64,000 bases of DNA from Mesorhizobium sp. Z1-4 (lineage in GTDB: Bacteria; Pseudomonadota; Alphaproteobacteria; Rhizobiales; Rhizobiaceae). Below, piece after piece: positions 1-64,000 of the stretch; the first letter of the stretch is position 1; each line of letters starts with the position of its first letter. Location: contig NZ_RCIO01000005.1 of NCBI RefSeq assembly GCF_004000235.1, positions 62,001-126,000 of the forward strand. Direction: 5' to 3'. The notes below the pieces were generated by a model. That model saw only the letters and a program-made list of their open reading frames with translations, had not been told where the DNA came from and ran no database searches. The translations under genes and the position numbers were made by a program.

Positions 1-1
1 A

Positions 2-979
2 TATGGCCCCGCCGACGTTCTGGAAATTCGCGAAGTCGCGCGGCCGGAACCGAAAGACGACGAAATCCTGGTGCAGGTGTTCGCCACAACGGTAACCACC
101 GCCGACTGGCGTTTCCGCGCTTCGAATTTCCCGAAAGTCCTGTGGCTGGCGGGCCGCGCGATGGCTGGCCTGTTCAGGCCGAAAAATAATGTGCTGGGAT
201 CGGAATTCGCCGGCCGCGTCGTCGCCAAGGGCAAGGATGTGACGAAGTTCAAGGGCGGCGACGAGGTGTTCGGGTTCTCCGGCGCTTGGGGCGCGCACGC
301 CGAATATGTCGTTGTGTCGCAAGATGGCCCGGTGGTCCGCAAACCGGCTGCTGTCGGTTATGACGAGGCCGCCGCGACACCCTTCGGCGCCAACACCGCA
401 CTTACCTTTCTGCGCGACTTCGCTCAGGTCCGGCCCGGCCAGAAGGTGCTGATCGCCGGTGCGTCCGGCGGTGTCGGCGTATGGGCGGTGCAGATAGCCA
501 AACACCTTGGCGCAGAGGTGTCAGCGGTAACGAGCACCGGCAATGTCGAACTGGTCACCTCGCTCGGCGCCGACCGCGTGATCGACTACAAACGCGACAA
601 TTACTGGGAAACCGGCGAAACCTGGGACGTGATCTTCGATACCGCCGGCACAACCAGATTCGCCGAGGCAAAGCGCGCGCTGACGCCCAAGGGCCTCTTC
701 CTTCCGGCTGAATTCCAGGGCCGCGAGATGCTGCAGGCGCTGCGCGCGCTTATCTTGGGCGGCAAGCGGATCATGCTGCGCGTGTCGGGTGACAGCCAGG
801 AAGATTTGCAGACGATCGCCGACCTGCTGGACGAGGGCGAAATCCGCGCGGTGATCGACAGCCACTACCCGCTGGAGCGTATCGCCGATGCGCATCGCCG
901 CGTCGAAAGCCGCCACAAGCGCGGTTCTGTGGTTGTCACCGTCGCACCGCAGGCACTGCCGGTCGGGAAGGCGGCTTAA
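2..979 (+). CDS. NAD(P)-dependent MDR-family oxidoreductase (quinone reductase/alcohol dehydrogenase type), 5' partial
   Basis: The reading frame is open from base 2, so the start lies before the window; 325 residues are visible. The chain has the medium-chain dehydrogenase/reductase layout: a GroES-like N-terminal half containing GSEFAGRV, then a Rossmann half with the nucleotide-binding glycines GASGGVGVWA at about visible residues 153-162. No structural-zinc cysteine cluster is seen, which fits the zinc-independent quinone oxidoreductase branch. In that family NADPH reduces a quinone or enone; the actual substrate cannot be told from sequence. The stop is followed by a palindrome (991-1015) and a toxin-antitoxin pair, so it is probably the last gene of its unit. 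Family is secure, substrate is unknown. Confidence 0.85.
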   Translation, partial: YGPADVLEIREVARPEPKDDEILVQVFATTVTTADWRFRASNFPKVLWLAGRAMAGLFRPKNNVLGSEFAGRVVAKGKDVTKFKGGDEVFGFSGAWGAHAEYVVVSQDGPVVRKPAAVGYDEAAATPFGANTALTFLRDFAQVRPGQKVLIAGASGGVGVWAVQIAKHLGAEVSAVTSTGNVELVTSLGADRVIDYKRDNYWETGETWDVIFDTAGTTRFAEAKRALTPKGLFLPAEFQGREMLQALRALILGGKRIMLRVSGDSQEDLQTIADLLDEGEIRAVIDSHYPLERIADAHRRVESRHKRGSVVVTVAPQALPVGKAA

Positions 980-990
980 GCTCGGCAGGT

Positions 991-1015
991 TATCCTCGGG
1001 CTTGTCCCGAGGATA
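991..1015. repeat. Short palindrome, REP-like or terminator hairpin
   Basis: Arms TATCCTCGGG and CCCGAGGATA pair perfectly (10 bp) around the loop CTTGT, 11 bases after the stop of the oxidoreductase. There is no T-run, so a classical rho-independent terminator is unlikely. Palindromes with this kind of core (TCCTCGGG...CCCGAGGA) are, from memory, dispersed in many rhizobial genomes; no second copy was noticed in this window. It may act as an mRNA 3' end stabiliser. Confidence 0.5.
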
Positions 1016-1054
1016 TGCCGGGCGTCCGTCCTCAGGCCGTGAAAGCAATAGCGC

Positions 1055-1073
1055 TGCCACATTCCCTGTGGCA
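1055..1073. promoter_or_regulatory. Inverted repeat before the ParD-like antitoxin, candidate autoregulatory operator
   Basis: Perfect 7-bp arms TGCCACA and TGTGGCA are separated by TTCCC and end 10 bases before the antitoxin ATG at 1084. Ribbon-helix-helix antitoxins commonly repress their own operon by binding such palindromes next to the start, so this is the natural candidate site. Binding itself is inference. Confidence 0.5.
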
Positions 1074-1083
1074 CAATTGGCGC

Positions 1084-1320
1084 ATGGATATTGACGACAA
1101 GATTTCCGACGACCTGAGCCGGCGGCTTGACGCGCTTGCAAGCCGCTCGACCTTGACCCGCGGCCAGATTATCGAGGACGCGCTGGCGCATGGCCGCTCG
1201 CTCGCCTGGCAGGAAAAATGGATCGCGGGCGTTCAGGCCGGCATCGATCAGGCTGACCGCGGTGAATTTGCGTCGGACGAGCAGATCGCTTCTGTCCTCG
1301 GCAAATACGGTCAAGTCTGA
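1084..1320 (+). CDS. Ribbon-helix-helix antitoxin, ParD/CopG-like
   Basis: This 78-residue protein has the short N-terminal DNA-binding pattern of ribbon-helix-helix antitoxins: DDLSRRLDALASRS followed by LTRGQIIEDALAHG. A polar C-terminal tail (from about residue 45) would wrap the toxin. The frame is open further upstream, to 1015, but ATG 1084 (MDIDDK) was chosen because it gives the family length and leaves the palindrome at 1055-1073 upstream as an operator. The toxin gene starts six bases after its stop, in the usual antitoxin-toxin order. It should neutralise the toxin and repress the operon. ParD versus RelB/CopG naming is not decidable by eye. Confidence 0.82.
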   Translation: MDIDDKISDDLSRRLDALASRSTLTRGQIIEDALAHGRSLAWQEKWIAGVQAGIDQADRGEFASDEQIASVLGKYGQV

Positions 1321-1326
1321 CCTTTC

Positions 1327-1614
1327 GTGCGGCTGCGCTGGACGAAGCTTTATCTCAGCGAATTGCGGTCAATTGCTGATTACATCGCGCAGCACAATCC
1401 GCGCGCGGCGGCTCGCGTCGTCAACGAAATCCACACCAAAACAGAACGCCTTCTGTCCACGAATCCATTCATTGGCCGGCGGGGTGAAATCGAAGGCACC
1501 CGCGAACTCGTCATTCCAGGTACCCCATACATCGTTGCCTACCGCGTGCTCGATGAGCAGATAGACGTTCTGTTTGTCCAGCATGGAGCTCGCGAATGGC
1601 CCGACGAGGCTTGA
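1327..1614 (+). CDS. ParE/RelE-family toxin of a type II toxin-antitoxin system
   Basis: A 95-residue basic protein of the ParE/RelE fold with the family landmarks: N-terminal WTKLYLSELRSIADYIAQ helix, central LLSTNPFIGRRGEI, then strands ELVIPGTPYIVAYRV and IDVLFVQHGAREWP. The only sensible start is GTG 1327, six bases after the antitoxin stop, so the two are probably translated from one message. ParE relatives poison DNA gyrase and RelE relatives cleave mRNA at the ribosome; the sequence resembles ParE more because a clear RelE basic catalytic set is not evident. It ends three bases before the convergent ABC permease gene. The pair looks intact. Confidence 0.85.
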   Translation: MRLRWTKLYLSELRSIADYIAQHNPRAAARVVNEIHTKTERLLSTNPFIGRRGEIEGTRELVIPGTPYIVAYRVLDEQIDVLFVQHGAREWPDEA

Positions 1615-1617
1615 AGC

Positions 1618-2379
1618 CTAGCTCTTCACCTTCCAGCCGGTCTTGAAGATCCACCACACGGCGGTCAGGCACACGACGAGAAAGAAGCTGATCGCCGCCA
1701 GGCTGACGCCGACACTGACATCGGCGATCTCATAGAAGCTCCAGCGAAAGCCGCTGACCAGATAGAGCACCGGATTGAAGTGGATGATCGTCTGCCAGAT
1801 GCCGGGCAGCATTTCGACCGAATAGAACGTCCCACCGAGGAAGATCAGCGGCATCACGATGAGCATCGGGATCAACTGCAGCTTCTCGAAATTGTCGGCC
1901 CATATGCCGATGATGAAACCGAACAGCGAGAACGTCACGCCGGTCAGCACCAGGAAGGTGAACATCCATATCGGATGCGCGATCTGAAGCGGCACAAACA
2001 GCGTCGATGTGCCCAGGATCAGCAGCGCCAGAATAATCGATTTCGTGGTTGCCGCACCCACGTAACCGAGCACGATCTCGACATAGGAGAGGGGTGCCGA
2101 CAGAAGTTCGTAGATCGTGCCCATGAATTTCGGGAAATAGATGCCGAACGAGCCGACCGAGATGCCTTGCGTGATCATGGTCAGCATGATTAGCCCCGGC
2201 ACAATGAAGGAGCCGTAGCTGATGCCGTTGACCTCTTCGATGCGCGACCCGATCGCGGTTCCGAACACCACGAAATAGAGCGCCGTGGAAACCACCGGCG
2301 AGACAATACTCTGCCAGATGGTGCGCCACCACCTGGCCATCTCGAATTTGTAGATGGCCTTGATTGCATGCCAGTTCAT
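1618..2379 (-). CDS. ABC-2 type transporter, membrane permease subunit
   Basis: A 253-residue integral membrane protein with six hydrophobic segments and the ABC-2 membrane architecture seen in NodJ/YadH-like exporters. Conserved-looking landmarks include [25 protein letters not shown] and the [11 protein letters not shown] stretch before the last helices. Its ATG overlaps the stop of the upstream ATPase gene by four bases (2376-2379), so the two subunits are translationally coupled. Together they form an export ABC transporter in the inner membrane. The cargo (lipid-linked sugar, drug or polysaccharide) cannot be inferred; no polysaccharide or resistance genes lie nearby. Confidence 0.9.
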
Positions 2380-3302
2380 TCGCCGTCCCTCACCAGATTG
2401 ACGAAAATGTCTTCGAGCGAGCTTTGTTTGGTCGAAAGGTCGCGCACGCCGATGCCGGCTCCAGAAAGCTCCGACAGCAACTTGCTGATACCGGTGCGCT
2501 CGGCGGCCGTGTCATAGCGGTAAACCAGCGTGTTTCCTCCATCCTCCAGGGTAAGGTCGAAACCGTTCAGCCCCGAAGGCAATTCGGCCAGTGCCTCGCG
2601 CAGATTGAGCGTCAGTATCTTCTCGCCCATCTTGCGCATCAGCTCGGTCTTTTCTTCGACCAGGAGTAGCTTGCCCTTGCTGATCACGCCGACCCGGTCG
2701 GCGATGTGTTCCGCTTCCTCGATATAGTGCGTTGTCAGGATCACCGTGACGCCGGTATCGCGCAGCCTGCCGATCAGCTCCCACATGCTCTTGCGCAGCT
2801 CTACGTCCACGCCGGCGGTCGGCTCATCGAGAAACAGGATACGAGGTTCATGCGCAAGCGCCTTGGCAATCATCACCCGGCGCTTCATGCCGCCCGATAG
2901 TGTGATGATCTTGTCCTTGCGTTTGTCCCACAGCGAGAGGTCCTTGAGGATCTGCTCCACAAGCGCTGTATTGCGCGGTTTGCCGAACAGTCCGCGCGAA
3001 AAATTGACCGTCGCCTGCACACTCTCGAACGCTTCGACATGCAGTTCCTGCGGCACAAGGCCGATCAGGCTGCGCGCGGCGCGGAAGTCGGAAATGATGT
3101 CGTGTCCGCCCACGCTCACCGAGCCCGAACTCGGATTTACCAGCCCGCATACGATCGATATCAGCGTCGTTTTGCCGGCGCCGTTCGGCCCCAGAAGCGC
3201 GAGGATCTCGCCTTCCTTGACGTCCAGGCTGACAGTGTCGAGCGCCTTCAGCCCGCCCGGATAAGTTTTGGTAAGTTCGGAAATAGAGATGACCGGCTTC
3301 AT
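2376..3302 (-). CDS. ABC-2 type transporter, ATP-binding subunit
   Basis: A 308-residue ABC ATPase. Walker [10 protein letters not shown] is at residues 38-46, the signature LSGGM at 135-139 and Walker [13 protein letters not shown] at 155-166, followed by the switch histidine in [10 protein letters not shown]. The roughly 80-residue C-terminal extension is typical of NodI/CcmA/DrrA-like exporters. The frame is open to 3410, but ATG 3302 ([10 protein letters not shown]) gives the normal family N-terminus. It couples by ATGA overlap to the permease. The gene runs divergently from fabD, with a palindrome in the shared upstream region at 3412-3429. Cargo unknown. Confidence 0.9.
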
Positions 3303-3411
3303 GAGCGATGCCCGAAATGGATTGGCGGAAATCGGATGAATAGTTGTTGGGGCGATATAGTTGCGTGGCCAACTGCATAACAGCTCAATCCGTTTGGTCC
3401 AGCTAGCCATA

Positions 3412-3429
3412 CTGACAGCCTTGTGTCAG
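3412..3429. promoter_or_regulatory. Palindrome between the divergent ABC exporter and fabD
   Basis: Perfect 6-bp arms CTGACA and TGTCAG around GCCTTG, lying 67 bases before fabD and about 110 bases before the ABC ATPase start. Its position in a divergent control region suggests a transcription-factor site, but no cognate regulator is known and a chance palindrome of this size is possible. Confidence 0.3.
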
Positions 3430-3495
3430 GAGCTGCGATGCACTTGACGCCGGCGTCGGCCTGCGCCACCACGCTCAGAAATTTCGGAGGTCGGA

Positions 3496-4422
3496 ATGAG
3501 CATCGCTTTCACTTTCCCGGGGCAGGGCAGCCAGGCGGTCGGCATGGGCAAGGCTCTGGCCGACGCTTCTGCCGCCGCCCGCGCAGTATTTGCCGAGGTC
3601 GACGACGCTCTGGGCCAGAATCTCTCCGCTTTGATGCGGGACGGGCCGGAAGACGAATTGACACTCACCGCCAATGCACAGCCGGCGCTGATGGCCGTCT
3701 CCCTTGCGGCCCTCAGGGCCATGGAGGAGCGCGGCTTCTCGCTCAAGGACAAGGTATCCTATGTGGCGGGCCATTCGCTGGGCGAATATTCCGCACTGTG
3801 CGCTGCAGGCATGTTTTCGCTGGCCGACACCGCACGGCTTCTGCGCATCCGCGGCAACGCCATGCAGGCGGCGGTGCCGGTGGGCGAGGGCGCAATGGCG
3901 GCCATCATCGGGCTTGAGCAGGGCGACGTCGAGGCCGCTTGCGCGGTTGCCGGCTGTCAGATCGCCAACGACAATGGCGGCGGCCAGCTCGTCATATCCG
4001 GTGCCAAGGGCCCGGTTGAGGAGGCAGCGCGCATCTGCACTGAAAAGGGCGCCAAGCGTGCATTGATGCTGCCCGTATCGGCACCCTTCCACTCATCGCT
4101 GATGGCACCGGCGGCGGACGCGATGCGCGAGGCGCTGGCAGGTGTTCAAAAGAACGTACCGGTGGTGCCGGTCATCTCCAACGTTTCGGTTTCGCCGTCG
4201 TCCGATGCTGAAGATATCGCTGCCAAGCTGGTGCAGCAGGTGACCGGGCAGGTCCGCTGGCGCGAGACCGTCGAATGGTTCGGCGCCAACGGTGTGACCA
4301 CACTCTACGAGGTTGGTTCCGGCAAGGTGCTGTCCGGCCTCGCGCGGCGAATCAACCGCGACCTCGCAACCGCCAATGTCGGCTCGCCGGAAGACGTGGA
4401 TGCCGCGCTTACGGTGCTCTGA
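3496..4422 (+). CDS. fabD: Malonyl-CoA:ACP transacylase
   Basis: FabD moves the malonyl group from CoA to acyl carrier protein to feed type II fatty-acid synthesis in the cytosol. The 308-residue length is standard. The nucleophile elbow GHSLGEYS puts catalytic Ser at residue 94, the partner His is 199 in SAPFHSSLM, and substrate-binding Arg is in LRIRGNAM (119). The N-terminal FPGQGSQ (7-13) is the family signature. A strong ribosome site (GGAGG) precedes ATG 3496. It heads the run fabD-fabG-acpP-fabF, and the palindrome at 3412-3429 lies just upstream. Confidence 0.97.
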   Translation: MSIAFTFPGQGSQAVGMGKALADASAAARAVFAEVDDALGQNLSALMRDGPEDELTLTANAQPALMAVSLAALRAMEERGFSLKDKVSYVAGHSLGEYSALCAAGMFSLADTARLLRIRGNAMQAAVPVGEGAMAAIIGLEQGDVEAACAVAGCQIANDNGGGQLVISGAKGPVEEAARICTEKGAKRALMLPVSAPFHSSLMAPAADAMREALAGVQKNVPVVPVISNVSVSPSSDAEDIAAKLVQQVTGQVRWRETVEWFGANGVTTLYEVGSGKVLSGLARRINRDLATANVGSPEDVDAALTVL

Positions 4423-4478
4423 TTGTACGAGCGCTCCCCTGGTAAGGGAGTGCTCCTTTCCGATTTGGGAGACAGAAC

Positions 4479-5216
4479 ATGCTTGATCTCACCGGCCGCA
4501 AGGCCCTCGTTACCGGCGCAACAGGCGGCATTGGCGATGCGATTGCGCGCTTGCTGCATGCGCAGGGCGCCACCGTCGGCCTGCATGGCACGCGGGTCGA
4601 GAAGCTGGAGGCGCTGGCGGGCGAGCTGGGCGATCGGGTCAAGCTGTTCCCCGCCAACCTCTCCGACCGCGATGCCGTGAAGGAGCTGGCGCAGAAAGCC
4701 GAGGCCGAACTCGAAGGCGTGGATATTCTGATCAACAATGCCGGCATAACCAAGGACGGCCTGTTCGTACGCATGTCTGACGCCGACTGGGACGCGGTGA
4801 TCGAGGTCAATCTGACCGCCGTGTTCCGTCTGACGCGCGAACTCACGCACCCGATGATGAAGCGCCGACATGGCCGCATCATCAACATCACCTCGGTCGT
4901 GGGGGTCACCGGCAATCCGGGCCAGGCCAACTACTGTGCCTCCAAGGCCGGCATGATCGGTTTCTCCAAATCGCTGGCGCAGGAGATCGCCTCGCGCGGC
5001 ATTACCGTCAATTGCGTGGCTCCGGGCTTCATCGAATCGGCCATGACCGAAAAGCTCAATGAGAAGCAGTCGGAGGCCATTCTGGGCTCCATCCCGATGA
5101 AGCGGATGGGCAGCGGGCCGGAAGTGGCGTCGGCGGTGGCTTTTCTTGCCTCCGACGAAGCCTCTTATATCACCGGCCAGACCATGCATGTGAACGGCGG
5201 CATGGCGATGATCTAG
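4479..5216 (+). CDS. fabG: 3-oxoacyl-ACP reductase
   Basis: A 245-residue short-chain dehydrogenase that reduces 3-oxoacyl-ACP with NADPH in each fatty-acid elongation cycle. The cofactor motif TGATGGIG is at residues 12-19, NNAG at 86-89, and the catalytic set is Ser139, Tyr152 and Lys156 (YCASK). The N-terminus LDLTGRKALVTG and the C-terminal GQTMHVNGGMAMI are typical of genuine FabG rather than a paralogous SDR. It lies 56 bases after fabD with ribosome site GGGAGA, and is followed by a 230-base gap carrying the acpP promoter. Confidence 0.96.
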   Translation: MLDLTGRKALVTGATGGIGDAIARLLHAQGATVGLHGTRVEKLEALAGELGDRVKLFPANLSDRDAVKELAQKAEAELEGVDILINNAGITKDGLFVRMSDADWDAVIEVNLTAVFRLTRELTHPMMKRRHGRIINITSVVGVTGNPGQANYCASKAGMIGFSKSLAQEIASRGITVNCVAPGFIESAMTEKLNEKQSEAILGSIPMKRMGSGPEVASAVAFLASDEASYITGQTMHVNGGMAMI

Positions 5217-5242
5217 GCCTGCGGTTTATCCACCGCCGGGGC

Positions 5243-5271
5243 CTTGGACAGGGGCGTATTTTTGGTGTAAT
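5243..5271 (+). promoter_or_regulatory. Promoter for acpP-fabF
   Basis: Minus-35 CTTGGA (5243-5248) and minus-10 TGTAAT (5266-5271) are spaced by exactly 17 bases. This matches the housekeeping sigma pattern of rhizobia (CTTGAC/CTATAT type). Transcription would begin near 5278, giving acpP an untranslated leader of about 170 bases. A dedicated promoter fits the very high demand for acyl carrier protein. Confidence 0.6.
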
Positions 5272-5446
5272 GCGGCCCCGGAACGGCGCGGAGCGGTGGT
5301 TTTGCCCTGTTTCATGCCAGTGGTGAAAACCCGTTGGACAGATCGTGCGGATGCAGGCTCTACTGCGGCAATCGGCGATCTTTCAGCTTGATAAGCGGAA
5401 CCAGTGCCGCTAACCAACATCGAAAACCGGAGTCGAGGTTCAAAAA

Positions 5447-5683
5447 ATGAGCGATACCGCAGAACGCGTTAAGAAAATTGTTGTCGAGCATCTCGGCGTT
5501 GACGCCGACAAGGTCACCGAACAGGCGAGCTTCATCGACGACCTTGGCGCGGACAGTCTCGACACGGTCGAACTCGTCATGGCTTTCGAGGAAGAGTTCG
5601 GCGTTGAAATTCCGGACGATGCGGCCGAGACCATCCTCACCGTCGGTGACGCGGTGAAGTATATCGACAAGTCTTCGTCCTAA
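5447..5683 (+). CDS. acpP: Acyl carrier protein
   Basis: This 78-residue acidic protein carries growing fatty acyl chains on a phosphopantetheine arm. The attachment site is Ser37 in [10 protein letters not shown], and the helix after it ([15 protein letters not shown]) is the standard recognition helix for partner enzymes. Size and composition are exactly those of the primary AcpP. It sits between fabG and fabF and has its own probable promoter at 5243-5271. Confidence 0.98.
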
Positions 5684-5723
5684 GCGGCGGCGTTCCGCGT
5701 CGTACATTCGCGGAATATCTTCG

Positions 5724-6980
5724 ATGAGACGTGTTGTCGTAACAGGCTTGGGTCTGCTGTCGCCTTTCGGCGTCGGCGTCGAGCATGCATGGAAGCAGCT
5801 TCTTGCGGGCAAGAATTCGACGCGCCGAATTGAGGCGTTCGACGTCGAGGACCTGCCCTGCAAGATAGCGAGCTACATCCCGCGTGAGGGCGAGGCTGCC
5901 TTCAATCCGGACGACTATCTGGAGCCGAAGGAACAGCGCAAGGTCGCGGATTTCATTACCTATGGCATCGCGGCCGCCGACATGGCGCTGGCCGATTCGG
6001 GCTGGGAGCCGAAGACCGACGACGAACGTTTCGCCACCGGCGTGATGATCGGCTCCGGCATTGGTGGCATAGACGGCATTGCCGAAAACGCCATGATCCT
6101 GGCCGAGCGCGGCCCGCGCCGCATCAGCCCTTTCTTCATTCCGGGCAACATCATCAATCTGGCCTCCGGGCAAGTGTCGATCCGCCATGGCCTGAAGGGC
6201 CCGAACCACGCTGTGGTGACGGCGTGTTCGACCGGTGCGCATGCAATCGGGGATGCCGCGCGTATCGTGGCGCTTGGTGATGCTGACGTGATGGTTGCCG
6301 GCGGTACCGAATCGCCGATCACCCGGCTGTCCATTGCCGGCTTCTCCGCCTGCCGCGCACTAGCCACCGCCTTCAACGACACGCCCGAAAAGGCCTCGCG
6401 CCCCTATGATCGCGATCGCGACGGTTTCGTCATGGGCGAGGGCGCCGGCGTTGTCGTGCTGGAAGAACTGGAGCACGCCAAGGCGCGCGGCGCCAGGATC
6501 TACGGCGAAGTCATCGGCTATGGCATGTCGGGCGACGCTTACCATATCACCGCGCCGTCCGAGGACGGCGAGGGCGCCTATCGTTGCATGACTGCGGCGA
6601 TCAAGCGGGCCGGCATCATGCCCTCCGATATCGACTACATCAACGCGCACGGCACCTCGACCATGGCCGACACGATCGAGCTCGGTGCGGTCGAGCGCGT
6701 GGTCGGCAACGCCGCCTCCAAGATCTCGATGTCGTCCACCAAGTCGTCGGTGGGGCACCTTCTGGGAGCAGCAGGCGCGGCAGAGGCGATCTTCTCGCTG
6801 CTTGCAATGCGCGACAATACCGCGCCGGCAACGATCAACCTCGACAATCCATCCGTCGAAACCGAGATCGACCTTGTGCCCAACAAGCCGCGCGAACGCC
6901 AGATCGACGTCGCGCTGTCCAACTCGTTCGGGTTCGGCGGCACCAACGCATCGTTGATTTTCAGGCGTTATGACGCATGA
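5724..6980 (+). CDS. fabF: 3-oxoacyl-ACP synthase II
   Basis: FabF condenses malonyl-ACP with acyl-ACP to lengthen fatty acids; FabF enzymes also tune unsaturated chain length. The 418-residue protein has the thiolase-fold triad: Cys168 in ACSTGAHAIG, His309 in NAHGTSTMADTIE and His345 in KSSVGHLLGAAGA. The GFGGTN motif near the C-terminus is intact. It starts 40 bases after acpP. The following gene is mltG, with an intergenic gap of about 100 bases and no obvious terminator, so the unit may continue. Confidence 0.96.
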   Translation: MRRVVVTGLGLLSPFGVGVEHAWKQLLAGKNSTRRIEAFDVEDLPCKIASYIPREGEAAFNPDDYLEPKEQRKVADFITYGIAAADMALADSGWEPKTDDERFATGVMIGSGIGGIDGIAENAMILAERGPRRISPFFIPGNIINLASGQVSIRHGLKGPNHAVVTACSTGAHAIGDAARIVALGDADVMVAGGTESPITRLSIAGFSACRALATAFNDTPEKASRPYDRDRDGFVMGEGAGVVVLEELEHAKARGARIYGEVIGYGMSGDAYHITAPSEDGEGAYRCMTAAIKRAGIMPSDIDYINAHGTSTMADTIELGAVERVVGNAASKISMSSTKSSVGHLLGAAGAAEAIFSLLAMRDNTAPATINLDNPSVETEIDLVPNKPRERQIDVALSNSFGFGGTNASLIFRRYDA

Positions 6981-7079
6981 TGCGGCGCGGCCCCGGCCGC
7001 GTCGTCATTTTTGCCACATTCGAAACCAACCTTCGGCGGCATCACGCCTGTTTCCGAAGCAATGGAGCGCACAATCGCG

Positions 7080-8237
7080 ATGAGCGACAATAACGGCAAC
7101 GCGAGCGCTGTTCCCGGCCGGCCAGACATGCCGTCGGTCATCGTCCCGAAATCCGCCAGCGAATCCCTTCGCCCCGAGGCCGGAACACCCCCGCCGCGGC
7201 GCTCGCGCAGGGCGCGCAACCAGTTTGTTGTGTTTCTGAACTTCGTGCTGTCGGTCGTCATCTTCCTGACCCTGGCCGGGGGCGCAGCAATCTATTTCGG
7301 CGCCCGCGAGTTCGAAGAGCCCGGCCCGCTGAAAACAACCGACACGGTCCTGGTGCGGCCGAACACGAGCGTGGCCGAAATCGCCACGCAGCTGGAACGC
7401 CTCGATATGGTGTCCGACGCGCGTATCTTCCGGCTGGGCGTGCGCGCTTTCGGCAGCGATTCCACGCTCAAGGCCGGCGAATACGAAGTGCGCTCCGGCG
7501 CATCCATGCGCGATATCATGGAGCTGATGCAGAGCGGCAAGTCCGTGCAGCATGCGCTGACGATTCCCGAGGGCATGACCGTCTGGCAGGCCTTCAAGCG
7601 TATTGCGGCTACCGAGGAACTCACCGGCGTCTTGCCTGCCGAACTGCCGCCGGAAGGCAGCCTTGCAACGGACACGCTGCGCTTTACCCGCGGCATGGAA
7701 CGCCAGGCGATTGTCGATAAGCTGATGGCCGACCAGCGGGCCCTCGTTCAAGGCATCTGGGAACGCCGCGACCCTGATCTTCCGATCGCGGACATCAATG
7801 AATTCGTCACGCTCGCATCCATCGTGGAGAAGGAGACCGGCCGGGCCGACGAGAGGCCGCATGTGGCCTCCGTTTTCGTCAACAGGCTTCGCCGCGGCAT
7901 GCGGCTCCAGTCCGATCCGACCATTCTCTACGGGCTGTTTGGCGGTCAGGGCAAACCCGAAGACCGTCCGATCTACCGTTCGGATATCGACAAGCCGACT
8001 CCCTACAACACCTACACCATTGACGGCCTGCCGCCCGGTCCGATCGCAAATCCGGGCCGCGCCGCTCTGGAAGCGGTCGCCAATCCGTCCGAAACCAAGG
8101 ACCTTTATTTCGTCGCCGACGGCACAGGCGGGCATGTCTTTGCCGAAACCCTCGACGAGCATAACGCCAACGTTGCCCGTTATCGCGCCTTCCTGCGCGA
8201 GCAGGAGCGGGCGGCGGGGTCGGCATCCGGCAATTGA
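7080..8237 (+). CDS. mltG: Endolytic peptidoglycan transglycosylase
   Basis: MltG cuts nascent glycan strands in the periplasm and so ends peptidoglycan polymerisation. From ATG 7080 the protein has 385 residues: a proline- and arginine-rich cytosolic tail, one membrane segment at about 48-74 (QFVVFLNFVLSVVIFLTLAG), a LysM-like region, then the YceG catalytic domain with the signature ASIVEKETG (about 246-254) carrying the conserved glutamate. The frame is open to a TTG at 7011 and an ATG at 7062, but 7080 (MSDNNGN) matches the form I recall in rhizobia. It follows fabF, the usual order in this group. Confidence 0.93.
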   Translation: MSDNNGNASAVPGRPDMPSVIVPKSASESLRPEAGTPPPRRSRRARNQFVVFLNFVLSVVIFLTLAGGAAIYFGAREFEEPGPLKTTDTVLVRPNTSVAEIATQLERLDMVSDARIFRLGVRAFGSDSTLKAGEYEVRSGASMRDIMELMQSGKSVQHALTIPEGMTVWQAFKRIAATEELTGVLPAELPPEGSLATDTLRFTRGMERQAIVDKLMADQRALVQGIWERRDPDLPIADINEFVTLASIVEKETGRADERPHVASVFVNRLRRGMRLQSDPTILYGLFGGQGKPEDRPIYRSDIDKPTPYNTYTIDGLPPGPIANPGRAALEAVANPSETKDLYFVADGTGGHVFAETLDEHNANVARYRAFLREQERAAGSASGN

Positions 8238-8326
8238 TAGTGGCGTTCGCCGCGGTTTTGGCCGTGTCGATGCAGAAATTGCCGCCGGAATCAGTTAGTC
8301 TCATGCGGCATTAGGGGCGTGGCGGG

Positions 8327-9214
8327 ATGGCTCTCCAGAGCATGACTGGATTTGCTCGGGCAACGGGCGAGTTTCAGGAAACATCGATTGTGTGGGAACT
8401 GCGGTCGGTCAATGGCCGCGGGCTGGATGTCCGCCTGCGCCTGCCGGCGGGCCGCGAGGCGATGGAGCAGGCCATCCGGCAGGCTGTCCAGGCGAGGTTC
8501 GCGCGCGGCAATGTCCAGGCGACCCTGTCATTGTCCACTGCCGCCACCGCACTGCGGCCGGTCATCAACGAAACGCTGCTTGCCGAACTCGCAGCTCAGG
8601 CCAGGCGCTTGCAGCAGGAGCATGGTATTGAGCCGCCAAGTGCCGACGGTCTGCTGGCGCTGCGCGGTGTCATCGATATTCCCGAAGCCGCGGCTTCCGC
8701 CGAGGAGCGCGAGGCACTGGAAGCCGCGATCATCGGCGTCTTGAAAGAGGCGCTGGATGCGTTGGCCGATGCGCGCTCAAGCGAGGGCGACGCCCTGGGC
8801 GTGCTGCTGGGCGGCAACATGGATGCCATCGAACGGTTGGCCAAACAGGCCGAGGCGGATCCCTCGCGCGAGCCTGCTGCCATCCGCGTGCGCCTTGCCG
8901 AGCAGGTAACCCAGCTCCTGGGTGCGGCGAACCAGTTCGACGAGGCCCGGCTCCACGCCGAGGCAGCGTTCCTGGCCACGAAGGCTGATATCCGCGAGGA
9001 GATCGACCGCCTCTTCACCCACGTCGCTTCCGGCCGTGCACTGCTGGCCGCGGGCGGCCCCGCCGGCCGCAAGCTCGAGTTTCTGGCGCAGGAGTTCAAC
9101 CGGGAAGCAAACACGCTGTGCTCCAAGTCAAACGCCTCCTCTGTCACTGCGATCGGGCTTGAACTCAAGGCCGTGGTCGATCAGTTCCGGGAACAGGTTC
9201 AGAACCTCGAATGA
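8327..9214 (+). CDS. YicC family protein (putative endoribonuclease)
   Basis: A 295-residue protein with the two regions that define the family: N-terminal [14 protein letters not shown] and the C-terminal part with [23 protein letters not shown]. YicC of Escherichia coli has been reported as an RNase that destabilises a small RNA; whether this holds here is inferred from homology only. Its stop overlaps the start of gmk by four bases, a coupling common in proteobacteria. Family membership is secure. Confidence 0.93.
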
Positions 9215-9864
9215 ATACCGCCAGTGATCTGCCCTCAGCACAAATCCGCCGGCGCGGACTGATGCTGGTTCTTTCATCGCCCTCGGGCGCTGGCAAATCC
9301 ACGATCGCCCGCAATCTGCTCGACGGCGACAAGGGATTTGAACTCTCGATCAGCTACACCACGCGCCAGAGACGCGGCAGCGAGATCGACGGCGTTCATT
9401 ATCACTTCGTCACCCAGCGCGAATTCGAGCGCCTGCGCGACGATGACGCGCTTCTGGAGTGGGCGGAAGTCCACGGCAACCTTTATGCGTCCCCCCGTGA
9501 GCAGGCAGAGCGCGCGATGTCCTCAGGCCGCGACATGCTTTTCGACATCGACTGGCAAGGGGCCGACCAGCTGCGCGAAAAAATGCCCGCCGACATCGTC
9601 TCGGTGTTCATCCTGCCGCCGTCGATGGCCGAACTGAAGTCCAGGCTGCTGCGCAGGGCCGAAGACCAGGAGAAGGTCATCGAACAGCGGCTGTCGAATG
9701 CCCGCGCCGAAATCGAGCACTGGCGCAAATACGACTATGTCGTCATCAACGACGACCTGGACCGGGCATTCCATGCGGTGGAGTGCATTGTCGCTGCCGA
9801 ACGCCTGCGCCGCGACCGCCGCTCCGGCCTGTTCGATTTCGTCAATGGGCTGCTGGCCGAATAG
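9211..9864 (+). CDS. gmk: Guanylate kinase
   Basis: Gmk phosphorylates GMP to GDP with ATP in the cytosol. The 217-residue protein has the P-loop SPSGAGKST at residues 23-31, followed by the GMP-binding stretch [20 protein letters not shown] and the Walker B-like [11 protein letters not shown]. It is coupled to yicC by an ATGA overlap and converges on rsmA five bases later, with no room for a terminator between them. Confidence 0.97.
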
Positions 9865-9869
9865 GCACG

Positions 9870-10703
9870 TTAACCGCGCAAGAGGTTTGCGAGTGCTGCA
9901 AACTCTTCCACCGACAGCGTTTCCGCCCGCCGTGTCGGGTCTATGCCGGCAGATGTGAGCAGTGCCTCTCCGCCGAGCGGTTTCAGGCTCTGCCGCAGCA
10001 TCTTGCGCCGTTGGCCGAAAGCGGCCTGTGTCAGGCGTTCCATGGCTTTCAGCTCGGCGGGTAGCGGCTTTTCCCGCGGCACCAGTCGGACGACGGCAGA
10101 AGTGACCTTGGGCGCCGGCGTGAACGCCTGAGGCGGAACATCGAACTGAATGTGTGCTTGCGTACGCCAGCCGGCGAGCACGCCCAGCCGGCCGTAGGCG
10201 CCGCTGCCTGGCTCGGCGGCGATGCGCTCCGCAACTTCCTTCTGAAACATCAGTGTCGCCGACTTCCAGAATGGCGGCCAGCTTTCGGTGGCGATCCAGC
10301 GTACCAGCAGCTCGGTTCCGATATTGTAGGGCAGGTTTGCCGCAATCCGCACCTCTGCATTGTCAGGTGCCAGCGCGGTGAAGTCGATTTTCAGCGCATC
10401 TCCCTCGATGATCTGCAGGCGGCCAGGATAATGCGCTGCGATCTCCTCCAGCGCGGCAATGCAGCGCCGGTCGCGTTCGATCGCAATCACATGTTTCGCG
10501 CCGTTGGCGAGCAGCCCGCGCGTCAGGCCGCCGGGGCCGGGGCCGACCTCGATCACCGTCGCGTCGTCCAAGGGCCCAGCCGCACGCGCGATTCTGCCTG
10601 TCAGATTGAGATCGAGCAGGAAGTTCTGGCCGAGTTCCTTGCGGGCTCTGAGCTCGTGGCGGGCAATCACCTCGCGCAGCGGCGGCAGGCCGTCGCCGCT
10701 CAT
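9870..10703 (-). CDS. rsmA: 16S rRNA dimethyladenosine transferase
   Basis: RsmA (KsgA) dimethylates two adjacent adenines near the 3' end of 16S rRNA during small-subunit assembly. The 277-residue protein has SAM motif [11 protein letters not shown] at residues 52-61, motif [10 protein letters not shown] at 123-130, and the N-terminal [10 protein letters not shown]. Its ATG overlaps the pdxA stop by four bases. It is the last gene of the lptF-lptG-lptD-surA-pdxA-rsmA run. Confidence 0.97.
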
Positions 10704-11734
10704 GTTGCGGTGCCCCGGTTTGCCGCCATTTCCGCGGCCATCTTCAAGGCCGCGATAAGACTGCTCGGCCGGGCGACGCCTTTGCCCGCTATGTCGAACG
10801 CGGTGCCGTGATCGGGCGATGTCCTGATGAACGGCAGGCCGAGCGTGACATTGACCGCATCGTCGAAGCCCAGCATCTTGGCCGGTATCAGCGCCTGGTC
10901 GTGATACATGCAGATCGCCGCATCGTAGCGCGCTCGCGCTTCGGCATGAAACATCGTGTCGGCGGGCAGGGGCCCGCGAACTGAAATTCCGGCCGCCGCC
11001 AACCGCTCAATCGCCGGAACGATGATCGTTTGGTCTTCGCCGCCCAATGCTCCATCCTCGCCCGCATGCGGATTGAGGCCCGAAACCGCCAGTCGAGGCG
11101 CGCGGATGCCGAAATCGCGCTGCAGGGCAGCGTGTACGATCTCCACGGTCTCGCCGATCGTTTCCGCCGACAGCAGGCGCGGCACATCGGCCAGCGGCAC
11201 ATGTATGGTCACGGGTACCGTGCGCAGCTCCGGGCCGGCAATCATCATCACCGGCCGCGCAGGGGTTCCGGAAGCGCGCTCGGCAAGATGGCCGAGATAT
11301 TCCGTGTGGCCGGGATAAGCAAAGCCCGCATCGTAGAGGGGCTTCTTCGCGATGGGGTTGGTCACGACTGCCGCCGCTAGCCCGTCGAGCGTCAGGCCTG
11401 CCGCGCGGTCGATGGCTTCGACAATTCCACCGGCATTTCGTTTGTCGGGAATGCCCGGCGTATCGGCAAATCTCGCATTCAGCGGCACGACCGGCAACGC
11501 GGCGCCAAACACCGCCACGGCTTCCTCGGGCCTGCATTCCGTGATCGTCACATCGTAGCCGCAGGCACGTGCACGTGCTGCCACCAGCGCCGGGTCGGCG
11601 AGCAGGAAGAATGGCGGCACGCCGGCCGGTGTGCGCTGAAGCCACGCCGCAGCGGCGATTTCGGGACCGATACCTGAAGGGTCTCCGCAGGTGAGCGCGA
11701 GCGGGCGCTCCCGCGGACGTTCCTGTTTGCTCAG
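10700..11734 (-). CDS. pdxA: 4-hydroxythreonine-4-phosphate dehydrogenase
   Basis: PdxA oxidises 4-phosphohydroxy-L-threonine in pyridoxal 5'-phosphate synthesis. The enzyme is recognised by [14 protein letters not shown] near the N-terminus, metal- and substrate-binding stretches [14 protein letters not shown] and [12 protein letters not shown], and the C-terminal [16 protein letters not shown]. No in-frame ATG, GTG or TTG gives a complete enzyme; the frame runs upstream through surA. The best start is CTG at 11734, which overlaps the surA stop as CTGA, mimicking the ATGA overlaps of its neighbours, and gives 344 residues. CTG starts are rare, so an unusual start or a sequence error is worth checking. 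Confidence 0.9.
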
Positions 11735-12663
11735 CGTTCTACGATCTGCGCTCGCTTGCGCAGCTCCGCCGTGTAGGTCGCGCCCAGAGCATCCTGCTGG
11801 TTGCCGCCCTTCTCCGCCTGTTCCTGCTGGTAGAGCAGTTGTGCAACCTTGTCGTCGGATGCCTGGCGCGTGCTGCAGATTAGCAGGAACTCGACGCCGC
11901 GCTCGGTCTCGATCGACGACGTTGCAGTACCGGACTGCGCCGCCTTCACCGGCTTCTCCCATTCGGGCGGAAGCTCCGGCTCCAGCACGCGTCCGAGGTC
12001 GCGAATGGAGACATCCAGCATGGTGGCAGCTACGGCACGCGAGGTGTCGCAACTGGTCATTTGCTGGCGCAGCGTCTGGGCTTCGCGCTTGCGGCGGCTC
12101 AGGATCGAGCGGCGCTCGCGCTCCGGCACCACAAGTATGACCTGCTGGAGCACATATTCGGTAGTCGACGGCTTCTGGCCGTCCTGCATCATCGCGCGTA
12201 CGGCATCGTCGATGTTCCGGTTCTCGGCCGAGCTGCGCTGCGAAACGGCCTGTCCCCAGCCCATCTGGGAACGAATGAAGGCCTTGAAGTGTTCCTTGGT
12301 CACGCCGGACTGGCCGAGAATGCCATCCATCTGCCGGACGCTCATTCCGTTCGACTTTGCGAAACGCTCATACGCGCTGTCGACCTGCTGGTTGGAAATG
12401 CTGATGCGCAGCCGGCGAACCTCCTGGTTCCGCAGCACCTGATCGATCATCTCGTCGGTGGCGATCTGCCGGATGTTGCCGCCGCGCTGCATCAGCCGCA
12501 GCATCGCTGTCCGTCGCTGGATGTCGTAGCTCGTGATCGGCTCTTTGTTGACGACATATTTGATCTCGGCCGACTGTACCGGGACGGACATAACAACGAA
12601 GCAGGCGGCGACCGTGAGCGCCACCACCGTTGCTCTGGAAAGCAGTCCTTTGAAAATCGTCAT
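11731..12663 (-). CDS. surA: SurA-like periplasmic chaperone/peptidyl-prolyl isomerase
   Basis: A 310-residue exported protein. The N-terminal signal peptide ([20 protein letters not shown], likely cleaved after about residue 31) is followed by the SurA N-domain pattern [13 protein letters not shown] and helices that would form the chaperone module. The remaining C-terminal part is a divergent parvulin-like region. SurA escorts outer-membrane proteins, including LptD, which is encoded just upstream. ATG 12663 is preceded by AGGAC; the frame is open to 12732 but that would put the promoter inside the gene. The stop overlaps the CTG of pdxA. The symbol is by family and context; whether isomerase activity is kept is uncertain. 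Confidence 0.85.
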
Positions 12664-12720
12664 GCGTCCTGTCCCATGTCCTCTGCCGGCGGCCAACGCG
12701 CCGATGCCCTCCTTGCAGCA

Positions 12721-12748
12721 ATTATAGGGCAAAAACTTGGCTTGAAAC
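12721..12748 (-). promoter_or_regulatory. Promoter for surA-pdxA-rsmA
   Basis: On the minus strand a perfect minus-10 TATAAT (plus 12721-12726) lies 16 bases from GTTTCA (plus 12743-12748), a weak minus-35. It sits in the only sizeable gap (about 110 bases) of the lptF-to-rsmA run and would start transcription some 50 bases before surA. This suggests that surA-pdxA-rsmA can be expressed apart from the lpt genes. Confidence 0.45.
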
Positions 12749-12774
12749 GATTGTTTTCGGCCGCAAACTTCCAG

Positions 12775-15144
12775 CTATCTTAACGAGAATGCGCCTGGGC
12801 TCACATCGCCCAGCGTGCGGAACGAAAGCTGAAGCGCGAACGAGGTATCCACCCGGCTCGTCGTCGAGCTGCGCGACTGGTTGGCCGAAAGAACGAACCG
12901 GAAGCACTCGTCATCATATGCAAAGCCGATGGAGTTGGTCAGCAGTTTGTTGGCTACGAAGTCGTACGTCGCGGACCCGAATACCTGCCAGAATTCGTGT
13001 ACCCGCGCAGACGCCGATGCTGTCAGCTGGTGCCGGTTGGCGGCGAAGCCGTAGAGCGGTTGCGCCTGAATGAAGGAGTACGTTCCGCCGACGGACACAT
13101 CCCCCACGCTCCCCGCCGCTTTCACGTCGATGCGCCGCAAGTCCAGCGTCGTTTCGTCGACGCGCGCTCCCACGGATGCCGCGCTTCCATTCGGTGCCGC
13201 GATACCCAGCATGCCGACATAGTCGGAGCGCGAGGTTTCCAGCCCGGAATAAGCGCCTGCATTCACGAGGTCGGGCGCGCCGAACGAATTGACGCCGGCC
13301 AGGTGGAACGACTGCCCGACCACGGCGTTTGCGGTCCAGCCGTTTGCGAATATGCCGGAATAGCGCAGCCCGACATTGGCCCGAACGCCGCCCTCGATCC
13401 GGTCATAGCCCGAGAACTTGTCGCGCTCGAAAAGTGTGGTCGCGTCGAACACCATGCTCTGCGCGTCTTCGTTGGCGATTCCGGCGCTCGCGACAAACGG
13501 TTCGTTGGGCCGCGCGAAAATCTGGCCGATCGGTTCGATCACATGCGAGGAGTTTTCGCTGGTGATGGCAAACGGCCAGCGGACTTCGAGGCCGGCGGTC
13601 GCCATGTAACGCAGATATGTGGAGCGGATGTCCGTTGCCACGGCCGCGCCATCTGCTGTCAGCCCGGCGATGGCCGTAGTTGCCGCCGCCGAAAGGTTCT
13701 GGAAAATGGCGTCGCCGCGTGCGTGCAGGATGGGGGTGACCACCAGCCCGCCCGGCGTGACGATATTGCGTTTCCACTCCGCCTCCGCCGTCAGGCGGGT
13801 CGCGGAGCCCTGAACGCCCGGGATGTTGGTATCGATAATGCCCGGCCGAACCGGCGCCGTCGGCGACGTGGAGAGTGCGCTTCGCCTGACGCTCTGAACA
13901 TTGATGTCGATATTGATCTCGCCGCCGGCAACGGCCATGTCGGGCGTATAGGAATAATCCAGTATCGGCAGCACCCAGGGCTGCGCCTCGTTGCTTCCAG
14001 CAGGTGCGGATTCCTGAACCTGGAAGCGCATCACGCGGAGGTCGAAATTGTTCCTGCCGTTGAGCCCGGTCAGGTAGATCTGATCCCGCTTCACGCTGTC
14101 GTTGAAGCCGGCGATGCCATAGGTAGCGGCAAAGTTCTTGTCGCTCTGGACAAGGATATCCCAGCCGAATGCCCAGCGCGGGTTGATCTGGAAGTGGCCT
14201 CTGGTGCCGATCATGGCGCGCATCCGCTGCGCCGCGTCCACCGTTCCGGCTGTAAACTGGCTTGGCTGCAGCTGGTAGATACCCGCCACCTTGACGCTGT
14301 ATTCGCCGTTATTGAAGCGCTGGCGCCACTCCGCTTCGCCCAGGAAGCCCTGTTTCGTGTAACCGTGAAGCGTCGTAGTCAGATCGTAGCTCGGCGACAA
14401 AGCCCAGTAATAGGGAATGCTGGCGCCGAAGCCGAGCGTGCTGCTCCATTTCGGTGTCGGAAACAGGAAGCCGGATTTCCGCTTCACCGTATGGTCGGGA
14501 ATTTCAAACGCCGGGAAAAATGCGATCGGCAGGCCGAACAGCTCCATCGTGGGGCGCACGAAATAGATCGTCTTCTTCTTCTTGTTCCAGATGATCGTTG
14601 ACGAGCGAATACGCCACAGCGGCGGCTTTTCGGGGTTGTCCTCGCAAGGTTCGCAGGCGGTATAGACGCCGTTGTTGAAACGCGTCACATCTTCGCTCTG
14701 CTGTTCCGCGCTTTCCGAGGCGAAATAGGTCTTGTCGGTCGTTTCGATGCGCAACGCGTTGACGAAGCCGGTACGCAGATTGTCGGTGACGTCGATTTCT
14801 TCCGCGAAGCTCTTGTTGCCTTCGCGGTCGACCATCTGCACATTGCCGTAGGCAACGAGCCGCTTGCTCTCACGGTAGAAGCTCACCCGCTGTGCGACGA
14901 GCCGGATGCCGTTGTAGTCGATCCGTACATTGCCGGCGGCCGTAACCACGCCGGCGTCGTTGTCATAGGTCAGGGTGTCGGCTTCGAGCAGCATCTGCCC
15001 GTTGGTTTCGGCAGGCCCGCCAAGGCTCTGGGCGACGGTCGGGGAGGCGGGCGCTACGGCAATGACCGTGCCCGCAACAAGCACAGCCGCCAGCGCACGA
15101 AGCGTGCCGGTCGCAAATCGACGTCCGGTGGACGCGATTCCCAC
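12775..15144 (-). CDS. lptD: LPS assembly outer-membrane protein LptD
   Basis: LptD, with LptE, inserts lipopolysaccharide into the outer leaflet. The 789-residue protein has a signal peptide (TLRALAAVLVAGTVIAVAP, ending near PTVAQS), an N-terminal LptA-like jelly-roll (LLEADTLTYDNDAGVVTAAG, then GIRLVAQRVSFY) and a long C-terminal beta-barrel. Cysteines at CEPCED and DDECFRF could form the disulfides needed for maturation. GTG 15144 was chosen: it overlaps the lptG stop by one base and has GGAGG seven bases upstream. Being in one run with lptF, lptG and surA puts transport bridge, translocon and folding chaperone together. Confidence 0.95.
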   Translation of the reverse strand: MGIASTGRRFATGTLRALAAVLVAGTVIAVAPASPTVAQSLGGPAETNGQMLLEADTLTYDNDAGVVTAAGNVRIDYNGIRLVAQRVSFYRESKRLVAYGNVQMVDREGNKSFAEEIDVTDNLRTGFVNALRIETTDKTYFASESAEQQSEDVTRFNNGVYTACEPCEDNPEKPPLWRIRSSTIIWNKKKKTIYFVRPTMELFGLPIAFFPAFEIPDHTVKRKSGFLFPTPKWSSTLGFGASIPYYWALSPSYDLTTTLHGYTKQGFLGEAEWRQRFNNGEYSVKVAGIYQLQPSQFTAGTVDAAQRMRAMIGTRGHFQINPRWAFGWDILVQSDKNFAATYGIAGFNDSVKRDQIYLTGLNGRNNFDLRVMRFQVQESAPAGSNEAQPWVLPILDYSYTPDMAVAGGEINIDINVQSVRRSALSTSPTAPVRPGIIDTNIPGVQGSATRLTAEAEWKRNIVTPGGLVVTPILHARGDAIFQNLSAAATTAIAGLTADGAAVATDIRSTYLRYMATAGLEVRWPFAITSENSSHVIEPIGQIFARPNEPFVASAGIANEDAQSMVFDATTLFERDKFSGYDRIEGGVRANVGLRYSGIFANGWTANAVVGQSFHLAGVNSFGAPDLVNAGAYSGLETSRSDYVGMLGIAAPNGSAASVGARVDETTLDLRRIDVKAAGSVGDVSVGGTYSFIQAQPLYGFAANRHQLTASASARVHEFWQVFGSATYDFVANKLLTNSIGFAYDDECFRFVLSANQSRSSTTSRVDTSFALQLSFRTLGDVSPGAFSLR

Positions 15145-16232
15145 TATCCGTCCTCCGTATACAGCAGGAATGTCACCCCAAAGAACAACGCCAAGACCAC
15201 CGGTACCCACGCAGCGACGGCCGGCGCAATGAATCCCACATTGCCAAACGCAGTCGACACAATCAGTGCGACATAAAGCAGAAAGCCCGCCAGTATTCCA
15301 CCCAGAATCATGGAAGTCAGCTGCCCCATCCGGCTATAGCGAAGTGTGACCGTCGCGGCCACCAGTGTCATTGCCATCATCAGTGCCGGAAGCGCAATAA
15401 GTGAATGAAAATGCATTGCAAACCGGTACGCCGGAATGCCCAGTGCGTTGGCAACGGCAATTTTGCGGGGCAGCTCGTAAACCGGGATTGTCAGGTGGTC
15501 CGCAAACCGCTCCTCGACATATTCCGGCCGCAGCTCCGATTTGATCGAAACGGTCGGCACCTGCTCGGCCTGACTGTCGGTGCTCGTCTTGCGCACATTG
15601 TTCAGGATCCACGCCCCCTCGCTCAGGGTGGCCGAACGCGCATCGTAGCGAGCGACCAGGTTTCCCTCATTGTCGAAGCGCAGGAACACGGCATCACCGA
15701 GCAACATGCCGCGATTGGCCGTCTGTCCGGCACCGATGATGGTCACGCCCTCGTCGGTCGTCTGGCTGAGCCAGGGGCGGTCCGGCGCATCGCTGCTCGG
15801 TGTGCCGTAACCCCGGAACGTCGCCTCCAGCACTTTGACCTGCTCGATGCAATAGGCCGAAATCGGATTGAGGATCGCAACCGAAAGGCCGCCCACAACA
15901 AGCGAGGCAACGCACAGCGGTGCCAGAAACTGCCAGGCTGAAAGCCCGCTTGCTCGTGCAATCACAAGCTCCGAGCGGCGGTTCAGGCTGTACAGCGCAG
16001 CCATGGCGGCGAACAGCGTCACCATCGGCCACACAAGCATGGTGATGAAGGGCAGCCGCATGGCGGAGAAATACATGCCCGACAGGGTCGTATAACCTTC
16101 AATGCCGCCGGCACGCCGCGCATATTCGGTGAAATCGACCAGGAAAACGACGACAAGGATCCCGAACAGCACCTGGGCAAGGGTCAGCAGGTAGCGTTTG
16201 GTCAGATAGGCCCAAAGGGTGACGCCGGTCAT
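15144..16232 (-). CDS. lptG: LPS export ABC transporter permease LptG
   Basis: LptG and LptF form the inner-membrane permease that extracts lipopolysaccharide, powered by LptB (not in this window). The 362-residue protein has three N-terminal and three C-terminal membrane segments around a large periplasmic beta-jellyroll (about residues 120-265). Landmarks are NRRSELVIARASGLSAWQFL at the coupling helix and the C-terminal HSLIALPALMMAMTL. It is joined to lptF by an ATGA overlap and to lptD by a one-base overlap. Confidence 0.95.
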   Translation of the reverse strand: MTGVTLWAYLTKRYLLTLAQVLFGILVVVFLVDFTEYARRAGGIEGYTTLSGMYFSAMRLPFITMLVWPMVTLFAAMAALYSLNRRSELVIARASGLSAWQFLAPLCVASLVVGGLSVAILNPISAYCIEQVKVLEATFRGYGTPSSDAPDRPWLSQTTDEGVTIIGAGQTANRGMLLGDAVFLRFDNEGNLVARYDARSATLSEGAWILNNVRKTSTDSQAEQVPTVSIKSELRPEYVEERFADHLTIPVYELPRKIAVANALGIPAYRFAMHFHSLIALPALMMAMTLVAATVTLRYSRMGQLTSMILGGILAGFLLYVALIVSTAFGNVGFIAPAVAAWVPVVLALFFGVTFLLYTEDG

Positions 16233-17434
16233 TGTCCGCCCTCGGCATGTGTGGGCTGTCGGCGTGTGAAACGTCCGAGCATGCCCGCCAGGGCCGCAAC
16301 CAGCGATCCGATCCGCGCGAAAATTTCGATCATGAACTTGGGAAATCTGAGCGAACGGCCGGTGAAGACGAGGGCAAAAAGGGTGGCGATTGCAGCAAGG
16401 GGCAGGGCGTAGGCTGCAACTGCGAAGACGGGGCTTACGCCTGCGCGGCTGACGGCAAGGAAACCGCCGACGCGCAGCAGAATCGCCAGCAGCGCACCGA
16501 GCGCTATCTGCGCCGGCTGTTCCTGCCGCTGTGTGCGGGCCGCGCCGGCGAAAAACACCGCGATCAGGCCGAAAAGCAGCGGGTACAGCCAGTCGGTATT
16601 GCGCCTGTGCAGCTCGGCACTCAGCTCCTGGGCATATTTTGCATCGATGTCGGCCGTGTTCAGCAATGCGATGATGCCTGGTGTGTACAGCTCTTCCGGT
16701 TCGCTGCCCGTTCGCGCGCCGGATACGGAAAATTCGGCCAGATCGAGAACCGTCGAGCCGTATGTGATGATCGACACGGCGCCATCGCTGCCGCTGCGCT
16801 GGTGTAGCTCGCCGTCGACAAGCGCCAGCAGCACCGCACCTTCATGGTTCAGCAGCTTGCCGCGCTTGGCATAGTAGATCAGCTCTGCTTGCGGATCGCG
16901 CGCGTCGATGATCAGCACCTTGCCGAATTCGCCGCCGGGTAGATCCTCCGATACCTGGATCCACATATTTTCCTGGATCTTGGAGAATGTGTGGGATTGC
17001 ACTGCTTTCCCGATCAGATCGGTCTGCGCGTTCACCAGAGTGTCGCGAAACTGACGGGTGGCCCAGGGTTCCAGCGTATGCAGCACCACCAATGTGGCGA
17101 GCGAGGTAAGGAGCGAGAGCATGAGGATGGGCCGTACCGTGCTGAAGGGTGCGCGGCCCGCGGCCTCCAGAACCACCAGTTCCGAATCGGAGTTCATCTG
17201 GTTCAGTGTGCGCATGGCGGCAAGCAGCAGCGCAAACGGTGTCACCAGTACAGCCATTGTCGGCATGAGAAGCAGGCCGACGGCCACAAAGCTGCCCATG
17301 GCGTCGCGTGACCTTGTCACCATGTCGATGAGCGGCAGCACCTGCGTTATCATGACCAGCGCCGTCGTGACGGCGAGCGTGATCACCGTCATCCAGAACA
17401 CTTTGCCGAACACGTAACGGGCAGCCAGCGTCAT
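16229..17434 (-). CDS. lptF: LPS export ABC transporter permease LptF
   Basis: Partner of LptG in the inner-membrane LPS extractor. The 401-residue protein shows the same plan: membrane segments near each end, periplasmic jellyroll between them, and the coupling region NQMNSDSELVVLEAAGRAPF. ATG 17434 (MTLAARYVFG) gives the family N-terminus; the open frame reaches 17545 without likely use. It opens the six-gene run towards rsmA and is divergent from pepA, a common arrangement in proteobacteria. A TATAGT minus-10-like hexamer lies about 100 bases upstream on this strand (plus 17532-17537), with only a weak minus-35. Confidence 0.94.
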   Translation of the reverse strand: MTLAARYVFGKVFWMTVITLAVTTALVMITQVLPLIDMVTRSRDAMGSFVAVGLLLMPTMAVLVTPFALLLAAMRTLNQMNSDSELVVLEAAGRAPFSTVRPILMLSLLTSLATLVVLHTLEPWATRQFRDTLVNAQTDLIGKAVQSHTFSKIQENMWIQVSEDLPGGEFGKVLIIDARDPQAELIYYAKRGKLLNHEGAVLLALVDGELHQRSGSDGAVSIITYGSTVLDLAEFSVSGARTGSEPEELYTPGIIALLNTADIDAKYAQELSAELHRRNTDWLYPLLFGLIAVFFAGAARTQRQEQPAQIALGALLAILLRVGGFLAVSRAGVSPVFAVAAYALPLAAIATLFALVFTGRSLRFPKFMIEIFARIGSLVAALAGMLGRFTRRQPTHAEGGQ

Positions 17435-17780
17435 ATGTCGCTTGCCGCCGCCGCGCGCAGCGCGTGCGCATTTCGATGTGGATACGCCAACTTCGTCACC
17501 AACCGGCCATCCGGCCCTTCCCGAACTCGTCACTATACGCGACAATTACCTAATGATCACCGAATGTTGCTGCCCTTTTTGAGTGTGCGGCGATTCAATC
17601 TTCCACACTGTTGCAAATCGGGGCCGGCGAGTCGCGCGCCACGCACCGCCTGCCGGTCACGTTCCTGTGCTTTTGGCAAAGCCGGAATGAAATCCGGCAC
17701 TGGCCCTTGCCTTCGCTGCCGAAAACACCAAGATCACGCTCGTCCCCGACACCCGAAATCTCTTCCCCTTTGGAGCATTC
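17435..17780. other. Divergent intergenic region lptF-pepA
   Basis: These 346 bases hold no convincing gene. They should contain the promoters for lptF (minus; possible minus-10 TATAGT at 17532-17537) and pepA (plus; no clear hexamers seen). A ribosome site GGAG lies just before the pepA ATG. The sequence from 17435 to 17500 is very GC-rich and the part around 17540-17610 is less so, as expected for a promoter zone. Confidence 0.5.
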
Positions 17781-19274
17781 ATGCCGAAATCCGTCGAAAT
17801 CACGTTCGCCCGGTCCGCAAAACCCGCTGGGGGAGTTGCTGTAGTTCTCGCCGCCGAGGGCGCCAAGCCGGGACCTTCCGCGGAGGCCGTTGACCCGGCC
17901 GGCGTTCTCAAAAAGGCTCTCAAGGTTGCGGAATTCAAGGGGAAGGCCCGTACCGCGGTCGACGTGATAGCCCCGTCGGGATCGTCCGCCGACCGTATTG
18001 TTGTCGTCGGCCTCGGCAACACGGCAAAGCCGGACCCCGACGCATGGACCCGGCTCGGCGGCGCGATTGCCGGCCGCTTCGGCAAGGCCAGGCGGGCGAC
18101 GGTCTTTCTCGACGCACCCGACGTTGAAATCGATGCCGCCGCCGTTGCCAGCGTGGCAATGGGCATGGAACTGCGCGCCTATCGCTTCGACCGCTACAAA
18201 ACCAAAAAGAAGGACGACGGCAACGGCAATGAGCCCGATACCGTCAAGGTGACGATCGTCGCGGCCGCAGCAGCCGCGGCAAAGAAGCTCTGGAGCGAAT
18301 ATGAGGGTATCGCCGGCGGGGTGATGCTGGCGCGCGATCTGGTCAACGAACCGGCCAATATTCTGGGTCCCCTCGAATTCGCGGCCAAGGCCGGTGAGCT
18401 GTCGAAGCTCGGCGTCGAGATCGAGGTCTTGACGGAAAAGGAAATGAAAAAGCTCGGCATGGGCGCCCTTCTGGGCGTCGCGCAGGGCTCCACGCGCCCC
18501 GCGCGCCTTGTGGTGATGCGCTGGAACGGCGGCAAGGCGAAGTCAAAGCCGATCGCGTTTGTCGGCAAGGGCGTCGTGTTCGACACCGGCGGCAATTCGA
18601 TCAAACCGGCCGGCGGCATGGAGGATATGAAGGGCGACATGGGCGGTGCGGCCGCCGTCACCGGCTTGATGCATGCGCTCGCGGCGCGCAAGGCCAAGGC
18701 CAATGTGATCGGCATTATCGGCCTTGTTGAAAACATGGTCGACGGCAACGCCCAGCGTCCGGGCGACATCGTCACATCCATGTCGGGCCAGACCATCGAG
18801 GTTTTGAACACGGATGCCGAGGGCCGCCTCGTTCTGGCCGACGCGCTCACCTATTGCATCGACAAGTACAAGCCTGAATTTGTTGTGAATTTGGCCACGC
18901 TGACCGGCGCCATCATGGTCGCGCTCGGCCAGTTCCATGCCGGTCTTTTCTCAAATGACGACACACTGTCGGAACAGCTCACCGAGGCGGGTCTCGCCAC
19001 GCATGAGCGCGTCTGGCGCATGCCGATGGGCGCCGACTACGACAAGCTGATCGATTCCAAGAACGCCGACATGAAGAACATTGGCGGCCGCTACGGGGGC
19101 TCCATTACTGCCGCGCAGTTCCTGCAGCGCTTCGTCGACGAAACGCCATGGGCGCATCTCGATGTCGCTGGCACCGCTATGGGTTCGCCCGCCAACGAGA
19201 TATCGCAGTCCTGGGCGTCGGGCTTCGGCGTGCGCCTGCTCGACCGGCTGGTGCGCGACTATTACGAGAAATAG
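17781..19274 (+). CDS. pepA: Leucyl aminopeptidase (M17 family)
   Basis: PepA removes N-terminal residues from peptides in the cytosol with two metal ions. The 497-residue protein has the M17 signature NTDAEGRL at residues 343-350 and the metal/active-site stretch [16 protein letters not shown] (261-276) with the following MKGDMGGAA. The N-terminal macro-like domain is present, joined by the helix [13 protein letters not shown] 17781 has GGAG upstream. HolC follows six bases after its stop, as in many proteobacteria. Confidence 0.96.
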
Positions 19275-19280
19275 ACCTTT

Positions 19281-19730
19281 ATGGCCGAGGTGCTGTTCTA
19301 TCATCTGACGGAATCGACGCTCTACGACGCGCTGCCGGGTCTGCTTGAGCGTTCCGTCGCGCGTGGCTGGAAGGTGGTTGTGCAGGCTGCGAGCGAAGAG
19401 CGCCGGGAGGCGCTCGACGGGCACCTGTGGACATTCCGCGACGACAGCTTCCTCGCCCATGGCAGTGACCATGACCCGCACCCCGCGGAGCAGCCGGTTT
19501 TCCTGACCACGGGGCAGAACAACCCCAATGGGGCGGCGGTGCGTTTTGTGGTCGATGGAGCGGAGCCGCCGTCGCCGGACGGATATGAAAGGCTGGTGCT
19601 GATGTTCGACGGCCATGACCCGGACCAGGTCGAGGCCGCGCGTGGCCAATGGAAAGCGTTCAAGGCCTCGGGCGCAGAGCTGACCTACTGGCAGCAGACG
19701 CTTGAAGGGAAATGGGTGAAGAAGGGGTAG
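19281..19730 (+). CDS. holC: DNA polymerase III chi subunit
   Basis: The chi subunit links the clamp loader to single-strand DNA binding protein at the replication fork. The 149-residue protein shows family landmarks: EVLFYHLTESTLYDALPGLL, LWTFRDDSFLAHG, and PVFLTTGQNNPNGA. It starts six bases after pepA, so the two are co-transcribed, and it converges on a methyltransferase gene 10 bases beyond its end. Confidence 0.93.
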   Translation: MAEVLFYHLTESTLYDALPGLLERSVARGWKVVVQAASEERREALDGHLWTFRDDSFLAHGSDHDPHPAEQPVFLTTGQNNPNGAAVRFVVDGAEPPSPDGYERLVLMFDGHDPDQVEAARGQWKAFKASGAELTYWQQTLEGKWVKKG

Positions 19731-19740
19731 GGGCGCGGGG

Positions 19741-20562
19741 TCATGCCGCACGCCCTGAAACCACGACCGAGGGCATCGGAAGATCCCAGGGAGCGCTCGG
19801 GCCGTGATTGGCCTTCACCGTCTCGGCGACAGCCGACCGGATTGCCTTCTCGTTGGCAGGCGGTTGCGGACGCAGGAGCGCTCCGCCGCGCACCGTTCCT
19901 TCGATAAAGAAATCAATCGGCGCGTCCGGCTTGGTAACCACCCATCGGCTGTCCACCTCGGTGATGCGAAGATCGCTGAACCCTGCCTCCTCCATTGCAG
20001 GGAAGGCCCGGGCAGGGTCGGCGTAGTCTGTCGCGCCAGGTCCGGGAGGAAGTGCGATTTCGGGTGATCCGTGAACGCCAATTGCGTCGAAGACATAAGT
20101 GAAGGCCGAACGCACGGTGTCGTGCCAGACCGAGTAGGCAAAGCGCCCTCCCGGTTTCAGAATACGCCGGGCTTCACGCATCGCCGCCGGTGGGTCGGGC
20201 ACATGCGGCATGCCGAAGCCCATTGTAGCGGCGTCGAACGATGCGTCCTCGAACGGCGTTGCCATTGCGTCGCCTTCGACGAAATCGGCCAGCGGCAAAG
20301 CCGAACGCGCGATGCGCAGCATGGCGGGCGAAAAATCGAGCCCGGTCGCCGTGGCTCCGGCGTCGATCAGACCACCTGCGACGATCCCGTGTCCGCAACA
20401 CAGATCGATAACGTGCATGCCGGGGCCGGCCTTCGTTTCCGAAACGAGATGAGGCACCGCCATTGCCGCTGCACGCGCGAAGTCTCTCGCATAGGCGGCG
20501 GCCGTATCCTCATCTGCCCAGCCGCGCCGTTCCAGCGATGCGAAGTCTTCGGCTTCGCTCAT
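19741..20562 (-). CDS. Class I SAM-dependent methyltransferase
   Basis: A 273-residue methyltransferase. SAM motif I is VIDLCCGHGI at residues 51-60; the following GLDFSPAMLRIA and VEGDAMATPFEDASFDAATM complete a type 11 (UbiE/COQ5-like) domain. The C-terminal third is variable and probably chooses the substrate, which cannot be predicted. It lies about 80 bases after the DUF1801 genes on the same strand and may or may not share their message. Confidence 0.85.
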   Translation of the reverse strand: MSEAEDFASLERRGWADEDTAAAYARDFARAAAMAVPHLVSETKAGPGMHVIDLCCGHGIVAGGLIDAGATATGLDFSPAMLRIARSALPLADFVEGDAMATPFEDASFDAATMGFGMPHVPDPPAAMREARRILKPGGRFAYSVWHDTVRSAFTYVFDAIGVHGSPEIALPPGPGATDYADPARAFPAMEEAGFSDLRITEVDSRWVVTKPDAPIDFFIEGTVRGGALLRPQPPANEKAIRSAVAETVKANHGPSAPWDLPMPSVVVSGRAA

Positions 20563-20644
20563 GTTCCACTCCCTGCGCCGCCACCCCGGTGGTTCCGGTG
20601 TGTGGCTGGCTCCGGGCGGATGATAGCATGATGAAATCGGCGTG

Positions 20645-21031
20645 CTAGCCGGCGTTCAACGCCACTGCCGCCTTCACCAGCGCCCTGAACGCCTCTTCAT
20701 CGAGGCTCGCGCCTTCCCGAATATCGATCGAGCGCCGCGTCGCGCCCGTATCCTTGCCGTTGAACACGCCTGAAGGATCGTCCAGCGCGGCCCCTTTGGC
20801 AAAGGTCAGCTTCACCTTGTCCTTGTAGGTCTCGCCGGTGCAAATGATCCCGTCATGTTCCCACACCGGAACGCCGGATGGGTTTGTCGGCTTGCGCCAT
20901 TTCACCGCCTCGACCACGTGAGGGTCTGCTTCGTGGATCAGTGCCCGAACGTTCGCCAGAGCCTCGCCGCGCCAGTCGGTCATCCCTTTGATTTTCGCGG
21001 TTATGAGCTCGGAGGGGTTTTCTGAAGTCAT
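20645..21031 (-). CDS. DUF1801 domain protein (first copy)
   Basis: A 128-residue protein of the DUF1801 (YdhG-like, frataxin-like fold) family: DWRGEALANVRALIHEADP, then AVKWRKPTNPSGVPVWEHDG, a KVKLTFAKGAALDDP strand pair and RRSIDIREGASLDEEAF near the end. Some relatives have been linked to iron handling, but function here is unknown. It is 15 bases downstream of another DUF1801 gene and lies in the minus-strand cluster led by an ArsR repressor. Co-regulation with that cluster is inferred from spacing. Confidence 0.82.
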   Translation of the reverse strand: MTSENPSELITAKIKGMTDWRGEALANVRALIHEADPHVVEAVKWRKPTNPSGVPVWEHDGIICTGETYKDKVKLTFAKGAALDDPSGVFNGKDTGATRRSIDIREGASLDEEAFRALVKAAVALNAG

Positions 21032-21046
21032 CTCAAAATCCTGTAC

Positions 21047-21463
21047 TTACATCTTCTCGCCGGGCAGCGCCGCGGCTTGCTTCACCCAATCAGCAAACCG
21101 GGCTTCATCGAATTGCCCCTCGTGAATATCGTAATAACGCACCTGCGGATGCTTTGATTTCCCCTCCGGTACGGGGTCGAGTGACGTTCCACGAAAGAAC
21201 GTCACTTTCACGTAGTTCGTAAAACAGTGCAGGCTGAGAAACCACAGATCGTCTTCAAGGCCATAGAAGGGCGAGTTCCATTTCACCGCCTTCCTTACGC
21301 CCGGAACCGACAGCTCGATGATCCCATCGATCCGCCGACCGAGATCGCTTTTCCACCCTGGCATCGCCGCGATATAGGCCTGCACGGGCTCGTTGCCATA
21401 GCCCTTGGCAATCTGCGGATTGCCGCCCGAGAGAAGCTTGGGTTGGTTACTTTTGGATGCCAT
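21047..21463 (-). CDS. DUF1801 domain protein (second copy)
   Basis: A 138-residue DUF1801 protein: VQAYIAAMPGWKSDLGRRID, VRKAVKWNSPFYGLEDDLWF, then NYVKVTFFRGTSLDPVP and VRYYDIHEGQFDEARFADWV. It differs clearly from the neighbouring copy, so the tandem is an old paralogous pair rather than a recent duplication. It lies 15 bases after the small membrane protein gene and 15 bases before the next DUF1801 gene, suggesting one message. Role unknown. Confidence 0.82.
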   Translation of the reverse strand: MASKSNQPKLLSGGNPQIAKGYGNEPVQAYIAAMPGWKSDLGRRIDGIIELSVPGVRKAVKWNSPFYGLEDDLWFLSLHCFTNYVKVTFFRGTSLDPVPEGKSKHPQVRYYDIHEGQFDEARFADWVKQAAALPGEKM

Positions 21464-21478
21464 TGCCGGGAGCCGTAC

Positions 21479-21697
21479 TTATTGCTGTTCGGCGGCGGAA
21501 CTCCGTCGCACATAGGGCAGCGCGAACATGTAGAGCCCGCTGATCATAAGCAGAAAAAGCGGCGCCAGCGGCAGGAAATAGGCCCATTCGGCCGGCTCGC
21601 GGCCCATGCCGAGCATTGCAAATATGCCGGCGACAACCAGCGTGAATATGATCGACAGCCAGCGGTGCAGCTGCCGGACCCATTTGGTCCAGCTCAT
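21479..21697 (-). CDS. Small membrane protein of unknown function
   Basis: A 72-residue protein with two hydrophobic helices (LSIIFTLVVAGIFAMLG and FLPLAPLFLLMISGLYMFAL) separated by a short polar loop and ending in a basic tail. The N-terminal WTKWVRQLHRWLSI resembles the start of PepSY-type membrane helices, but no PepSY domain follows. ATG 21697 was preferred over 21709 because GGAGAG sits at good distance upstream. It lies 26 bases after the SRPBCC gene in the ArsR-led cluster. I do not recognise a function. Confidence 0.7.
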   Translation of the reverse strand: MSWTKWVRQLHRWLSIIFTLVVAGIFAMLGMGREPAEWAYFLPLAPLFLLMISGLYMFALPYVRRSSAAEQQ

Positions 21698-21723
21698 TTG
21701 TCTCTCCATGGGTTTGACGGTCG

Positions 21724-22131
21724 TCAGTCCATTCGGTTCAGCACCGCGTCCAGAGCTTCCAGGAAACGCGGCCAGTTGGTCGTTGCGCCGCTGTAATAGG
21801 CCTCCTGGTGCGGCTCGAATCCGGTCTGCACCATGCGCAGCACCGTGCCGTTCTCGGTTGGAGTCAGTGTCCAGGTGACAACGCTCTCAAGGTCCTTGGT
21901 GTTCCAGCTGTAGGACAGCTTTTTCGCCGGCTCGGATTCCAGCACCTGTCCCTCGACCGCGCCCCAATTCGCACTGAGGTTAAAACGGCTTCCCGCATCG
22001 GGTCTGAAATCGTTTTTCATCAGCCATTCCTCGATCAGGTGCGGTTGGGTCAATGCGCGCCAGATCTTCTCTGGCGGGTGCGGAAACTCCCGCTCGACAA
22101 TCACGGAGCGTGTTTCATGCGGTCCAGTCAC
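21724..22131 (-). CDS. SRPBCC/AHSA1-family protein
   Basis: A 135-residue START-like protein of the Aha1/CalC branch: IVEREFPHPPEKIWRALTQP at the start, then EEWLMKNDFRPDAG, and WTLTPTENGTVLRMVQTGF before the C-terminal helix. The fold makes a deep hydrophobic cavity, so a small ligand is likely. Its gene overlaps that of the ArsR regulator by four bases. ArsR-AHSA1 pairs of this kind are widespread, and the ligand-binding protein is thought to be co-regulated by its partner; the ligand is not known. Confidence 0.88.
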   Translation of the reverse strand: MTGPHETRSVIVEREFPHPPEKIWRALTQPHLIEEWLMKNDFRPDAGSRFNLSANWGAVEGQVLESEPAKKLSYSWNTKDLESVVTWTLTPTENGTVLRMVQTGFEPHQEAYYSGATTNWPRFLEALDAVLNRMD

Positions 22132-22451
22132 TGGTCCATCCTGTTGAGCAGGTCTTCAAGGTCGTCGAACCTGCCTTCCCAGAAGATGCCATAGCGGCTC
22201 ATCCAGCCGGCAAGCGGAGCCAGCGCCTCGCGGTTGGCGCTGTAATGCGTCTGCCTGCCGTCGGGCCGGTCGCGCACCAACCCCGCCGATTTCAGCACGG
22301 TCAGGTGTTTCGACACCGCCGGCTGCGAAATGCCCGCTTGTTCCGTCAGCATGCGTACGGTCTGTTCGCCACTCCTTGCGAGACGTTCGTAGATCGCGCG
22401 CCGTGTCGGGTCGGCGAGCGAGCGGAATATCATGTCGGTCCGGCCGTCCAT
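22128..22451 (-). CDS. ArsR-family transcriptional repressor
   Basis: A 107-residue winged-helix protein: IFRSLADPTRRAIYERLARS, then the recognition helices QAGISQPAVSKHLTVLKSAG and wing GLVRDRPDGRQTHYSAN. No CxC metal-binding motif is present in the expected helix, so it is probably not a metal sensor. It starts the minus-strand cluster and overlaps the SRPBCC gene. Two 16-base operator-like palindromes at 22459-22474 and 22486-22501 sit just before its ATG, arguing for autorepression. The inducer is unknown. Confidence 0.9.
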   Translation of the reverse strand: MDGRTDMIFRSLADPTRRAIYERLARSGEQTVRMLTEQAGISQPAVSKHLTVLKSAGLVRDRPDGRQTHYSANREALAPLAGWMSRYGIFWEGRFDDLEDLLNRMDQ

Positions 22452-22458
22452 TCAATTG

Positions 22459-22501
22459 ATAACCCGTTGGCTATTGATCAATCCAATAACCATTCGGCTA
22501 T
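22459..22501. promoter_or_regulatory. Tandem ArsR-type operator
   Basis: Two near-identical imperfect palindromes, ATAACCCGTTGGCTAT (22459-22474) and ATAACCATTCGGCTAT (22486-22501), have centres 27 bases apart, with the self-complementary ATTGATCAAT between them. The ATAACC...GGTTAT shape is, from memory, typical of operators of ArsR proteins paired with SRPBCC proteins. The array begins eight bases before the arsR ATG and lies 85 bases before the divergent ABC-F gene, so repression of arsR is expected and of the other gene possible. Confidence 0.65.
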
Positions 22502-22585
22502 GAATGGTCAAGCCAGCCGAATTCGCCGCCACTTGCCGCAACGGCCCTTGCGCCCGCGCTTCTGCTCCGCCATTAACCGCGCGCC

Positions 22586-24463
22586 ATGTTGACCATCTCA
22601 AATCTTTCCCTGCGCGTTGCCGGCCGTCTTCTCATCGAAGAAGCGAGCCTGTCGCTGCCTGCCGGCGCCAAGGCCGGTCTCGTCGGACGCAACGGAACCG
22701 GCAAGACAACGCTGTTTCGTGCCATCACGGGCGAGCTCGCGCCCGAAAAAGGCGAGATCAACTTCCCGAAGAACACGCGCATCGGTCAGGTCGCGCAGGA
22801 GGCGCCCGGCACCGACGAAGCTCTGATCGACATCGTGCTCGCCGCCGACACCGAGCGGGCGGCGCTGCTTGCCGAAGCCGAGACGGCGAAGGATGCGCAC
22901 CGCATCGCCGAAATCCAGACCCGGCTTGCCGATATCGATGCGCACTCGGCCGAGGCCCGCGCCGCAACCATCCTGGCCGGCCTTGGCTTCGACCAGCAGG
23001 CGCAGCAGCGGCCGGCATCGAGCTTCTCCGGCGGCTGGCGCATGCGTGTTGCGCTTGCTTCGGTGCTGTTCGCCCAGCCCGATCTGCTGCTGCTCGACGA
23101 GCCGACCAACTATCTCGATCTGGAAGGCACGCTGTGGCTGGAAAACTATCTCGGCAACTACCCGCACACCGTGCTTCTGATCAGCCACGACCGTGACCTG
23201 CTCAACCGCACGGTGACCTCGATTGCGCATCTGGACCGCAAGAAGCTGACCTTGTGGCGCGGCGGTTACGACCAGTTCGAACGCCAGCGTGCCGAAAAGA
23301 TGGAGCTGCTTGAAAGGACCCGGGTGAAGCAGGAAGCCGCGCGCAAGCACATGCAGTCCTTCGTCGACCGCTTCCGCTACAAGGCCTCCAAGGCGCGCCA
23401 GGCGCAGTCGCGGTTGAAGGCGCTGGAAAAGCTGCAGCCGGTGGAATCGATGCTCGACGGGTCGGTGACGCCGTTCCGGTTTCCCGAGCCTGAAAAGACC
23501 GTGGCATCTCCGATCGTCGCGCTGGAAGGCGGTTCGGTCGGTTATGCGCCGGGCAAGCCGGTCCTGTCGAAGCTGACACTGCGTATCGATGCCGATGACC
23601 GCATTGCGCTGATGGGCGCCAACGGCAACGGCAAATCGACCTTCGCCAAGCTTCTGTCGGCGCGCCTCAAGCTCGAAGGTGGTCGCATGACCATTGCGCC
23701 TGGCCTGAAGGTCGCGATGTTCGCGCAGCACCAGCTCGACGATCTGCGGCCGGAGGAAAACGCCTATGAGCATGTGCGGCGCCTGATGCCGGAAGCGCCG
23801 GAGGCGAGGGTTCGTTCGCGCGTTGCGCAGTTCGGCCTTGCGACGGAAAAGATGTCGACGCCTGCAAAGGACCTGTCGGGCGGCGAAAAGGCGCGGCTTC
23901 TGATGGGGCTGGCGGTTTTCGACGGGCCGAACCTGTTCATCCTCGACGAACCGACCAACCATCTCGACATCGATTCGCGCGCAGCCCTCATCCAGGCGCT
24001 GAATGAGTTTCCGGGTGCCGTGATCCTGATCAGCCACGACCGCCACCTGATCGAGGCCACCGCCGACCGGCTGTGGCTGGTCAAGGATGGCGCGGTTGCG
24101 CCCTTCGATGGCGATCTGTCGGACTATCGCCGCATAGTCACCGGCCAGTCTGCGGACCGGCGCGAAAAGCGCGAGGCCGACAAGGCGTCGAAGGCTGAGC
24201 GCAGGCGCGAGGCGGCGCAGCGCCGGGCGGTACTTGAGCCGCTCGCCAAGGAGATCAAGGCGACGGAAGGGCTGCTCGAGCGTACCCGCCAGCGTTTGGA
24301 CGCAATCGAGGATCAGCTTGCCGACCCGGCTCTTTATCAGAAGGATCCAAAGGCGATGACGCAGCTTTCCAAGGAGCGCGCCGACCTCGCCGCCACGCTG
24401 GCGCGCCATGAGGAGCGCTGGCTGGAACTCTCCTCCCGTTATGAGGAAGGCATCGCACAATGA
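22586..24463 (+). CDS. ABC-F family ATPase (ribosome-associated type)
   Basis: A 625-residue soluble protein with two ABC cassettes and no membrane part. Walker A motifs are GRNGTGKTT (residues 34-42) and GANGNGKST; signatures are SSFSGGWRMRVALA and LSGGEKARLLMGL; each Walker B is followed by DEPTNYLDLE or DEPTNHLDID. Between them is the charged P-site linker rich in Lys and Arg (DRFRYKASKARQAQSRLKAL). A C-terminal coiled coil follows. ABC-F proteins act at the ribosomal E site to rescue or tune translation; this one is most like the YheS/Uup type. It is coupled to the crotonase gene by an ATGA overlap. Confidence 0.92.
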   Translation: MLTISNLSLRVAGRLLIEEASLSLPAGAKAGLVGRNGTGKTTLFRAITGELAPEKGEINFPKNTRIGQVAQEAPGTDEALIDIVLAADTERAALLAEAETAKDAHRIAEIQTRLADIDAHSAEARAATILAGLGFDQQAQQRPASSFSGGWRMRVALASVLFAQPDLLLLDEPTNYLDLEGTLWLENYLGNYPHTVLLISHDRDLLNRTVTSIAHLDRKKLTLWRGGYDQFERQRAEKMELLERTRVKQEAARKHMQSFVDRFRYKASKARQAQSRLKALEKLQPVESMLDGSVTPFRFPEPEKTVASPIVALEGGSVGYAPGKPVLSKLTLRIDADDRIALMGANGNGKSTFAKLLSARLKLEGGRMTIAPGLKVAMFAQHQLDDLRPEENAYEHVRRLMPEAPEARVRSRVAQFGLATEKMSTPAKDLSGGEKARLLMGLAVFDGPNLFILDEPTNHLDIDSRAALIQALNEFPGAVILISHDRHLIEATADRLWLVKDGAVAPFDGDLSDYRRIVTGQSADRREKREADKASKAERRREAAQRRAVLEPLAKEIKATEGLLERTRQRLDAIEDQLADPALYQKDPKAMTQLSKERADLAATLARHEERWLELSSRYEEGIAQ

Positions 24464-25269
24464 CCATTCGGGTTGAGAAGAAAGGCGCTGTTACTGTCGT
24501 CACCATCGACAGGCCCGAGGCACGCAATGCGGTCAACCCGGAAATGGCCGATGCCTTGTTCCGCGCATTCATCGATTTCGACCGTGACGACGAGGCCCGT
24601 GTCGCCATCCTGACCGGCGTGCCTGGCGCCTTCTGCGCCGGCTTCGACCTCAAGGCCGCGGCCTCCGGCGGTCTCGGCGACAGCTGGTTTGCCGATCACG
24701 ATCTGGATGCCGGCTTCGACGGCAGCAACGACCGCCCGCGCAAGGGTCCGATGGGGCCGACCAGGCTGACATTGTCGAAACCGGTCATCGCAGCAGTTTC
24801 AGGCCCTGCGGTCGCCGGCGGCATGGAACTTGCGCTGTGGTGCGACATGAGGGTGTTGGAGCGTTCGGCCTATATGGGTGTCTATTGCCGCCGCTGGGGC
24901 GTGCCGCTGATCGACGGCGGCACGGTAAGGCTTCCACGCATTGTCGGTCACGGCCGCGCCATGGATCTCATCCTGACCGGCCGCAAGGTTGAGGCGGAGG
25001 AATGCCTTTCGATCGGCCTCGCCAACCGGCTGTGCGATGACGGCGCAGCACTGGAGACTGCGCTGGAGCTGGCCAATGAGCTGGCGCGCTTTCCGCAGGG
25101 CTGCATGCGTGCCGACCGCATGTCGGCGATCCGTCAGTGGTCGCTCGATATTGAGCCGGCGCTTGTCAAGGAGTGGAACAGCGCCGCCGTTTTCGAGAGC
25201 GAAGGTGTGACGGGCGCGGCCCGCTTCAGTTCCGGCAAGGGCAGGGGCGGCGATTTCGGCGAGATCTGA
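24460..25269 (+). CDS. Enoyl-CoA hydratase/isomerase (crotonase) family protein
   Basis: A 269-residue crotonase-fold protein. The first oxyanion-hole segment is GAFCAGFDLKAAASG, the second is VAGGMELALWCDMRV, with the extra stretch YCRRWGVPLIDGGTVRLPRI in place of the canonical catalytic region. The PRIVGHGRAMDLILTGRKV motif supports family membership. The usual catalytic glutamates of true enoyl-CoA hydratases are not evident, so the reaction may differ (isomerase or dehydratase). It overlaps the ABC-F stop by four bases, a pairing without an obvious functional reason. Confidence 0.88.
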   Translation: MTIRVEKKGAVTVVTIDRPEARNAVNPEMADALFRAFIDFDRDDEARVAILTGVPGAFCAGFDLKAAASGGLGDSWFADHDLDAGFDGSNDRPRKGPMGPTRLTLSKPVIAAVSGPAVAGGMELALWCDMRVLERSAYMGVYCRRWGVPLIDGGTVRLPRIVGHGRAMDLILTGRKVEAEECLSIGLANRLCDDGAALETALELANELARFPQGCMRADRMSAIRQWSLDIEPALVKEWNSAAVFESEGVTGAARFSSGKGRGGDFGEI

Positions 25270-25280
25270 TCCCGCGAAAT

Positions 25281-25886
25281 CTACTTGCTGCGGCCCCAGC
25301 GAGGCGGCGGCGGGCTCGAATTCGGGTTTTCGGGCCGCTTGCGGCGGAACAGCGAGGCGACAAAGCCGAGCAGGCCCAGCGCCATCAGAATAAAGCCGGC
25401 GGGTATTGCACGCGGATCGAGGTCGAACGCGCCGGCATTGACGATCAGGTCGACGCTGTTGAAGCGGTCGACGCCGGCAATGCCGGGGCCGAATTCGAAC
25501 ACATACTGGTCGTGATCCACGCTGTGCAGCCGCTCGGCTTCCATGCGATAGCCTGTTTCGCCGCTTTGCGGATTGATTGTGCGGACATCCGCTTCGGCGA
25601 AATGCATCACGACCGAGGTCACATATTCGCCGTCGCCGGTCACGTTCATGGTCAGAAGCGGCTTGGTATCGCTGCGGATCAGCGCCCCGTCGGCACGAAG
25701 ATCGACGCTGACCGAAACCGGTGCCTCGGGCGAGGCGAGCGTCACTTCTGCCGGCGTGAAGCCGTTGCCGCGTTCGAAAACCCGCCAGGTTCCGATCTCG
25801 TAGCCTGAAACGTTCGATGCCGCCCAGGGATAGGCAATGCCCAGGCCGGCGCCGATCAGGATCATGAGCAGGAAGACAAACCGCAT
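25281..25886 (-). CDS. Conserved membrane-anchored protein of unknown function
   Basis: A 201-residue protein with hydrophobic helices at both ends: FVFLLMILIGAGLGIAYPWA (3-22) and GFILMALGLLGFVASLFRRK near residue 175. Between them lies a beta-rich region of about 145 residues (VSVSVDLRADGALI, LLTMNVTGDGEYVTSVVMHF), which should face the periplasm. The C-terminus is proline- and basic-rich. I recognise no named domain. It converges on the crotonase gene 12 bases away and stands about 110 bases downstream of the glycine-rich protein gene, past a terminator hairpin, so it is probably transcribed separately. Confidence 0.75.
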   Translation of the reverse strand: MRFVFLLMILIGAGLGIAYPWAASNVSGYEIGTWRVFERGNGFTPAEVTLASPEAPVSVSVDLRADGALIRSDTKPLLTMNVTGDGEYVTSVVMHFAEADVRTINPQSGETGYRMEAERLHSVDHDQYVFEFGPGIAGVDRFNSVDLIVNAGAFDLDPRAIPAGFILMALGLLGFVASLFRRKRPENPNSSPPPPRWGRSK

Positions 25887-25950
25887 GCGGCTGCTTTTGC
25901 ATGGCTTCGTGGCGCCTGTCCACTGCTCGGAGCCACAGCTCCCACACGAA

Positions 25951-25974
25951 GAAGGCGGCCCTGAAGCCGCCTTC
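25951..25974 (-). terminator. Terminator hairpin after the glycine-rich protein gene
   Basis: A perfect 9-bp stem, GAAGGCGGC with GCCGCCTTC, around a 6-base loop lies about 20 bases past the stop of the minus-strand gene at 25995. On the minus strand it is followed by TTCG only, so the T-run is weak. Position and stability favour termination or 3' protection. Confidence 0.55.
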
Positions 25975-25994
25975 CCAGACCTTTTGCGATGAAC

Positions 25995-26579
25995 CTAGCG
26001 CATGGCCGATTGCTGCATCAGGCGGCACATGGCGACCAGATTGCGATCATAGGAGTACGGGTTCGACGTGACTTCGATGCATCTGGTGCGGAAGCGCCGG
26101 ACATCGGCACTTGAAAGCCGCGAGAACACGCTGCCGGGCGTGAAGCTGTTGTTGCCCGTCGCCCCGCCGCCGCCCGTTGGCCCGCCAGGTATACCGGGTG
26201 TTCCGATGCTGACATTGAGCCCGCCGCCGTTGCCGACACTGACATTGGCCGTCGTGCCGCCAAGACCGGCCGTCGCATTGGCGCTGATCCCGCCGCCGCC
26301 GACATTGGCGCCGGCGCTTGCGCCAAAGCCTCCACCGCCACCGACGGAAGCGCTGACCCCCGCACCGCCGCCGCCGACACTTGCGCCGACCGAGGCGCTG
26401 ACGCCCCCGTCTCCGCCGATATTGGCGCTCACAGAAGGATCACCCGAGCCGAGCCCGCCAATGCTTACGCCGCCAAGTCCACCTAGGCCGATGTCCTGCG
26501 CATGGGATGATGCGCCCAGCAACAGGCTTACGCCGAAAGCGGCTGCAGTCTTGGCCAAAAAAGCTGTATGTTTACGCAT
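25995..26579 (-). CDS. Secreted glycine-rich repeat protein of unknown function
   Basis: A 194-residue exported protein. A signal peptide (FLAKTAAAFGVSLLLGASSH, cleaved near HAQ) leads into about 110 residues made of short irregular repeats of the form GGGG-[VIF]-[SG]-A-x-[AV]-x-x, for example GGVSASVGASVGGGGAG and GGGGISANATAG. The last 50 residues are different: SSADVRRFRTRCIEVTSNP and LVAMCRLMQQSA, with two cysteines that could form a disulfide. ATG 26579 was chosen over 26615 for its GAGG ribosome site and the signal peptide. No function is recognised; a surface or matrix protein is possible. Confidence 0.72.
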   Translation of the reverse strand: MRKHTAFLAKTAAAFGVSLLLGASSHAQDIGLGGLGGVSIGGLGSGDPSVSANIGGDGGVSASVGASVGGGGAGVSASVGGGGGFGASAGANVGGGGISANATAGLGGTTANVSVGNGGGLNVSIGTPGIPGGPTGGGGATGNNSFTPGSVFSRLSSADVRRFRTRCIEVTSNPYSYDRNLVAMCRLMQQSAMR

Positions 26580-27110
26580 AACAATGCCTCGCTTTTCTTC
26601 CCCGTCGAATATCAATTCTCAGTTGAAGTTATTAACGCGATCATAAATGTCAGCATTATTTACTCATATTGAAAGTTGAGATGAAGTAGATTTAGCATTC
26701 AACCGTAACGGTAATCAGGTTGTAGAATCTTTATGTATGTACATAAAATGGAGTAGGCGAGTAATATTAACTTGTTGAGTCCAATAGAATATTTAGTTGC
26801 TTTTGGTAACTTGTTTGGTTTGATATGTTGGATAACGGAATGTCCGTGCGTAGGTTCGCACGCGGAAAATCACATCTGCGTTATTCGTCTACGCCGAAGG
26901 TTGCTTCGCTAGGAATTTTCCAAGCCGGCCGTGCGTTGGCTCAATTTAGAATGGCTTCAGTTTCGGTGGGCGGGCGCTGAAAGAGAGGCCAGCAGGTTGC
27001 CGGATATGTCACCGCTGGCGGCGTCCGAGCCGCTATACCGAGCGCCGCTCGATCGCTTTCAGGGACGAATGCCGCCTCATGCGACCACCAAAGCCCCGAC
27101 GTTGGTTCCG
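26580..27110. other. Gene-free region with AT-rich half and several palindromes
   Basis: These 531 bases contain no gene I can support. From 26641 to 26820 the sequence is only about 31% GC by count, against over 60% around it. It includes a perfect palindrome at 26730-26747, ACCGTAACGGT at 26702-26712, and two short hairpins: CCGTGCG with CGCACGCGG (near 26844-26864) and CGAAG with CTTCG around GTTG (26895-26908). The last 180 bases regain normal composition. It should hold the promoter of the glycine-rich gene; a small structured RNA is possible. Confidence 0.5.
26730..26747. promoter_or_regulatory. Perfect AT-rich palindrome upstream of the glycine-rich protein gene
   Basis: Eight-base arms TTTATGTA and TACATAAA are separated by TG, about 150 bases before the gene at 25995-26579 (minus). 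The size and symmetry suit a dimeric transcription factor. No other copy was seen in the window. Which factor binds is unknown. Confidence 0.35.
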
Positions 27111-27623
27111 TCAGGCGAATTGCCGGCCGGCCTCGCTGCGCTGGAAGTAGATCAGGTCGAGCGAAGGCGCGGCCTTGCCGAGCACTGTAAGCACCATATG
27201 CGCGTGCCCGCGGTGATGCGTCTGATGATTGAAGAAGTGCGCCAACGCTGGTGCAAGGCGCTGCGACACGGTGCGCATGTCCGTGACTGTCATGTAGGTG
27301 AAGCGCCCTGCAAGGGCGGGTTCATCAAGCGAGTCGACCCAGGCAACTATTCGCGCGTCTTCCGTGTCCCGGGCCGCCTTCAGCTTGCCGAGTTCTGCAA
27401 ATAATGTCGCATCGAGCTGCGATGGCGCGTCGCCTTCTCCGGTAAAGCGCTTCAGCCAAATGCGGTCCGCCACCAATACGTGGTTCAGGGTTCCGTGCAT
27501 GGAATGGAAGAACGCGCCGGTTTCCTTCCGGTATTCTTCGTCGCTCAGCGCCTCTGCCGCATCGTAGATAAGCGCATTGGCCCACTTGTTGTACGCCGCC
27601 ATCATTGCAAAATGCTGTTTCAT
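27111..27623 (-). CDS. DinB family protein (putative metal-dependent thiol transferase)
   Basis: A 170-residue four-helix protein of the DinB/YfiT type. The helix MAAYNKWANALIYDAAEAL, the motif HSMHGTLNHVLVADRIWLKR and the C-terminal HFFNHQTHHRGHAHMVL supply the metal-binding histidines expected of the fold. Some relatives use bacillithiol or mycothiol, which this group lacks, so the cofactor here is uncertain. It starts with ribosome site GGGAG at 27623 and is divergent from a GST gene 64 bases away. The damage-inducible name of the family should not be taken as evidence of an SOS role. Confidence 0.87.
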   Translation of the reverse strand: MKQHFAMMAAYNKWANALIYDAAEALSDEEYRKETGAFFHSMHGTLNHVLVADRIWLKRFTGEGDAPSQLDATLFAELGKLKAARDTEDARIVAWVDSLDEPALAGRFTYMTVTDMRTVSQRLAPALAHFFNHQTHHRGHAHMVLTVLGKAAPSLDLIYFQRSEAGRQFA

Positions 27624-27687
27624 CGATGCTCCCGAACGGAATGCTTCGCGCCGGGTGGCTGACTATCATGCAGGAGGGGGATATCCA

Positions 27688-28380
27688 ATGACGATTAGAT
27701 TGTACGAACTTGTCGGCGCCGACCCGCGGCGCCCGTTCAGCCCGCATTGCTGGAAAGTGTCCTGGGCGCTGGCGCATAAGGGCCTGGAGTTCGAAACGGT
27801 GCCGGTTCCCTTCACCGGCGTTCCCGGCATCGAGAGCGGCGCGGCAAGGACCGTACCGATCATTCGCGATGGCGACCGGCTGGTGGTCGATTCCTTCGAT
27901 ATCGCGCTCTATCTGGAAGAGGCCTATCCCGACCGGCCGTCACTGTTTAACGGCGAGGGCGGCATTGCGCTGTCGCGCTTCGTCGAACGCTGGACGCAGA
28001 TCACGATCCACGGCTTCCTTGGAGGTGCTGTACTGCATGACATTCACGAATGCCTCGCGCCGGTCGACCAGGCTTACTTCCGTGAAAGCAGGGAAAAGCG
28101 CATGGGCGGGCGGCTGGAAGATATTCAGGCCGGGCGCGACGATCGCCGTGAGGTTTTCCGCAAATCGCTGGAGCCGCTGCGCAAGATGCTCGACGTTCAG
28201 CCATATCTCGGCGGGCAGGGGCCGTTGTTTGCGGATTACATCGTTGCCGGTGCGTTCCAGTGGGCCCGTGTGGTTTCGGCTTATGAACCGCTCGCGGCAG
28301 GCGACCCCATTGCCGCGTGGTTCGGCCGCATACTCGATCTTCATGACGGTCTGGGCAGGCGCGTGGCAGCCGCCGCATAA
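27688..28380 (+). CDS. Glutathione S-transferase family protein
   Basis: A 230-residue protein with an N-terminal thioredoxin-like domain (IRLYELVGADPRRPFSPHCW, active-site region FSPHCWKVSWALAHKGLEFE) and an all-helical C-terminal domain. The beta3 strand region ARTVPIIRDGDRLVVDSFDI holds the cis-proline and the glutathione gamma-glutamyl binding Asp-Ser. ATG 27688 has a very strong ribosome site, AGGAGGGGG; the frame is open to 27577 but that part overlaps the divergent DinB gene. GSTs of this sort join glutathione to electrophiles or act as peroxidases; the substrate is unknown. Confidence 0.87.
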   Translation: MTIRLYELVGADPRRPFSPHCWKVSWALAHKGLEFETVPVPFTGVPGIESGAARTVPIIRDGDRLVVDSFDIALYLEEAYPDRPSLFNGEGGIALSRFVERWTQITIHGFLGGAVLHDIHECLAPVDQAYFRESREKRMGGRLEDIQAGRDDRREVFRKSLEPLRKMLDVQPYLGGQGPLFADYIVAGAFQWARVVSAYEPLAAGDPIAAWFGRILDLHDGLGRRVAAAA

Positions 28381-28424
28381 AGCCGGCTCGGGCGCGCTGC
28401 GCGTCTGCGGAGGCCACGCGACCC

Positions 28425-28453
28425 CTTCACATCGCTGGCGGCCCCGTCTATAG
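28425..28453 (+). promoter_or_regulatory. Promoter for ndk
   Basis: Minus-35 CTTCAC (28425-28430) and minus-10 CTATAG (28448-28453) are 17 bases apart, close to the rhizobial housekeeping consensus. Transcription would start about 38 bases before the ndk ATG. Confidence 0.65.
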
Positions 28454-28497
28454 ACCGCGCCGACTCCCCTCCAATTTGACAAGATGAAGGAATTCAG

Positions 28498-28920
28498 ATG
28501 GCCGTCGAGCGTACGTTTTCGATGATCAAGCCGGACGCGACCCGGCGCAACCTGACCGGTGCGATCACCAAGGTGTTTGAAGAGAACGGCCTCCGCGTCG
28601 TCGCCTCCAAGCGCGTCCACATGAGCCGCGCGCAGGCCGAGGGTTTTTATGCCGTCCACAACGGCAAGCCGTTTTTCGACGAGCTGGTCTCGTTCATGAC
28701 CTCTGGCCCCACTGTTGTGCAGGTGCTCGAGGGCGAGAACGCCATCCTGAAGAACCGCGAGATCATGGGCGCAACCAACCCGGAAAAGGCCGATCCCGGC
28801 ACCATCCGCAAGGAATTTGCAGTGTCTTTCACTGAAAATTCGGTTCACGGCTCCGATGCGCCTGAGACGGCCGCGGAGGAAATCCGCTACTGGTTCGCCG
28901 AGACCGAAATCGTCGGCTAA
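28498..28920 (+). CDS. ndk: Nucleoside diphosphate kinase
   Basis: Ndk balances nucleoside triphosphates by passing the gamma-phosphate through a histidine. The 140-residue protein has the family N-terminus [15 protein letters not shown], and the active-site His in the segment [16 protein letters not shown] near residue 117. Length is standard. It has its own promoter at 28425-28453 and converges on the c-di-GMP gene, overlapping its stop by a few bases. Confidence 0.97.
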
Positions 28921-31181
28921 GCCGATTGTGCTTCCCGGCCGGCGTCAGCCAGCAGTGGCGCCGCCGGCCGGTTATTTGTCTTGCGCACATGTGCCTTGAA
29001 GTCGGCATCCGGCATCGCCTTGGCGTAGCGCCACCCCTGATATGCTTCGCAGCCATTGTCCTTCAGGAATTGTTCCTGCGAGGCGGTCTCCACCTGTTCG
29101 GCAACGGCGCTGAGGCCTAGCGTCCTGGTCATTCCCAGAATGGTCCGGATCAGCGCCCTGTCGCTGTCCTTTCCTTCGATGTCGGCGACGAAACTGCCGT
29201 CGATTTTGACCTCATCGAACGGCAGCCGCTTCAGATGATTCAAGGACGAATTGCCGCTGCCGAAATCGTCGAGCGACAGTCTGATGCCGAGCGCCTTCAG
29301 CTCATGCATGCGCCGCGCAACCACCTGGTTGTTCCGGCTGGCAACATGTTCGGTGATTTCGATGGTCAGCATCGAGCCTGGGACGCCATGCGCTTTCAGG
29401 AGCTGACCGAGTTCAGGCACGAACCGCTCGTTGGTGAAGGCGTGGGCGCTGGCGTTGATCGCAAGGCGAAGTCCCGCAAGCTGGCTGTCGCCGGCCCAGC
29501 CCGCCAGCGACGAGATACCCTTCTCGAAGACGATCATCGCCAGTTCGCTGGCCATGCCGAACTGGTCGGCCAGCGGCACGAACCGCGCCGGCAGTACAAT
29601 GCCGAGTTCAGGATGGTTCCATCTCAATAGCGCTTCGGCCGCGGTAACCTGGCCGCCGGCGTCGACCAGCGGCTGGAAATGGAGTTCCAGCTCGTCGCCG
29701 CCGCGGGCAATCGTTGCCCGCAGATCGGCCAGAAGCCGGTAGCGTTCGGTGGCTTTGTTGAGCGAAGCGGGGTCGAAAATCGCCAGGCTGTCGCGGCCTG
29801 AGGCTTTCGCCTCATACATGGCGATATCGGCCCGTTTGAGTATTTCGTCGGCCTTTTCCTCCTGCCCGTCGAATATGACGACGCCCACACTGGCGGAAGA
29901 ACGGTAGGAGAGGTCGCCCATCTCGAAACGCTGGCGCAGGGCGCTGTTGATCCGGTTCGCCGTGTTGATGGCCTGCCGTGCGGCCGTGGCATCGTCGCCA
30001 CCGCCATGTTCGATCAACACCACGAACTCGTCGCCGCCGATGCGTGCCACCGTGTCGTTCTCGCCAGCGCAATCGCGCAGGCGCCTGGCCACCTCGACCA
30101 GATACTGGTCGCCGACGTCATGGCCCTGGGTGTCGTTGAGCGTCTTGAAATTGTCGAGGTCGACAAACAGCAGTGCCGCGCGCTGGTTCTCCTTGCGGCA
30201 CGCAGCAATGGCATTCGTCATTTCTTCGAAGAACAGGCGGCGGTTGGGCAGCTCCGTCAACGCGTCGTAATAGGCGAGTTTCTCGACCTCGAGGTCGCTC
30301 TTCTTGCGCTGTGAGATATCCGACATATAGCCATGCCAGACGACCTCGCTGCCGCGGAATTCCGGCGTCGCGGAAACGCGCAGCCATTTGTGATCGCCGC
30401 CGCGGGTGACGAAACGATGCTCGATTTCCCATGGGCTCTGGCGCCCCCAGGCGTCTCCGAGAGATTGCCGGTAGGCTTCTCGGTCGGCCTCGGGTACGCA
30501 TGCCATGAAGATATCGGGGTTCTCGATGGCCTCGGCAACGGGGATGCCCGTCACGCGCTCATAACCGGGGCTGAGATAGGTCACCACGATCGAGCGGTCG
30601 GGTTTCATGCTGTACTGGAAAAGCGCGCCAGGCACTTCGCGCATGAGCTTGCGGAACTGTTCCTCGAGCCGCAGCCGTTCGACGGTCTCCGTGATCTCGC
30701 GCACCGAGCCTTCGTAGAACAGCGCCTTGTTGGTTCGCTTGTCACGCACCAGACGCGCGGATTCCGTGATCCAGATCCGCTCCCGTGTTTTGTGCCGGTA
30801 AATCTCCGACACAAAATCCTTCACCACGCCGTCGCGGTTCAGGATGGTTCGAAAATCGTCACGCCGGGTCGGGTCGACATACCACTCCTTGGCGATGTCA
30901 TTCACCGAGGCAAGCAGCTCTGCTTCCGAACCGTAGCCGTTCAGTTTCACGAGGGCCTGGTTGGCCCGTATCTGCCGTCCGTCCAGGCTCGAGCGGTAGA
31001 CGCCCTCGGAGAGCGTATCGATCGCTTCTCCGATCTGCTCGCTTTCGGCGCGGGCCGAATAATAGAGGCGGCGGTAACGCAGCATCCACAGCGCCAGCAG
31101 CACCGACAGAATGACGTTGGCGGTGACCAGCCACTGATGGCTCGCGGCCAATCCGGTAATGGCGCTGATCGTCGTGTTCAT
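28917..31181 (-). CDS. Membrane PAS-PAS-GGDEF-EAL cyclic-di-GMP signalling protein
   Basis: A 754-residue protein: one membrane helix (about 17-36), two PAS-like sensor regions (about 42-165 and 175-292), a GGDEF domain with intact [10 protein letters not shown] (382-386) and an EAL domain with [14 protein letters not shown] (EAL at 516-518) and [25 protein letters not shown] makes and EAL breaks c-di-GMP. No RxxD inhibition site is seen five residues before GGDEF. Both domains look active, so the net direction is open. ATG 31181 or GTG 31193 may be the start. It overlaps the ndk stop on the opposite strand. Confidence 0.9.
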
Positions 31182-31282
31182 GGCCCCCAGCACTGCGCAA
31201 GCATCGAACGAGGCTATCAGCAGGGACTTGCAATTTCGCTAATGGGGGAACGTGACCTGCTGAGGTTAACGCTGCGTTACCC

Positions 31283-31750
31283 TCAGTCGCGGTCCCAGCG
31301 CGAAAGCGCCCGTTCGTCTGCTTCCTTGGCATCGACCCAGCTGCCTTCGGTACCGTCAGAACGGTGTTCCTTCTTCCAGAAGGGCGCGCGCGATTTCAGG
31401 AAGTCCATCATGAACTCCGCCGCCGAGAAGGCTGCATGCCGGTGCCGCGACGCAGCCACCACCAGCACGATCTGCTCACCAATGCCGATTTTCCCGTGCC
31501 GGTGGATGACCGTCAATGCCGTCACCGGCCAGCGTTTTGCCGCCGCGTCGGCAATACGGCCGATTTCGGCTTCCGCCATGCCGGGATAGTGTTCTATCTC
31601 AAGCGCATGAAGCGTGCCGGCTTCATCCCGGCAAAGGCCGCTGAAGGTCACAACCGCGCCGACATCGCTGTCGCCGCCCGAAATTGCGGCCATTTCGTCT
31701 GCCGTATCGAACGGCTCGCTTTGAATGCGCACCGTGACACGGCAACTCAC
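31283..31750 (-). CDS. moaE: Molybdopterin synthase catalytic subunit
   Basis: MoaE, with MoaD, adds the dithiolene sulfurs that make molybdopterin from cyclic pyranopterin monophosphate. The 155-residue protein has GAVVTFSGLCRDEAG, the substrate loop HRHGKIGIGEQIVLVVAASR and the catalytic lysine region FLKSRAPFWKKE. The start is GTG 31750, since no earlier ATG fits. It is the last gene of the uvrC-pgsA-moaD-moaE run; MoaD precedes it by four bases. Confidence 0.95.
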   Translation of the reverse strand: MSCRVTVRIQSEPFDTADEMAAISGGDSDVGAVVTFSGLCRDEAGTLHALEIEHYPGMAEAEIGRIADAAAKRWPVTALTVIHRHGKIGIGEQIVLVVAASRHRHAAFSAAEFMMDFLKSRAPFWKKEHRSDGTEGSWVDAKEADERALSRWDRD

Positions 31751-31754
31751 GCGC

Positions 31755-32006
31755 CTAGCCTCCGGTCATAGGTGGAAACAGCCCGATTTCGCGCGCCCCC
31801 GCAATGCGCTCGTCATGGCGGACATGTTCCTGATTGATCGCGACGCGGATGGCCTCGGGGTATTTCAGCGCTTCGGCATATTCCTCGCCGCGCGTTTTCA
31901 GCCATTCGAGAAGTTCGCGCACCGTCGCCACGCCGGCAGGCGGTGTGACGTCCTCTTCGGCGACGCCGATGCGTTCGCGGACCCAGGCGAAATAAACCAG
32001 CTTCAT
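31755..32006 (-). CDS. moaD: Molybdopterin synthase sulfur-carrier subunit
   Basis: MoaD is a ubiquitin-like sulfur carrier of 83 residues. It begins MKLVYFAWVRERIGVAEEDV and ends in PPMTGG, the Gly-Gly tail that is adenylated and thiocarboxylated. It lies two bases after pgsA and four bases before moaE, so the subunits are co-expressed. A molybdopterin oxidoreductase is encoded 8 kb away (39777-41885). Confidence 0.95.
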   Translation of the reverse strand: MKLVYFAWVRERIGVAEEDVTPPAGVATVRELLEWLKTRGEEYAEALKYPEAIRVAINQEHVRHDERIAGAREIGLFPPMTGG

Positions 32007-32008
32007 GC

Positions 32009-32617
32009 CTAATCCATGATGTGCTTCAGGCCGGCCCGGAAATAATCATAGCCTGTGTAAAGCGTTATGATGGCCGAAACCCACAAAAGCACGATGCCTG
32101 TTTCTGTCGCATAACCGATGACCTTGTCGCCCGCCGGCCCGGCGATCAGGAAACCGACCGCGACCAGTTGCACCGTCGTCTTCCACTTTGCCAGCCGCGT
32201 CACCGGAACCGAAACCTTGAGCTGGGCGAGGTATTCGCGCAGGCCCGACACCAGGATTTCCCTGCACAGGATGATGATTGCCGCCCACAGCGACCATCCG
32301 GCGATCGTCCCGTCGGCCGCCATCAGCAGAAGCGCTGCCGCAACCAGCAGCTTGTCGGCAATCGGGTCGAGCATCTTGCCGATATTGGACGTCTGCTTCC
32401 AGATACGGGCGAGGTAGCCGTCGAGGAAATCCGTCAGGCTGGCGACGATGAAGATGCCAAGCGCCGTCCACCGCGCGGGGTCGCTGCTTTGCAGCCGCCC
32501 CTCGAGGAAAAAACACAACACCACCATAGGCACCGCCAGAATGCGGGCATAAGTCAGCAGGTTGGGAATGCTGAAGGCCGGCGGCAGCCGGTTTACGTCG
32601 CTACTCCGTGCGCTCAA
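32009..32617 (-). CDS. pgsA: CDP-diacylglycerol--glycerol-3-phosphate 3-phosphatidyltransferase
   Basis: PgsA makes phosphatidylglycerol phosphate in the inner membrane. The 202-residue protein has several membrane helices and the CDP-alcohol motif DGYLARIWKQTSNIGKMLDP with ADK, which binds metal and CDP-diacylglycerol. The N-terminal AFSIPNLLTYARILAVPMVV matches PgsA. No ATG fits; TTG 32617 was chosen because GGAG lies eight bases before it. UvrC is just upstream, a conserved proteobacterial pairing. Confidence 0.93.
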   Translation of the reverse strand: MSARSSDVNRLPPAFSIPNLLTYARILAVPMVVLCFFLEGRLQSSDPARWTALGIFIVASLTDFLDGYLARIWKQTSNIGKMLDPIADKLLVAAALLLMAADGTIAGWSLWAAIIILCREILVSGLREYLAQLKVSVPVTRLAKWKTTVQLVAVGFLIAGPAGDKVIGYATETGIVLLWVSAIITLYTGYDYFRAGLKHIMD

Positions 32618-32696
32618 TCGGAGTTCTCCATTCTGGCACCGCAAAGGCGCTTGTCGCGAGATAGGGCTGCGATTGTTGCCGTGCAACAGTTTGCGA

Positions 32697-34778
32697 TCAA
32701 GCCCCGGACTCATGGAAATGATTGTATATCAGCCGCGCCATCGCTTCCGAAATACCGTCGACACCCGCCAGGTCCTCCACCGCCGCCCGGCTGACCGCTT
32801 TCGCGGTCCCGAAATGGTGCAGCAGCGCCCGTTTGCGCCCCGGCCCGATGCCGGCAATTTCGTCCAGCGGGTTGCGGGTGAGTTCCTTCTTGCGCCGCGC
32901 CCTGTGCGAGCCGATGGCGAAACGGTGCGCTTCGTCGCGCAGGCGCTGGATGAAATAAAGCAGCGGGTCGCGTACCGGTAGCGAGAAGGAATCGCGGCCC
33001 TCCATGAAAAACCGTTCCCGCCCGGCTTCCCGGTCGGCACCCTTTGCGACGCCGATCGCGGTCACCTTGTCCGCGATGCCGAGATCCTCCAGTACCTGCT
33101 TGACCGACGACATTTGCCCCTTGCCGCCGTCGATCAGGATGAGGTCTGGCCAGGCCGGCGTATCGGCGCGGGAAGGATTGTCGTCATCCTCGTCCTCCGG
33201 CGAGCTCGGTTTCTCGCCCGGAATGCCGTGTTCCTTGATCAGCCGCGAAAAACGCCGCTGCATCACTTCGCGCATCATTCCGAAATCGTCGCCGGGCGTA
33301 ATGTCGTCGGAGCGGATGTTGAACTTGCGGTACTGGCCTTTCACGAAACCTTCCGGCCCTGCCACGATCATCGCGCCCACCGCGTTCGAACCCATGATGT
33401 GCGAGTTGTCGTAGACCTCGATGCGCCGCGGCGGCTGCGCAAGCCCGAATGTTTCCGCTAGCCCCTTGAGCAGCCGCGCCTGCGACGAGGTTTCGGCCAG
33501 CCGCCGCCCGAGCGCCTCGCGCGCGTTCTGCAGGGCATTGCCGGTCAGCTGCTTCTTTTCGCCCCGCTGCGGCACGGTCAGCGACACCCGGCGCCCGGCG
33601 CGCGTGGAAAGCGCCTCGGCGAGCAACGCCTGCTCGTCCACCGCGTGCGACAGCAGAATTGTGCGCGGGCAGGGTTTGTCGTCGTAGAACTGGGTCAGGA
33701 ACGCACCCAGCACTTCGGATGCGCCAAGCGCCGGGTCGGCTTTGGGAAAATAGGCGCGGTTGCCCCAGTTCTGGCCGGTGCGGAAGAAAAACACCTCGAT
33801 GCAGGTCTGGCCGCCTTCCTGATGGATGGCGAACACATCGGCTTCCTCCACCGATTGCGGATTGATGCCCTGATGGCTCTGCACATGCGAAAGCGCGGCC
33901 AGCCGGTCGCGGTAGATCGCCGCCCGTTCGAAATCGAGCTCTTCGGAGGCGTCCTGCATGGCGCGCGAGATCTGCGCCTTGATGCTGGATGAGCGGCCGG
34001 ACAGGAAGTCCTTGGCCTCGCGCACCAGCTCGGCATATTCGGCCTCGGTCACCTCGCCCGTGCAGGGGCCGGCACAGCGTTTGATCTGGTAGAGCAGGCA
34101 GGGGCGGGTGCGGCTTTCAAACACAGAATCGGTGCAGGTGCGCAGCAGAAACGCGCGCTGCAGCGAATTGATCGTGCGCCCCACCGCCATAGCGGATGCA
34201 AACGGCCCGTAATAGTCGCCCTTGCGGCTGCGTGCGCCGCGGTGCTTGAAGATACCGGGTGCGGCGTGGTCGCCGGTCATGAGGATGTAGGGGAACGACT
34301 TGTCGTCCCGCATGAGCACATTAAATCGCGGACGCAAGCGCTTGATAAGGTTGGCTTCAAGCAGCAAAGCCTCGGTTTCGGTGCGGGTGACGACGAACTC
34401 CATGCCGGCCGTCTCACGCACCATGCGGCCGATCCGGTCGGTATGGAACCGCCCCTGGGCATAGGCGGTCACCCGCTTCTTGAGGCTGCGTGCCTTGCCG
34501 ACGTAAAGCACGTCTCCCGCCGGGTTCAGCATGCGGTAGACGCCGGGCTGGTTCGGCAGCTGTTTGACCAGCGCCTGAATGACCTCTGCTCCCGTCGCGA
34601 CTTGTCTCCCGTCGACACCGATGCCGGACCAGTCGACCGAGGCAAGCAGTTCGCGAACGTTGGTTTCGTTTGCCTCGGTCTCGCCGTCATCGTCTTCGGC
34701 GTCGTCGCCGGGCAAATAGCCGGCCATGTCGCCAGCCGCCGGGTCGCGTTTGGGAATGGGTGGATTTCCGGCAGTCAT
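32697..34778 (-). CDS. uvrC: Excinuclease ABC subunit C
   Basis: UvrC makes both incisions in nucleotide excision repair. The 693-residue protein has the GIY-YIG domain ([20 protein letters not shown], then [13 protein letters not shown]), a UVR helix pair ([20 protein letters not shown]), the RNase H-like second nuclease (VEVYDNSH-like [20 protein letters not shown]) and C-terminal helix-hairpin-helix motifs. An acidic N-terminal extension of about 75 residues ([14 protein letters not shown]) and an acidic insert ([10 protein letters not shown]) are unusual. ATG 34778 overlaps the SDR stop by four bases. Confidence 0.96.
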
Positions 34779-35554
34779 TCCACGCCCGTGACGTCGTGCG
34801 TCTCCCAGGCCAGGTGCTGGCCGCCGTCGATGGCGATCAGCTGGCCGGTCACGGATTTCGCCTCCCACAGATAGAGGATCGTGCGGCCGAACTCGTCCAG
34901 CGCGGGTCCATGGCCGAGAATGACCGCCTCGGCCTGTTGCCGGAAGTCGTCATCGGTCTGGCGCGCGTTCTTCATGGTCGGTCCCGGTCCGAGCGCGTTG
35001 ACGCGCACGCGCGGCGCAAGCCCCTGCGCCATGGTCTGCGTTGCGGCCCACAAGGCGCTTTTCGAGAGCGTGTAGGAAAAGAACCGCGGGTTGAGCCGCC
35101 AAACGCGCTGGTCGATCACATTCACCGCAAGCCCGTCGCTGCCATCCGGCAGAGCCGTGGCAAAGCGGCTGGTCAAAGCAACCGGCGCTTTCAGGTGGAT
35201 GTCGAAATGTCTGTCCCATCTCTCCCAGTCGGGTCGGTCGGGACTGTCGGGCTCGAATGCCGAGGCGTTGTTGACGAGCAGCCGCAGCGGTCCGAGTTTC
35301 GCCGCAACATCTTCAATCAGTGCGTTGCAAACCTCCAGCGCCGTCAGGTCGGCCTGGAAAACGGCGGCCTTGCCGCCGGCATCGGTGATTTCGGCGGCAA
35401 GTTTTGCGGCTTCGCCGGCGGACGAGCGATAGTGGATCGCTACGGCAAACCCGGCACTGGCCAGGTCGCGTGCGATCGCAGCGCCGATACGCTTCGCGCC
35501 GCCCGTTACCAAGGCAACTTCGCCGTGTGCTTTCATGCCCTTCCGGTCCGTCAT
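34775..35554 (-). CDS. Short-chain dehydrogenase/reductase (pteridine-reductase-like)
   Basis: A 259-residue SDR. The NADP-binding motif is [12 protein letters not shown], followed by HYRSSAG with an arginine that suits NADPH; NNASAF and the catalytic YTLSK are present. The TGGAKRIG and FEPDSPDRP patterns resemble FolM/pteridine reductase 1 members more than FabG. ATG 35554 overlaps the cation-exchanger stop as ATGA; a second start at 35536 has GGAAGG upstream. It is coupled on its other side to uvrC. Substrate is inferred weakly. Confidence 0.85.
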
Positions 35555-36507
35555 ACCAGCGACACCACGTAGATTGTGTAGATCGCCAGCATCGCGGCAC
35601 CGATCCATTTGCCAGCCGTGAACCTGCCGAAGCCGAGCGCTGCAACGGCCGCCGCCGCGCCCAGCATCACCCACATATCCACCGAAATGAGGTGCTGGTC
35701 CACGGCAACAGGCGCGATCAGCGCGGTCAGCCCCATGATCCCAAGAATGTTGAAGATATTCGAGCCGACGACGTTTCCGAGCGCAATCGCGGTGCTGCCC
35801 CGGTAGGCGGCGACAACGGTGGTCGCTAGCTCCGGCAGCGATGTTCCGACAGCGATCACCGTCAGGCCGATCACGGTATCGGGTACGTTGAAGGCTTCGG
35901 CAATGCCGATCCCGCCATTGACGGTGAGCTGGGCTGCGACAGGCAGGCCGATCAGTCCGCCGACGAGGAGCCCCGCCACGCGAAGTTTGTCGTGATGTGC
36001 CGGTTCGGGTGAATGCCCGTTCGCGGCGGCTTTGCGCGCCATCCACACCTGCCAGGCGACAAATCCGACAATCGACACGAACAGCAGCAGACCCTCCAGG
36101 CGCCCGATCATGCCGTTTGACAGCAGCAGCATGAAGACAAGCGTGGCCGCGACCATCACGGTGATGTTGCGGCGCAGTCCAGAGCCGTCGGGGCGGATCG
36201 GCTTGATCAGCGCGGGCACGCCGATCACCAACAGCACATTGGCGATGTTCGACCCGACAATATTGCCCAGCGCGATGCCCGGCGAGCCGGAAAGCGCGGC
36301 CTGAACCGAGATCAGCAGTTCGGGCAGCGAGGTGCCCGCAGATACGACGGTCAGGCCGATGAGCAGCTGCGAAATGCCGAGATTCTCCGCTGCCTGCACT
36401 GCCCCGCGTACCAGAAGATCGCCGGACAGAACGAGCAGGGCGAGGCCGGCTGCGAGCAAGATGAGGCTGATGATCATGAGACCCGAAAGAAGTGATGTTT
36501 CCGTCAT
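35551..36507 (-). CDS. Calcium/sodium antiporter (CaCA family)
   Basis: A 318-residue inner-membrane protein with about ten helices arranged as two inverted repeats. Each repeat has the alpha motif: GTSLPEL (58-64) with GNIVGSNIANVL (81-92), and GTSLPEL (221-227) with GNVVGSNIFNIL (244-255). These bind and exchange Ca2+ or another cation for Na+ or H+. It is like E. coli YrbG. It is the first gene of the run leading to uvrC and moaE, and is divergent from the outer-membrane protein gene. Confidence 0.92.
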   Translation of the reverse strand: MTETSLLSGLMIISLILLAAGLALLVLSGDLLVRGAVQAAENLGISQLLIGLTVVSAGTSLPELLISVQAALSGSPGIALGNIVGSNIANVLLVIGVPALIKPIRPDGSGLRRNITVMVAATLVFMLLLSNGMIGRLEGLLLFVSIVGFVAWQVWMARKAAANGHSPEPAHHDKLRVAGLLVGGLIGLPVAAQLTVNGGIGIAEAFNVPDTVIGLTVIAVGTSLPELATTVVAAYRGSTAIALGNVVGSNIFNILGIMGLTALIAPVAVDQHLISVDMWVMLGAAAAVAALGFGRFTAGKWIGAAMLAIYTIYVVSLV

Positions 36508-36753
36508 ATAACAACGCGCGGTCGCATATCCAACGTGCGCCCGGCCAATAAGCTGTCTGGCCTGTCAGCAGATATGTTGCCGATCTGCAACGTCAAATTT
36601 GCGCCTCAAATCCGCCGGCGAAACTCCAGATTTCGGGTGTGCTTCCGCCGTATTCGCGAACCACATTCGCCATCGGTTGTCCGGCTGGGCTTTTCCAACG
36701 CCTGGACCGGGTTGGGGGTTTGTTTCTCGTACCTGAACCAAGGAGAAGGACAG

Positions 36754-37422
36754 ATGAGAGCCAGAATGAATCACAGCCGCGTTGCGGCCCTGGCGCTCGG
36801 CGCGGCAATGCTTGCGGGCATTGCACCTGTGCATGCGGCAGACGTTATTTATGAAGAACCGCCGGCACCGCAGCCGTCGCCGATCGAAAACGCCCCTGTG
36901 GCCAGCTGGATCGGCCCGTATCTCGGTGTCTACAGCGGCTACGGCTTCGGCGGCCAGACGCAGGGCGCCACCGGCGGCAATATCTCGACCAACGGTTGGC
37001 TGTTCGGCGGTTTCGCCGGCTACAATATGCAGAGCGGCCGTATCGTCTACGGTCTCGAAGGCGATATCGGCTACAACGGCATGAACGGCGGCAACGGCAC
37101 GACCTATTCGCGCCAGGGGCTCGAGGGCTCGCTGCGGGCGCGTCTGGGTTATTCGCCGGACGACGCGATCCTGCTTTATGCCACTGCCGGTGGCGCGGCC
37201 GCCGCGCAGCGTATCTATGACGCTGCCGGTACTGCGCGCGGTACGGTGATCGGCTGGACTGCCGGTGCGGGTATGGATGCCAAGCTGACGGACAATGTCT
37301 TCGGTCGTGTCGAATACCGCTACACCGATTTCGGTTCGACCACCCTCAACACCGGCTCGGGACCGCAGACCGTTTCGCCGCAGAACCATCGCGTTCTCAT
37401 TGGCGCCGGTCTGAAATTCTGA
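36754..37422 (+). CDS. Outer-membrane beta-barrel protein (Omp25/Omp31-like)
   Basis: A 222-residue protein with a signal peptide (HSRVAALALGAAMLAGIAPV, cut near HAADV), a proline-rich linker (YEEPPAPQPSPIENAP) and an eight-stranded barrel. Barrel strands are visible as alternating aromatic patterns: WIGPYLGVYSGYGFGG, GFAGYNMQSGRIVYGLEGDI and the terminal strand HRVLIGAGLKF ending in Phe, the usual outer-membrane signal. Such proteins are abundant in rhizobia and Brucella. The strong ribosome site AGGAGAAGGA precedes ATG 36754. A strong bidirectional terminator lies 25 bases after the stop. Confidence 0.9.
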   Translation: MRARMNHSRVAALALGAAMLAGIAPVHAADVIYEEPPAPQPSPIENAPVASWIGPYLGVYSGYGFGGQTQGATGGNISTNGWLFGGFAGYNMQSGRIVYGLEGDIGYNGMNGGNGTTYSRQGLEGSLRARLGYSPDDAILLYATAGGAAAAQRIYDAAGTARGTVIGWTAGAGMDAKLTDNVFGRVEYRYTDFGSTTLNTGSGPQTVSPQNHRVLIGAGLKF

Positions 37423-37446
37423 TCCCGCCAGTTCATTCGACAACTG

Positions 37447-37476
37447 AAAAAGCCGGCCCCCAGGGCCGGCTTTTTT
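37447..37476. terminator. Bidirectional rho-independent terminator
   Basis: Perfect 9-bp stem AGCCGGCCC with GGGCCGGCT around a CCA loop, with AAAAA before and TTTTTT after. It can end transcription of the outer-membrane protein gene on the plus strand and of the GST gene (stop at 37484) on the minus strand. Confidence 0.9.
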
Positions 37477-37483
37477 GCATGCG

Positions 37484-38086
37484 TCAGGATGAGCGGGGCA
37501 AAAATGCGGTCAGCTCCGGAAACTTGTCGTCGAAGCGTTTGGCCCAGCGTGTGAGCTTGGAGCGGCCGCGTTCCCATTTGCCTTCGAAGCGCAGCGAGGC
37601 ATAGGCAAGGCAGGCGCGTAGCGCGATATGGCCTGCGGTGATCTTCTTCGGCAGCTTGGGCGGCGTGTCGTTCAGAATGTCCAGGCCGCGCATTGCCTTG
37701 CCCCATTGCAGGTCGAGCCAGCTTTGCTGCCACATTTCCTCGGGCCGGTAGCGCCGTTCATAGACATGCGCCAGAAGCGCGTCGCAGATGCCGTCCGCCA
37801 GCGCTTCCAGCCGCTCCGCCTCTGTGCGCTTGGCGGCATTGCGCGGAAACAGCGCATTGCGGGAGATACGGTTCAGATACTGCGTGATCGCACGGCTGTC
37901 ATAGATGCTCTCGCCCTCATCCGTAATGAATACCGGGATCTTGCCGAGCGGATTGTCGGCCAGGAAATCGGCGCTCGGCTGGTCGGTGACCGTTATCGCC
38001 GACTCAAAGTCGATGCCGGCATATTTGGCCGACATGCGCACCTTGGCGCTGTAGGGAGAGGGGGGCGAGCATCTGATCTTGGGCAT
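37484..38086 (-). CDS. Glutathione S-transferase family protein
   Basis: A 200-residue GST. The thioredoxin-like domain starts IRCSPPSPYSAKVRMSAKYA, with DNPLGKIPVFITDEGESIYD holding the cis-Pro and the Glu-Ser pair that binds glutathione. The C-terminal helical domain follows from about residue 85. The position of the catalytic residue is filled by Ser rather than Cys. It follows the RNase T2 gene by 32 bases on the same strand and ends just before the shared terminator. Substrate unknown. Confidence 0.87.
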   Translation of the reverse strand: MPKIRCSPPSPYSAKVRMSAKYAGIDFESAITVTDQPSADFLADNPLGKIPVFITDEGESIYDSRAITQYLNRISRNALFPRNAAKRTEAERLEALADGICDALLAHVYERRYRPEEMWQQSWLDLQWGKAMRGLDILNDTPPKLPKKITAGHIALRACLAYASLRFEGKWERGRSKLTRWAKRFDDKFPELTAFLPRSS

Positions 38087-38118
38087 CTCGGTACCTTCGC
38101 TGGAGTTGGATGAGCGCT

Positions 38119-38784
38119 TCAGGGAGCGCTGGGCACATAAAGGTTGCTGGCTCTGCAGCCGCGCGCATCGACTTCGGAACAGCTGCGAAACTCGAGCTGC
38201 TTGGTGAGACAGATGCGAACTTCGGTCAGGCGGCCGGACTTGCAGCTTACTGCTATCCCCTCCGGCGGCAGGCCGGGATTGGCGCTGATAAAAGCCGATT
38301 CCACCGCATCTGCCGAAATGCGCGACGGGTCCAGCGCGTTGTCGAGTTCAGGCGGGATCGCGACCCGCTCATATGCCTCGCGGGTCGCTTCCAGATAGGC
38401 GGCCTGCGTCAGCCCGGTGCAGCTGCCGTGTTTGCGCCACTGATGTCCCACCAGCCCGGCCGACGGCATGATGTCGATGATCGCGCCCACCAATGCGTTC
38501 GGCACGCGCTCCGGCTCGCTGCTTGAGCAGAATTCGGGGTAGCCGCTGGCATATTGCGGCCACAGGCCATGAGCGATGAACGCGTAATCCCGGTCGATGC
38601 CGCACTGGCGGCGGTTGGCGTTGAGCCCCTGTTCGGCGCAATAGCTCGGCGACCACGACAGCGAAATCACGTAAAAGTCGAAGCCGCTGCCCTGTGCGGC
38701 TACCGGCTTGTCCTGGCTCGCCGCAGCGCCATGCCACAGCAGCAGGCTGGCCAGTGCCAGCGCCGGTCTGGAAAAGAGGTGCAT
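38119..38784 (-). CDS. Ribonuclease T2 family protein (RNase I-like)
   Basis: A 221-residue exported RNase. After a signal peptide (FSRPALALASLLLWHGAAAS) come both catalytic segments of the T2 family: IAHGLWPQY (HGLWP at 72-76) and HQWRKHGSC (114-122), with several cysteines for disulfides. Such enzymes cut RNA to cyclic phosphates in the periplasm and help scavenge nucleotides. ATG 38784 was chosen over a much longer open frame because it begins the signal peptide. It follows a small secreted protein gene by 14 bases. Confidence 0.92.
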   Translation of the reverse strand: MHLFSRPALALASLLLWHGAAASQDKPVAAQGSGFDFYVISLSWSPSYCAEQGLNANRRQCGIDRDYAFIAHGLWPQYASGYPEFCSSSEPERVPNALVGAIIDIMPSAGLVGHQWRKHGSCTGLTQAAYLEATREAYERVAIPPELDNALDPSRISADAVESAFISANPGLPPEGIAVSCKSGRLTEVRICLTKQLEFRSCSEVDARGCRASNLYVPSAP

Positions 38785-38798
38785 CTTGTTCGTGAGAC

Positions 38799-39230
38799 CT
38801 AGTGGAGCACCCTGCAGCGCCCGCCATAGACATGCCAGCGGTCGAAGCCCGCGACGCAGAACTCCACATTCGAGCCGATACCGACGAAACCCATGCGGCT
38901 TTCGATCAGGTACCACATGTTGCGCCGCCGCCCGTCGGAGAGGTCGGCCGTGCCCCGGCAATAGCGCCGCGCAATCGGGTGACGGTCGTCGGAAGGCCTG
39001 TAGCGCGACTGGCCAAGCCGGCTGTAGCCTACGATCTCCACCTGCGGCAGACCGGGCACATGGCGTACCTGATGCCGGAACCGGTGCGAAATTTTTGTCA
39101 GCACGCGCTCGTCGGCGCAGGCGCCGGGATCCGAGGCATCGACCCCGTGAACATAGTCCGCAGCCTGTGCGCCCCAGGAGATCGAGCCCAGCAGGCAAGC
39201 TGCAATCGCCATTTTGATCGACGGTCTCAT
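38799..39230 (-). CDS. Small secreted protein of unknown function
   Basis: A 143-residue protein with a clear signal peptide (IKMAIAACLLGSISWGAQAA). The mature part has cysteines in CADERVL, RRYCRGTADL, EFCVAGF and GGRCRVLH, which suggests two disulfides. The stretch TADLSDGRRRNMWYLIESRM looks conserved. I recall similar uncharacterised proteins in rhizobia but know no function. It lies 14 bases upstream of the RNase T2 gene and may be its partner or inhibitor; that idea rests only on proximity. Confidence 0.75.
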   Translation of the reverse strand: MRPSIKMAIAACLLGSISWGAQAADYVHGVDASDPGACADERVLTKISHRFRHQVRHVPGLPQVEIVGYSRLGQSRYRPSDDRHPIARRYCRGTADLSDGRRRNMWYLIESRMGFVGIGSNVEFCVAGFDRWHVYGGRCRVLH

Positions 39231-39384
39231 GAGGCCTCCGCTGCGTTGAGGCCGCCACTGTGAGGAATGGCACGGGAGCGGTCAAGCAGCGGCAATCACG
39301 GGATCGGTAAAATGCGCGTTGTCGCATTAATGCGGAGCCAACCTGTGGCCGCTATGTGTCGATGCATGCTGATCGGAGCCGCGC

Positions 39385-39714
39385 ATGGATCACGAGGATG
39401 ACAACGAGCCGGGCGAGCGTTGCCGCATCAGGGTGGTGATTCGTGCCCGCGGCCGCGACCACGCTGGATATGTCATCAGACGTTCCGCCTTCAGCCTGCT
39501 GCTGCTCACCGACAATGTCGAAGGCATATGGACGGGCGACCGGATCGAAGTCGTAGGCCCCGGTTTCGGTCCCGTTGTCGGCGCTGCCGACTGGCGCATG
39601 CCGCGCCGCCTCGGCATGAAGATACACGGCGTGAGCGAGGCCGACGCCGGTCTGCGCGATCTCTGGCGTTTCTCGAAAGCCGAAAACCAGCCCAAGGCCG
39701 ACGCCAAGACCTGA
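39385..39714 (+). CDS. Hypothetical protein
   Basis: A 109-residue soluble protein with an acidic N-terminus (DHEDDNEPG) and a compact beta-rich core: RIRVVIRARGRDHAGYVIRR, LLLLTDNVEGIWTGDRIEVV, GPVVGAADWRMPRRLGM. The pattern is a little like PilZ or small SH3-type barrels, but the PilZ RxxxR and DxSxxG motifs are absent. ATG 39385 has GGAG at good distance. It is 62 bases upstream of the molybdopterin oxidoreductase. Function unknown. Confidence 0.65.
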   Translation: MDHEDDNEPGERCRIRVVIRARGRDHAGYVIRRSAFSLLLLTDNVEGIWTGDRIEVVGPGFGPVVGAADWRMPRRLGMKIHGVSEADAGLRDLWRFSKAENQPKADAKT

Positions 39715-39776
39715 ACCGGCTGTTGGCATAACGCTGGCTCCTACCGCGCGGCATCAATGCCCGCTAAGCTGGGGGC

Positions 39777-41885
39777 ATGAACCAGCATATGCCCAATATC
39801 GGCCATTCGGCCTGTCCCCACGATTGCCCGTCCACCTGCGCGCTTGAGGTCGAATTGCTGGACGATGGCCGCCGCATCGGGCGCGTCCACGGCGCCAAGG
39901 ACAACAGCTACACGGCCGGCGTCATCTGCGCCAAGGTCGCCCGCTACGCCGAGCGCATCCACCATCCCGACCGCCTTCTGAAGCCGTTGGTCCGCACCGG
40001 CGCGAAAGGCGAGGGCGCCTGGAAAGAGGCGAGCTGGGAAGCCGCGCTGGACCTCGTTGCCGAAAAATTCGCGCAAGCCGAACAAAGGCACGGCAGCGAA
40101 TCCGTCTGGCCGTATCAATATGCCGGCACGATGGGCCGTGTGCAGCGCGACGGCATTCACCGCCTTCGCCACGCCAAGAAATACTCCAACCAGTTCGACA
40201 CCATCTGCACCAATCTCGCCTGGACGGGCTTCACCGTCGGCGCAGGCACGCTGATGGGGCCGGACCCGCGCGAAATGGCGAAATCCGACTGCGTGGTGAT
40301 CTGGGGCACCAACGCGGTCGTCACACAGGTCAATGTGATGACCCATGCCGTGCGCGCCAGAAAGGAGCGCGGCGCGAAGATCGTCGTCATCGATGTCTAC
40401 GACAACGCGACCATGAAGCAGGCCGATCTCGGTCTCGTGCTGAAACCCGGCACCGACGGTGCGCTTGCCTGCGCGGTCATGCACATCCTGTTCCGCGACA
40501 ATTTCGCCGACCGGCAGTATATGGAGAAACATACCGACGATCCGGCGGGCCTGGAGCGGCACCTTGCATCCAGAACGCCCGAATGGGCATCGGCGATCAC
40601 CGGCATTCCGGTGGATGAGATCGAAGCGTTCGCCCGTTTGGTCGGCACCACGAAGCGCAGCTATTTCCGTCTCGGCTACGGCTTCGCCCGCCAGCGCAAC
40701 GGCGCGGTCAACATGCATGCGGCATCCTGCATTCCCGCCGTCACCGGCGCCTGGCAGCATGAAGGCGGCGGTGCGTTCCACTCCAACAATGCGATCTTCA
40801 GGTTCGACCAGTCGCTGCTGGAAGGCGCGCAGTTTCGCGACCCCGGCATCCGCTATCTCGACCAGTCGCAGATCGGCCGTGTGCTCACCGGCGATTCCGC
40901 AGCCCTTTATGGTGGCCCGCCGATCACCGCGATGCTGATCCAGAACACCAACCCGGCCAATGTCTGCCCCGAGCAGCGGCTGGTGAAACAGGGTTTCCTG
41001 CGCGACGACCTCTTCACCTGTGTGCACGAACAGTTCATGACCGACACGGCGATGCTTGCCGACGTGGTGCTGCCGGCAACCATGTTCCTGGAGCATGACG
41101 ACGTCTACCGGGGTGGCGGCCATCAGCATGTCCTGCTCGGCCCCAAGCTTGTGGAGCCGCCGGCCGGGCCGCGCGAGAACCTCTATGTCATCGAGGAACT
41201 GGCGAAGCGGCTCGGGGTCGGCCATCTGCCGGGCTTCGGCATGAACGCGCGCGAGCATGTCGAAATCATCCTGTCGAAGGCGGGGCTGGGCACGTTCGAC
41301 ACATTCCGGGAAGACCGCTGGGTTGACCTGCAGCCCGAATTCGCGACCGCCCATTTCGCCGGGGGATTTGCGCATGAGGACGGCAAGTTCCGTTTCAGGC
41401 CGGACTGGGCAGGGCAGATCGCTCCCAACCGGCCGCCCAAATCCATGGGGCTGCTTGGCCCCACGGCGGCGTTGCCCGAGTTCCCGGATCATGTCGATCT
41501 GATTGAAGTCGCCGACGCCGAGCATCCCTTCAGGCTGGCGACGTCGCCGGCGCGCTCGTTCCTCAATTCGAGTTTCACCGAGACACCGGGTTCATTGAAG
41601 CGCGAGGGACGGCCCGAACTCATCGTTCACCCCGACGACGCAGCCGCTCTGGGCGTCGAGGAGGGCGCGCGTGTCGAGATCGGCAATCACCGCGGCGAGC
41701 TGGTATTGCACGCCAGGCTCCTGGCCACCGCCCGGCGCGGCGTGGTGATCGCGGAGGGCATCTGGCCAAACGGCGCCCATGAGCGCGGCGAGGGCATCAA
41801 TATTCTCGTTGGGGCGGACCAGCCCGCACCCTTCGGCGGCGCTGCGTTTCACGATACGAAAGTTTGGGTGCGTAATGCTGCCTGA
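39777..41885 (+). CDS. Molybdopterin-dependent oxidoreductase (DMSO-reductase family)
   Basis: A 702-residue enzyme. The N-terminal ACPHDCPSTCALEVE and the later GVICAK give the four cysteines of a 4Fe-4S cluster, followed by the molybdopterin domains (WGTNAVVTQVNVMTHAVRAR, then VVIDVYDN). The C-terminal domain has VEEGARVEIGNHRGELVLHA. No twin-arginine signal is present, so it is probably cytosolic, and no electron-transfer subunit is adjacent. Relatives include formate dehydrogenase-like and biotin sulfoxide reductase-like enzymes; the substrate is not clear. MoaD and MoaE for the cofactor are encoded 8 kb away. Confidence 0.88.
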   Translation: MNQHMPNIGHSACPHDCPSTCALEVELLDDGRRIGRVHGAKDNSYTAGVICAKVARYAERIHHPDRLLKPLVRTGAKGEGAWKEASWEAALDLVAEKFAQAEQRHGSESVWPYQYAGTMGRVQRDGIHRLRHAKKYSNQFDTICTNLAWTGFTVGAGTLMGPDPREMAKSDCVVIWGTNAVVTQVNVMTHAVRARKERGAKIVVIDVYDNATMKQADLGLVLKPGTDGALACAVMHILFRDNFADRQYMEKHTDDPAGLERHLASRTPEWASAITGIPVDEIEAFARLVGTTKRSYFRLGYGFARQRNGAVNMHAASCIPAVTGAWQHEGGGAFHSNNAIFRFDQSLLEGAQFRDPGIRYLDQSQIGRVLTGDSAALYGGPPITAMLIQNTNPANVCPEQRLVKQGFLRDDLFTCVHEQFMTDTAMLADVVLPATMFLEHDDVYRGGGHQHVLLGPKLVEPPAGPRENLYVIEELAKRLGVGHLPGFGMNAREHVEIILSKAGLGTFDTFREDRWVDLQPEFATAHFAGGFAHEDGKFRFRPDWAGQIAPNRPPKSMGLLGPTAALPEFPDHVDLIEVADAEHPFRLATSPARSFLNSSFTETPGSLKREGRPELIVHPDDAAALGVEEGARVEIGNHRGELVLHARLLATARRGVVIAEGIWPNGAHERGEGINILVGADQPAPFGGAAFHDTKVWVRNAA

Positions 41886-41891
41886 GGCCGG

Positions 41892-42305
41892 TCACTTGCG
41901 GCTGTGATAGGTCAAAGCCATTGCGATACAGTGCCTTAGCGCGTCAGCCGGAATCGGTTTGTCAGCTCTGAAAAGCACCGCCCGCGTTCCTTCGAACTCG
42001 AACTCGCCCGGATAATTGGTTTCGAATTGCCGGGTGAGGTCGCTTTGGCAGTGGACGAAAAGCGCATAGTCGTACTCGGGCGATTTCGGCACGCCGAGCC
42101 GGATCGTGCTGCCGCTTTTGGTGTCGGGCGTCAGATAGGCCGGCTGTCCCCATTTGAGCGTTTCCTCGACCCGCCCTGCCGATTGGGTTGCGCCCGCCGC
42201 CTCGAAGATAAGGGTCCGCAACGCAAGCAGCCCTTCGCGTGCCCTGGCGGGCACAGCGTCGAAAGCCTCTTTGACGGCGGCATCGGGAAATTCAGGTTCG
42301 TTCAT
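41892..42305 (-). CDS. DUF1801 domain protein (third copy)
   Basis: A 137-residue protein of the DUF1801 family: EGLLALRTLIFEAAG, VEETLKWGQPAYLTPDTKSG, then DYALFVHCQSDLTRQFETNY and RAVLFRADKPIPADALRHCI. It is a more distant relative of the two at 20645-21463. It converges on the molybdopterin oxidoreductase six bases away and has no co-directional partner close by. Function unknown. Confidence 0.78.
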   Translation of the reverse strand: MNEPEFPDAAVKEAFDAVPARAREGLLALRTLIFEAAGATQSAGRVEETLKWGQPAYLTPDTKSGSTIRLGVPKSPEYDYALFVHCQSDLTRQFETNYPGEFEFEGTRAVLFRADKPIPADALRHCIAMALTYHSRK

Positions 42306-42406
42306 CGAAGTTCTCGCTCAGCCCGTAGAGCTTGCGAGGTCACTGGTGCCGTCGTCAATGCCGGGCGCCGACACTCCTGTCACTCTGCTTCGGCAGGTGT
42401 TGGCGG

Positions 42407-42865
42407 CTATTTTCCGCCAAGCTCTTCTGCTAGCCCGACGAGGATGCCCTCCGGGCCCCGGACATAGCAAAGCCGGTAGATGCCCTGGTAATCGACAATT
42501 TCGCCAACAAGTGTTGCGCCATGCGGCCGCAGCCGTTCCAGTAATTCGTCCAGTCTCTCCACGGCGAACATCACCCGCAGATAGCCGAGCGAATTAACCG
42601 GGGCGATACGGTGGTCGGCGATCACGGACGGCGCAAGAAAACGCGACAACTCAAGGCGGCTGTGGCCGTCCGGAGTAGCCATCATGGCGATTTCGACGCG
42701 CTGGTCCTTAAGACCGGTAACACGGCCCGCCCATTCGCCGTCGACCATTGCCCGACCCTCGAGCGCCAGGCCAAGTTCGCTGAAAAACGAGATCGCGTCA
42801 TCGAGTGATTCCACCACGATGCCGACATTGTCCATTCGCTTGACTGCGGATTTTTTCGGGCTCAT
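42407..42865 (-). CDS. VOC (glyoxalase/bleomycin-resistance) family protein
   Basis: A 152-residue protein with two beta-alpha-beta-beta-beta modules: KRMDNVGIVVESLDDAISFF at the start and AVERLDELLERLRPHGATLV in the second half, ending VRGPEGILVGLAEEL. Possible metal ligands are the residues at the ends of strands such as SRLELSRF and ILVGLAEE, though a full His/Glu set is not evident. ATG 42865 was chosen over the longer frame. It starts 16 bases after purN and is probably in the purM-purN unit; its substrate is unknown. Confidence 0.85.
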   Translation of the reverse strand: MSPKKSAVKRMDNVGIVVESLDDAISFFSELGLALEGRAMVDGEWAGRVTGLKDQRVEIAMMATPDGHSRLELSRFLAPSVIADHRIAPVNSLGYLRVMFAVERLDELLERLRPHGATLVGEIVDYQGIYRLCYVRGPEGILVGLAEELGGK

Positions 42866-42881
42866 GCGATCTGCATCCCGA

Positions 42882-43589
42882 TCAGGGGGTGAACCGCGCC
42901 AGCGATTCGATATCCACCACGCCGGTGTCGATTTCGGGCGCAACCAGCGCGCTGTCGCCGCTTTCGCGCCGCACTTTCACACCTTCATAGACAACCCGGT
43001 CGCCCTGCATGCGCACCTTGCCCTCCGCGACCATGCGCAGCGCCTGCGGGTAGAGCTTGTGCTCCATGCGCAGCACGCGGGCCGAAAGCGTCGCTTCGTT
43101 GTCGTCCAGCATCACCGGCACCGCAGCCTGCGCGATCACCGGCCCGGCATCGATCGCCGGGGTCACGAAATGCACGCTGCAGCCATGTATGCGCACGCCG
43201 GCGTCCAGTGCCTGTCCGTGCGGGTTCAGGCCTTTGAACGCGGGCAGCAGCGAAGGATGGATGTTGATGATACGCCCGCCCCATTTGCGCACAAAGCCGG
43301 GCGATAGCCTGCGCATATAGCCTGCCAGGCAGACGATCTCGGCCCCGAGCTCGTCCAGTGCCTCGTCGATGGCGCCGTCATGCAGATCGCGCGAAGCATG
43401 GTCGGAGCGCGCCACCGCGCGGGTGGCAATGCCGGCGCGGTTGGCAAAGTCCAGCCCCGGTGCGTCCGCCTTGTCGGATACCACGCCCACGATGCGTGCC
43501 GGATAGCCGATCTCCTCCGCCGCCTTGACCAGTGCCGCCATGTTCGAGCCGCGGCCCGAAATCATCACGACGGTGCGCTTTCTTTCCAT
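42882..43589 (-). CDS. purN: Phosphoribosylglycinamide formyltransferase
   Basis: PurN transfers a formyl group from 10-formyl-THF to glycinamide ribonucleotide in purine synthesis. The 235-residue protein has VMISGRGSNMAAL near the N-terminus, INIHPSLLPAFKGLNPH with the catalytic His, and HFVTPAIDAGPVIAQAAVPV. ATG 43589 has GGAG eight bases upstream and follows purM by two bases. It is a little longer than the E. coli enzyme at the C-terminus, as in other rhizobia. Confidence 0.96.
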   Translation of the reverse strand: MERKRTVVMISGRGSNMAALVKAAEEIGYPARIVGVVSDKADAPGLDFANRAGIATRAVARSDHASRDLHDGAIDEALDELGAEIVCLAGYMRRLSPGFVRKWGGRIINIHPSLLPAFKGLNPHGQALDAGVRIHGCSVHFVTPAIDAGPVIAQAAVPVMLDDNEATLSARVLRMEHKLYPQALRMVAEGKVRMQGDRVVYEGVKVRRESGDSALVAPEIDTGVVDIESLARFTP

Positions 43590-43591
43590 GC

Positions 43592-44656
43592 TCAGATCTC
43601 CAGCTTGCCGCTGTAAACCACCCCGGATTCGCGCCGGGCGATCACCTGGCCGATCGGCGTCACCGTCTCGCCCTGCTGCTGCAGCACGGCGGCGACCTGC
43701 GCTGCCTGTCCGGCCGCAACCACGGCGATCATGCCGATGCCGCAGTTGAATGTACGCAACATCTCGTCGGCTGCAACGCCGCCCGTCGCGGCCAGCCACG
43801 AAAAGACCGGCGGAACCTCGATTGCGTCGAGCGTTATTTCGGCCGCGAATACCTCGGGCAGCACCCGCGGCACGTTCTCGGGGAAGCCGCCGCCGGTGAT
43901 ATGCGCCAGCGCCTTGATGCCGTGCGTCGAGCGCATCGCGTTGAGCAGCGGCTTCACATAGATGCGCGTTGGCTCAAGCAGCGCGGCTCCGAGCGTTCTG
44001 TCTGCGGCGAACGGCGCCGTGTCGTCCCAGCCCGATCCGCTCATCTCAACGATACGCCGCACCAGCGAATAACCGTTGGAGTGCACGCCGCTGGAGGCAA
44101 GGCCGAGAAGCACGTCGCCTTCCACAATGTCGTCGGTCGGCAGCAACTGCCCGCGCTCGGCAGCACCCACCGCGAAACCGGCGAGGTCGTAGTCGCCTTG
44201 CGCGTAGAGCCCCGGCATCTCGGCCGTCTCGCCGCCGATCAGCGCACAGCCCGCCTGGCGGCAGCCTTCCGCAATACCGGCCACAATTGAGGCGCCCTGG
44301 TCGGGGTCGAGCTTGCCGGTTGCGAAATAGTCGAGGAAAAACAGCGGCTCGGCCGCCTGCACCACCAGGTCGTTGACGCACATGGCAACGAGATCGACGC
44401 CTATCGTGTCGTGAATGCCGGTCTCGATCGCGATCTTGAGTTTGGTGCCGACGCCGTCATTCGCGGCCACCAGCACCGGATCCTTGAAGCCCGCGGCCTT
44501 GAGGTCGAACAGGCCGCCAAAGCCGCCGATCTCGCCGTCGGCGCCCGGCCGCATGGTGGAGCGCACCATCGGTTTGATCTTGCGGACCATCTCGGCGCCG
44601 GCATCGATGTCGACACCGGCTTCGGCATAGGTAAGGCCGTTTTTGCTGTCGCTCAT
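43592..44656 (-). CDS. purM: Phosphoribosylformylglycinamidine cyclo-ligase
   Basis: PurM closes the imidazole ring to AIR using ATP. The 354-residue protein shows [20 protein letters not shown], the GGFGGLFDL stretch, [16 protein letters not shown] for metal/phosphate binding and [19 protein letters not shown] 44656 (MSDSKNGL) is the usual start; the open frame reaches 44701. It is divergent from the CDP-alcohol phosphatidyltransferase gene and is translated with purN, two bases downstream. Confidence 0.96.
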
Positions 44657-44870
44657 CGGTGATCTGCCAAGCATGGAATGGACATGCCGCGCTCTTCGCA
44701 TGAAGCCGGCGCACCCGCAAGCACGGCGGCCGGCTCAGTCACAGGCAAACGAGGCCTGCAAAGCGCTGGCTCAGGGCTTTCGCGGCGTACTGGCCCTTGA
44801 ACAGGGTTCGGCGCACGGCCATCTTCAACGCAACGGCGGAAGATGCCGGCGAAACGCGAACGGCCTCAAA

Positions 44871-45428
44871 TTGACGATACCCAATCTCATTACGCTGCTG
44901 CGATTCTTGCTGGTGCCGGCGATCGTTTATGCCATGCTGGAAGGTGCCATGGGCTGGGCGCTGGCAGGTTTTCTGGTTGCCGGGGTGTCCGACGGAATTG
45001 ATGGCTTCATTGCACGCCAGTTCGACCAGAGGTCCGAACTTGGCGCCTATCTCGACCCGATTGCCGACAAGCTGCTGCTGGTTTCGGTCTTCGTCGTGCT
45101 GGGGCTGATGAGCGAACTGCCGCTCTGGCTGGTGATCGCGGCTGTTTCGCGCGACCTGCTTATCGTCGGAGGGGTTGTTCTGTCCGGTCTGCTCGGCCAC
45201 CCGGTAGAGATGAAGCCGTTGATGATCTCCAAGGCCAACACGGCAATGCAGATCGTGCTGGCCGCTGCGGTATTGTTCGAACTCGCGCTTGAGACAGCCT
45301 TCGGTGGCCTTCGCGGCTGGCTCGTCATATTGTCTGGCGGCTTGACCGTCGCCTCCGCGGCGGCCTATCTCGTGGCCTGGTTCAGGCACATGAATGGCTA
45401 TGGCGAAAGCGAAAACCCGCACCTCTAG
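44871..45428 (+). CDS. CDP-alcohol phosphatidyltransferase family protein (second copy)
   Basis: A membrane enzyme of 185 residues with the motif DGIDGFIARQFDQRSELGAY, followed by LDPIADK, that defines CDP-alcohol phosphatidyltransferases, and several hydrophobic helices. It begins TIPNLITLLRFLLVPAIVYA, like cardiolipin synthases of the ClsA-unrelated type or PgsA. TTG 44871 is the best start by homology, though the ribosome site is weak. PgsA proper is at 32009-32617, so this one may use a different alcohol (for example phosphatidylglycerol). Its last 35 bases overlap the start of the PerM gene. Confidence 0.8.
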   Translation: MTIPNLITLLRFLLVPAIVYAMLEGAMGWALAGFLVAGVSDGIDGFIARQFDQRSELGAYLDPIADKLLLVSVFVVLGLMSELPLWLVIAAVSRDLLIVGGVVLSGLLGHPVEMKPLMISKANTAMQIVLAAAVLFELALETAFGGLRGWLVILSGGLTVASAAAYLVAWFRHMNGYGESENPHL

Positions 45429-46611
45429 AAGCGCGTCTTCGCGCTCAGGCACCCGAAGCACCGGCAGCAAATCCGCTGCCGCTGCAAAACCGACCACCGT
45501 TGTCGAACTCGGACCCGATGCGACGGCCGCGATCGACATTCGCCGTCAGGTTGCATTCTGGTTGCTGACGGCTGCCATCTTTGTCGCTTTCCTCTATATT
45601 TTCAGCTCTATCCTGCTGCCGTTTCTGGCCGGCATCATCCTGGCGTATTTCCTCGACCCCGTTGCCGACTGGCTCGAGCGTCTGGGCCTGTCGCGGCTGG
45701 CCGCGACGATTGTCATTCTCGTCGGTTTCGTACTGTTTTTCGTGCTCGGCCTGATGATCGTGATTCCAGTTCTGGGATCGCAGCTCGCCGGGCTGATTTC
45801 CCTGCTGCCGGATTATCTGTCCCGGCTGCAGACGCTCATAACCCGCTTCGATCCGGGCTGGCTTGAGCAGAATATCGGCGTCGATCCTGCTTCGTTGCGC
45901 GAGAGCCTGAGTTCGCTGCTGAGCCAGGGCGCAAGTTTCCTCAGTGCCCTGTTCCAGTCGATCTGGAATTCCGGTCGCGCACTGATCGATATCGCTGGCC
46001 TGTTCGTCGTCACGCCCGTGGTCGCATTTTATATGCTACTCGACTGGGACCGCATGGTCGCCCGCGTCGACAGCTGGGTGCCGCGCGATCACCTGGCCAC
46101 GGTCCGCCGGCTCGCCTCCGAGATCAACCGCTCCACCGCAAGCTTTGTGCGCGGGCAAGGCACGGTCGGCCTCATTATGGGCATCAGCTATGCCGTGGCG
46201 CTCACCCTGGTCGGGCTCAATTTCGGCCTGCTTATCGGCCTTGTCGCGGGCCTGATCGGGTTCATCCCTTATGTCGGTTCCGTCGTCGGCCTTGTGCTTT
46301 CGCTCGGCGTCGCGCTGGTTCAGTTCTGGCCCGAATGGCAATGGGTGGCCGCGGTGGCGGCAATCTTCTTTGCCGGCCAGATGGTCGAGGGCAATATCCT
46401 GCAGCCCAAGCTTGTCGGCGGCAGCGTCGGTCTGCACCCCGTCTGGCTGATGTTCGCCCTGTTCGCTTTCGGTTACCTGTTCGGTTTCGTCGGCCTGCTT
46501 GTGGCGGTGCCGGCGGCTGCTGCGATTGCTGTTCTGGTGCGTTTCGCCATCGAGCGTTATCTGGAATCGCCCGTCTATCGCGGCGGCGGTGGCCAGGACG
46601 ACAGCCGGTAG
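45394..46611 (+). CDS. AI-2E/PerM family transporter
   Basis: A 405-residue membrane protein. A serine- and lysine-rich cytosolic tail of about 45 residues precedes roughly seven helices in the PerM plan: SSILLPFLAGIILAYFLDPV, IVILVGFVLFFVLGLMIVI, a large periplasmic loop, and LVAGLIGFIPYVGSVVGLVL with the C-terminal ILQPKLVGGSVGLHPVWLMF. Family members export small molecules, and some move sodium or AI-2; the cargo here is unknown. It overlaps the preceding gene by 35 bases and hdaA starts four bases after its stop, so the three are one unit. Confidence 0.88.
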   Translation: MAMAKAKTRTSRSASSRSGTRSTGSKSAAAAKPTTVVELGPDATAAIDIRRQVAFWLLTAAIFVAFLYIFSSILLPFLAGIILAYFLDPVADWLERLGLSRLAATIVILVGFVLFFVLGLMIVIPVLGSQLAGLISLLPDYLSRLQTLITRFDPGWLEQNIGVDPASLRESLSSLLSQGASFLSALFQSIWNSGRALIDIAGLFVVTPVVAFYMLLDWDRMVARVDSWVPRDHLATVRRLASEINRSTASFVRGQGTVGLIMGISYAVALTLVGLNFGLLIGLVAGLIGFIPYVGSVVGLVLSLGVALVQFWPEWQWVAAVAAIFFAGQMVEGNILQPKLVGGSVGLHPVWLMFALFAFGYLFGFVGLLVAVPAAAAIAVLVRFAIERYLESPVYRGGGGQDDSR

Positions 46612-46615
46612 GGCC

Positions 46616-47314
46616 ATGGCGAAGCCGCCCCCGCAGCAGATCGCACTCCAGTTCAGCCGCGAGCCCGGCCTGAGCCGCGCCGACCTCGTTGTCAGCTCGG
46701 CCAATGCCGACGCCGTCGCGCTGATCGACGCCTGGCCCGCCTGGCCGTCCAATGTCGTGGTCATCGCCGGCCCGGTCGGCTCGGGCAAGACCCATCTGGC
46801 GTCGATCTGGCGCGAGGAGACGGGCGCGCTTGCCGCCGACCGGCGTGCGCTCGGCCCCGAAATCCTGGAAGCGCTCGAAGGCGGTGCGCTGCTGGTCGAC
46901 GATGCCGATGCCGGCGGACTGGACGAAAACGGCCTGTTTCATGCCATCAACGCGGCGCGTGAATCCGGCAGCCACATCCTGCTTTCCGCGCGGCGCTTTC
47001 CACTCGGCTGGGGTGTTGCTCTGCCCGACCTGCGCTCGCGCCTGGGCGCCGCCTCCACGGTCGAAATCCGCGAGCCTGACGACCTGCTTCTGGCCGGCGT
47101 CATCACCAAGCTTTTTGCCGACCGCCAGGTCGAGATCGACCCGCAGGTGGTTCAGTTCCTGGTCAAGCGGATCGAACGCTCGCTGGCGACTGCGATCGGC
47201 GTCGTGGAGCGGCTTGACCGTGCCGCACTTGAGGCCAAGAGCCGCATCACGCGCCAGCTGGCAGCGACGGTGCTTGGCGGTTCGGACATGGGTCAGGCGT
47301 CGCTGCCGGTCTGA
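46616..47314 (+). CDS. hdaA: Regulator of DnaA inactivation, HdaA
   Basis: HdaA is a short DnaA relative (232 residues) that, with the sliding clamp, stimulates ATP hydrolysis by DnaA and prevents over-initiation. The N-terminal QIALQFSREPGLS holds the clamp-binding type motif (QxxLxF); Walker A GPVGSGKTH is at residues 52-60, and GGALLVDDADAGGLDENGLF is Walker B. The AAA+ fold is complete, but the DNA-binding domain of DnaA is absent. It follows PerM by four bases, the usual context in alphaproteobacteria. Confidence 0.92.
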   Translation: MAKPPPQQIALQFSREPGLSRADLVVSSANADAVALIDAWPAWPSNVVVIAGPVGSGKTHLASIWREETGALAADRRALGPEILEALEGGALLVDDADAGGLDENGLFHAINAARESGSHILLSARRFPLGWGVALPDLRSRLGAASTVEIREPDDLLLAGVITKLFADRQVEIDPQVVQFLVKRIERSLATAIGVVERLDRAALEAKSRITRQLAATVLGGSDMGQASLPV

Positions 47315-47430
47315 GCTCACGCACTGTCACAGCAATGAAACCGTAATGCCGCCAAAGCGCCCAGATTGGGTCCAATTGCCGCCCGCTGCGCAGGCTACGC
47401 CTTCGACAGCCATCGGAGAGGGACACCATC

Positions 47431-47508
47431 ATGCGCAACTGGGAAGACGATTTCGCTTTTTACCTGCTCGCGGCCTTCGTCGCCGCCGGGCTGGTTTTTG
47501 TTGCCTGA
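47431..47508 (+). CDS. Possible 25-residue single-helix membrane peptide
   Basis: A 25-codon frame starts at ATG 47431 and ends at TGA 47506-47508. Ribosome site GGAGAGGGAC lies at good distance. The product begins MRNWEDDFAF and ends VAAGLVFVA: a short acidic head and one hydrophobic helix, the shape of known bacterial membrane micropeptides. It stands in the gap between hdaA and galM. Too short for statistical support from one genome; conservation in relatives would settle it. Confidence 0.4.
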   Translation: MRNWEDDFAFYLLAAFVAAGLVFVA

Positions 47509-47652
47509 CGAACATGCAGCGCATGACCGGGTACGGTCCTGTGGCCCCGCAGCGCGTGCGCGGCGCCGGAGATCGTTTCGCCAGACACGGCCTTGACGGC
47601 TGGCGGCTCTACCCGCATCAGGCTTACGGGCCGGAACGGGGGAGGGCCGCTT

Positions 47653-48660
47653 TTGTCCGAGGCATTCGGAACGACGCCTGACGGCGAAACCGTCTACCGC
47701 ATCAGCCTGTCCGGCGGCGGGCTCTTCGCAGCGGCGTTGACCTGGGGCGGCATTCTCCAGGATCTGCGGCTTGCGGGCCATTCAGCACCTTTGGTGCTCG
47801 GCTTCCCGACGCTCGAACCTTACCTTCGGCACCCGCTCTATATGGGCGCCATCGTCGGGCGTTACGCCAATCGCATCGCCAACGGCCGCTTCGAACTTGG
47901 CGGCAAAACTTACGAGATCGACAATGGCGGCGCGCCCGGCCACGTGCTTCACGGCGGCATACGCGGTTTCGACAAGCGCAATTGGGCGATTGCCGACCGC
48001 GGCCCCGATTTCGTAGCGCTCACCTACTTTTCGCCGGATGGCGAAATGGGCTTTCCCGGAAACCTCAGCGCCGCCTGCACCTACCGGCTGACTGCCGAGG
48101 GGCGGCTGCGGATAGTCATGCGGGCGACATGCGACGCCGAAACGCTCTGCGCCTTCACGCAGCACAGCTATTTCAATCTCGACGACGGCGGCGCCTCGCC
48201 GGCACTCGGACACAAACTGCAGGTCGCTGCCGACAGCTACCTGCCGGTCGATGAGCGTCTTATTCCCTTGGGCGAAACCGCGCCGGTGGCAGGAACGCGG
48301 TATGATTTTCGCACCTCTCGGCAGGTCGCGACTGATCCTCGCGAGGCTGGTTACGATCTCAATTTCTGCCTCGCGCCTGCTCGCCGCGCGTTGACCCATG
48401 TGGCCACCCTGGAGGGTGCGCGCTCCGGTGTCTCGATGCAATTGTCCACGACCGAGCCCGGCCTGCAGTTCTTCGACGGCGCTCCGATCCCCGCCGGTCT
48501 CAAGGGCCTCGACGGCATTGTCTATGGCCCGCATGCCGGCCTGTGCCTCGAACCTCAGATCTGGCCCGACTCGCCCAACCGGCCGGGTTTTCCGAGTGCG
48601 GTTCTGAAGCCGGGGGAGAGATATGAAGCGGTGATCGAGTATGGGTTTGCGTCTGGATGA
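47653..48660 (+). CDS. Aldose 1-epimerase family protein
   Basis: A 335-residue galactose-mutarotase-fold protein that would interconvert alpha and beta sugar anomers. Landmarks are YMGAIVGRYANRIANGRF, HVLHGGIRGFDKRNWAIADR with the active His, TQHSYFNLDD with the second His, and LCLEPQIWPDSPNRPGF with the catalytic Glu. TTG 47653 was chosen because GGGGGAGGG precedes it at good distance; an upstream TTG at 47593 has none. It is not adjacent to sugar catabolic genes, so the sugar is uncertain. Confidence 0.9.
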   Translation: MSEAFGTTPDGETVYRISLSGGGLFAAALTWGGILQDLRLAGHSAPLVLGFPTLEPYLRHPLYMGAIVGRYANRIANGRFELGGKTYEIDNGGAPGHVLHGGIRGFDKRNWAIADRGPDFVALTYFSPDGEMGFPGNLSAACTYRLTAEGRLRIVMRATCDAETLCAFTQHSYFNLDDGGASPALGHKLQVAADSYLPVDERLIPLGETAPVAGTRYDFRTSRQVATDPREAGYDLNFCLAPARRALTHVATLEGARSGVSMQLSTTEPGLQFFDGAPIPAGLKGLDGIVYGPHAGLCLEPQIWPDSPNRPGFPSAVLKPGERYEAVIEYGFASG

Positions 48661-48776
48661 CAAATGCGGCGGAGCTTCGCCGCCGTCAGCGAACGGAAGC
48701 TGATCCCAGACAGGTTCATGTCCTCGGGCGTTCCGCAATCTACAGATGATCGAGCCGGAAATGGGGGCGCTTATGG

Positions 48777-48853
48777 TGGCGATCCCGACAGGATTCGAAC
48801 CTGTGACCATCGGCTTAGAAGGCCGGTGCTCTATCCAGCTGAGCTACGGGACC
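48777..48853 (-). tRNA. tRNA-Arg (anticodon TCT)
   Basis: On the minus strand the 77 bases fold into a complete cloverleaf: acceptor GGTCCCG with CGGGATC (one G-U pair), D-stem GCTC/GAGC, anticodon loop CTTCTAA with anticodon TCT, T-arm CAGG-TTCGAAT-CCTG and an encoded CCA end. It reads AGA codons. Confidence 0.95.
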
Positions 48854-48873
48854 GTCGCGCCCTTTCGGGCGTG

Positions 48874-48891
48874 AAAACCGGCATGCGCCGG
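48874..48891 (-). terminator. Weak terminator hairpin after the NDUFS4-like gene
   Basis: On the minus strand CCGGC, a 4-base loop and GCCGG are followed by TTTT, just past the stop at 48895. The stem is only 5 bp. A second small hairpin (CGCCC/GGGCG at 48858-48871) follows before the tRNA-Arg. Confidence 0.4.
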
Positions 48892-48894
48892 GGA

Positions 48895-49200
48895 TCAGTG
48901 CGTCCAGGGCGTCTTGCGGTCATAGCGGAAATTTTCCGCGTATGAAATCTGCCGCCGGCGCGGCTCCTTCGGCTCTTCAACGCGCGCCGCGATGCCGTTT
49001 GCCTCGGCATAGGCCTGGGCTTCCTCGCGTGTCTCGAAGACGAGCTTGATCTGGCTCTTCATGTCCGAGGATGTGGTGTAACCCATCAGCGGGTCTATTC
49101 TGCGCGGGCTCTCCGGTTCGAACTCCAGCACCCAACGGCCGGTCTTGGCCTTGCCGGATTGCATGGCGGTGCGGGCGGGGCTGAAAATTCGTGCAGACAT
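48895..49200 (-). CDS. NADH dehydrogenase accessory subunit (NDUFS4-like, ETC complex I conserved region)
   Basis: A 101-residue homologue of the 18-kDa accessory subunit of mitochondrial complex I. The family signature is seen as SARIFSPARTAMQSGKAKTG, WVLEFEPESPRRIDPLMGYT, then KLVFETREEAQAYAEANGI and RRQISYAENFRYDRKTPWTH. Alphaproteobacterial complex I carries this subunit outside the nuo operon, as here. ATG 49200 was preferred to 49230 because AGGGA lies at proper distance. It lies between two tRNA genes. Confidence 0.92.
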   Translation of the reverse strand: MSARIFSPARTAMQSGKAKTGRWVLEFEPESPRRIDPLMGYTTSSDMKSQIKLVFETREEAQAYAEANGIAARVEEPKEPRRRQISYAENFRYDRKTPWTH

Positions 49201-49303
49201 GAGATGTCCCTGGAACGCGGTTTGTTTCATGCGCTGCCTAGTCCAAAAATCCCGCTTTGCAAAGCGGTGGCGATGAATTCGGCGCCGGGCGCGGGAGTTT
49301 TTG

Positions 49304-49332
49304 CTTGCACCGGCGGGCGCGAGGCACTAGGC
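49304..49332 (+). promoter_or_regulatory. Promoter for tRNA-Pro
   Basis: CTTGCA (49304-49309) and CTAGGC (49327-49332) are exactly 17 bases apart and end 16 bases before the tRNA. Minus-35 is a good match, minus-10 a weak one. Confidence 0.45.
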
Positions 49333-49348
49333 AGGCGCCGCACCGGAA

Positions 49349-49425
<77 letters not shown>

Positions 49426-49433
49426 GCCGGCGT

Positions 49434-50606
49434 CTAGATCCTTGCGGCAGCCGCAAGCCCCCGCTCGATGTCCGCCCTCAGGTCGTCGACATCTTCCAGT
49501 CCGATCTGCAGCCGCATGACAGGCCCGGCGTAATCGGTGCGCGAGGCAACCCTGTCGTCCAGATGCACGTGAACGGCAAGGCTGTCATATCCGCCCCAGG
49601 AATAGCCCATTCCGACGATTTCGAGCGCGTCGAGGAAGGCATGGGCTTTTTCCTTGCCGCCACCGGCAAGCACGATCGAGAACAGGCCGCTGGAGCCCGA
49701 GAAATCCCGCTTCCAGATGTCGTGGCCGGCGGAGCTTTCAAGCGCGGGATGCAGCACCTGCGCAACGCCCGGCTGACCTTCCAGCCACTGCGCGATTTCG
49801 AGCGCGTTCCTGCGATGTTGTTCCAGCCGTACCCCGAGTGTGCGCAGCCCGCGCAGCGTGTTGTAGACGTCGTCGGGTCCAGGGCAGCATCCGAGCTGCA
49901 GGTAAGCCTCGTGCAGTCTCTCCCAGGCCGCCTCATTGGCCGAAATCGTGCCCGCCAGAATGTCGGAATGCCCGGCTATGTATTTGGTCGCCGCATGGAT
50001 CGAGACGTCGACACCGAAATCGAGGGCGCGGAAATAAAGCGGCGTGGCCCAGCTGTTGTCCATCATCACGATCGCGCCGGCTGCGTGCGCCGCGTTGGCA
50101 ATCGCCGGTATGTCCTGCATCTCGAACGTGTTGGAGCCAGGCGATTCGGTGAAAACCGCCTTCGTGTTCGGCTTCATCAGCCGCGAAATGCCGGCTCCGA
50201 TCAGCGGGTCGTAATATTCGACCTTCACGCCCATGCGCGACAGCATGTTGTCGCAGAAACTCCGCGTCGGGAAATAGACCGCGTCCGTCACCAGCAGATG
50301 GTCGCCGGAGGAAAGGAAAGCCAGCAGCGGAACGGTGACGGCGGCAAGCCCTGTCGGAACCGTCAGTGTGCCTGCCGCGCCCTCCAGCTCAGTCATGGCC
50401 TGGTTCAGCGCATCGGTCGTCGGCGTACCCCGGGTTCCGTAGAGGTATTTCTGGTTCCGGGTCGCCATGGTGTGCGCATCGGGAAACAACACGGTGGATG
50501 CGTGGACGACGGGCGGGTTGACGAAGCCGTGAAAATCATGCGGGTCGTACCCCGAATGGGCCAGCCGCGTATGTACGCCGCGCTTGTGCTGCGTGCTGTC
50601 TGACAT
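49434..50606 (-). CDS. metC: Cystathionine beta-lyase
   Basis: MetC splits cystathionine into homocysteine, pyruvate and ammonia for methionine synthesis, using PLP. The 390-residue protein has the Cys/Met metabolism fold; Lys208 in SIHAATKYIAGHSD is the PLP-binding lysine, with MMDNSWATPLYF upstream supplying the pyridine-binding Asp. The N-terminal TRLAHSGYDPHDFHGFVNPP favours cystathionine beta-lyase over gamma-synthase. A probable promoter lies at 50639-50666. It is divergent from the aap operon, an arrangement I recall from other rhizobia. Confidence 0.93.
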   Translation of the reverse strand: MSDSTQHKRGVHTRLAHSGYDPHDFHGFVNPPVVHASTVLFPDAHTMATRNQKYLYGTRGTPTTDALNQAMTELEGAAGTLTVPTGLAAVTVPLLAFLSSGDHLLVTDAVYFPTRSFCDNMLSRMGVKVEYYDPLIGAGISRLMKPNTKAVFTESPGSNTFEMQDIPAIANAAHAAGAIVMMDNSWATPLYFRALDFGVDVSIHAATKYIAGHSDILAGTISANEAAWERLHEAYLQLGCCPGPDDVYNTLRGLRTLGVRLEQHRRNALEIAQWLEGQPGVAQVLHPALESSAGHDIWKRDFSGSSGLFSIVLAGGGKEKAHAFLDALEIVGMGYSWGGYDSLAVHVHLDDRVASRTDYAGPVMRLQIGLEDVDDLRADIERGLAAAARI

Positions 50607-50985
50607 GAATGCTTCCTGCTAGATGTAGGTAGCGGACCATTATGCCCGCCACTGGCCAAGTGCAACCGCCAGCAGGCGTCGGTCGGCTTGTCCAGCCGGG
50701 CACTCGGATACGTCGCTTCGAGAGCCCGCGTGGAGCCGCATTCGGCCAAAACGATCCGCTTTTCGGCAAATAGAGGATTCGTTTTGCATTTCGGCGGCGG
50801 TGACGAGTGCCAATTTCCCGACACCACTTGACCCACGAATATTTATCGCATTCGATGGCCATCCGTATTGGGAGGTTGCGAGACAAGGTTTTGCTGTGCG
50901 CAGATCGCACAGCGAGGTTGTATCGGCCTCCCTGCGTAAAGAGGGGTTAATGCCCTTAGAGAAAATCAGAAAAGGTGCTTGGGCT
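50607..50985. other. Divergent control region metC-aapJ, with a perfect inverted repeat
   Basis: These 379 bases hold no gene. They contain the metC promoter (50639-50666) and a perfect inverted repeat at 50893-50913: GCTGTGCG and CGCACAGC around CAGAT, 73 bases before the aapJ ATG at 50986. The repeat could be an operator or a leader hairpin. A CTTGAC at 50827-50832 may be a minus-35 for aapJ, but no clear minus-10 follows at 17 bases. No riboswitch of the SAM-II type was seen before metC. Confidence 0.5.
50639..50666 (-). promoter_or_regulatory. Promoter for metC
   Basis: On the minus strand GTTGCA (plus 50661-50666) and CATAAT (plus 50639-50644) are 16 bases apart, giving a leader of about 26 bases before the metC start. 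Confidence 0.45.
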
Positions 50986-52002
50986 ATGAAGAGTATTTTG
51001 AAGGGTCTTGTGGGCGTATCGGTTCTCGCTCTGTCGGCGGGCGCTGCTTCGGCGGCCACGCTGGACGACGTGAAGAGCCGCGACGCGCTCAAATGTGGTG
51101 TGAGTCAGGGTCTCCCGGGCTTCTCCAATCCGGATTCGGACGGCAATTGGTCCGGCCTCGACGTTGATCTGTGCAAGGCGGTTGCCGCTGCCATCTTCGA
51201 CGATGCCTCGAAGGTCGAATACGTGCCGCTTTCGGCCAAGGAGCGTTTCACCGCGCTGCAGTCGGGCGAAGTGGATCTGCTTTCGCGCAACACGACCTGG
51301 ACCATGAGCCGCGACACGCAGCTCGGCCTGAACTTCTCGGTCGTCAACTATTATGACGGTCAGGGCTTCATGGTCCGTTCGTCCATGGGCATCTCGTCCG
51401 CATTGCAGCTTTCCGGCGCCGCGATCTGCACCAACACCGGCACCACCACCGAGCTCAACGTGGCGGACTATTTCCGTGCCAACAACATGGACTACGAGCT
51501 GGTCGCCTTCGAGAAGGCTGACGAGGTTGTCGCCGCTTACGATGCCGGCCGTTGCGACGTCTACACGACCGACCAGTCGGGCATCTATGCGCAGCGCCTG
51601 AAGCTGACCAACCCCGACGAGCACAAGGTGCTTCCGGAAGTCATCTCCAAGGAGCCGCTTGGCCCGGCAGTCCGCCAGGGCGACGATCAGTGGCTGAACA
51701 TCGTCAAGTGGGTGCACTTCGCCATGGTCGAGGCCGAGGAATCAGGCGTCACCCAGGGCAATGCCGAAGAGATGAAGGGTTCCGACAACCCGAATATCAA
51801 GCGTCTGCTCGGCACCGAAGGTGAGTTCGGCACCGCGATCGGCCTCGAAAACGACTGGGGCTACCGCATCATCAAGCATGTCGGCAATTACGGCGAAGCG
51901 TTTGCACGCAACGTCGGCCCCGACACGCCGCTGAAGATCGCCCGCGGCCAGAACGCACTGTGGTCCAATGGCGGCCTGCAGTACGCTCCGCCGATCCGCT
52001 AA
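50986..52002 (+). CDS. aapJ: General L-amino acid ABC transporter, periplasmic binding protein
   Basis: AapJ binds many L-amino acids in the periplasm and delivers them to AapQM. From ATG 50986 it has 338 residues with a signal peptide (SILKGLVGVSVLALSAGAAS) and the AapJ pattern CGVSQGLPGFSNPDSDGNWS, VEYVPLSAKERFTALQSGEV and SRNTTWTMSRDTQLGLNF. An alternative ATG at 50950 is in frame with GAGGGG just upstream; it would add 12 residues to the signal peptide, and either may be used. A hairpin at 52019-52044 follows its stop and may raise its yield over the permeases. Confidence 0.95.
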   Translation: MKSILKGLVGVSVLALSAGAASAATLDDVKSRDALKCGVSQGLPGFSNPDSDGNWSGLDVDLCKAVAAAIFDDASKVEYVPLSAKERFTALQSGEVDLLSRNTTWTMSRDTQLGLNFSVVNYYDGQGFMVRSSMGISSALQLSGAAICTNTGTTTELNVADYFRANNMDYELVAFEKADEVVAAYDAGRCDVYTTDQSGIYAQRLKLTNPDEHKVLPEVISKEPLGPAVRQGDDQWLNIVKWVHFAMVEAEESGVTQGNAEEMKGSDNPNIKRLLGTEGEFGTAIGLENDWGYRIIKHVGNYGEAFARNVGPDTPLKIARGQNALWSNGGLQYAPPIR

Positions 52003-52018
52003 GGGTTAGCTAGAAAAA

Positions 52019-52044
52019 GGGCTGTCCGGGAAACCGGGCAGCCC
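52019..52044 (+). terminator. Intercistronic hairpin after aapJ (attenuator/stability element)
   Basis: Arms GGGCTGTCCGG and CCGGGCAGCCC pair over 11 bp (one G-U) around a GAAA loop, 17 bases after the aapJ stop. No T-run follows, so complete termination is unlikely. Such elements commonly protect the binding-protein message from 3' decay so that AapJ outnumbers the membrane subunits. Confidence 0.65.
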
Positions 52045-52130
52045 GCACCAGGGAATACGTCGCGCCCAATATCGGCGGCCGGTCACCGGTCGCACAACAA
52101 AATCAATCGGCGCGAACGAGGGGAACACAA

Positions 52131-53321
52131 ATGGCCGTCACTACCGCCGGGGAATCGGCGCCAAGGGTTGCGTTGCTCAACGACCCGAAGATACGCGCGT
52201 GGATCGTTCAGATTCTGCTGCTGGTCGTTCTGGTGTGGCTGACATATGTCGGCATCCAGAACATGTTCGCAAACCTGCAGGCCGCCAACATCGCGTCCGG
52301 TTTCGGCTTCCTGAACCGCAACGCGGGCTTCGCAATCAGCCAGTCGCTGCTCGAATACGACCAGGCCACATCGACTTTCGGCCGGGTGTTTTTTGTCGGG
52401 CTGATCAACACGCTGCTGGTTTCGGCCGTCGGGATCGTGATTGCGACGATCCTTGGATTTGTTGTCGGCATTGCCCGGCTGTCGCAAAACTGGGTCGTGT
52501 CGAGGATCGCCACGGTCTACATTGAGACGCTACGCAACATCCCGCTACTGCTGCAGATTTTCGTTTGGTACTTTGCTGTTCTGCGGCTGCTTCCCGGCCG
52601 CCGCGATTCGCTCGACATGGGCTTTCTCGGTCAGCTCAACATATCCGGCTGGTATGCGCCCAAGCCCGTCTACGGCGACGGCATCAACCTCGTGCTCGGC
52701 GCGCTGGTAATCGCGATCGTTGCCATATTCTTCATTTCCCGGTGGGCCAGAAAGCGCCAGGAGCAGACGGGTGAGACATTCCCTGTCTTCTGGACGTCGG
52801 TCGGCCTGTTCGTTGGCCTTCCGCTGATCGCCTATTTCATCGCCGGTATGCCGCTTTCCTTCGAATATCCGGAGCAGGGCAATTTCGGTCCGCGCGGCGG
52901 CGCGCGCATCTATCCCGAGTTCATCGGCCTGCTGCTGGCGCTGTCCTTTTATACCGGCGCCTTCATCGCCGAGATCGTTCGGGCAGGCATTCTCGGCGTC
53001 AACAAGGGCCAGACCGAGGCTTCGCACGCGCTGGGGCTCCGCAACGGGCCCACGCTGCGGCTGGTGATCGTTCCGCAGGCGCTGCGGATCATCATCCCGC
53101 CGCTGACGAGCCAGTATCTCAATCTGACGAAAAACTCGTCGCTGGCGGTCGCCATTGCCTATCCGGACCTTGTTTCGGTCTTCGCCGGCACTGCGCTCAA
53201 TCAGACCGGCCAGGCAGTTGAGATCTTGATGATGACAATGCTGACATATCTGGTTCTGTCGCTGCTGATCTCGGCATTCATGAACTGGTACAACGCCAAA
53301 ATGGCGCTGGTGGAGCGCTGA
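52131..53321 (+). CDS. aapQ: General L-amino acid ABC transporter, permease AapQ
   Basis: One of two inner-membrane permeases of the amino-acid importer. The 396-residue protein begins with helix [20 protein letters not shown] and ends with the binding-protein-dependent transport domain; the coupling motif is [20 protein letters not shown], followed by [20 protein letters not shown]. The region [20 protein letters not shown] is typical of polar amino-acid permeases. It is 128 bases after aapJ and one base before aapM. Confidence 0.95.
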
Positions 53322-53322
53322 T

Positions 53323-54810
53323 ATGGCCGAGGATCCCAAAACCACGAAATCCGTGCCCGGCGTCAAGGGCAAGGCAGCCGATGTTGCCGCGCCCGAGGGC
53401 ACGCCGGTCGCTTATCCGCACACCGCAGATGCACTCGCTCCCGTGCCGCATGGCGGAAATGTCGCCTATGTGCGCACTGAGATGGTGAGTTCGGAAGCGC
53501 CGCCGGCCATGGCCTCCGGCCCCGTCGCCTGGGTGCGCCAGAACCTGTTCTCCAGCATACCGAACACGGTGCTCACGCTTTTTGCGATCTATGTGATCTA
53601 TGTGATCGTGCCGCCGCTGCTGCAGTTCGCGTTCGTCGATGCAGTGTGGTCGGGCACCGACCGAGCGGTATGCGCCACGGAGCAGCAGGGCGGCATTCAG
53701 CCCAACGGCTGGTTCGGCGCCTGCTGGGCCTATGTCGGCGCTTATGGCGAGCAGTTCATATACGGCCGTTATCCGGACGCCGAGCACTGGCGCGTCAATC
53801 TCGTGGCCGTGCTGTTTTTCGGCGGCCTGATACCGCTGCTCATTCCCTCCGCGCCGTTCAAGCGCGAGAACATCATCTTCATCAGCATCGTGTTCCCGGT
53901 CGTCGCGCTCGTGCTTCTGACCGGCGGGCACTTCGAACTCAACGGCTTCCTGCCGACCGGCTTCCTGTTCGAGCCCGGCATGCTGAAGTTCTGGGTCGAC
54001 TTCCTGCTACTTTCGGCAATCGTTGTGGGTATCGCATACGCCATTGCCCGGGCTTCCGATACGGATCCGGTGCCCGGCATGCGCGGCGCGGGCATCTTTA
54101 TGGCCGGCATCGCGGTCATCATGGCCATCTTCGCGGTGGATTTCGGTCTTGAGCATGTGCCGACCGACCGCTGGGGCGGCCTGCTGGTCACAATGGTGAT
54201 CGCCGTTACCGGCATCGCCGTTTCGCTGCCCATCGGCATCGTTCTGGCGCTCGGGCGGCGTTCGCATATGCCGATCGTGCGTTTCTTCTCGGTGGTCTTC
54301 ATCGAGTTCTGGCGCGGTGTGCCGCTGATCACGGTGCTCTTCATGTCGTCGGTCATGCTGCCGCTTTTCCTGCCCGAGGGTGTGACGTTCGACAAGCTGC
54401 TGCGGGCGCTGGTGGGCGTGGCGATGTTTGCCTCCGCCTATATGGCCGAGGTTGTGCGTGGCGGCCTTCAGGCCATTCCGAAAGGCCAGTTCGAAGGCGC
54501 GATGGCGCTCGGCCTCAACTATAACCAGATGATGCGCATGATCATCATGCCGCAGGCGCTGAAACTGGTCATCCCGGGCATCGTCAACACCTTCATTGGC
54601 CTGTTCAAGGACACCACGCTGGTGCTGATCATCGGCCTGTTCGACTTCCTTGGCCAGATTCAGTCATCCTTCACCGACCCGACCTGGGCCTCGCCGGTTC
54701 AGGCGCTTTCGGCGTATCTTTTCGCGGCGTTCGTCTATTTCGTGTTCTGCTTCGGCATGTCGCGATATTCGATATTCATGGAGCGCCGACTCGATACCGG
54801 CCATAGATAA
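53323..54810 (+). CDS. aapM: General L-amino acid ABC transporter, permease AapM
   Basis: The second permease. Its transport domain has [40 protein letters not shown] and [20 protein letters not shown], ending [19 protein letters not shown]. At 495 residues it is longer than the AapM I remember from Rhizobium (about 385): there is an extra Pro/Ala-rich N-terminus and an insert of about 60 residues with two more hydrophobic segments ([40 protein letters not shown]) before the transport domain. It starts one base after aapQ. Confidence 0.94.
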
Positions 54811-54854
54811 CAACGGCCTCAAAGGCCAAGCGGATCAGATAGGGGAACCGCCAA

Positions 54855-55658
54855 ATGACGAGTGAAAACGCAGTTCGTGCCGACGACATCTCTGTCGACC
54901 GTTCGCGAATGCAGATATCCGACACGGACGTCGCAATCGAAATCACCGACATGCACAAATGGTATGGTGACTTTCATGTCCTGAAGGACATCAACCTCAA
55001 GGTCATGCGCGGCGAACGCATTGTCGTTTGCGGCCCGTCCGGTTCGGGTAAATCCACCATGATCCGCTGCATCAACCGGCTTGAGGAACACCAGAAAGGT
55101 TCCATCGTCGTCGACGGTATCGAGCTCACCAACGATCTGAAGAAGATCGACGAGGTGCGCCGCGAGGTCGGCATGGTGTTCCAGCACTTCAACCTGTTCC
55201 CCCATTTGACCATTCTGGAAAACTGCACCCTGGCGCCGATCTGGGTCCGCAAGACGCCGAAGAAGGAAGCCGAGGCGACGGCGATGCACTTCCTGGAAAG
55301 GGTCAAGATCCCCGAGCAGGCCAACAAATATCCGGGCCAGCTTTCCGGCGGTCAGCAACAGCGCGTGGCGATTGCCCGTTCGCTTTGCATGAACCCGCGC
55401 ATCATGCTGTTCGACGAACCGACCTCGGCGCTCGATCCCGAAATGATCAAGGAAGTGCTGGAAACCATGGTCGGCCTCGCCGAAGAGGGCATGACCATGA
55501 TCTGCGTCACCCACGAGATGGGCTTCGCGCGCCAGGTCGCCAACCGCGTGATCTTCATGGATCAGGGCCAGATCGTGGAGCAGAACACGCCGGCCGAATT
55601 CTTCGACAACCCGCAGCACGAGCGCACCAAGCTCTTCCTCAGCCAGATCCTGCACTGA
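54855..55658 (+). CDS. aapP: General L-amino acid ABC transporter, ATP-binding protein
   Basis: The ATPase that powers AapQM. The 267-residue protein has Walker [10 protein letters not shown] at residues 60-68, the signature [15 protein letters not shown] and Walker [16 protein letters not shown], then the switch His in [13 protein letters not shown]. The first 28 residues are a polar extension. It starts 44 bases after aapM. A strong terminator with a TTCG loop follows at 55696-55720, so the operon is aapJQMP. Confidence 0.96.
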
Positions 55659-55695
55659 CCGGGCGGCCCGCGGGCACGACAACTCGACATCTCGG

Positions 55696-55720
55696 ACCGG
55701 CGCTTCGGCGCCGGTTTTTT
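55696..55720 (+). terminator. Rho-independent terminator of aapJQMP
   Basis: Perfect 8-bp stem ACCGGCGC with GCGCCGGT around a TTCG tetraloop, followed by six T, 37 bases after the aapP stop. Confidence 0.92.
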
Positions 55721-55740
55721 GTTGTCCGGGCGGCGCGGTA

Positions 55741-56991
55741 TCAGGCGGGCGGTGCCGCCTTGGTTTCGCTCTTCGGCGGCTGGCAGGCATCGAAGCCGTA
55801 AAGCCAGTCGAGCTCCGCCGCGAGCTGCCTGCCGGAGCGTCCCCGCAGGATGAGATTGCGGGCCAGCGCGATCGGCCCTGACGCGTGCCAGGCGAAATGG
55901 TTGAAGCGCCCGCGCGCTTCGACGCGTTTGATGCGCGGCCGCCTGACAGCTTCATAGCGGGCAAGCGCACCGGCGATATCGTCGGGCGTCGCCGCCACCA
56001 GATTGGCAAGCATGATCGCGTCTTCCATCGCCATAGCCGCGCCCTGCGCCGCAAAGGGCGTCAGCGCGTGCGCCGCGTCGCCGATCAGCGCCACGCTCGC
56101 CCCGCCGGTCCATGGGTGGTCCGGCGGCACTTCGCGGATCGGCCACAGGCTCCAGGGGGCTGCCTCGCGCGCCAGTGTCGCCAGCGGTGCCGCCGTTCCG
56201 CGCATCAGCCTGGCCAGAACCTCCGTATCGCCGGTTTCGCCGGGGCGCGCGGCCGCGTGTTTGGCATCCACGATCACGACGAGATTGACGGCCGTACCGC
56301 CGCGGATCGGATAGGCAACAAGGTGGAAACGCTTGTGCGCGTAGACCGTCACGCAGTCGGCGGGCATCGCTTCCAGCAGCGACTGGCCGAGCGGCCCGTT
56401 GGCGCGCACGGTGCTGCGCCAGGCCGAAAAGCCGCTGTAGTTGGGGGCGGCATCGCGCGTGCCGAGATTGCGCACCGTGGAGCCGACGCCGTCGGCCCCG
56501 ACCAGAAGCAGGCAGGCGGCTTCTTTCACGTCGCCGGCAACGTCGATTGAAACGGTCACGCCACGCGGATGAAACGCCGCATCCGCCAGCCGGGCGCCGG
56601 TCACCAGCCTTATGTCGGGTTCGCGTTTCGCGCGGGCCAGAAGTGCGGTCTGCAGGTCGGCCCGGTGCGCGACAAGGTAAGGCGCGCCCCAGCGGTCTTC
56701 CGCACGGCTGCCGAGCGGCACTTCCGCTAGCCGCCGCAATTTGCGCGCCTCGCGCACAACCACCGCCCGCGGCTCCACGGCGCTCGGGATCAGATGTTCA
56801 AGAACGCCGAGATGCGCCAGAACCCGAGTAGCGTTGGGCGAAAGCTGGATGCCGGAGCCGGCGTCTTCGAGTTGCGGCGCCTGTTCGAACAGCTGGACGG
56901 AAAAGCCGTTTTTCGCAAACGCGATAGCCGCCGTCAGGCCGGCAATGCCGGCGCCGGCAATGACGATCTGCCGTGAGCGCCGGGTATCCAT
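55741..56991 (-). CDS. FAD-dependent aromatic-ring monooxygenase family protein
   Basis: A 416-residue flavoprotein of the salicylate hydroxylase/UbiH group. The FAD-binding GAGIAG motif is at residues 13-18, with the Glu of VQLFEQ binding ribose; the DG motif is VGADGVGSTVRNLG, and the second FAD motif is LIGDAAHALTPFAAQGAAMA. Such enzymes hydroxylate aromatic rings with NAD(P)H and oxygen. No catabolic or ubiquinone genes are nearby, so the substrate is unknown. A zinc-finger complex I gene lies 21 bases beyond its start. Confidence 0.9.
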   Translation of the reverse strand: MDTRRSRQIVIAGAGIAGLTAAIAFAKNGFSVQLFEQAPQLEDAGSGIQLSPNATRVLAHLGVLEHLIPSAVEPRAVVVREARKLRRLAEVPLGSRAEDRWGAPYLVAHRADLQTALLARAKREPDIRLVTGARLADAAFHPRGVTVSIDVAGDVKEAACLLLVGADGVGSTVRNLGTRDAAPNYSGFSAWRSTVRANGPLGQSLLEAMPADCVTVYAHKRFHLVAYPIRGGTAVNLVVIVDAKHAAARPGETGDTEVLARLMRGTAAPLATLAREAAPWSLWPIREVPPDHPWTGGASVALIGDAAHALTPFAAQGAAMAMEDAIMLANLVAATPDDIAGALARYEAVRRPRIKRVEARGRFNHFAWHASGPIALARNLILRGRSGRQLAAELDWLYGFDACQPPKSETKAAPPA

Positions 56992-57012
56992 GAGGCTGCC
57001 GCGCCCGCGCCG

Positions 57013-57258
57013 TCAGGCGGCCTTGCTTGTATAGGCGCAGCCCTCGGGCTTCGTTTCTTCGCCATGCAGCTTGGCGTTATAGGCAAAGAGCGTGGAGCAG
57101 TAGGGGCATACGATCTCGTTCTCGTCACCCATGTCGAGGAACACATGCGGATGGTCGAATGGCGGGTTTGCGCCGACGCATTTGAATTCCTTGACGCCGA
57201 TTTCCACCTTGTGGTGGCCCGCATCGTTCTGGAAATGCGGAATATGGTGGCCTGCCAT
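57013..57258 (-). CDS. Zinc-finger protein, NDUFS6-like complex I accessory subunit
   Basis: An 81-residue protein of the zf-CHCC family. Zinc ligands are the Cys in VKEFKCVGANPPFDHPHVF, the His in that stretch and the pair in VCPYCSTLF. This matches the 13-kDa NDUFS6 accessory subunit of complex I, which alphaproteobacteria encode apart from nuo. With the NDUFS4-like gene at 48895 it gives two such subunits within 8.5 kb. It is divergent from ppk and 21 bases upstream of the FAD monooxygenase. Confidence 0.9.
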   Translation of the reverse strand: MAGHHIPHFQNDAGHHKVEIGVKEFKCVGANPPFDHPHVFLDMGDENEIVCPYCSTLFAYNAKLHGEETKPEGCAYTSKAA

Positions 57259-57440
57259 GATGTACTCCCCGGAAAACGGACCGGCCGCGCCTGCGGCGCC
57301 GATTGCAATCGGTTTGAAACATCTGGCAATTCAATGCAAGCGAGCTGTGGAGAATCTGTCGGCACTTGTGATGCGCCGGCGGGCCGATCGAACTAAGATG
57401 TTGGGGCAGGCGAGGGGTGCGCCGGCAGTTGGAGAGTGCG

Positions 57441-59651
57441 ATGAACGAGTTGAGGCCGCTCAAGGCCGAATTCGCGGACGGTTCGAAAGGCCTGCCCGGC
57501 GGAACCGATCCCAGCCCGGATCGTTTCGTCAACCGGGAGTTTTCCTGGCTGCAATTCAACCAGCGTGTCCTGGCCGAATCGCAGAACCCCAACCACCCGC
57601 TGCTGGAGCGCCTGCGTTTCCTGACCATCTCCGCCGCCAATCTCGACGAGTTCTTTATGGTGCGGGTCGCCGGCCTTGCCGGCCAGGTGCGTGAGGGCAT
57701 TGCCACTCGCAGCGACGATGGCCGGACCCCGCAGGAGCAGCTCGACAACATCCTGCTTGAGGTCGAGCAGTTGCAGGCCGCACAGCACAAATCCCTGGCC
57801 AATCTGGCGTCGATGCTGGCAGCCGAGGGCATTCTCATCGTCCGCCCCGAACAGCTGACCGAGGCGGACCGCGAGTGGCTTGCGCGGCATTTTGAGGAAG
57901 CGATCTTCCCGGTGATGACGCCGCTGTCGATCGATCCGGCGCATCCGTTTCCGTTCATTCCCAATCTCGGTTTCTCGCTGGCGCTCCGGCTGACGCAGCG
58001 GCGCTCCGGTGACGAAATGACGGCGCTGCTGCGCGTGCCGGTCTCGCTTGCGCGTTATGTGCGCCTGCCCGACCAGGAGAGCACGGTCCGCTTCGTGGCG
58101 CTCGAAGACGTCATCTCTATGCACATCCACCGGCTGTTCCCGGGCTACGATGTCGGCGGCCTCGGCACGTTCCGCATCATCCGCGACAGCGACATCGAGG
58201 TCGAGGAGGAGGCGGAAGATCTTGTGCGCCTGTTCGAATCGGCGCTGAAGCGCCGGCGCCGGGGGCAGGTCATCCGCATCGAATTCTCCGGCGAAATGCC
58301 CGAGATGCTGCGGGATTTCGTCTCCGGGCAGCTCGGCGTCGCGCCCAGCCGCATTTCCACCTTGAACGGACCGCTGGCCATCAACCAGCTGTCGGACATT
58401 GTCTCGCTGCCGCGCGATGACCTCAAATTCGCGCCCTACAATCCGCGGTTTCCCGAGCGCATCCGCGACCATGGCGGCGACTGCTTTGCCGCCATCCGCG
58501 AGAAGGACATCGTCGTCCACCACCCGTATGAATCCTTCGACGTCGTGGTTCAGTTCCTGCGCCAGGCGGCGATGGACCCGGATGTCGTCGCCATCAAGCA
58601 GACGCTCTACCGCACCTCAAACGACAGTCCCATTGTCCGGGCGCTCATCGACGCCGCCGAGGCCGGCAAGTCGGTCACCGCTCTCGTCGAACTCAAGGCG
58701 CGTTTCGACGAGGAGGCCAATATCCGCTGGGCGCGCGACCTGGAGCGGGCCGGCGTTCAGGTCGTATTCGGGTTCCTGGAGTTGAAGACCCACGCCAAGA
58801 TGTCGCTTGTCGTGCGCCGGGAAGACGGCCGGCTGCGCAACTATGTGCATCTGGGCACCGGCAATTATCATCCCATCACCGCGCGCATCTACACCGACCT
58901 GTCCTACTTCACCACCAGTCCCGAAATCGCCCGCGACGTGGCGCAGGTGTTCAACTACATAACTGGTTATGCGGAGCCTGCCGACGAGATGAAGATCGCC
59001 ATTTCGCCGTTTTCGCTCCGCCAGCGCATTGTCGGCCATATCGAGGACGAGATCGCTCACGCCGTGGCCGGGCGCCCGGCACAGATCTGGATGAAGATGA
59101 ACTCGCTCGTCGATCCTGCGATCATCGACGCGCTGTATAATGCCAGCCGGGCAGGGGTGAGCGTCGATCTAGTGGTGCGCGGCATCTGCTGCCTGCGCCC
59201 GCAGGTGCCGGGTCTTTCCGACAACATCCGCGTAAAGTCCATCGTCGGACGTTTCCTCGAGCACAGCCGCATCTATTGTTTCGGCAACGGCGCGGGTCTG
59301 CCCTCCGACGAGGCGATCGTTTATTTCTCGTCCGCCGATCTGATGCCGCGCAATCTCGACCACCGGGTCGAGACGCTGGTGCCGATCACCAATGCAACTG
59401 TGCATGAGCAGGTGCTGGGGCAGATCATGCTCGGCAACATCATGGACAACCGTCAGAGTTTCGAAGTATTGCCCGATGGCACGTCGCGGCGCATGGCGCC
59501 GGACGAGGGTGAAGAGCCGTTCAATGCTCAGGAATATTTCATGACCAATCCGAGCCTTTCCGGCAGGGGCGATGCGCTCAAATCCCACGCGCCGAAGCGC
59601 ATCGCGCGCTACCGGCGCGAGAAGAAAGCCGGCGTGGCCCGCCGTCCATGA
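57441..59651 (+). CDS. ppk: Polyphosphate kinase
   Basis: Ppk1 makes polyphosphate from ATP. The 736-residue protein has the N-terminal [20 protein letters not shown], the central catalytic part with [34 protein letters not shown] and the autophosphorylated His in [19 protein letters not shown], and C-terminal [20 protein letters not shown] 57441 has GGAGAG upstream; the open frame begins at 57417. Its stop overlaps the ppx start by four bases, so the synthetic and degradative enzymes are translationally coupled. Confidence 0.97.
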
Positions 59652-61162
59652 ATTCGTTCAACCAGGGCAGGCTGCAGGACCGCAATCCGCTGTCTGTGAT
59701 CGATATCGGATCAAACTCGATCCGCCTTGTCGTTTATGAAGGCGTGGCGCGCTCGCCCACCGTCCTTTTCAACGAAAAGATGCTGGCCGGCCTTGGCCGC
59801 AACATTGTCACCACCGGCAAGCTCGATGCCGACGGCGTGGCCCGTGCGATCAACGAGTTCCGCCGCTTTCGCGCCCTGTCCGAGCAGGCCGGCTCCGACG
59901 GCATTCACGTCATCGCAACGGCCGCTGCGCGCGAGGCCGAAAACGGCCACGACTTCATCGAGCGCGTGGAGGAAATTCTCGGCACCGAGATCCAGGTGCT
60001 CACCGGCCGAGAGGAAGCGCGTTATTCCGCACTCGGCGTCATCTGCGGTTTTCACAATGCCGATGGCATTGCCGGCGACCTTGGCGGCGGCAGCCTCGAA
60101 CTGGTCGACGTGAAAGGCGACGAAATCGGCGACGGCATCACTTTGCCGCTGGGTGGCCTGCGCCTGCAGGATTCGGCAGGCGGTTCGCCGACGGAGGCCG
60201 CGCGTATCGCACGCAGGGAACTCAAGCGGGCGGAGCTGCTGAAGGGCGGCGAGGGGCGTGTCTTTTATGCGGTCGGCGGCACCTGGCGAAATCTCGCCCG
60301 CCTGCACATGCTGGCGACGGGCTACCCGCTGCATGTGATGCACAATTACGAGTTCGACATTCAGAAGTCGGCCGCTTTTCTGGCCCGTGTCGCCCGCGGC
60401 GATATCGACAAGATCAAGGGAATCAACCGCATCTCCAAAATGCGCCGCGCGCTGCTGCCTTATGGCGCGGCGGTGCTGCAGGAGATCATCAAGTCGATGA
60501 AGCCCTCGAAGATCGTCGTTTCGGCGCTCGGCGTGCGCGAGGGCTATCTGTTTTCGCTGCTGGACGAAAAGCAGCGCGCCGCCGACCCCCTGATTTCGGC
60601 GGCCGAGGAGCTGGCCGTCTTGCGCGCGCGCTCCGTTACCCATGCGCGCGAGCTGGCGCAATGGACCGGGGAAACGCTTGCCGCTTTCGGCATCGGGGAA
60701 GAGCCGGCCGAGGAGCGCTACCGCAAGGCCGCATGCCTGATGGCCGACATCGGCTGGCGCGCGCATCCCGAATATCGCGGCACCCAGTCGCTCAACATCA
60801 TTTCGCACGCGTCCTTCATCGGTATCGACCATCCGGGCAGGGCGCTGATCGCGCTCACCATCATGTATCGCTACGAAGGCATCTACGAAGACATGGTGAG
60901 CCCCGAATTGCGCGGCTTGGCGGGTTCCCGGTTTGTCGAACGCGCGCGCTTGCTCGGCGCCATGATGCGCGTGGTCTATCTGCTTTCGGCTGCCATGCCG
61001 GGCATCATGCCGAAGCTCAGATGGGTGAAACGCGACGACGGCGGCCTGACCTTGACGGTGCCGCGCGAGCACGCGGCCCTGATGGGCGAGCGGCCGGAGG
61101 CCCGGCTGTCGCATCTCGCCAAGGTCAGCGGCCTCGACCTGAAGCTCGGACTGGCGGACTAG
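59648..61162 (+). CDS. ppx: Exopolyphosphatase
   Basis: Ppx removes phosphates from the end of polyphosphate (some members also hydrolyse pppGpp). The 504-residue protein has the sugar-kinase/actin-like fold: [14 protein letters not shown] near residues 19-32, [14 protein letters not shown], and [13 protein letters not shown] for the second phosphate loop. The C-terminal HD-like helical region follows, with [20 protein letters not shown]. It overlaps ppk by four bases and converges on an amidotransferase gene, overlapping its stop. Confidence 0.95.
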
Positions 61163-61935
61163 CTCCCCCGTCCCCTCGCGTAGTCACGCACTGCCAGGCC
61201 GAAGGCTTGGAACAGCGCCCGGTTCACCGGGTTGGTCTCGGGGTCGTATTCCGCGTGCCACTGCACGCCCAGCGCAAAGCCCTTCGCACCGTCTATCTTG
61301 ATTGCCTCGATCGTCTCGTCTTCAGCAATGCCTTCCACCACAACGCGTGTGCCGGTTTCGAGAATACCCTGGCCGTGCAGCGAGTTCACACGGATCGTCT
61401 CGCGGCCGAAAAGTCCTGCGAATGTGCCGCCCGGTGTCAGCCGCACATCGTGCCGGTCGGCGAACACAACCTCCGGATCGGGATGAATTTCGCCGTTTTC
61501 CAGCCGTGGCATGCGGTGGTTCATCCGCCCAGGGATTTCCCGTATCTCCGGATGCAGCGTGCCGCCATAAGCAACGTTCATTTCCTGAAAGCCGCGGCAG
61601 ATGCCGAAGATCGGCACACCCTGCGCCACGCAGGCCTCCACCAGCGGCAGCGCAACCGAATCGCGGTCCTGATCGTAGGGTTCGTGTTTCGTGTCAGGTT
61701 CGGTGTTGAAACGGCTCGGATGCACATTGGCCCGCGCGCCCGTGAGCACGATGCCGTCGACCGCATCGAGCAGGTCGCCGATGCCGGTGATGTTGGGTTC
61801 GCCCGCGAAAATCAGCGGCAGCGCACCGGTGACGGAAGCGATCGAGGCGAGGTTGCGTTCGCCCGTCATCTGCACCGCGAAGCGGTTTTCGACGATGTAG
61901 CGATTTCCGATCACGCCGACGACAGGTCTTTTCAT
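61159..61935 (-). CDS. Class I glutamine amidotransferase-like gamma-glutamyl hydrolase (peptidase C26)
   Basis: A 258-residue protein of the PuuD/C26 group. The nucleophile Cys lies in IFGICRGFQEMNVAYGGTLH, and the partner His-x-Glu in ALGVQWHAEYDP near the C-terminus; NSLHGQGI is the usual companion. It probably hydrolyses gamma-glutamyl bonds such as in gamma-glutamyl-GABA. ATG 61935 was chosen; a GTG at 61956 overlaps the rnd stop as GTGA and would add seven residues. It lies downstream of rnd and converges on ppx. Confidence 0.88.
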   Translation of the reverse strand: MKRPVVGVIGNRYIVENRFAVQMTGERNLASIASVTGALPLIFAGEPNITGIGDLLDAVDGIVLTGARANVHPSRFNTEPDTKHEPYDQDRDSVALPLVEACVAQGVPIFGICRGFQEMNVAYGGTLHPEIREIPGRMNHRMPRLENGEIHPDPEVVFADRHDVRLTPGGTFAGLFGRETIRVNSLHGQGILETGTRVVVEGIAEDETIEAIKIDGAKGFALGVQWHAEYDPETNPVNRALFQAFGLAVRDYARGRGS

Positions 61936-61952
61936 CGCTGCCTGGCCCCCGC

Positions 61953-63119
61953 TCACTCCGCCGCCGCAGGCAGATCGAATACCTCGATCCTGCGATCCTG
62001 GAACCTGATCGCGATTTCGCCCCGTACGAGCTGCAATGCCCGGTCGCCGAAAACCTCGCGTCGCCAGCCCGAAAGCGCGGCCACCTCGGCCTCTTCGCCG
62101 CTGGCGGCGATCCGGTCGATATCGTCGCTGGAGGCGAGCACCTTGGGTGCCACGCCTTCCCGTTCGGCCACCAGTTTCAGCAGCACCTTCAGCAGCTCGG
62201 CTGCGGCATTGGCGCCTTCGGGGTTGGGCCGGTGGCGCTGCGGTTTCGGCAGGTCGTCTTTCGGGATCGCCAGCGCGGCGGTGATCGCTTCCATCAGTCC
62301 GGCGGCGGCGCTCGAGCGTTCCCAGCCGCGCGGCACGGCGCGCAGCCGTCCCAGCGCTTCCGTCGTTGCCGGCATCTGCTGGGAAATCTCCACCAGCGCA
62401 TCGTCCTTGAGGATGCGCCCGCGCGGCACGTTTCGTTCACGCGCCTCGCGCTCGCGCCAGGCCGCGATCGATATCGCTATCGCCAGCTGCTGCGGTTTGG
62501 CGTTGCGCAGTTTCAGCCGCTTCCAGGCGTCGTCCGGGTTTGGATCGTAGGTCTGGCGCGCCGTCAGCACCTCCATTTCCTCGTTCAGCCAGTGCGCCCG
62601 GTTTTCGCGCTCCAGCTCGGCGGCGAGATGACGGTAGACGTCGATGAGGTGGGTCACGTCGGCCAGCGCGTATTCCAGCTGCTTGTCCGAAAGCGGCCGC
62701 CGCCGCCAGTCGGTGAAGCGTGAGCTCTTGTCGATGCGCTCACCGGTGATTTTGTTGACCAGCTGGTCGTAGGAGACGCTGTCGCCGAAGCCGCACACCA
62801 TGGCCGCCACCTGCGTATCGAACACCGGGTGCGGGATGAGGTCTCCGAGATGGAAGATGATCTCGATGTCCTGGCGCGCGGCGTGGAAGATCTTCAGCAC
62901 CGCCTCGTCCGCCATCAGCGCGAAGAACGGAGCAAGGTCGATGCCGGGGGCCAGCGGGTCGATCAGATAGGCGGCATCCGGCGAGGCCATCTGGATAAGG
63001 CACAGCTCTGGCCAGAAAGTCGTCTCGCGAATGAACTCGGTGTCGACCGTGACGAAGTCGGATTTGCGGAGCGTTTCGATGGCCGTCTCGAGCTCGGCCT
63101 GTGTGGTGATGACGTTCAT
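61953..63119 (-). CDS. rnd: Ribonuclease D
   Basis: RNase D trims the 3' ends of tRNA precursors. The 388-residue protein has the DEDDy exonuclease acids in FVTVDTEFIRE, FHAARQDIEIIFH and YALADVTHLIDVYRHL, followed by an HRDC domain (REARERNVPRGRILKDDALV) and a second helical region. Length is standard for alphaproteobacteria. The next gene downstream, on the same strand, overlaps or nearly abuts it. Confidence 0.95.
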   Translation of the reverse strand: MNVITTQAELETAIETLRKSDFVTVDTEFIRETTFWPELCLIQMASPDAAYLIDPLAPGIDLAPFFALMADEAVLKIFHAARQDIEIIFHLGDLIPHPVFDTQVAAMVCGFGDSVSYDQLVNKITGERIDKSSRFTDWRRRPLSDKQLEYALADVTHLIDVYRHLAAELERENRAHWLNEEMEVLTARQTYDPNPDDAWKRLKLRNAKPQQLAIAISIAAWREREARERNVPRGRILKDDALVEISQQMPATTEALGRLRAVPRGWERSSAAAGLMEAITAALAIPKDDLPKPQRHRPNPEGANAAAELLKVLLKLVAEREGVAPKVLASSDDIDRIAASGEEAEVAALSGWRREVFGDRALQLVRGEIAIRFQDRRIEVFDLPAAAE

Positions 63120-63158
63120 GCGCTCTGTTTAGTGTGATTTCTCGGGCGATTGAAGCGC

Positions 63159-64000
63159 TCAGTCGGTTTTCCCACGCCGTTGTACCCGCCCGGCAAGGCG
63201 CCCGAAGACGAGCGAGGTCCTCAGTAGCGCCGCAAACCGGCCGCGTTGTTCCGCCGGCACCGACGAGCGAACCCCCATCCGGTAAAGGATGATGAGGATG
63301 AAGATTGCATAGATCGCTGAGATGAAAAGAAACAGCGCATGCGGTCCGAACGCCACCATGACGAAGGACGCGGTGAAGGGTCCGAATATGGCGCCGATCG
63401 AATAGAACAGCATCAGACCGGCATTGAGCATGACGTATTCGTCAGGTCGGGCGCGGTCGTTGGCATGCGCTGCGGAAAGCGAATAAAGCGGCATCGCGAA
63501 CGCGCCGAACACGAAAACGACTGCGAAGTTGGCCGGCCGGCTTGAACCGGCGAAAAGAGCCAGCGCCAGAGCCGACGCCAGTGCCGCAATCGAGGTGGCG
63601 ATCAGCACCTTGCGGCGGTCCCATTTGTCGGAAATGTATCCGAGCGGATACTGGATCAGTGCGCCGCCGACGATCGATACCGAAACGAATGCGGCAACGT
63701 CGGCGACCGAAAGCCCGATCTGCTGGGCGTAGATCGGGCTCAGCATACGGAATGCGCTGTTGGTGACGCCGACCGAAATACAGCCGATGGCGCCGAGCGG
63801 GGAGATCATCCAGGCGCGGCCGAGGTCGAATTTCACATTGTCCGGCGGCTTGGGGTTGGAGCGGTCGCCCAGCGAGACGGGCACCAGCGACAGCGTGATC
63901 ATGATCGTCATGACGGCGAAAATCGCGAAGCCGCCGGCGCCGACAGCCGGAATGAGAAATTGCGAACCGGTCACGGCGCCGAGATCGAGTATGCGGTAGA
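63159..64000 (-). CDS. MFS transporter, 5' partial
   Basis: The frame is open to the window edge at 64000, so the N-terminal part is missing; about 280 residues are visible. Several hydrophobic helices and the central loop motif GYISDKWDRRKVLIATSIA (the MFS GxxxDxxGRR-type signature) identify a major facilitator. The region resembles YcaD/fosmidomycin-resistance-like exporters only loosely, so cargo is unknown. The apparent start at 63974 is internal. It lies 40 bases upstream of rnd on the same strand. Confidence 0.88.
   Translation of the reverse strand, partial: YRILDLGAVTGSQFLIPAVGAGGFAIFAVMTIMITLSLVPVSLGDRSNPKPPDNVKFDLGRAWMISPLGAIGCISVGVTNSAFRMLSPIYAQQIGLSVADVAAFVSVSIVGGALIQYPLGYISDKWDRRKVLIATSIAALASALALALFAGSSRPANFAVVFVFGAFAMPLYSLSAAHANDRARPDEYVMLNAGLMLFYSIGAIFGPFTASFVMVAFGPHALFLFISAIYAIFILIILYRMGVRSSVPAEQRGRFAALLRTSLVFGRLAGRVQRRGKTD

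Follow-up and report, generated by a model that had tools for sequence, protein, structure and literature searches.

Our analysis identifies an AT-rich island (26601-26820, assigned to neither strand) as, very probably, the promoter or upstream regulatory region of a minus-strand gene that starts at 26579 and encodes a glycine-rich protein. The island, which is 67% AT and contains 24 TA steps, lies within a 64-kb stretch of DNA from Mesorhizobium sp. Z1-4, the whole of which we refer to as the window. In our preferred reading, to which we assign a probability of roughly 0.57, the region would act as a promoter or silencing platform that is read by its composition and bound by the MucR/Ros proteins of the genome. 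MucR/Ros proteins are H-NS-like zinc-finger oligomers. The length and AT-richness of the tract, with its many TA steps, would permit them to bind without a fixed motif and, once bound, they would hold expression of the glycine-rich gene low until the arrival of a counter-silencing signal; we infer the binding of MucR, the repression and the existence of a counter-silencer alike. The island may work like a MucR-silenced promoter, and we regard it as a candidate rather than a proven member of that class. An earlier, sequence-only reading of this DNA had offered a silenced regulatory region, a small RNA gene and an imported remnant as possibilities, of which the first has the most in its favor: the stretch sits immediately before a gene start, its AT content is extreme and is kept among relatives without the sequence being kept, and the genome contains two MucR/Ros genes.

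The AT-richness of the segment 26641-26820 is far from chance. Its GC content is 31.1% (0.311), in agreement with the approximately 31% reported from the letters alone, against 62.7% (0.627) for the whole window, and it is by far the minimum of the window, the next-lowest separate 180-bp stretch having a GC of 0.483. Extension of the segment to 26920 gives a GC of 0.371. Sliding 50-bp GC places the island between approximately 26600 and 26830, after which values return to approximately 50%. The AT content amounts to 67% over approximately 220 bp and 69% over 180 bp, and the lowest 100-bp GC of the island is 0.29. Across 400 kb of contig C1, about one-tenth of the 4.06-Mb genome, 0.045% of 180-bp segments are as AT-rich as 26641-26820. 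All of them fall at C1:51978-52588, within a reading frame of 400 codons (51874-53076) that lies close to a UDP-sugar dehydrogenase gene, and none in the 400 kb is intergenic.

The island is the part of the intergenic gap closest to the glycine-rich gene (25995-26579, minus strand, 194 aa), the start of which adjoins the gap. By eye, a ribosome-binding-site-like GAGG (26587-26590, minus strand) can be placed seven bases ahead of the ATG. The encoded protein opens with a hydrophobic, signal-like stretch ending in an Ala-x-Ala-like site (likewise by eye), continues with glycine-rich repeats and finishes with a C-terminal part bearing two conserved cysteines; it is probably secreted. It belongs to an unclassified family: the protein matched nothing in Pfam, NCBIfam or the sequences of the PDB, and nine family members matched nothing in Pfam. 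A structural model built from nine sequences has a mean pLDDT of 42 and is confident only over approximately residues 157-190 (approximately 81), where two helices bearing both conserved cysteines are predicted. The upstream neighbor is a DinB-fold gene (27111-27623, minus strand; Pfam DinB, 8.9e-30). From the end of DinB to the start of the glycine-rich gene the gap measures 531 bp on the minus strand, whereas 19 of the 20 other loci have gaps of 114-334 bp and L013 has one of 623 bp. On the opposite flank, 3' of the glycine-rich gene, the product of a further minus-strand gene (25281-25886) scores 80.5 bits against NCBIfam NF047381 (BspB, named as a type IV secretion effector), far below the cut-off of 350; by this score we read it as a distant relative and not as an equivalog.

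Matches to the glycine-rich protein were present in 17 of 101 genomes, its own included, and in all six of the same-genus genomes searched. DinB lay within the fetched flanks of the gene in 10 of these 17, again including the genome under study. A first scan of genome contigs with the glycine-rich protein confirmed no relative. A second contig scan used alignment of DinB and took the best 80 of 584 confirmed loci, which are those nearest in DinB and not a random sample; the nearest named locus among these best 80 of 584 belongs to the Rhizobiaceae metagenome-assembled genome HCUG1432-7, with a DinB that is 88% identical. Glycine-rich frames were called by a script rule combining glycine fraction, GG pairs and C-terminal cysteines. 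A frame of this kind followed DinB in 24 rows and was called by the script in none of 67 control loci, in some of which the rule may have missed one. Removal of L027 (the same genome again), L028 (which shares its contig with L005) and L091 (whose frame is a different and longer one, with a gap GC of 0.46) reduced the 24 rows to 21, while L033 and L048 were retained although their frames lack the two-cysteine end. Loci L001, L002, L004, L021, L023 and L024 had been left out earlier because they overlap places already counted, and the comparison of 21 with 67 is restricted to loci with DinB inside the fetched flanks.

The DinB loci lacking a glycine-rich gene serve as a built-in control, for which the 400 bp after DinB were taken in the 67 loci without a glycine-rich frame by the script. 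Median values of the 100-bp GC minimum were 0.31 for the 21 gaps between DinB and the glycine-rich gene and 0.54 for the 67 controls (Mann-Whitney p ~1e-9, a statistic that ignores kinship among loci), and the minimum was 0.40 or less in 18 of 21 gaps against 2 of 67 controls. With the exception of L016, the gap was the most AT-rich 100 bp of the entire fetched locus (8 kb for the window) in 20 of the 21 cases; in the 250 bp before DinB itself, GC never falls below 0.46. Counting against our preferred reading, three of the 21 gaps are without strong AT-richness (L010, 0.48; L048, 0.45; L016, 0.65). The mixed GC upstream of family members not found next to DinB counts against it also, with minima of 0.32 for both L011 and L020, 0.41 for L022, 0.46 for L015, 0.47 for L012, 0.55 for L019 and 0.56 for L017. 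The sequence of L014 ends too near the gene to be usable for upstream GC. Contig 12 of G002 carries two neighboring glycine-rich copies, of which only L007, the one beside DinB, is strongly AT-rich upstream (0.37); the second copy, L024, has 0.53 and counts with the mixed cases against our preferred reading.

The sequence of the gap was not preserved in the same way. Compared with 100 other genomes, the gap DNA gave no convincing match, and short matches near E = 1e-3 arose in two of the 100. One, in the sister species G005, is the start of the glycine-rich gene itself; the other, 27 bp in G016, covers the start of a frame that by eye looks TetR-type and was taken as chance. The gap DNA also found no match elsewhere in its own genome, and alignment of four same-genus gaps yielded a mean column identity of 50-55%. 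None of the 20 other gaps examined contains the dyad at 26730-26747 that is considered below. The best likeness to it among them, with 3 mismatches of 16, is in L042, the most AT-rich gap, and the G005 gap has 5 mismatches of 16; the gap of L046 contains a dyad with perfect 8-bp arms whose sequence is quite unlike. Alignment with relatives, which had been put forward as a check on the stretch, upholds the AT content of the gap and neither its sequence nor the dyad. Relatives keep the composition and not the sequence, and this fits a promoter silenced by MucR in an H-NS-like manner, or a site read by its composition. The locus thereby offers a comparative case of a promoter region that seems to preserve AT content and not sequence.

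Candidate readers of such a site are present, as the genome encodes two PF05443 (MucR/Ros) proteins scoring 176 and 172 bits against a cut-off of 25.4, and a search of 41 genomes matched MucR in 39. Upstream of the first mucR gene the 100-bp GC minimum is 0.32, close to that of the island. The second has a weaker AT tract (0.41), which counts against MucR and for which we lowered its odds by 0.01. According to PMC10746212, the Brucella MucR sites at btaE (an adhesin gene), bpdB and babR span 141-217 nt with 74-83% AT and TA steps, and MucR represses adhesin genes as well as its own gene. The island resembles these Brucella abortus sites in being a long tract, AT-rich and dotted with TA steps, that lacks a strict consensus and is located upstream of a gene in an alphaproteobacterium that possesses mucR, and its length of approximately 220 bp is comparable to theirs (about 140-220 nt). 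Its AT content of 67-69% is lower than theirs, which tells against MucR; MucR binding and repression were measured in B. abortus, whereas the island is likened to those sites from its letters; and the B. abortus targets are an autotransporter adhesin, a phosphodiesterase and a regulator, whereas here an unclassified glycine-rich family is concerned.

Sinorhizobium meliloti MucR is described in PMC10572780 as binding AT-rich DNA that has TA steps, no consensus being required, and for Ml proteins and MucR a short core suffices if it is AT-rich and includes a TA step (PMC5693944). The island contains ten AT-only runs of at least five bases with a TA step; its TA-containing AT 5-mers do not exceed what base composition predicts (11 vs 13.5 +/- 3.9). 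The Sinorhizobium fredii MucR1 targets, treated as xenogeneic silencing in PMC8857273, share with the island AT-richness, a location near promoters and a host that is a related bacterium. They are reported to display a 10-11 bp T periodicity, whereas such periodicity is absent from the island (52 vs 53.9 +/- 4.6); this absence and the unremarkable TA count both weigh against MucR. A further difference from those targets is that the glycine-rich gene is GC-rich and that several relatives retain its neighbor, so that it does not resemble recent foreign DNA. Our literature search found no paper linking MucR with glycine-rich proteins of such a kind.

The 400 kb sampled from contig C1 contain six islands with a 180-bp GC of 0.40 or less. 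A LuxR-type autoinducer regulator is the site of one (L113 16966-17349), and two are in reading frames near the UDP-sugar dehydrogenase gene (L110 11906-13171). For Brucella, PMC10746212 lists both LuxR-type regulators and polysaccharide genes among those that MucR represses, and we counted these three islands as suggestive of MucR. The remaining three say nothing for MucR, two being of RpiR/SIS type (L120 7542-8019, between DUF6772 and RpiR genes; L115 19530-19740, beside a SIS-domain gene) and one lying inside a reading frame (L111 6748-7015).

MucR is the most likely reader of the island, and the chief competing explanation is a plain AT-rich promoter. A wider proposition may be advanced more tentatively: that in Mesorhizobium-like Rhizobiaceae the glycine-rich family, often situated behind DinB, is controlled by a promoter selected for AT content alone and read by MucR oligomers, and that its product is an unrecognized surface or secreted structural protein. 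The unclassified family is, in any event, a candidate for inclusion in the MucR regulon of Rhizobiaceae.

An AT-rich promoter operating without MucR, whether UP-element-like or easily melted and serving strong or conditional expression, is an appreciable but lesser possibility. AT-richness upstream of a gene suits any promoter, and the position before the gene start and the retention of AT content in relatives are explained equally well by this alternative; the TA and T-periodicity patterns, being at the level of base composition, are also in its favor. A simple promoter, however, needs only tens of bases, whereas approximately 220 bp are AT-rich here, and the best site in a sigma-70 scan (9 of 12 matches to a rhizobial consensus) was reached by 114 of 300 shuffles. 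More specific control, in which the dyad TTTATGTA-TG-TACATAAA (26730-26747, no strand assigned) would be the operator of a dedicated dimeric regulator of the glycine-rich gene, is improbable in our estimation. Termed a perfect palindrome in the sequence-only reading, the dyad does have perfect 8-bp arms, around a central TG that is asymmetrical. Of 1000 dinucleotide shuffles of 26641-26820, 17 produced an 8-bp-arm dyad with a spacer of at most 6, which speaks for an operator; 17 of 500 shuffles of the 280 bp from 26641 to 26920 did so too. Approximately 16 of 19 bases, aligned by eye, resemble a stretch upstream of one of the genome's own mucR genes, which also speaks for an operator; yet the 16-bp core occurs once in the genome, the 20 other gaps contain nothing closer than the L042 likeness, and no conservation of the mucR-upstream stretch was seen across the regions before 18 other mucR genes (18 of 29 fetched loci). 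That stretch, TTATGTATGTAGATACAA (L128), lies approximately 160 bases upstream of the mucR start. The shorter element ACCGTAACGGT is present as reported, at 26702-26712 (no strand assigned), with 5-bp arms and a 1-base center; as a class it is at chance level, a dyad of this form appearing in 27.8% of 500 shuffled versions of the 280 bp (26641-26920). The window contains the exact pattern ACCGTNACGGT a single time, and 2 of 100 shuffles of the whole window reproduced it.

The two other origins suggested for the stretch fared poorly. That it is a remnant of imported AT-rich DNA is the least probable of the explanations considered: the gap is indeed longer than in 19 of the 20 other loci, and extra DNA may adjoin the island, but plasmid and phage records contain no match, none exists elsewhere in the genome, and in most relatives that carry the gene pair the corresponding place is occupied by an AT-rich gap of their own. 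Scarcely better placed is the proposal that the hairpin-bearing part of the gap is a small RNA gene. The hairpins are real, although three and not two short perfect stems are present (26835-26847, 26845-26862 and 26895-26908, no strand assigned), the first two overlapping, in the same gap beyond the AT island. Three within 74 bp lend the proposal some weight, as an equal number of stems (four by script, nested ones included) was reached in 0.6% of 500 shuffles of 26821-26940, an interval picked after the hairpins had been seen. Against it, the region has no Rfam match at curated or relaxed thresholds, promoter- and terminator-like sites are at chance level, the folding of 26800-26980 is ordinary on both strands (z -0.19 and -0.72), and the comparison with 100 other genomes turned up no matching DNA. 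Dyads and hairpins are at most mildly unusual and constitute the least meaningful part of the stretch. Past the AT island, the same gap also contains a 14-bp direct repeat (86%) at 26844 and 26929.
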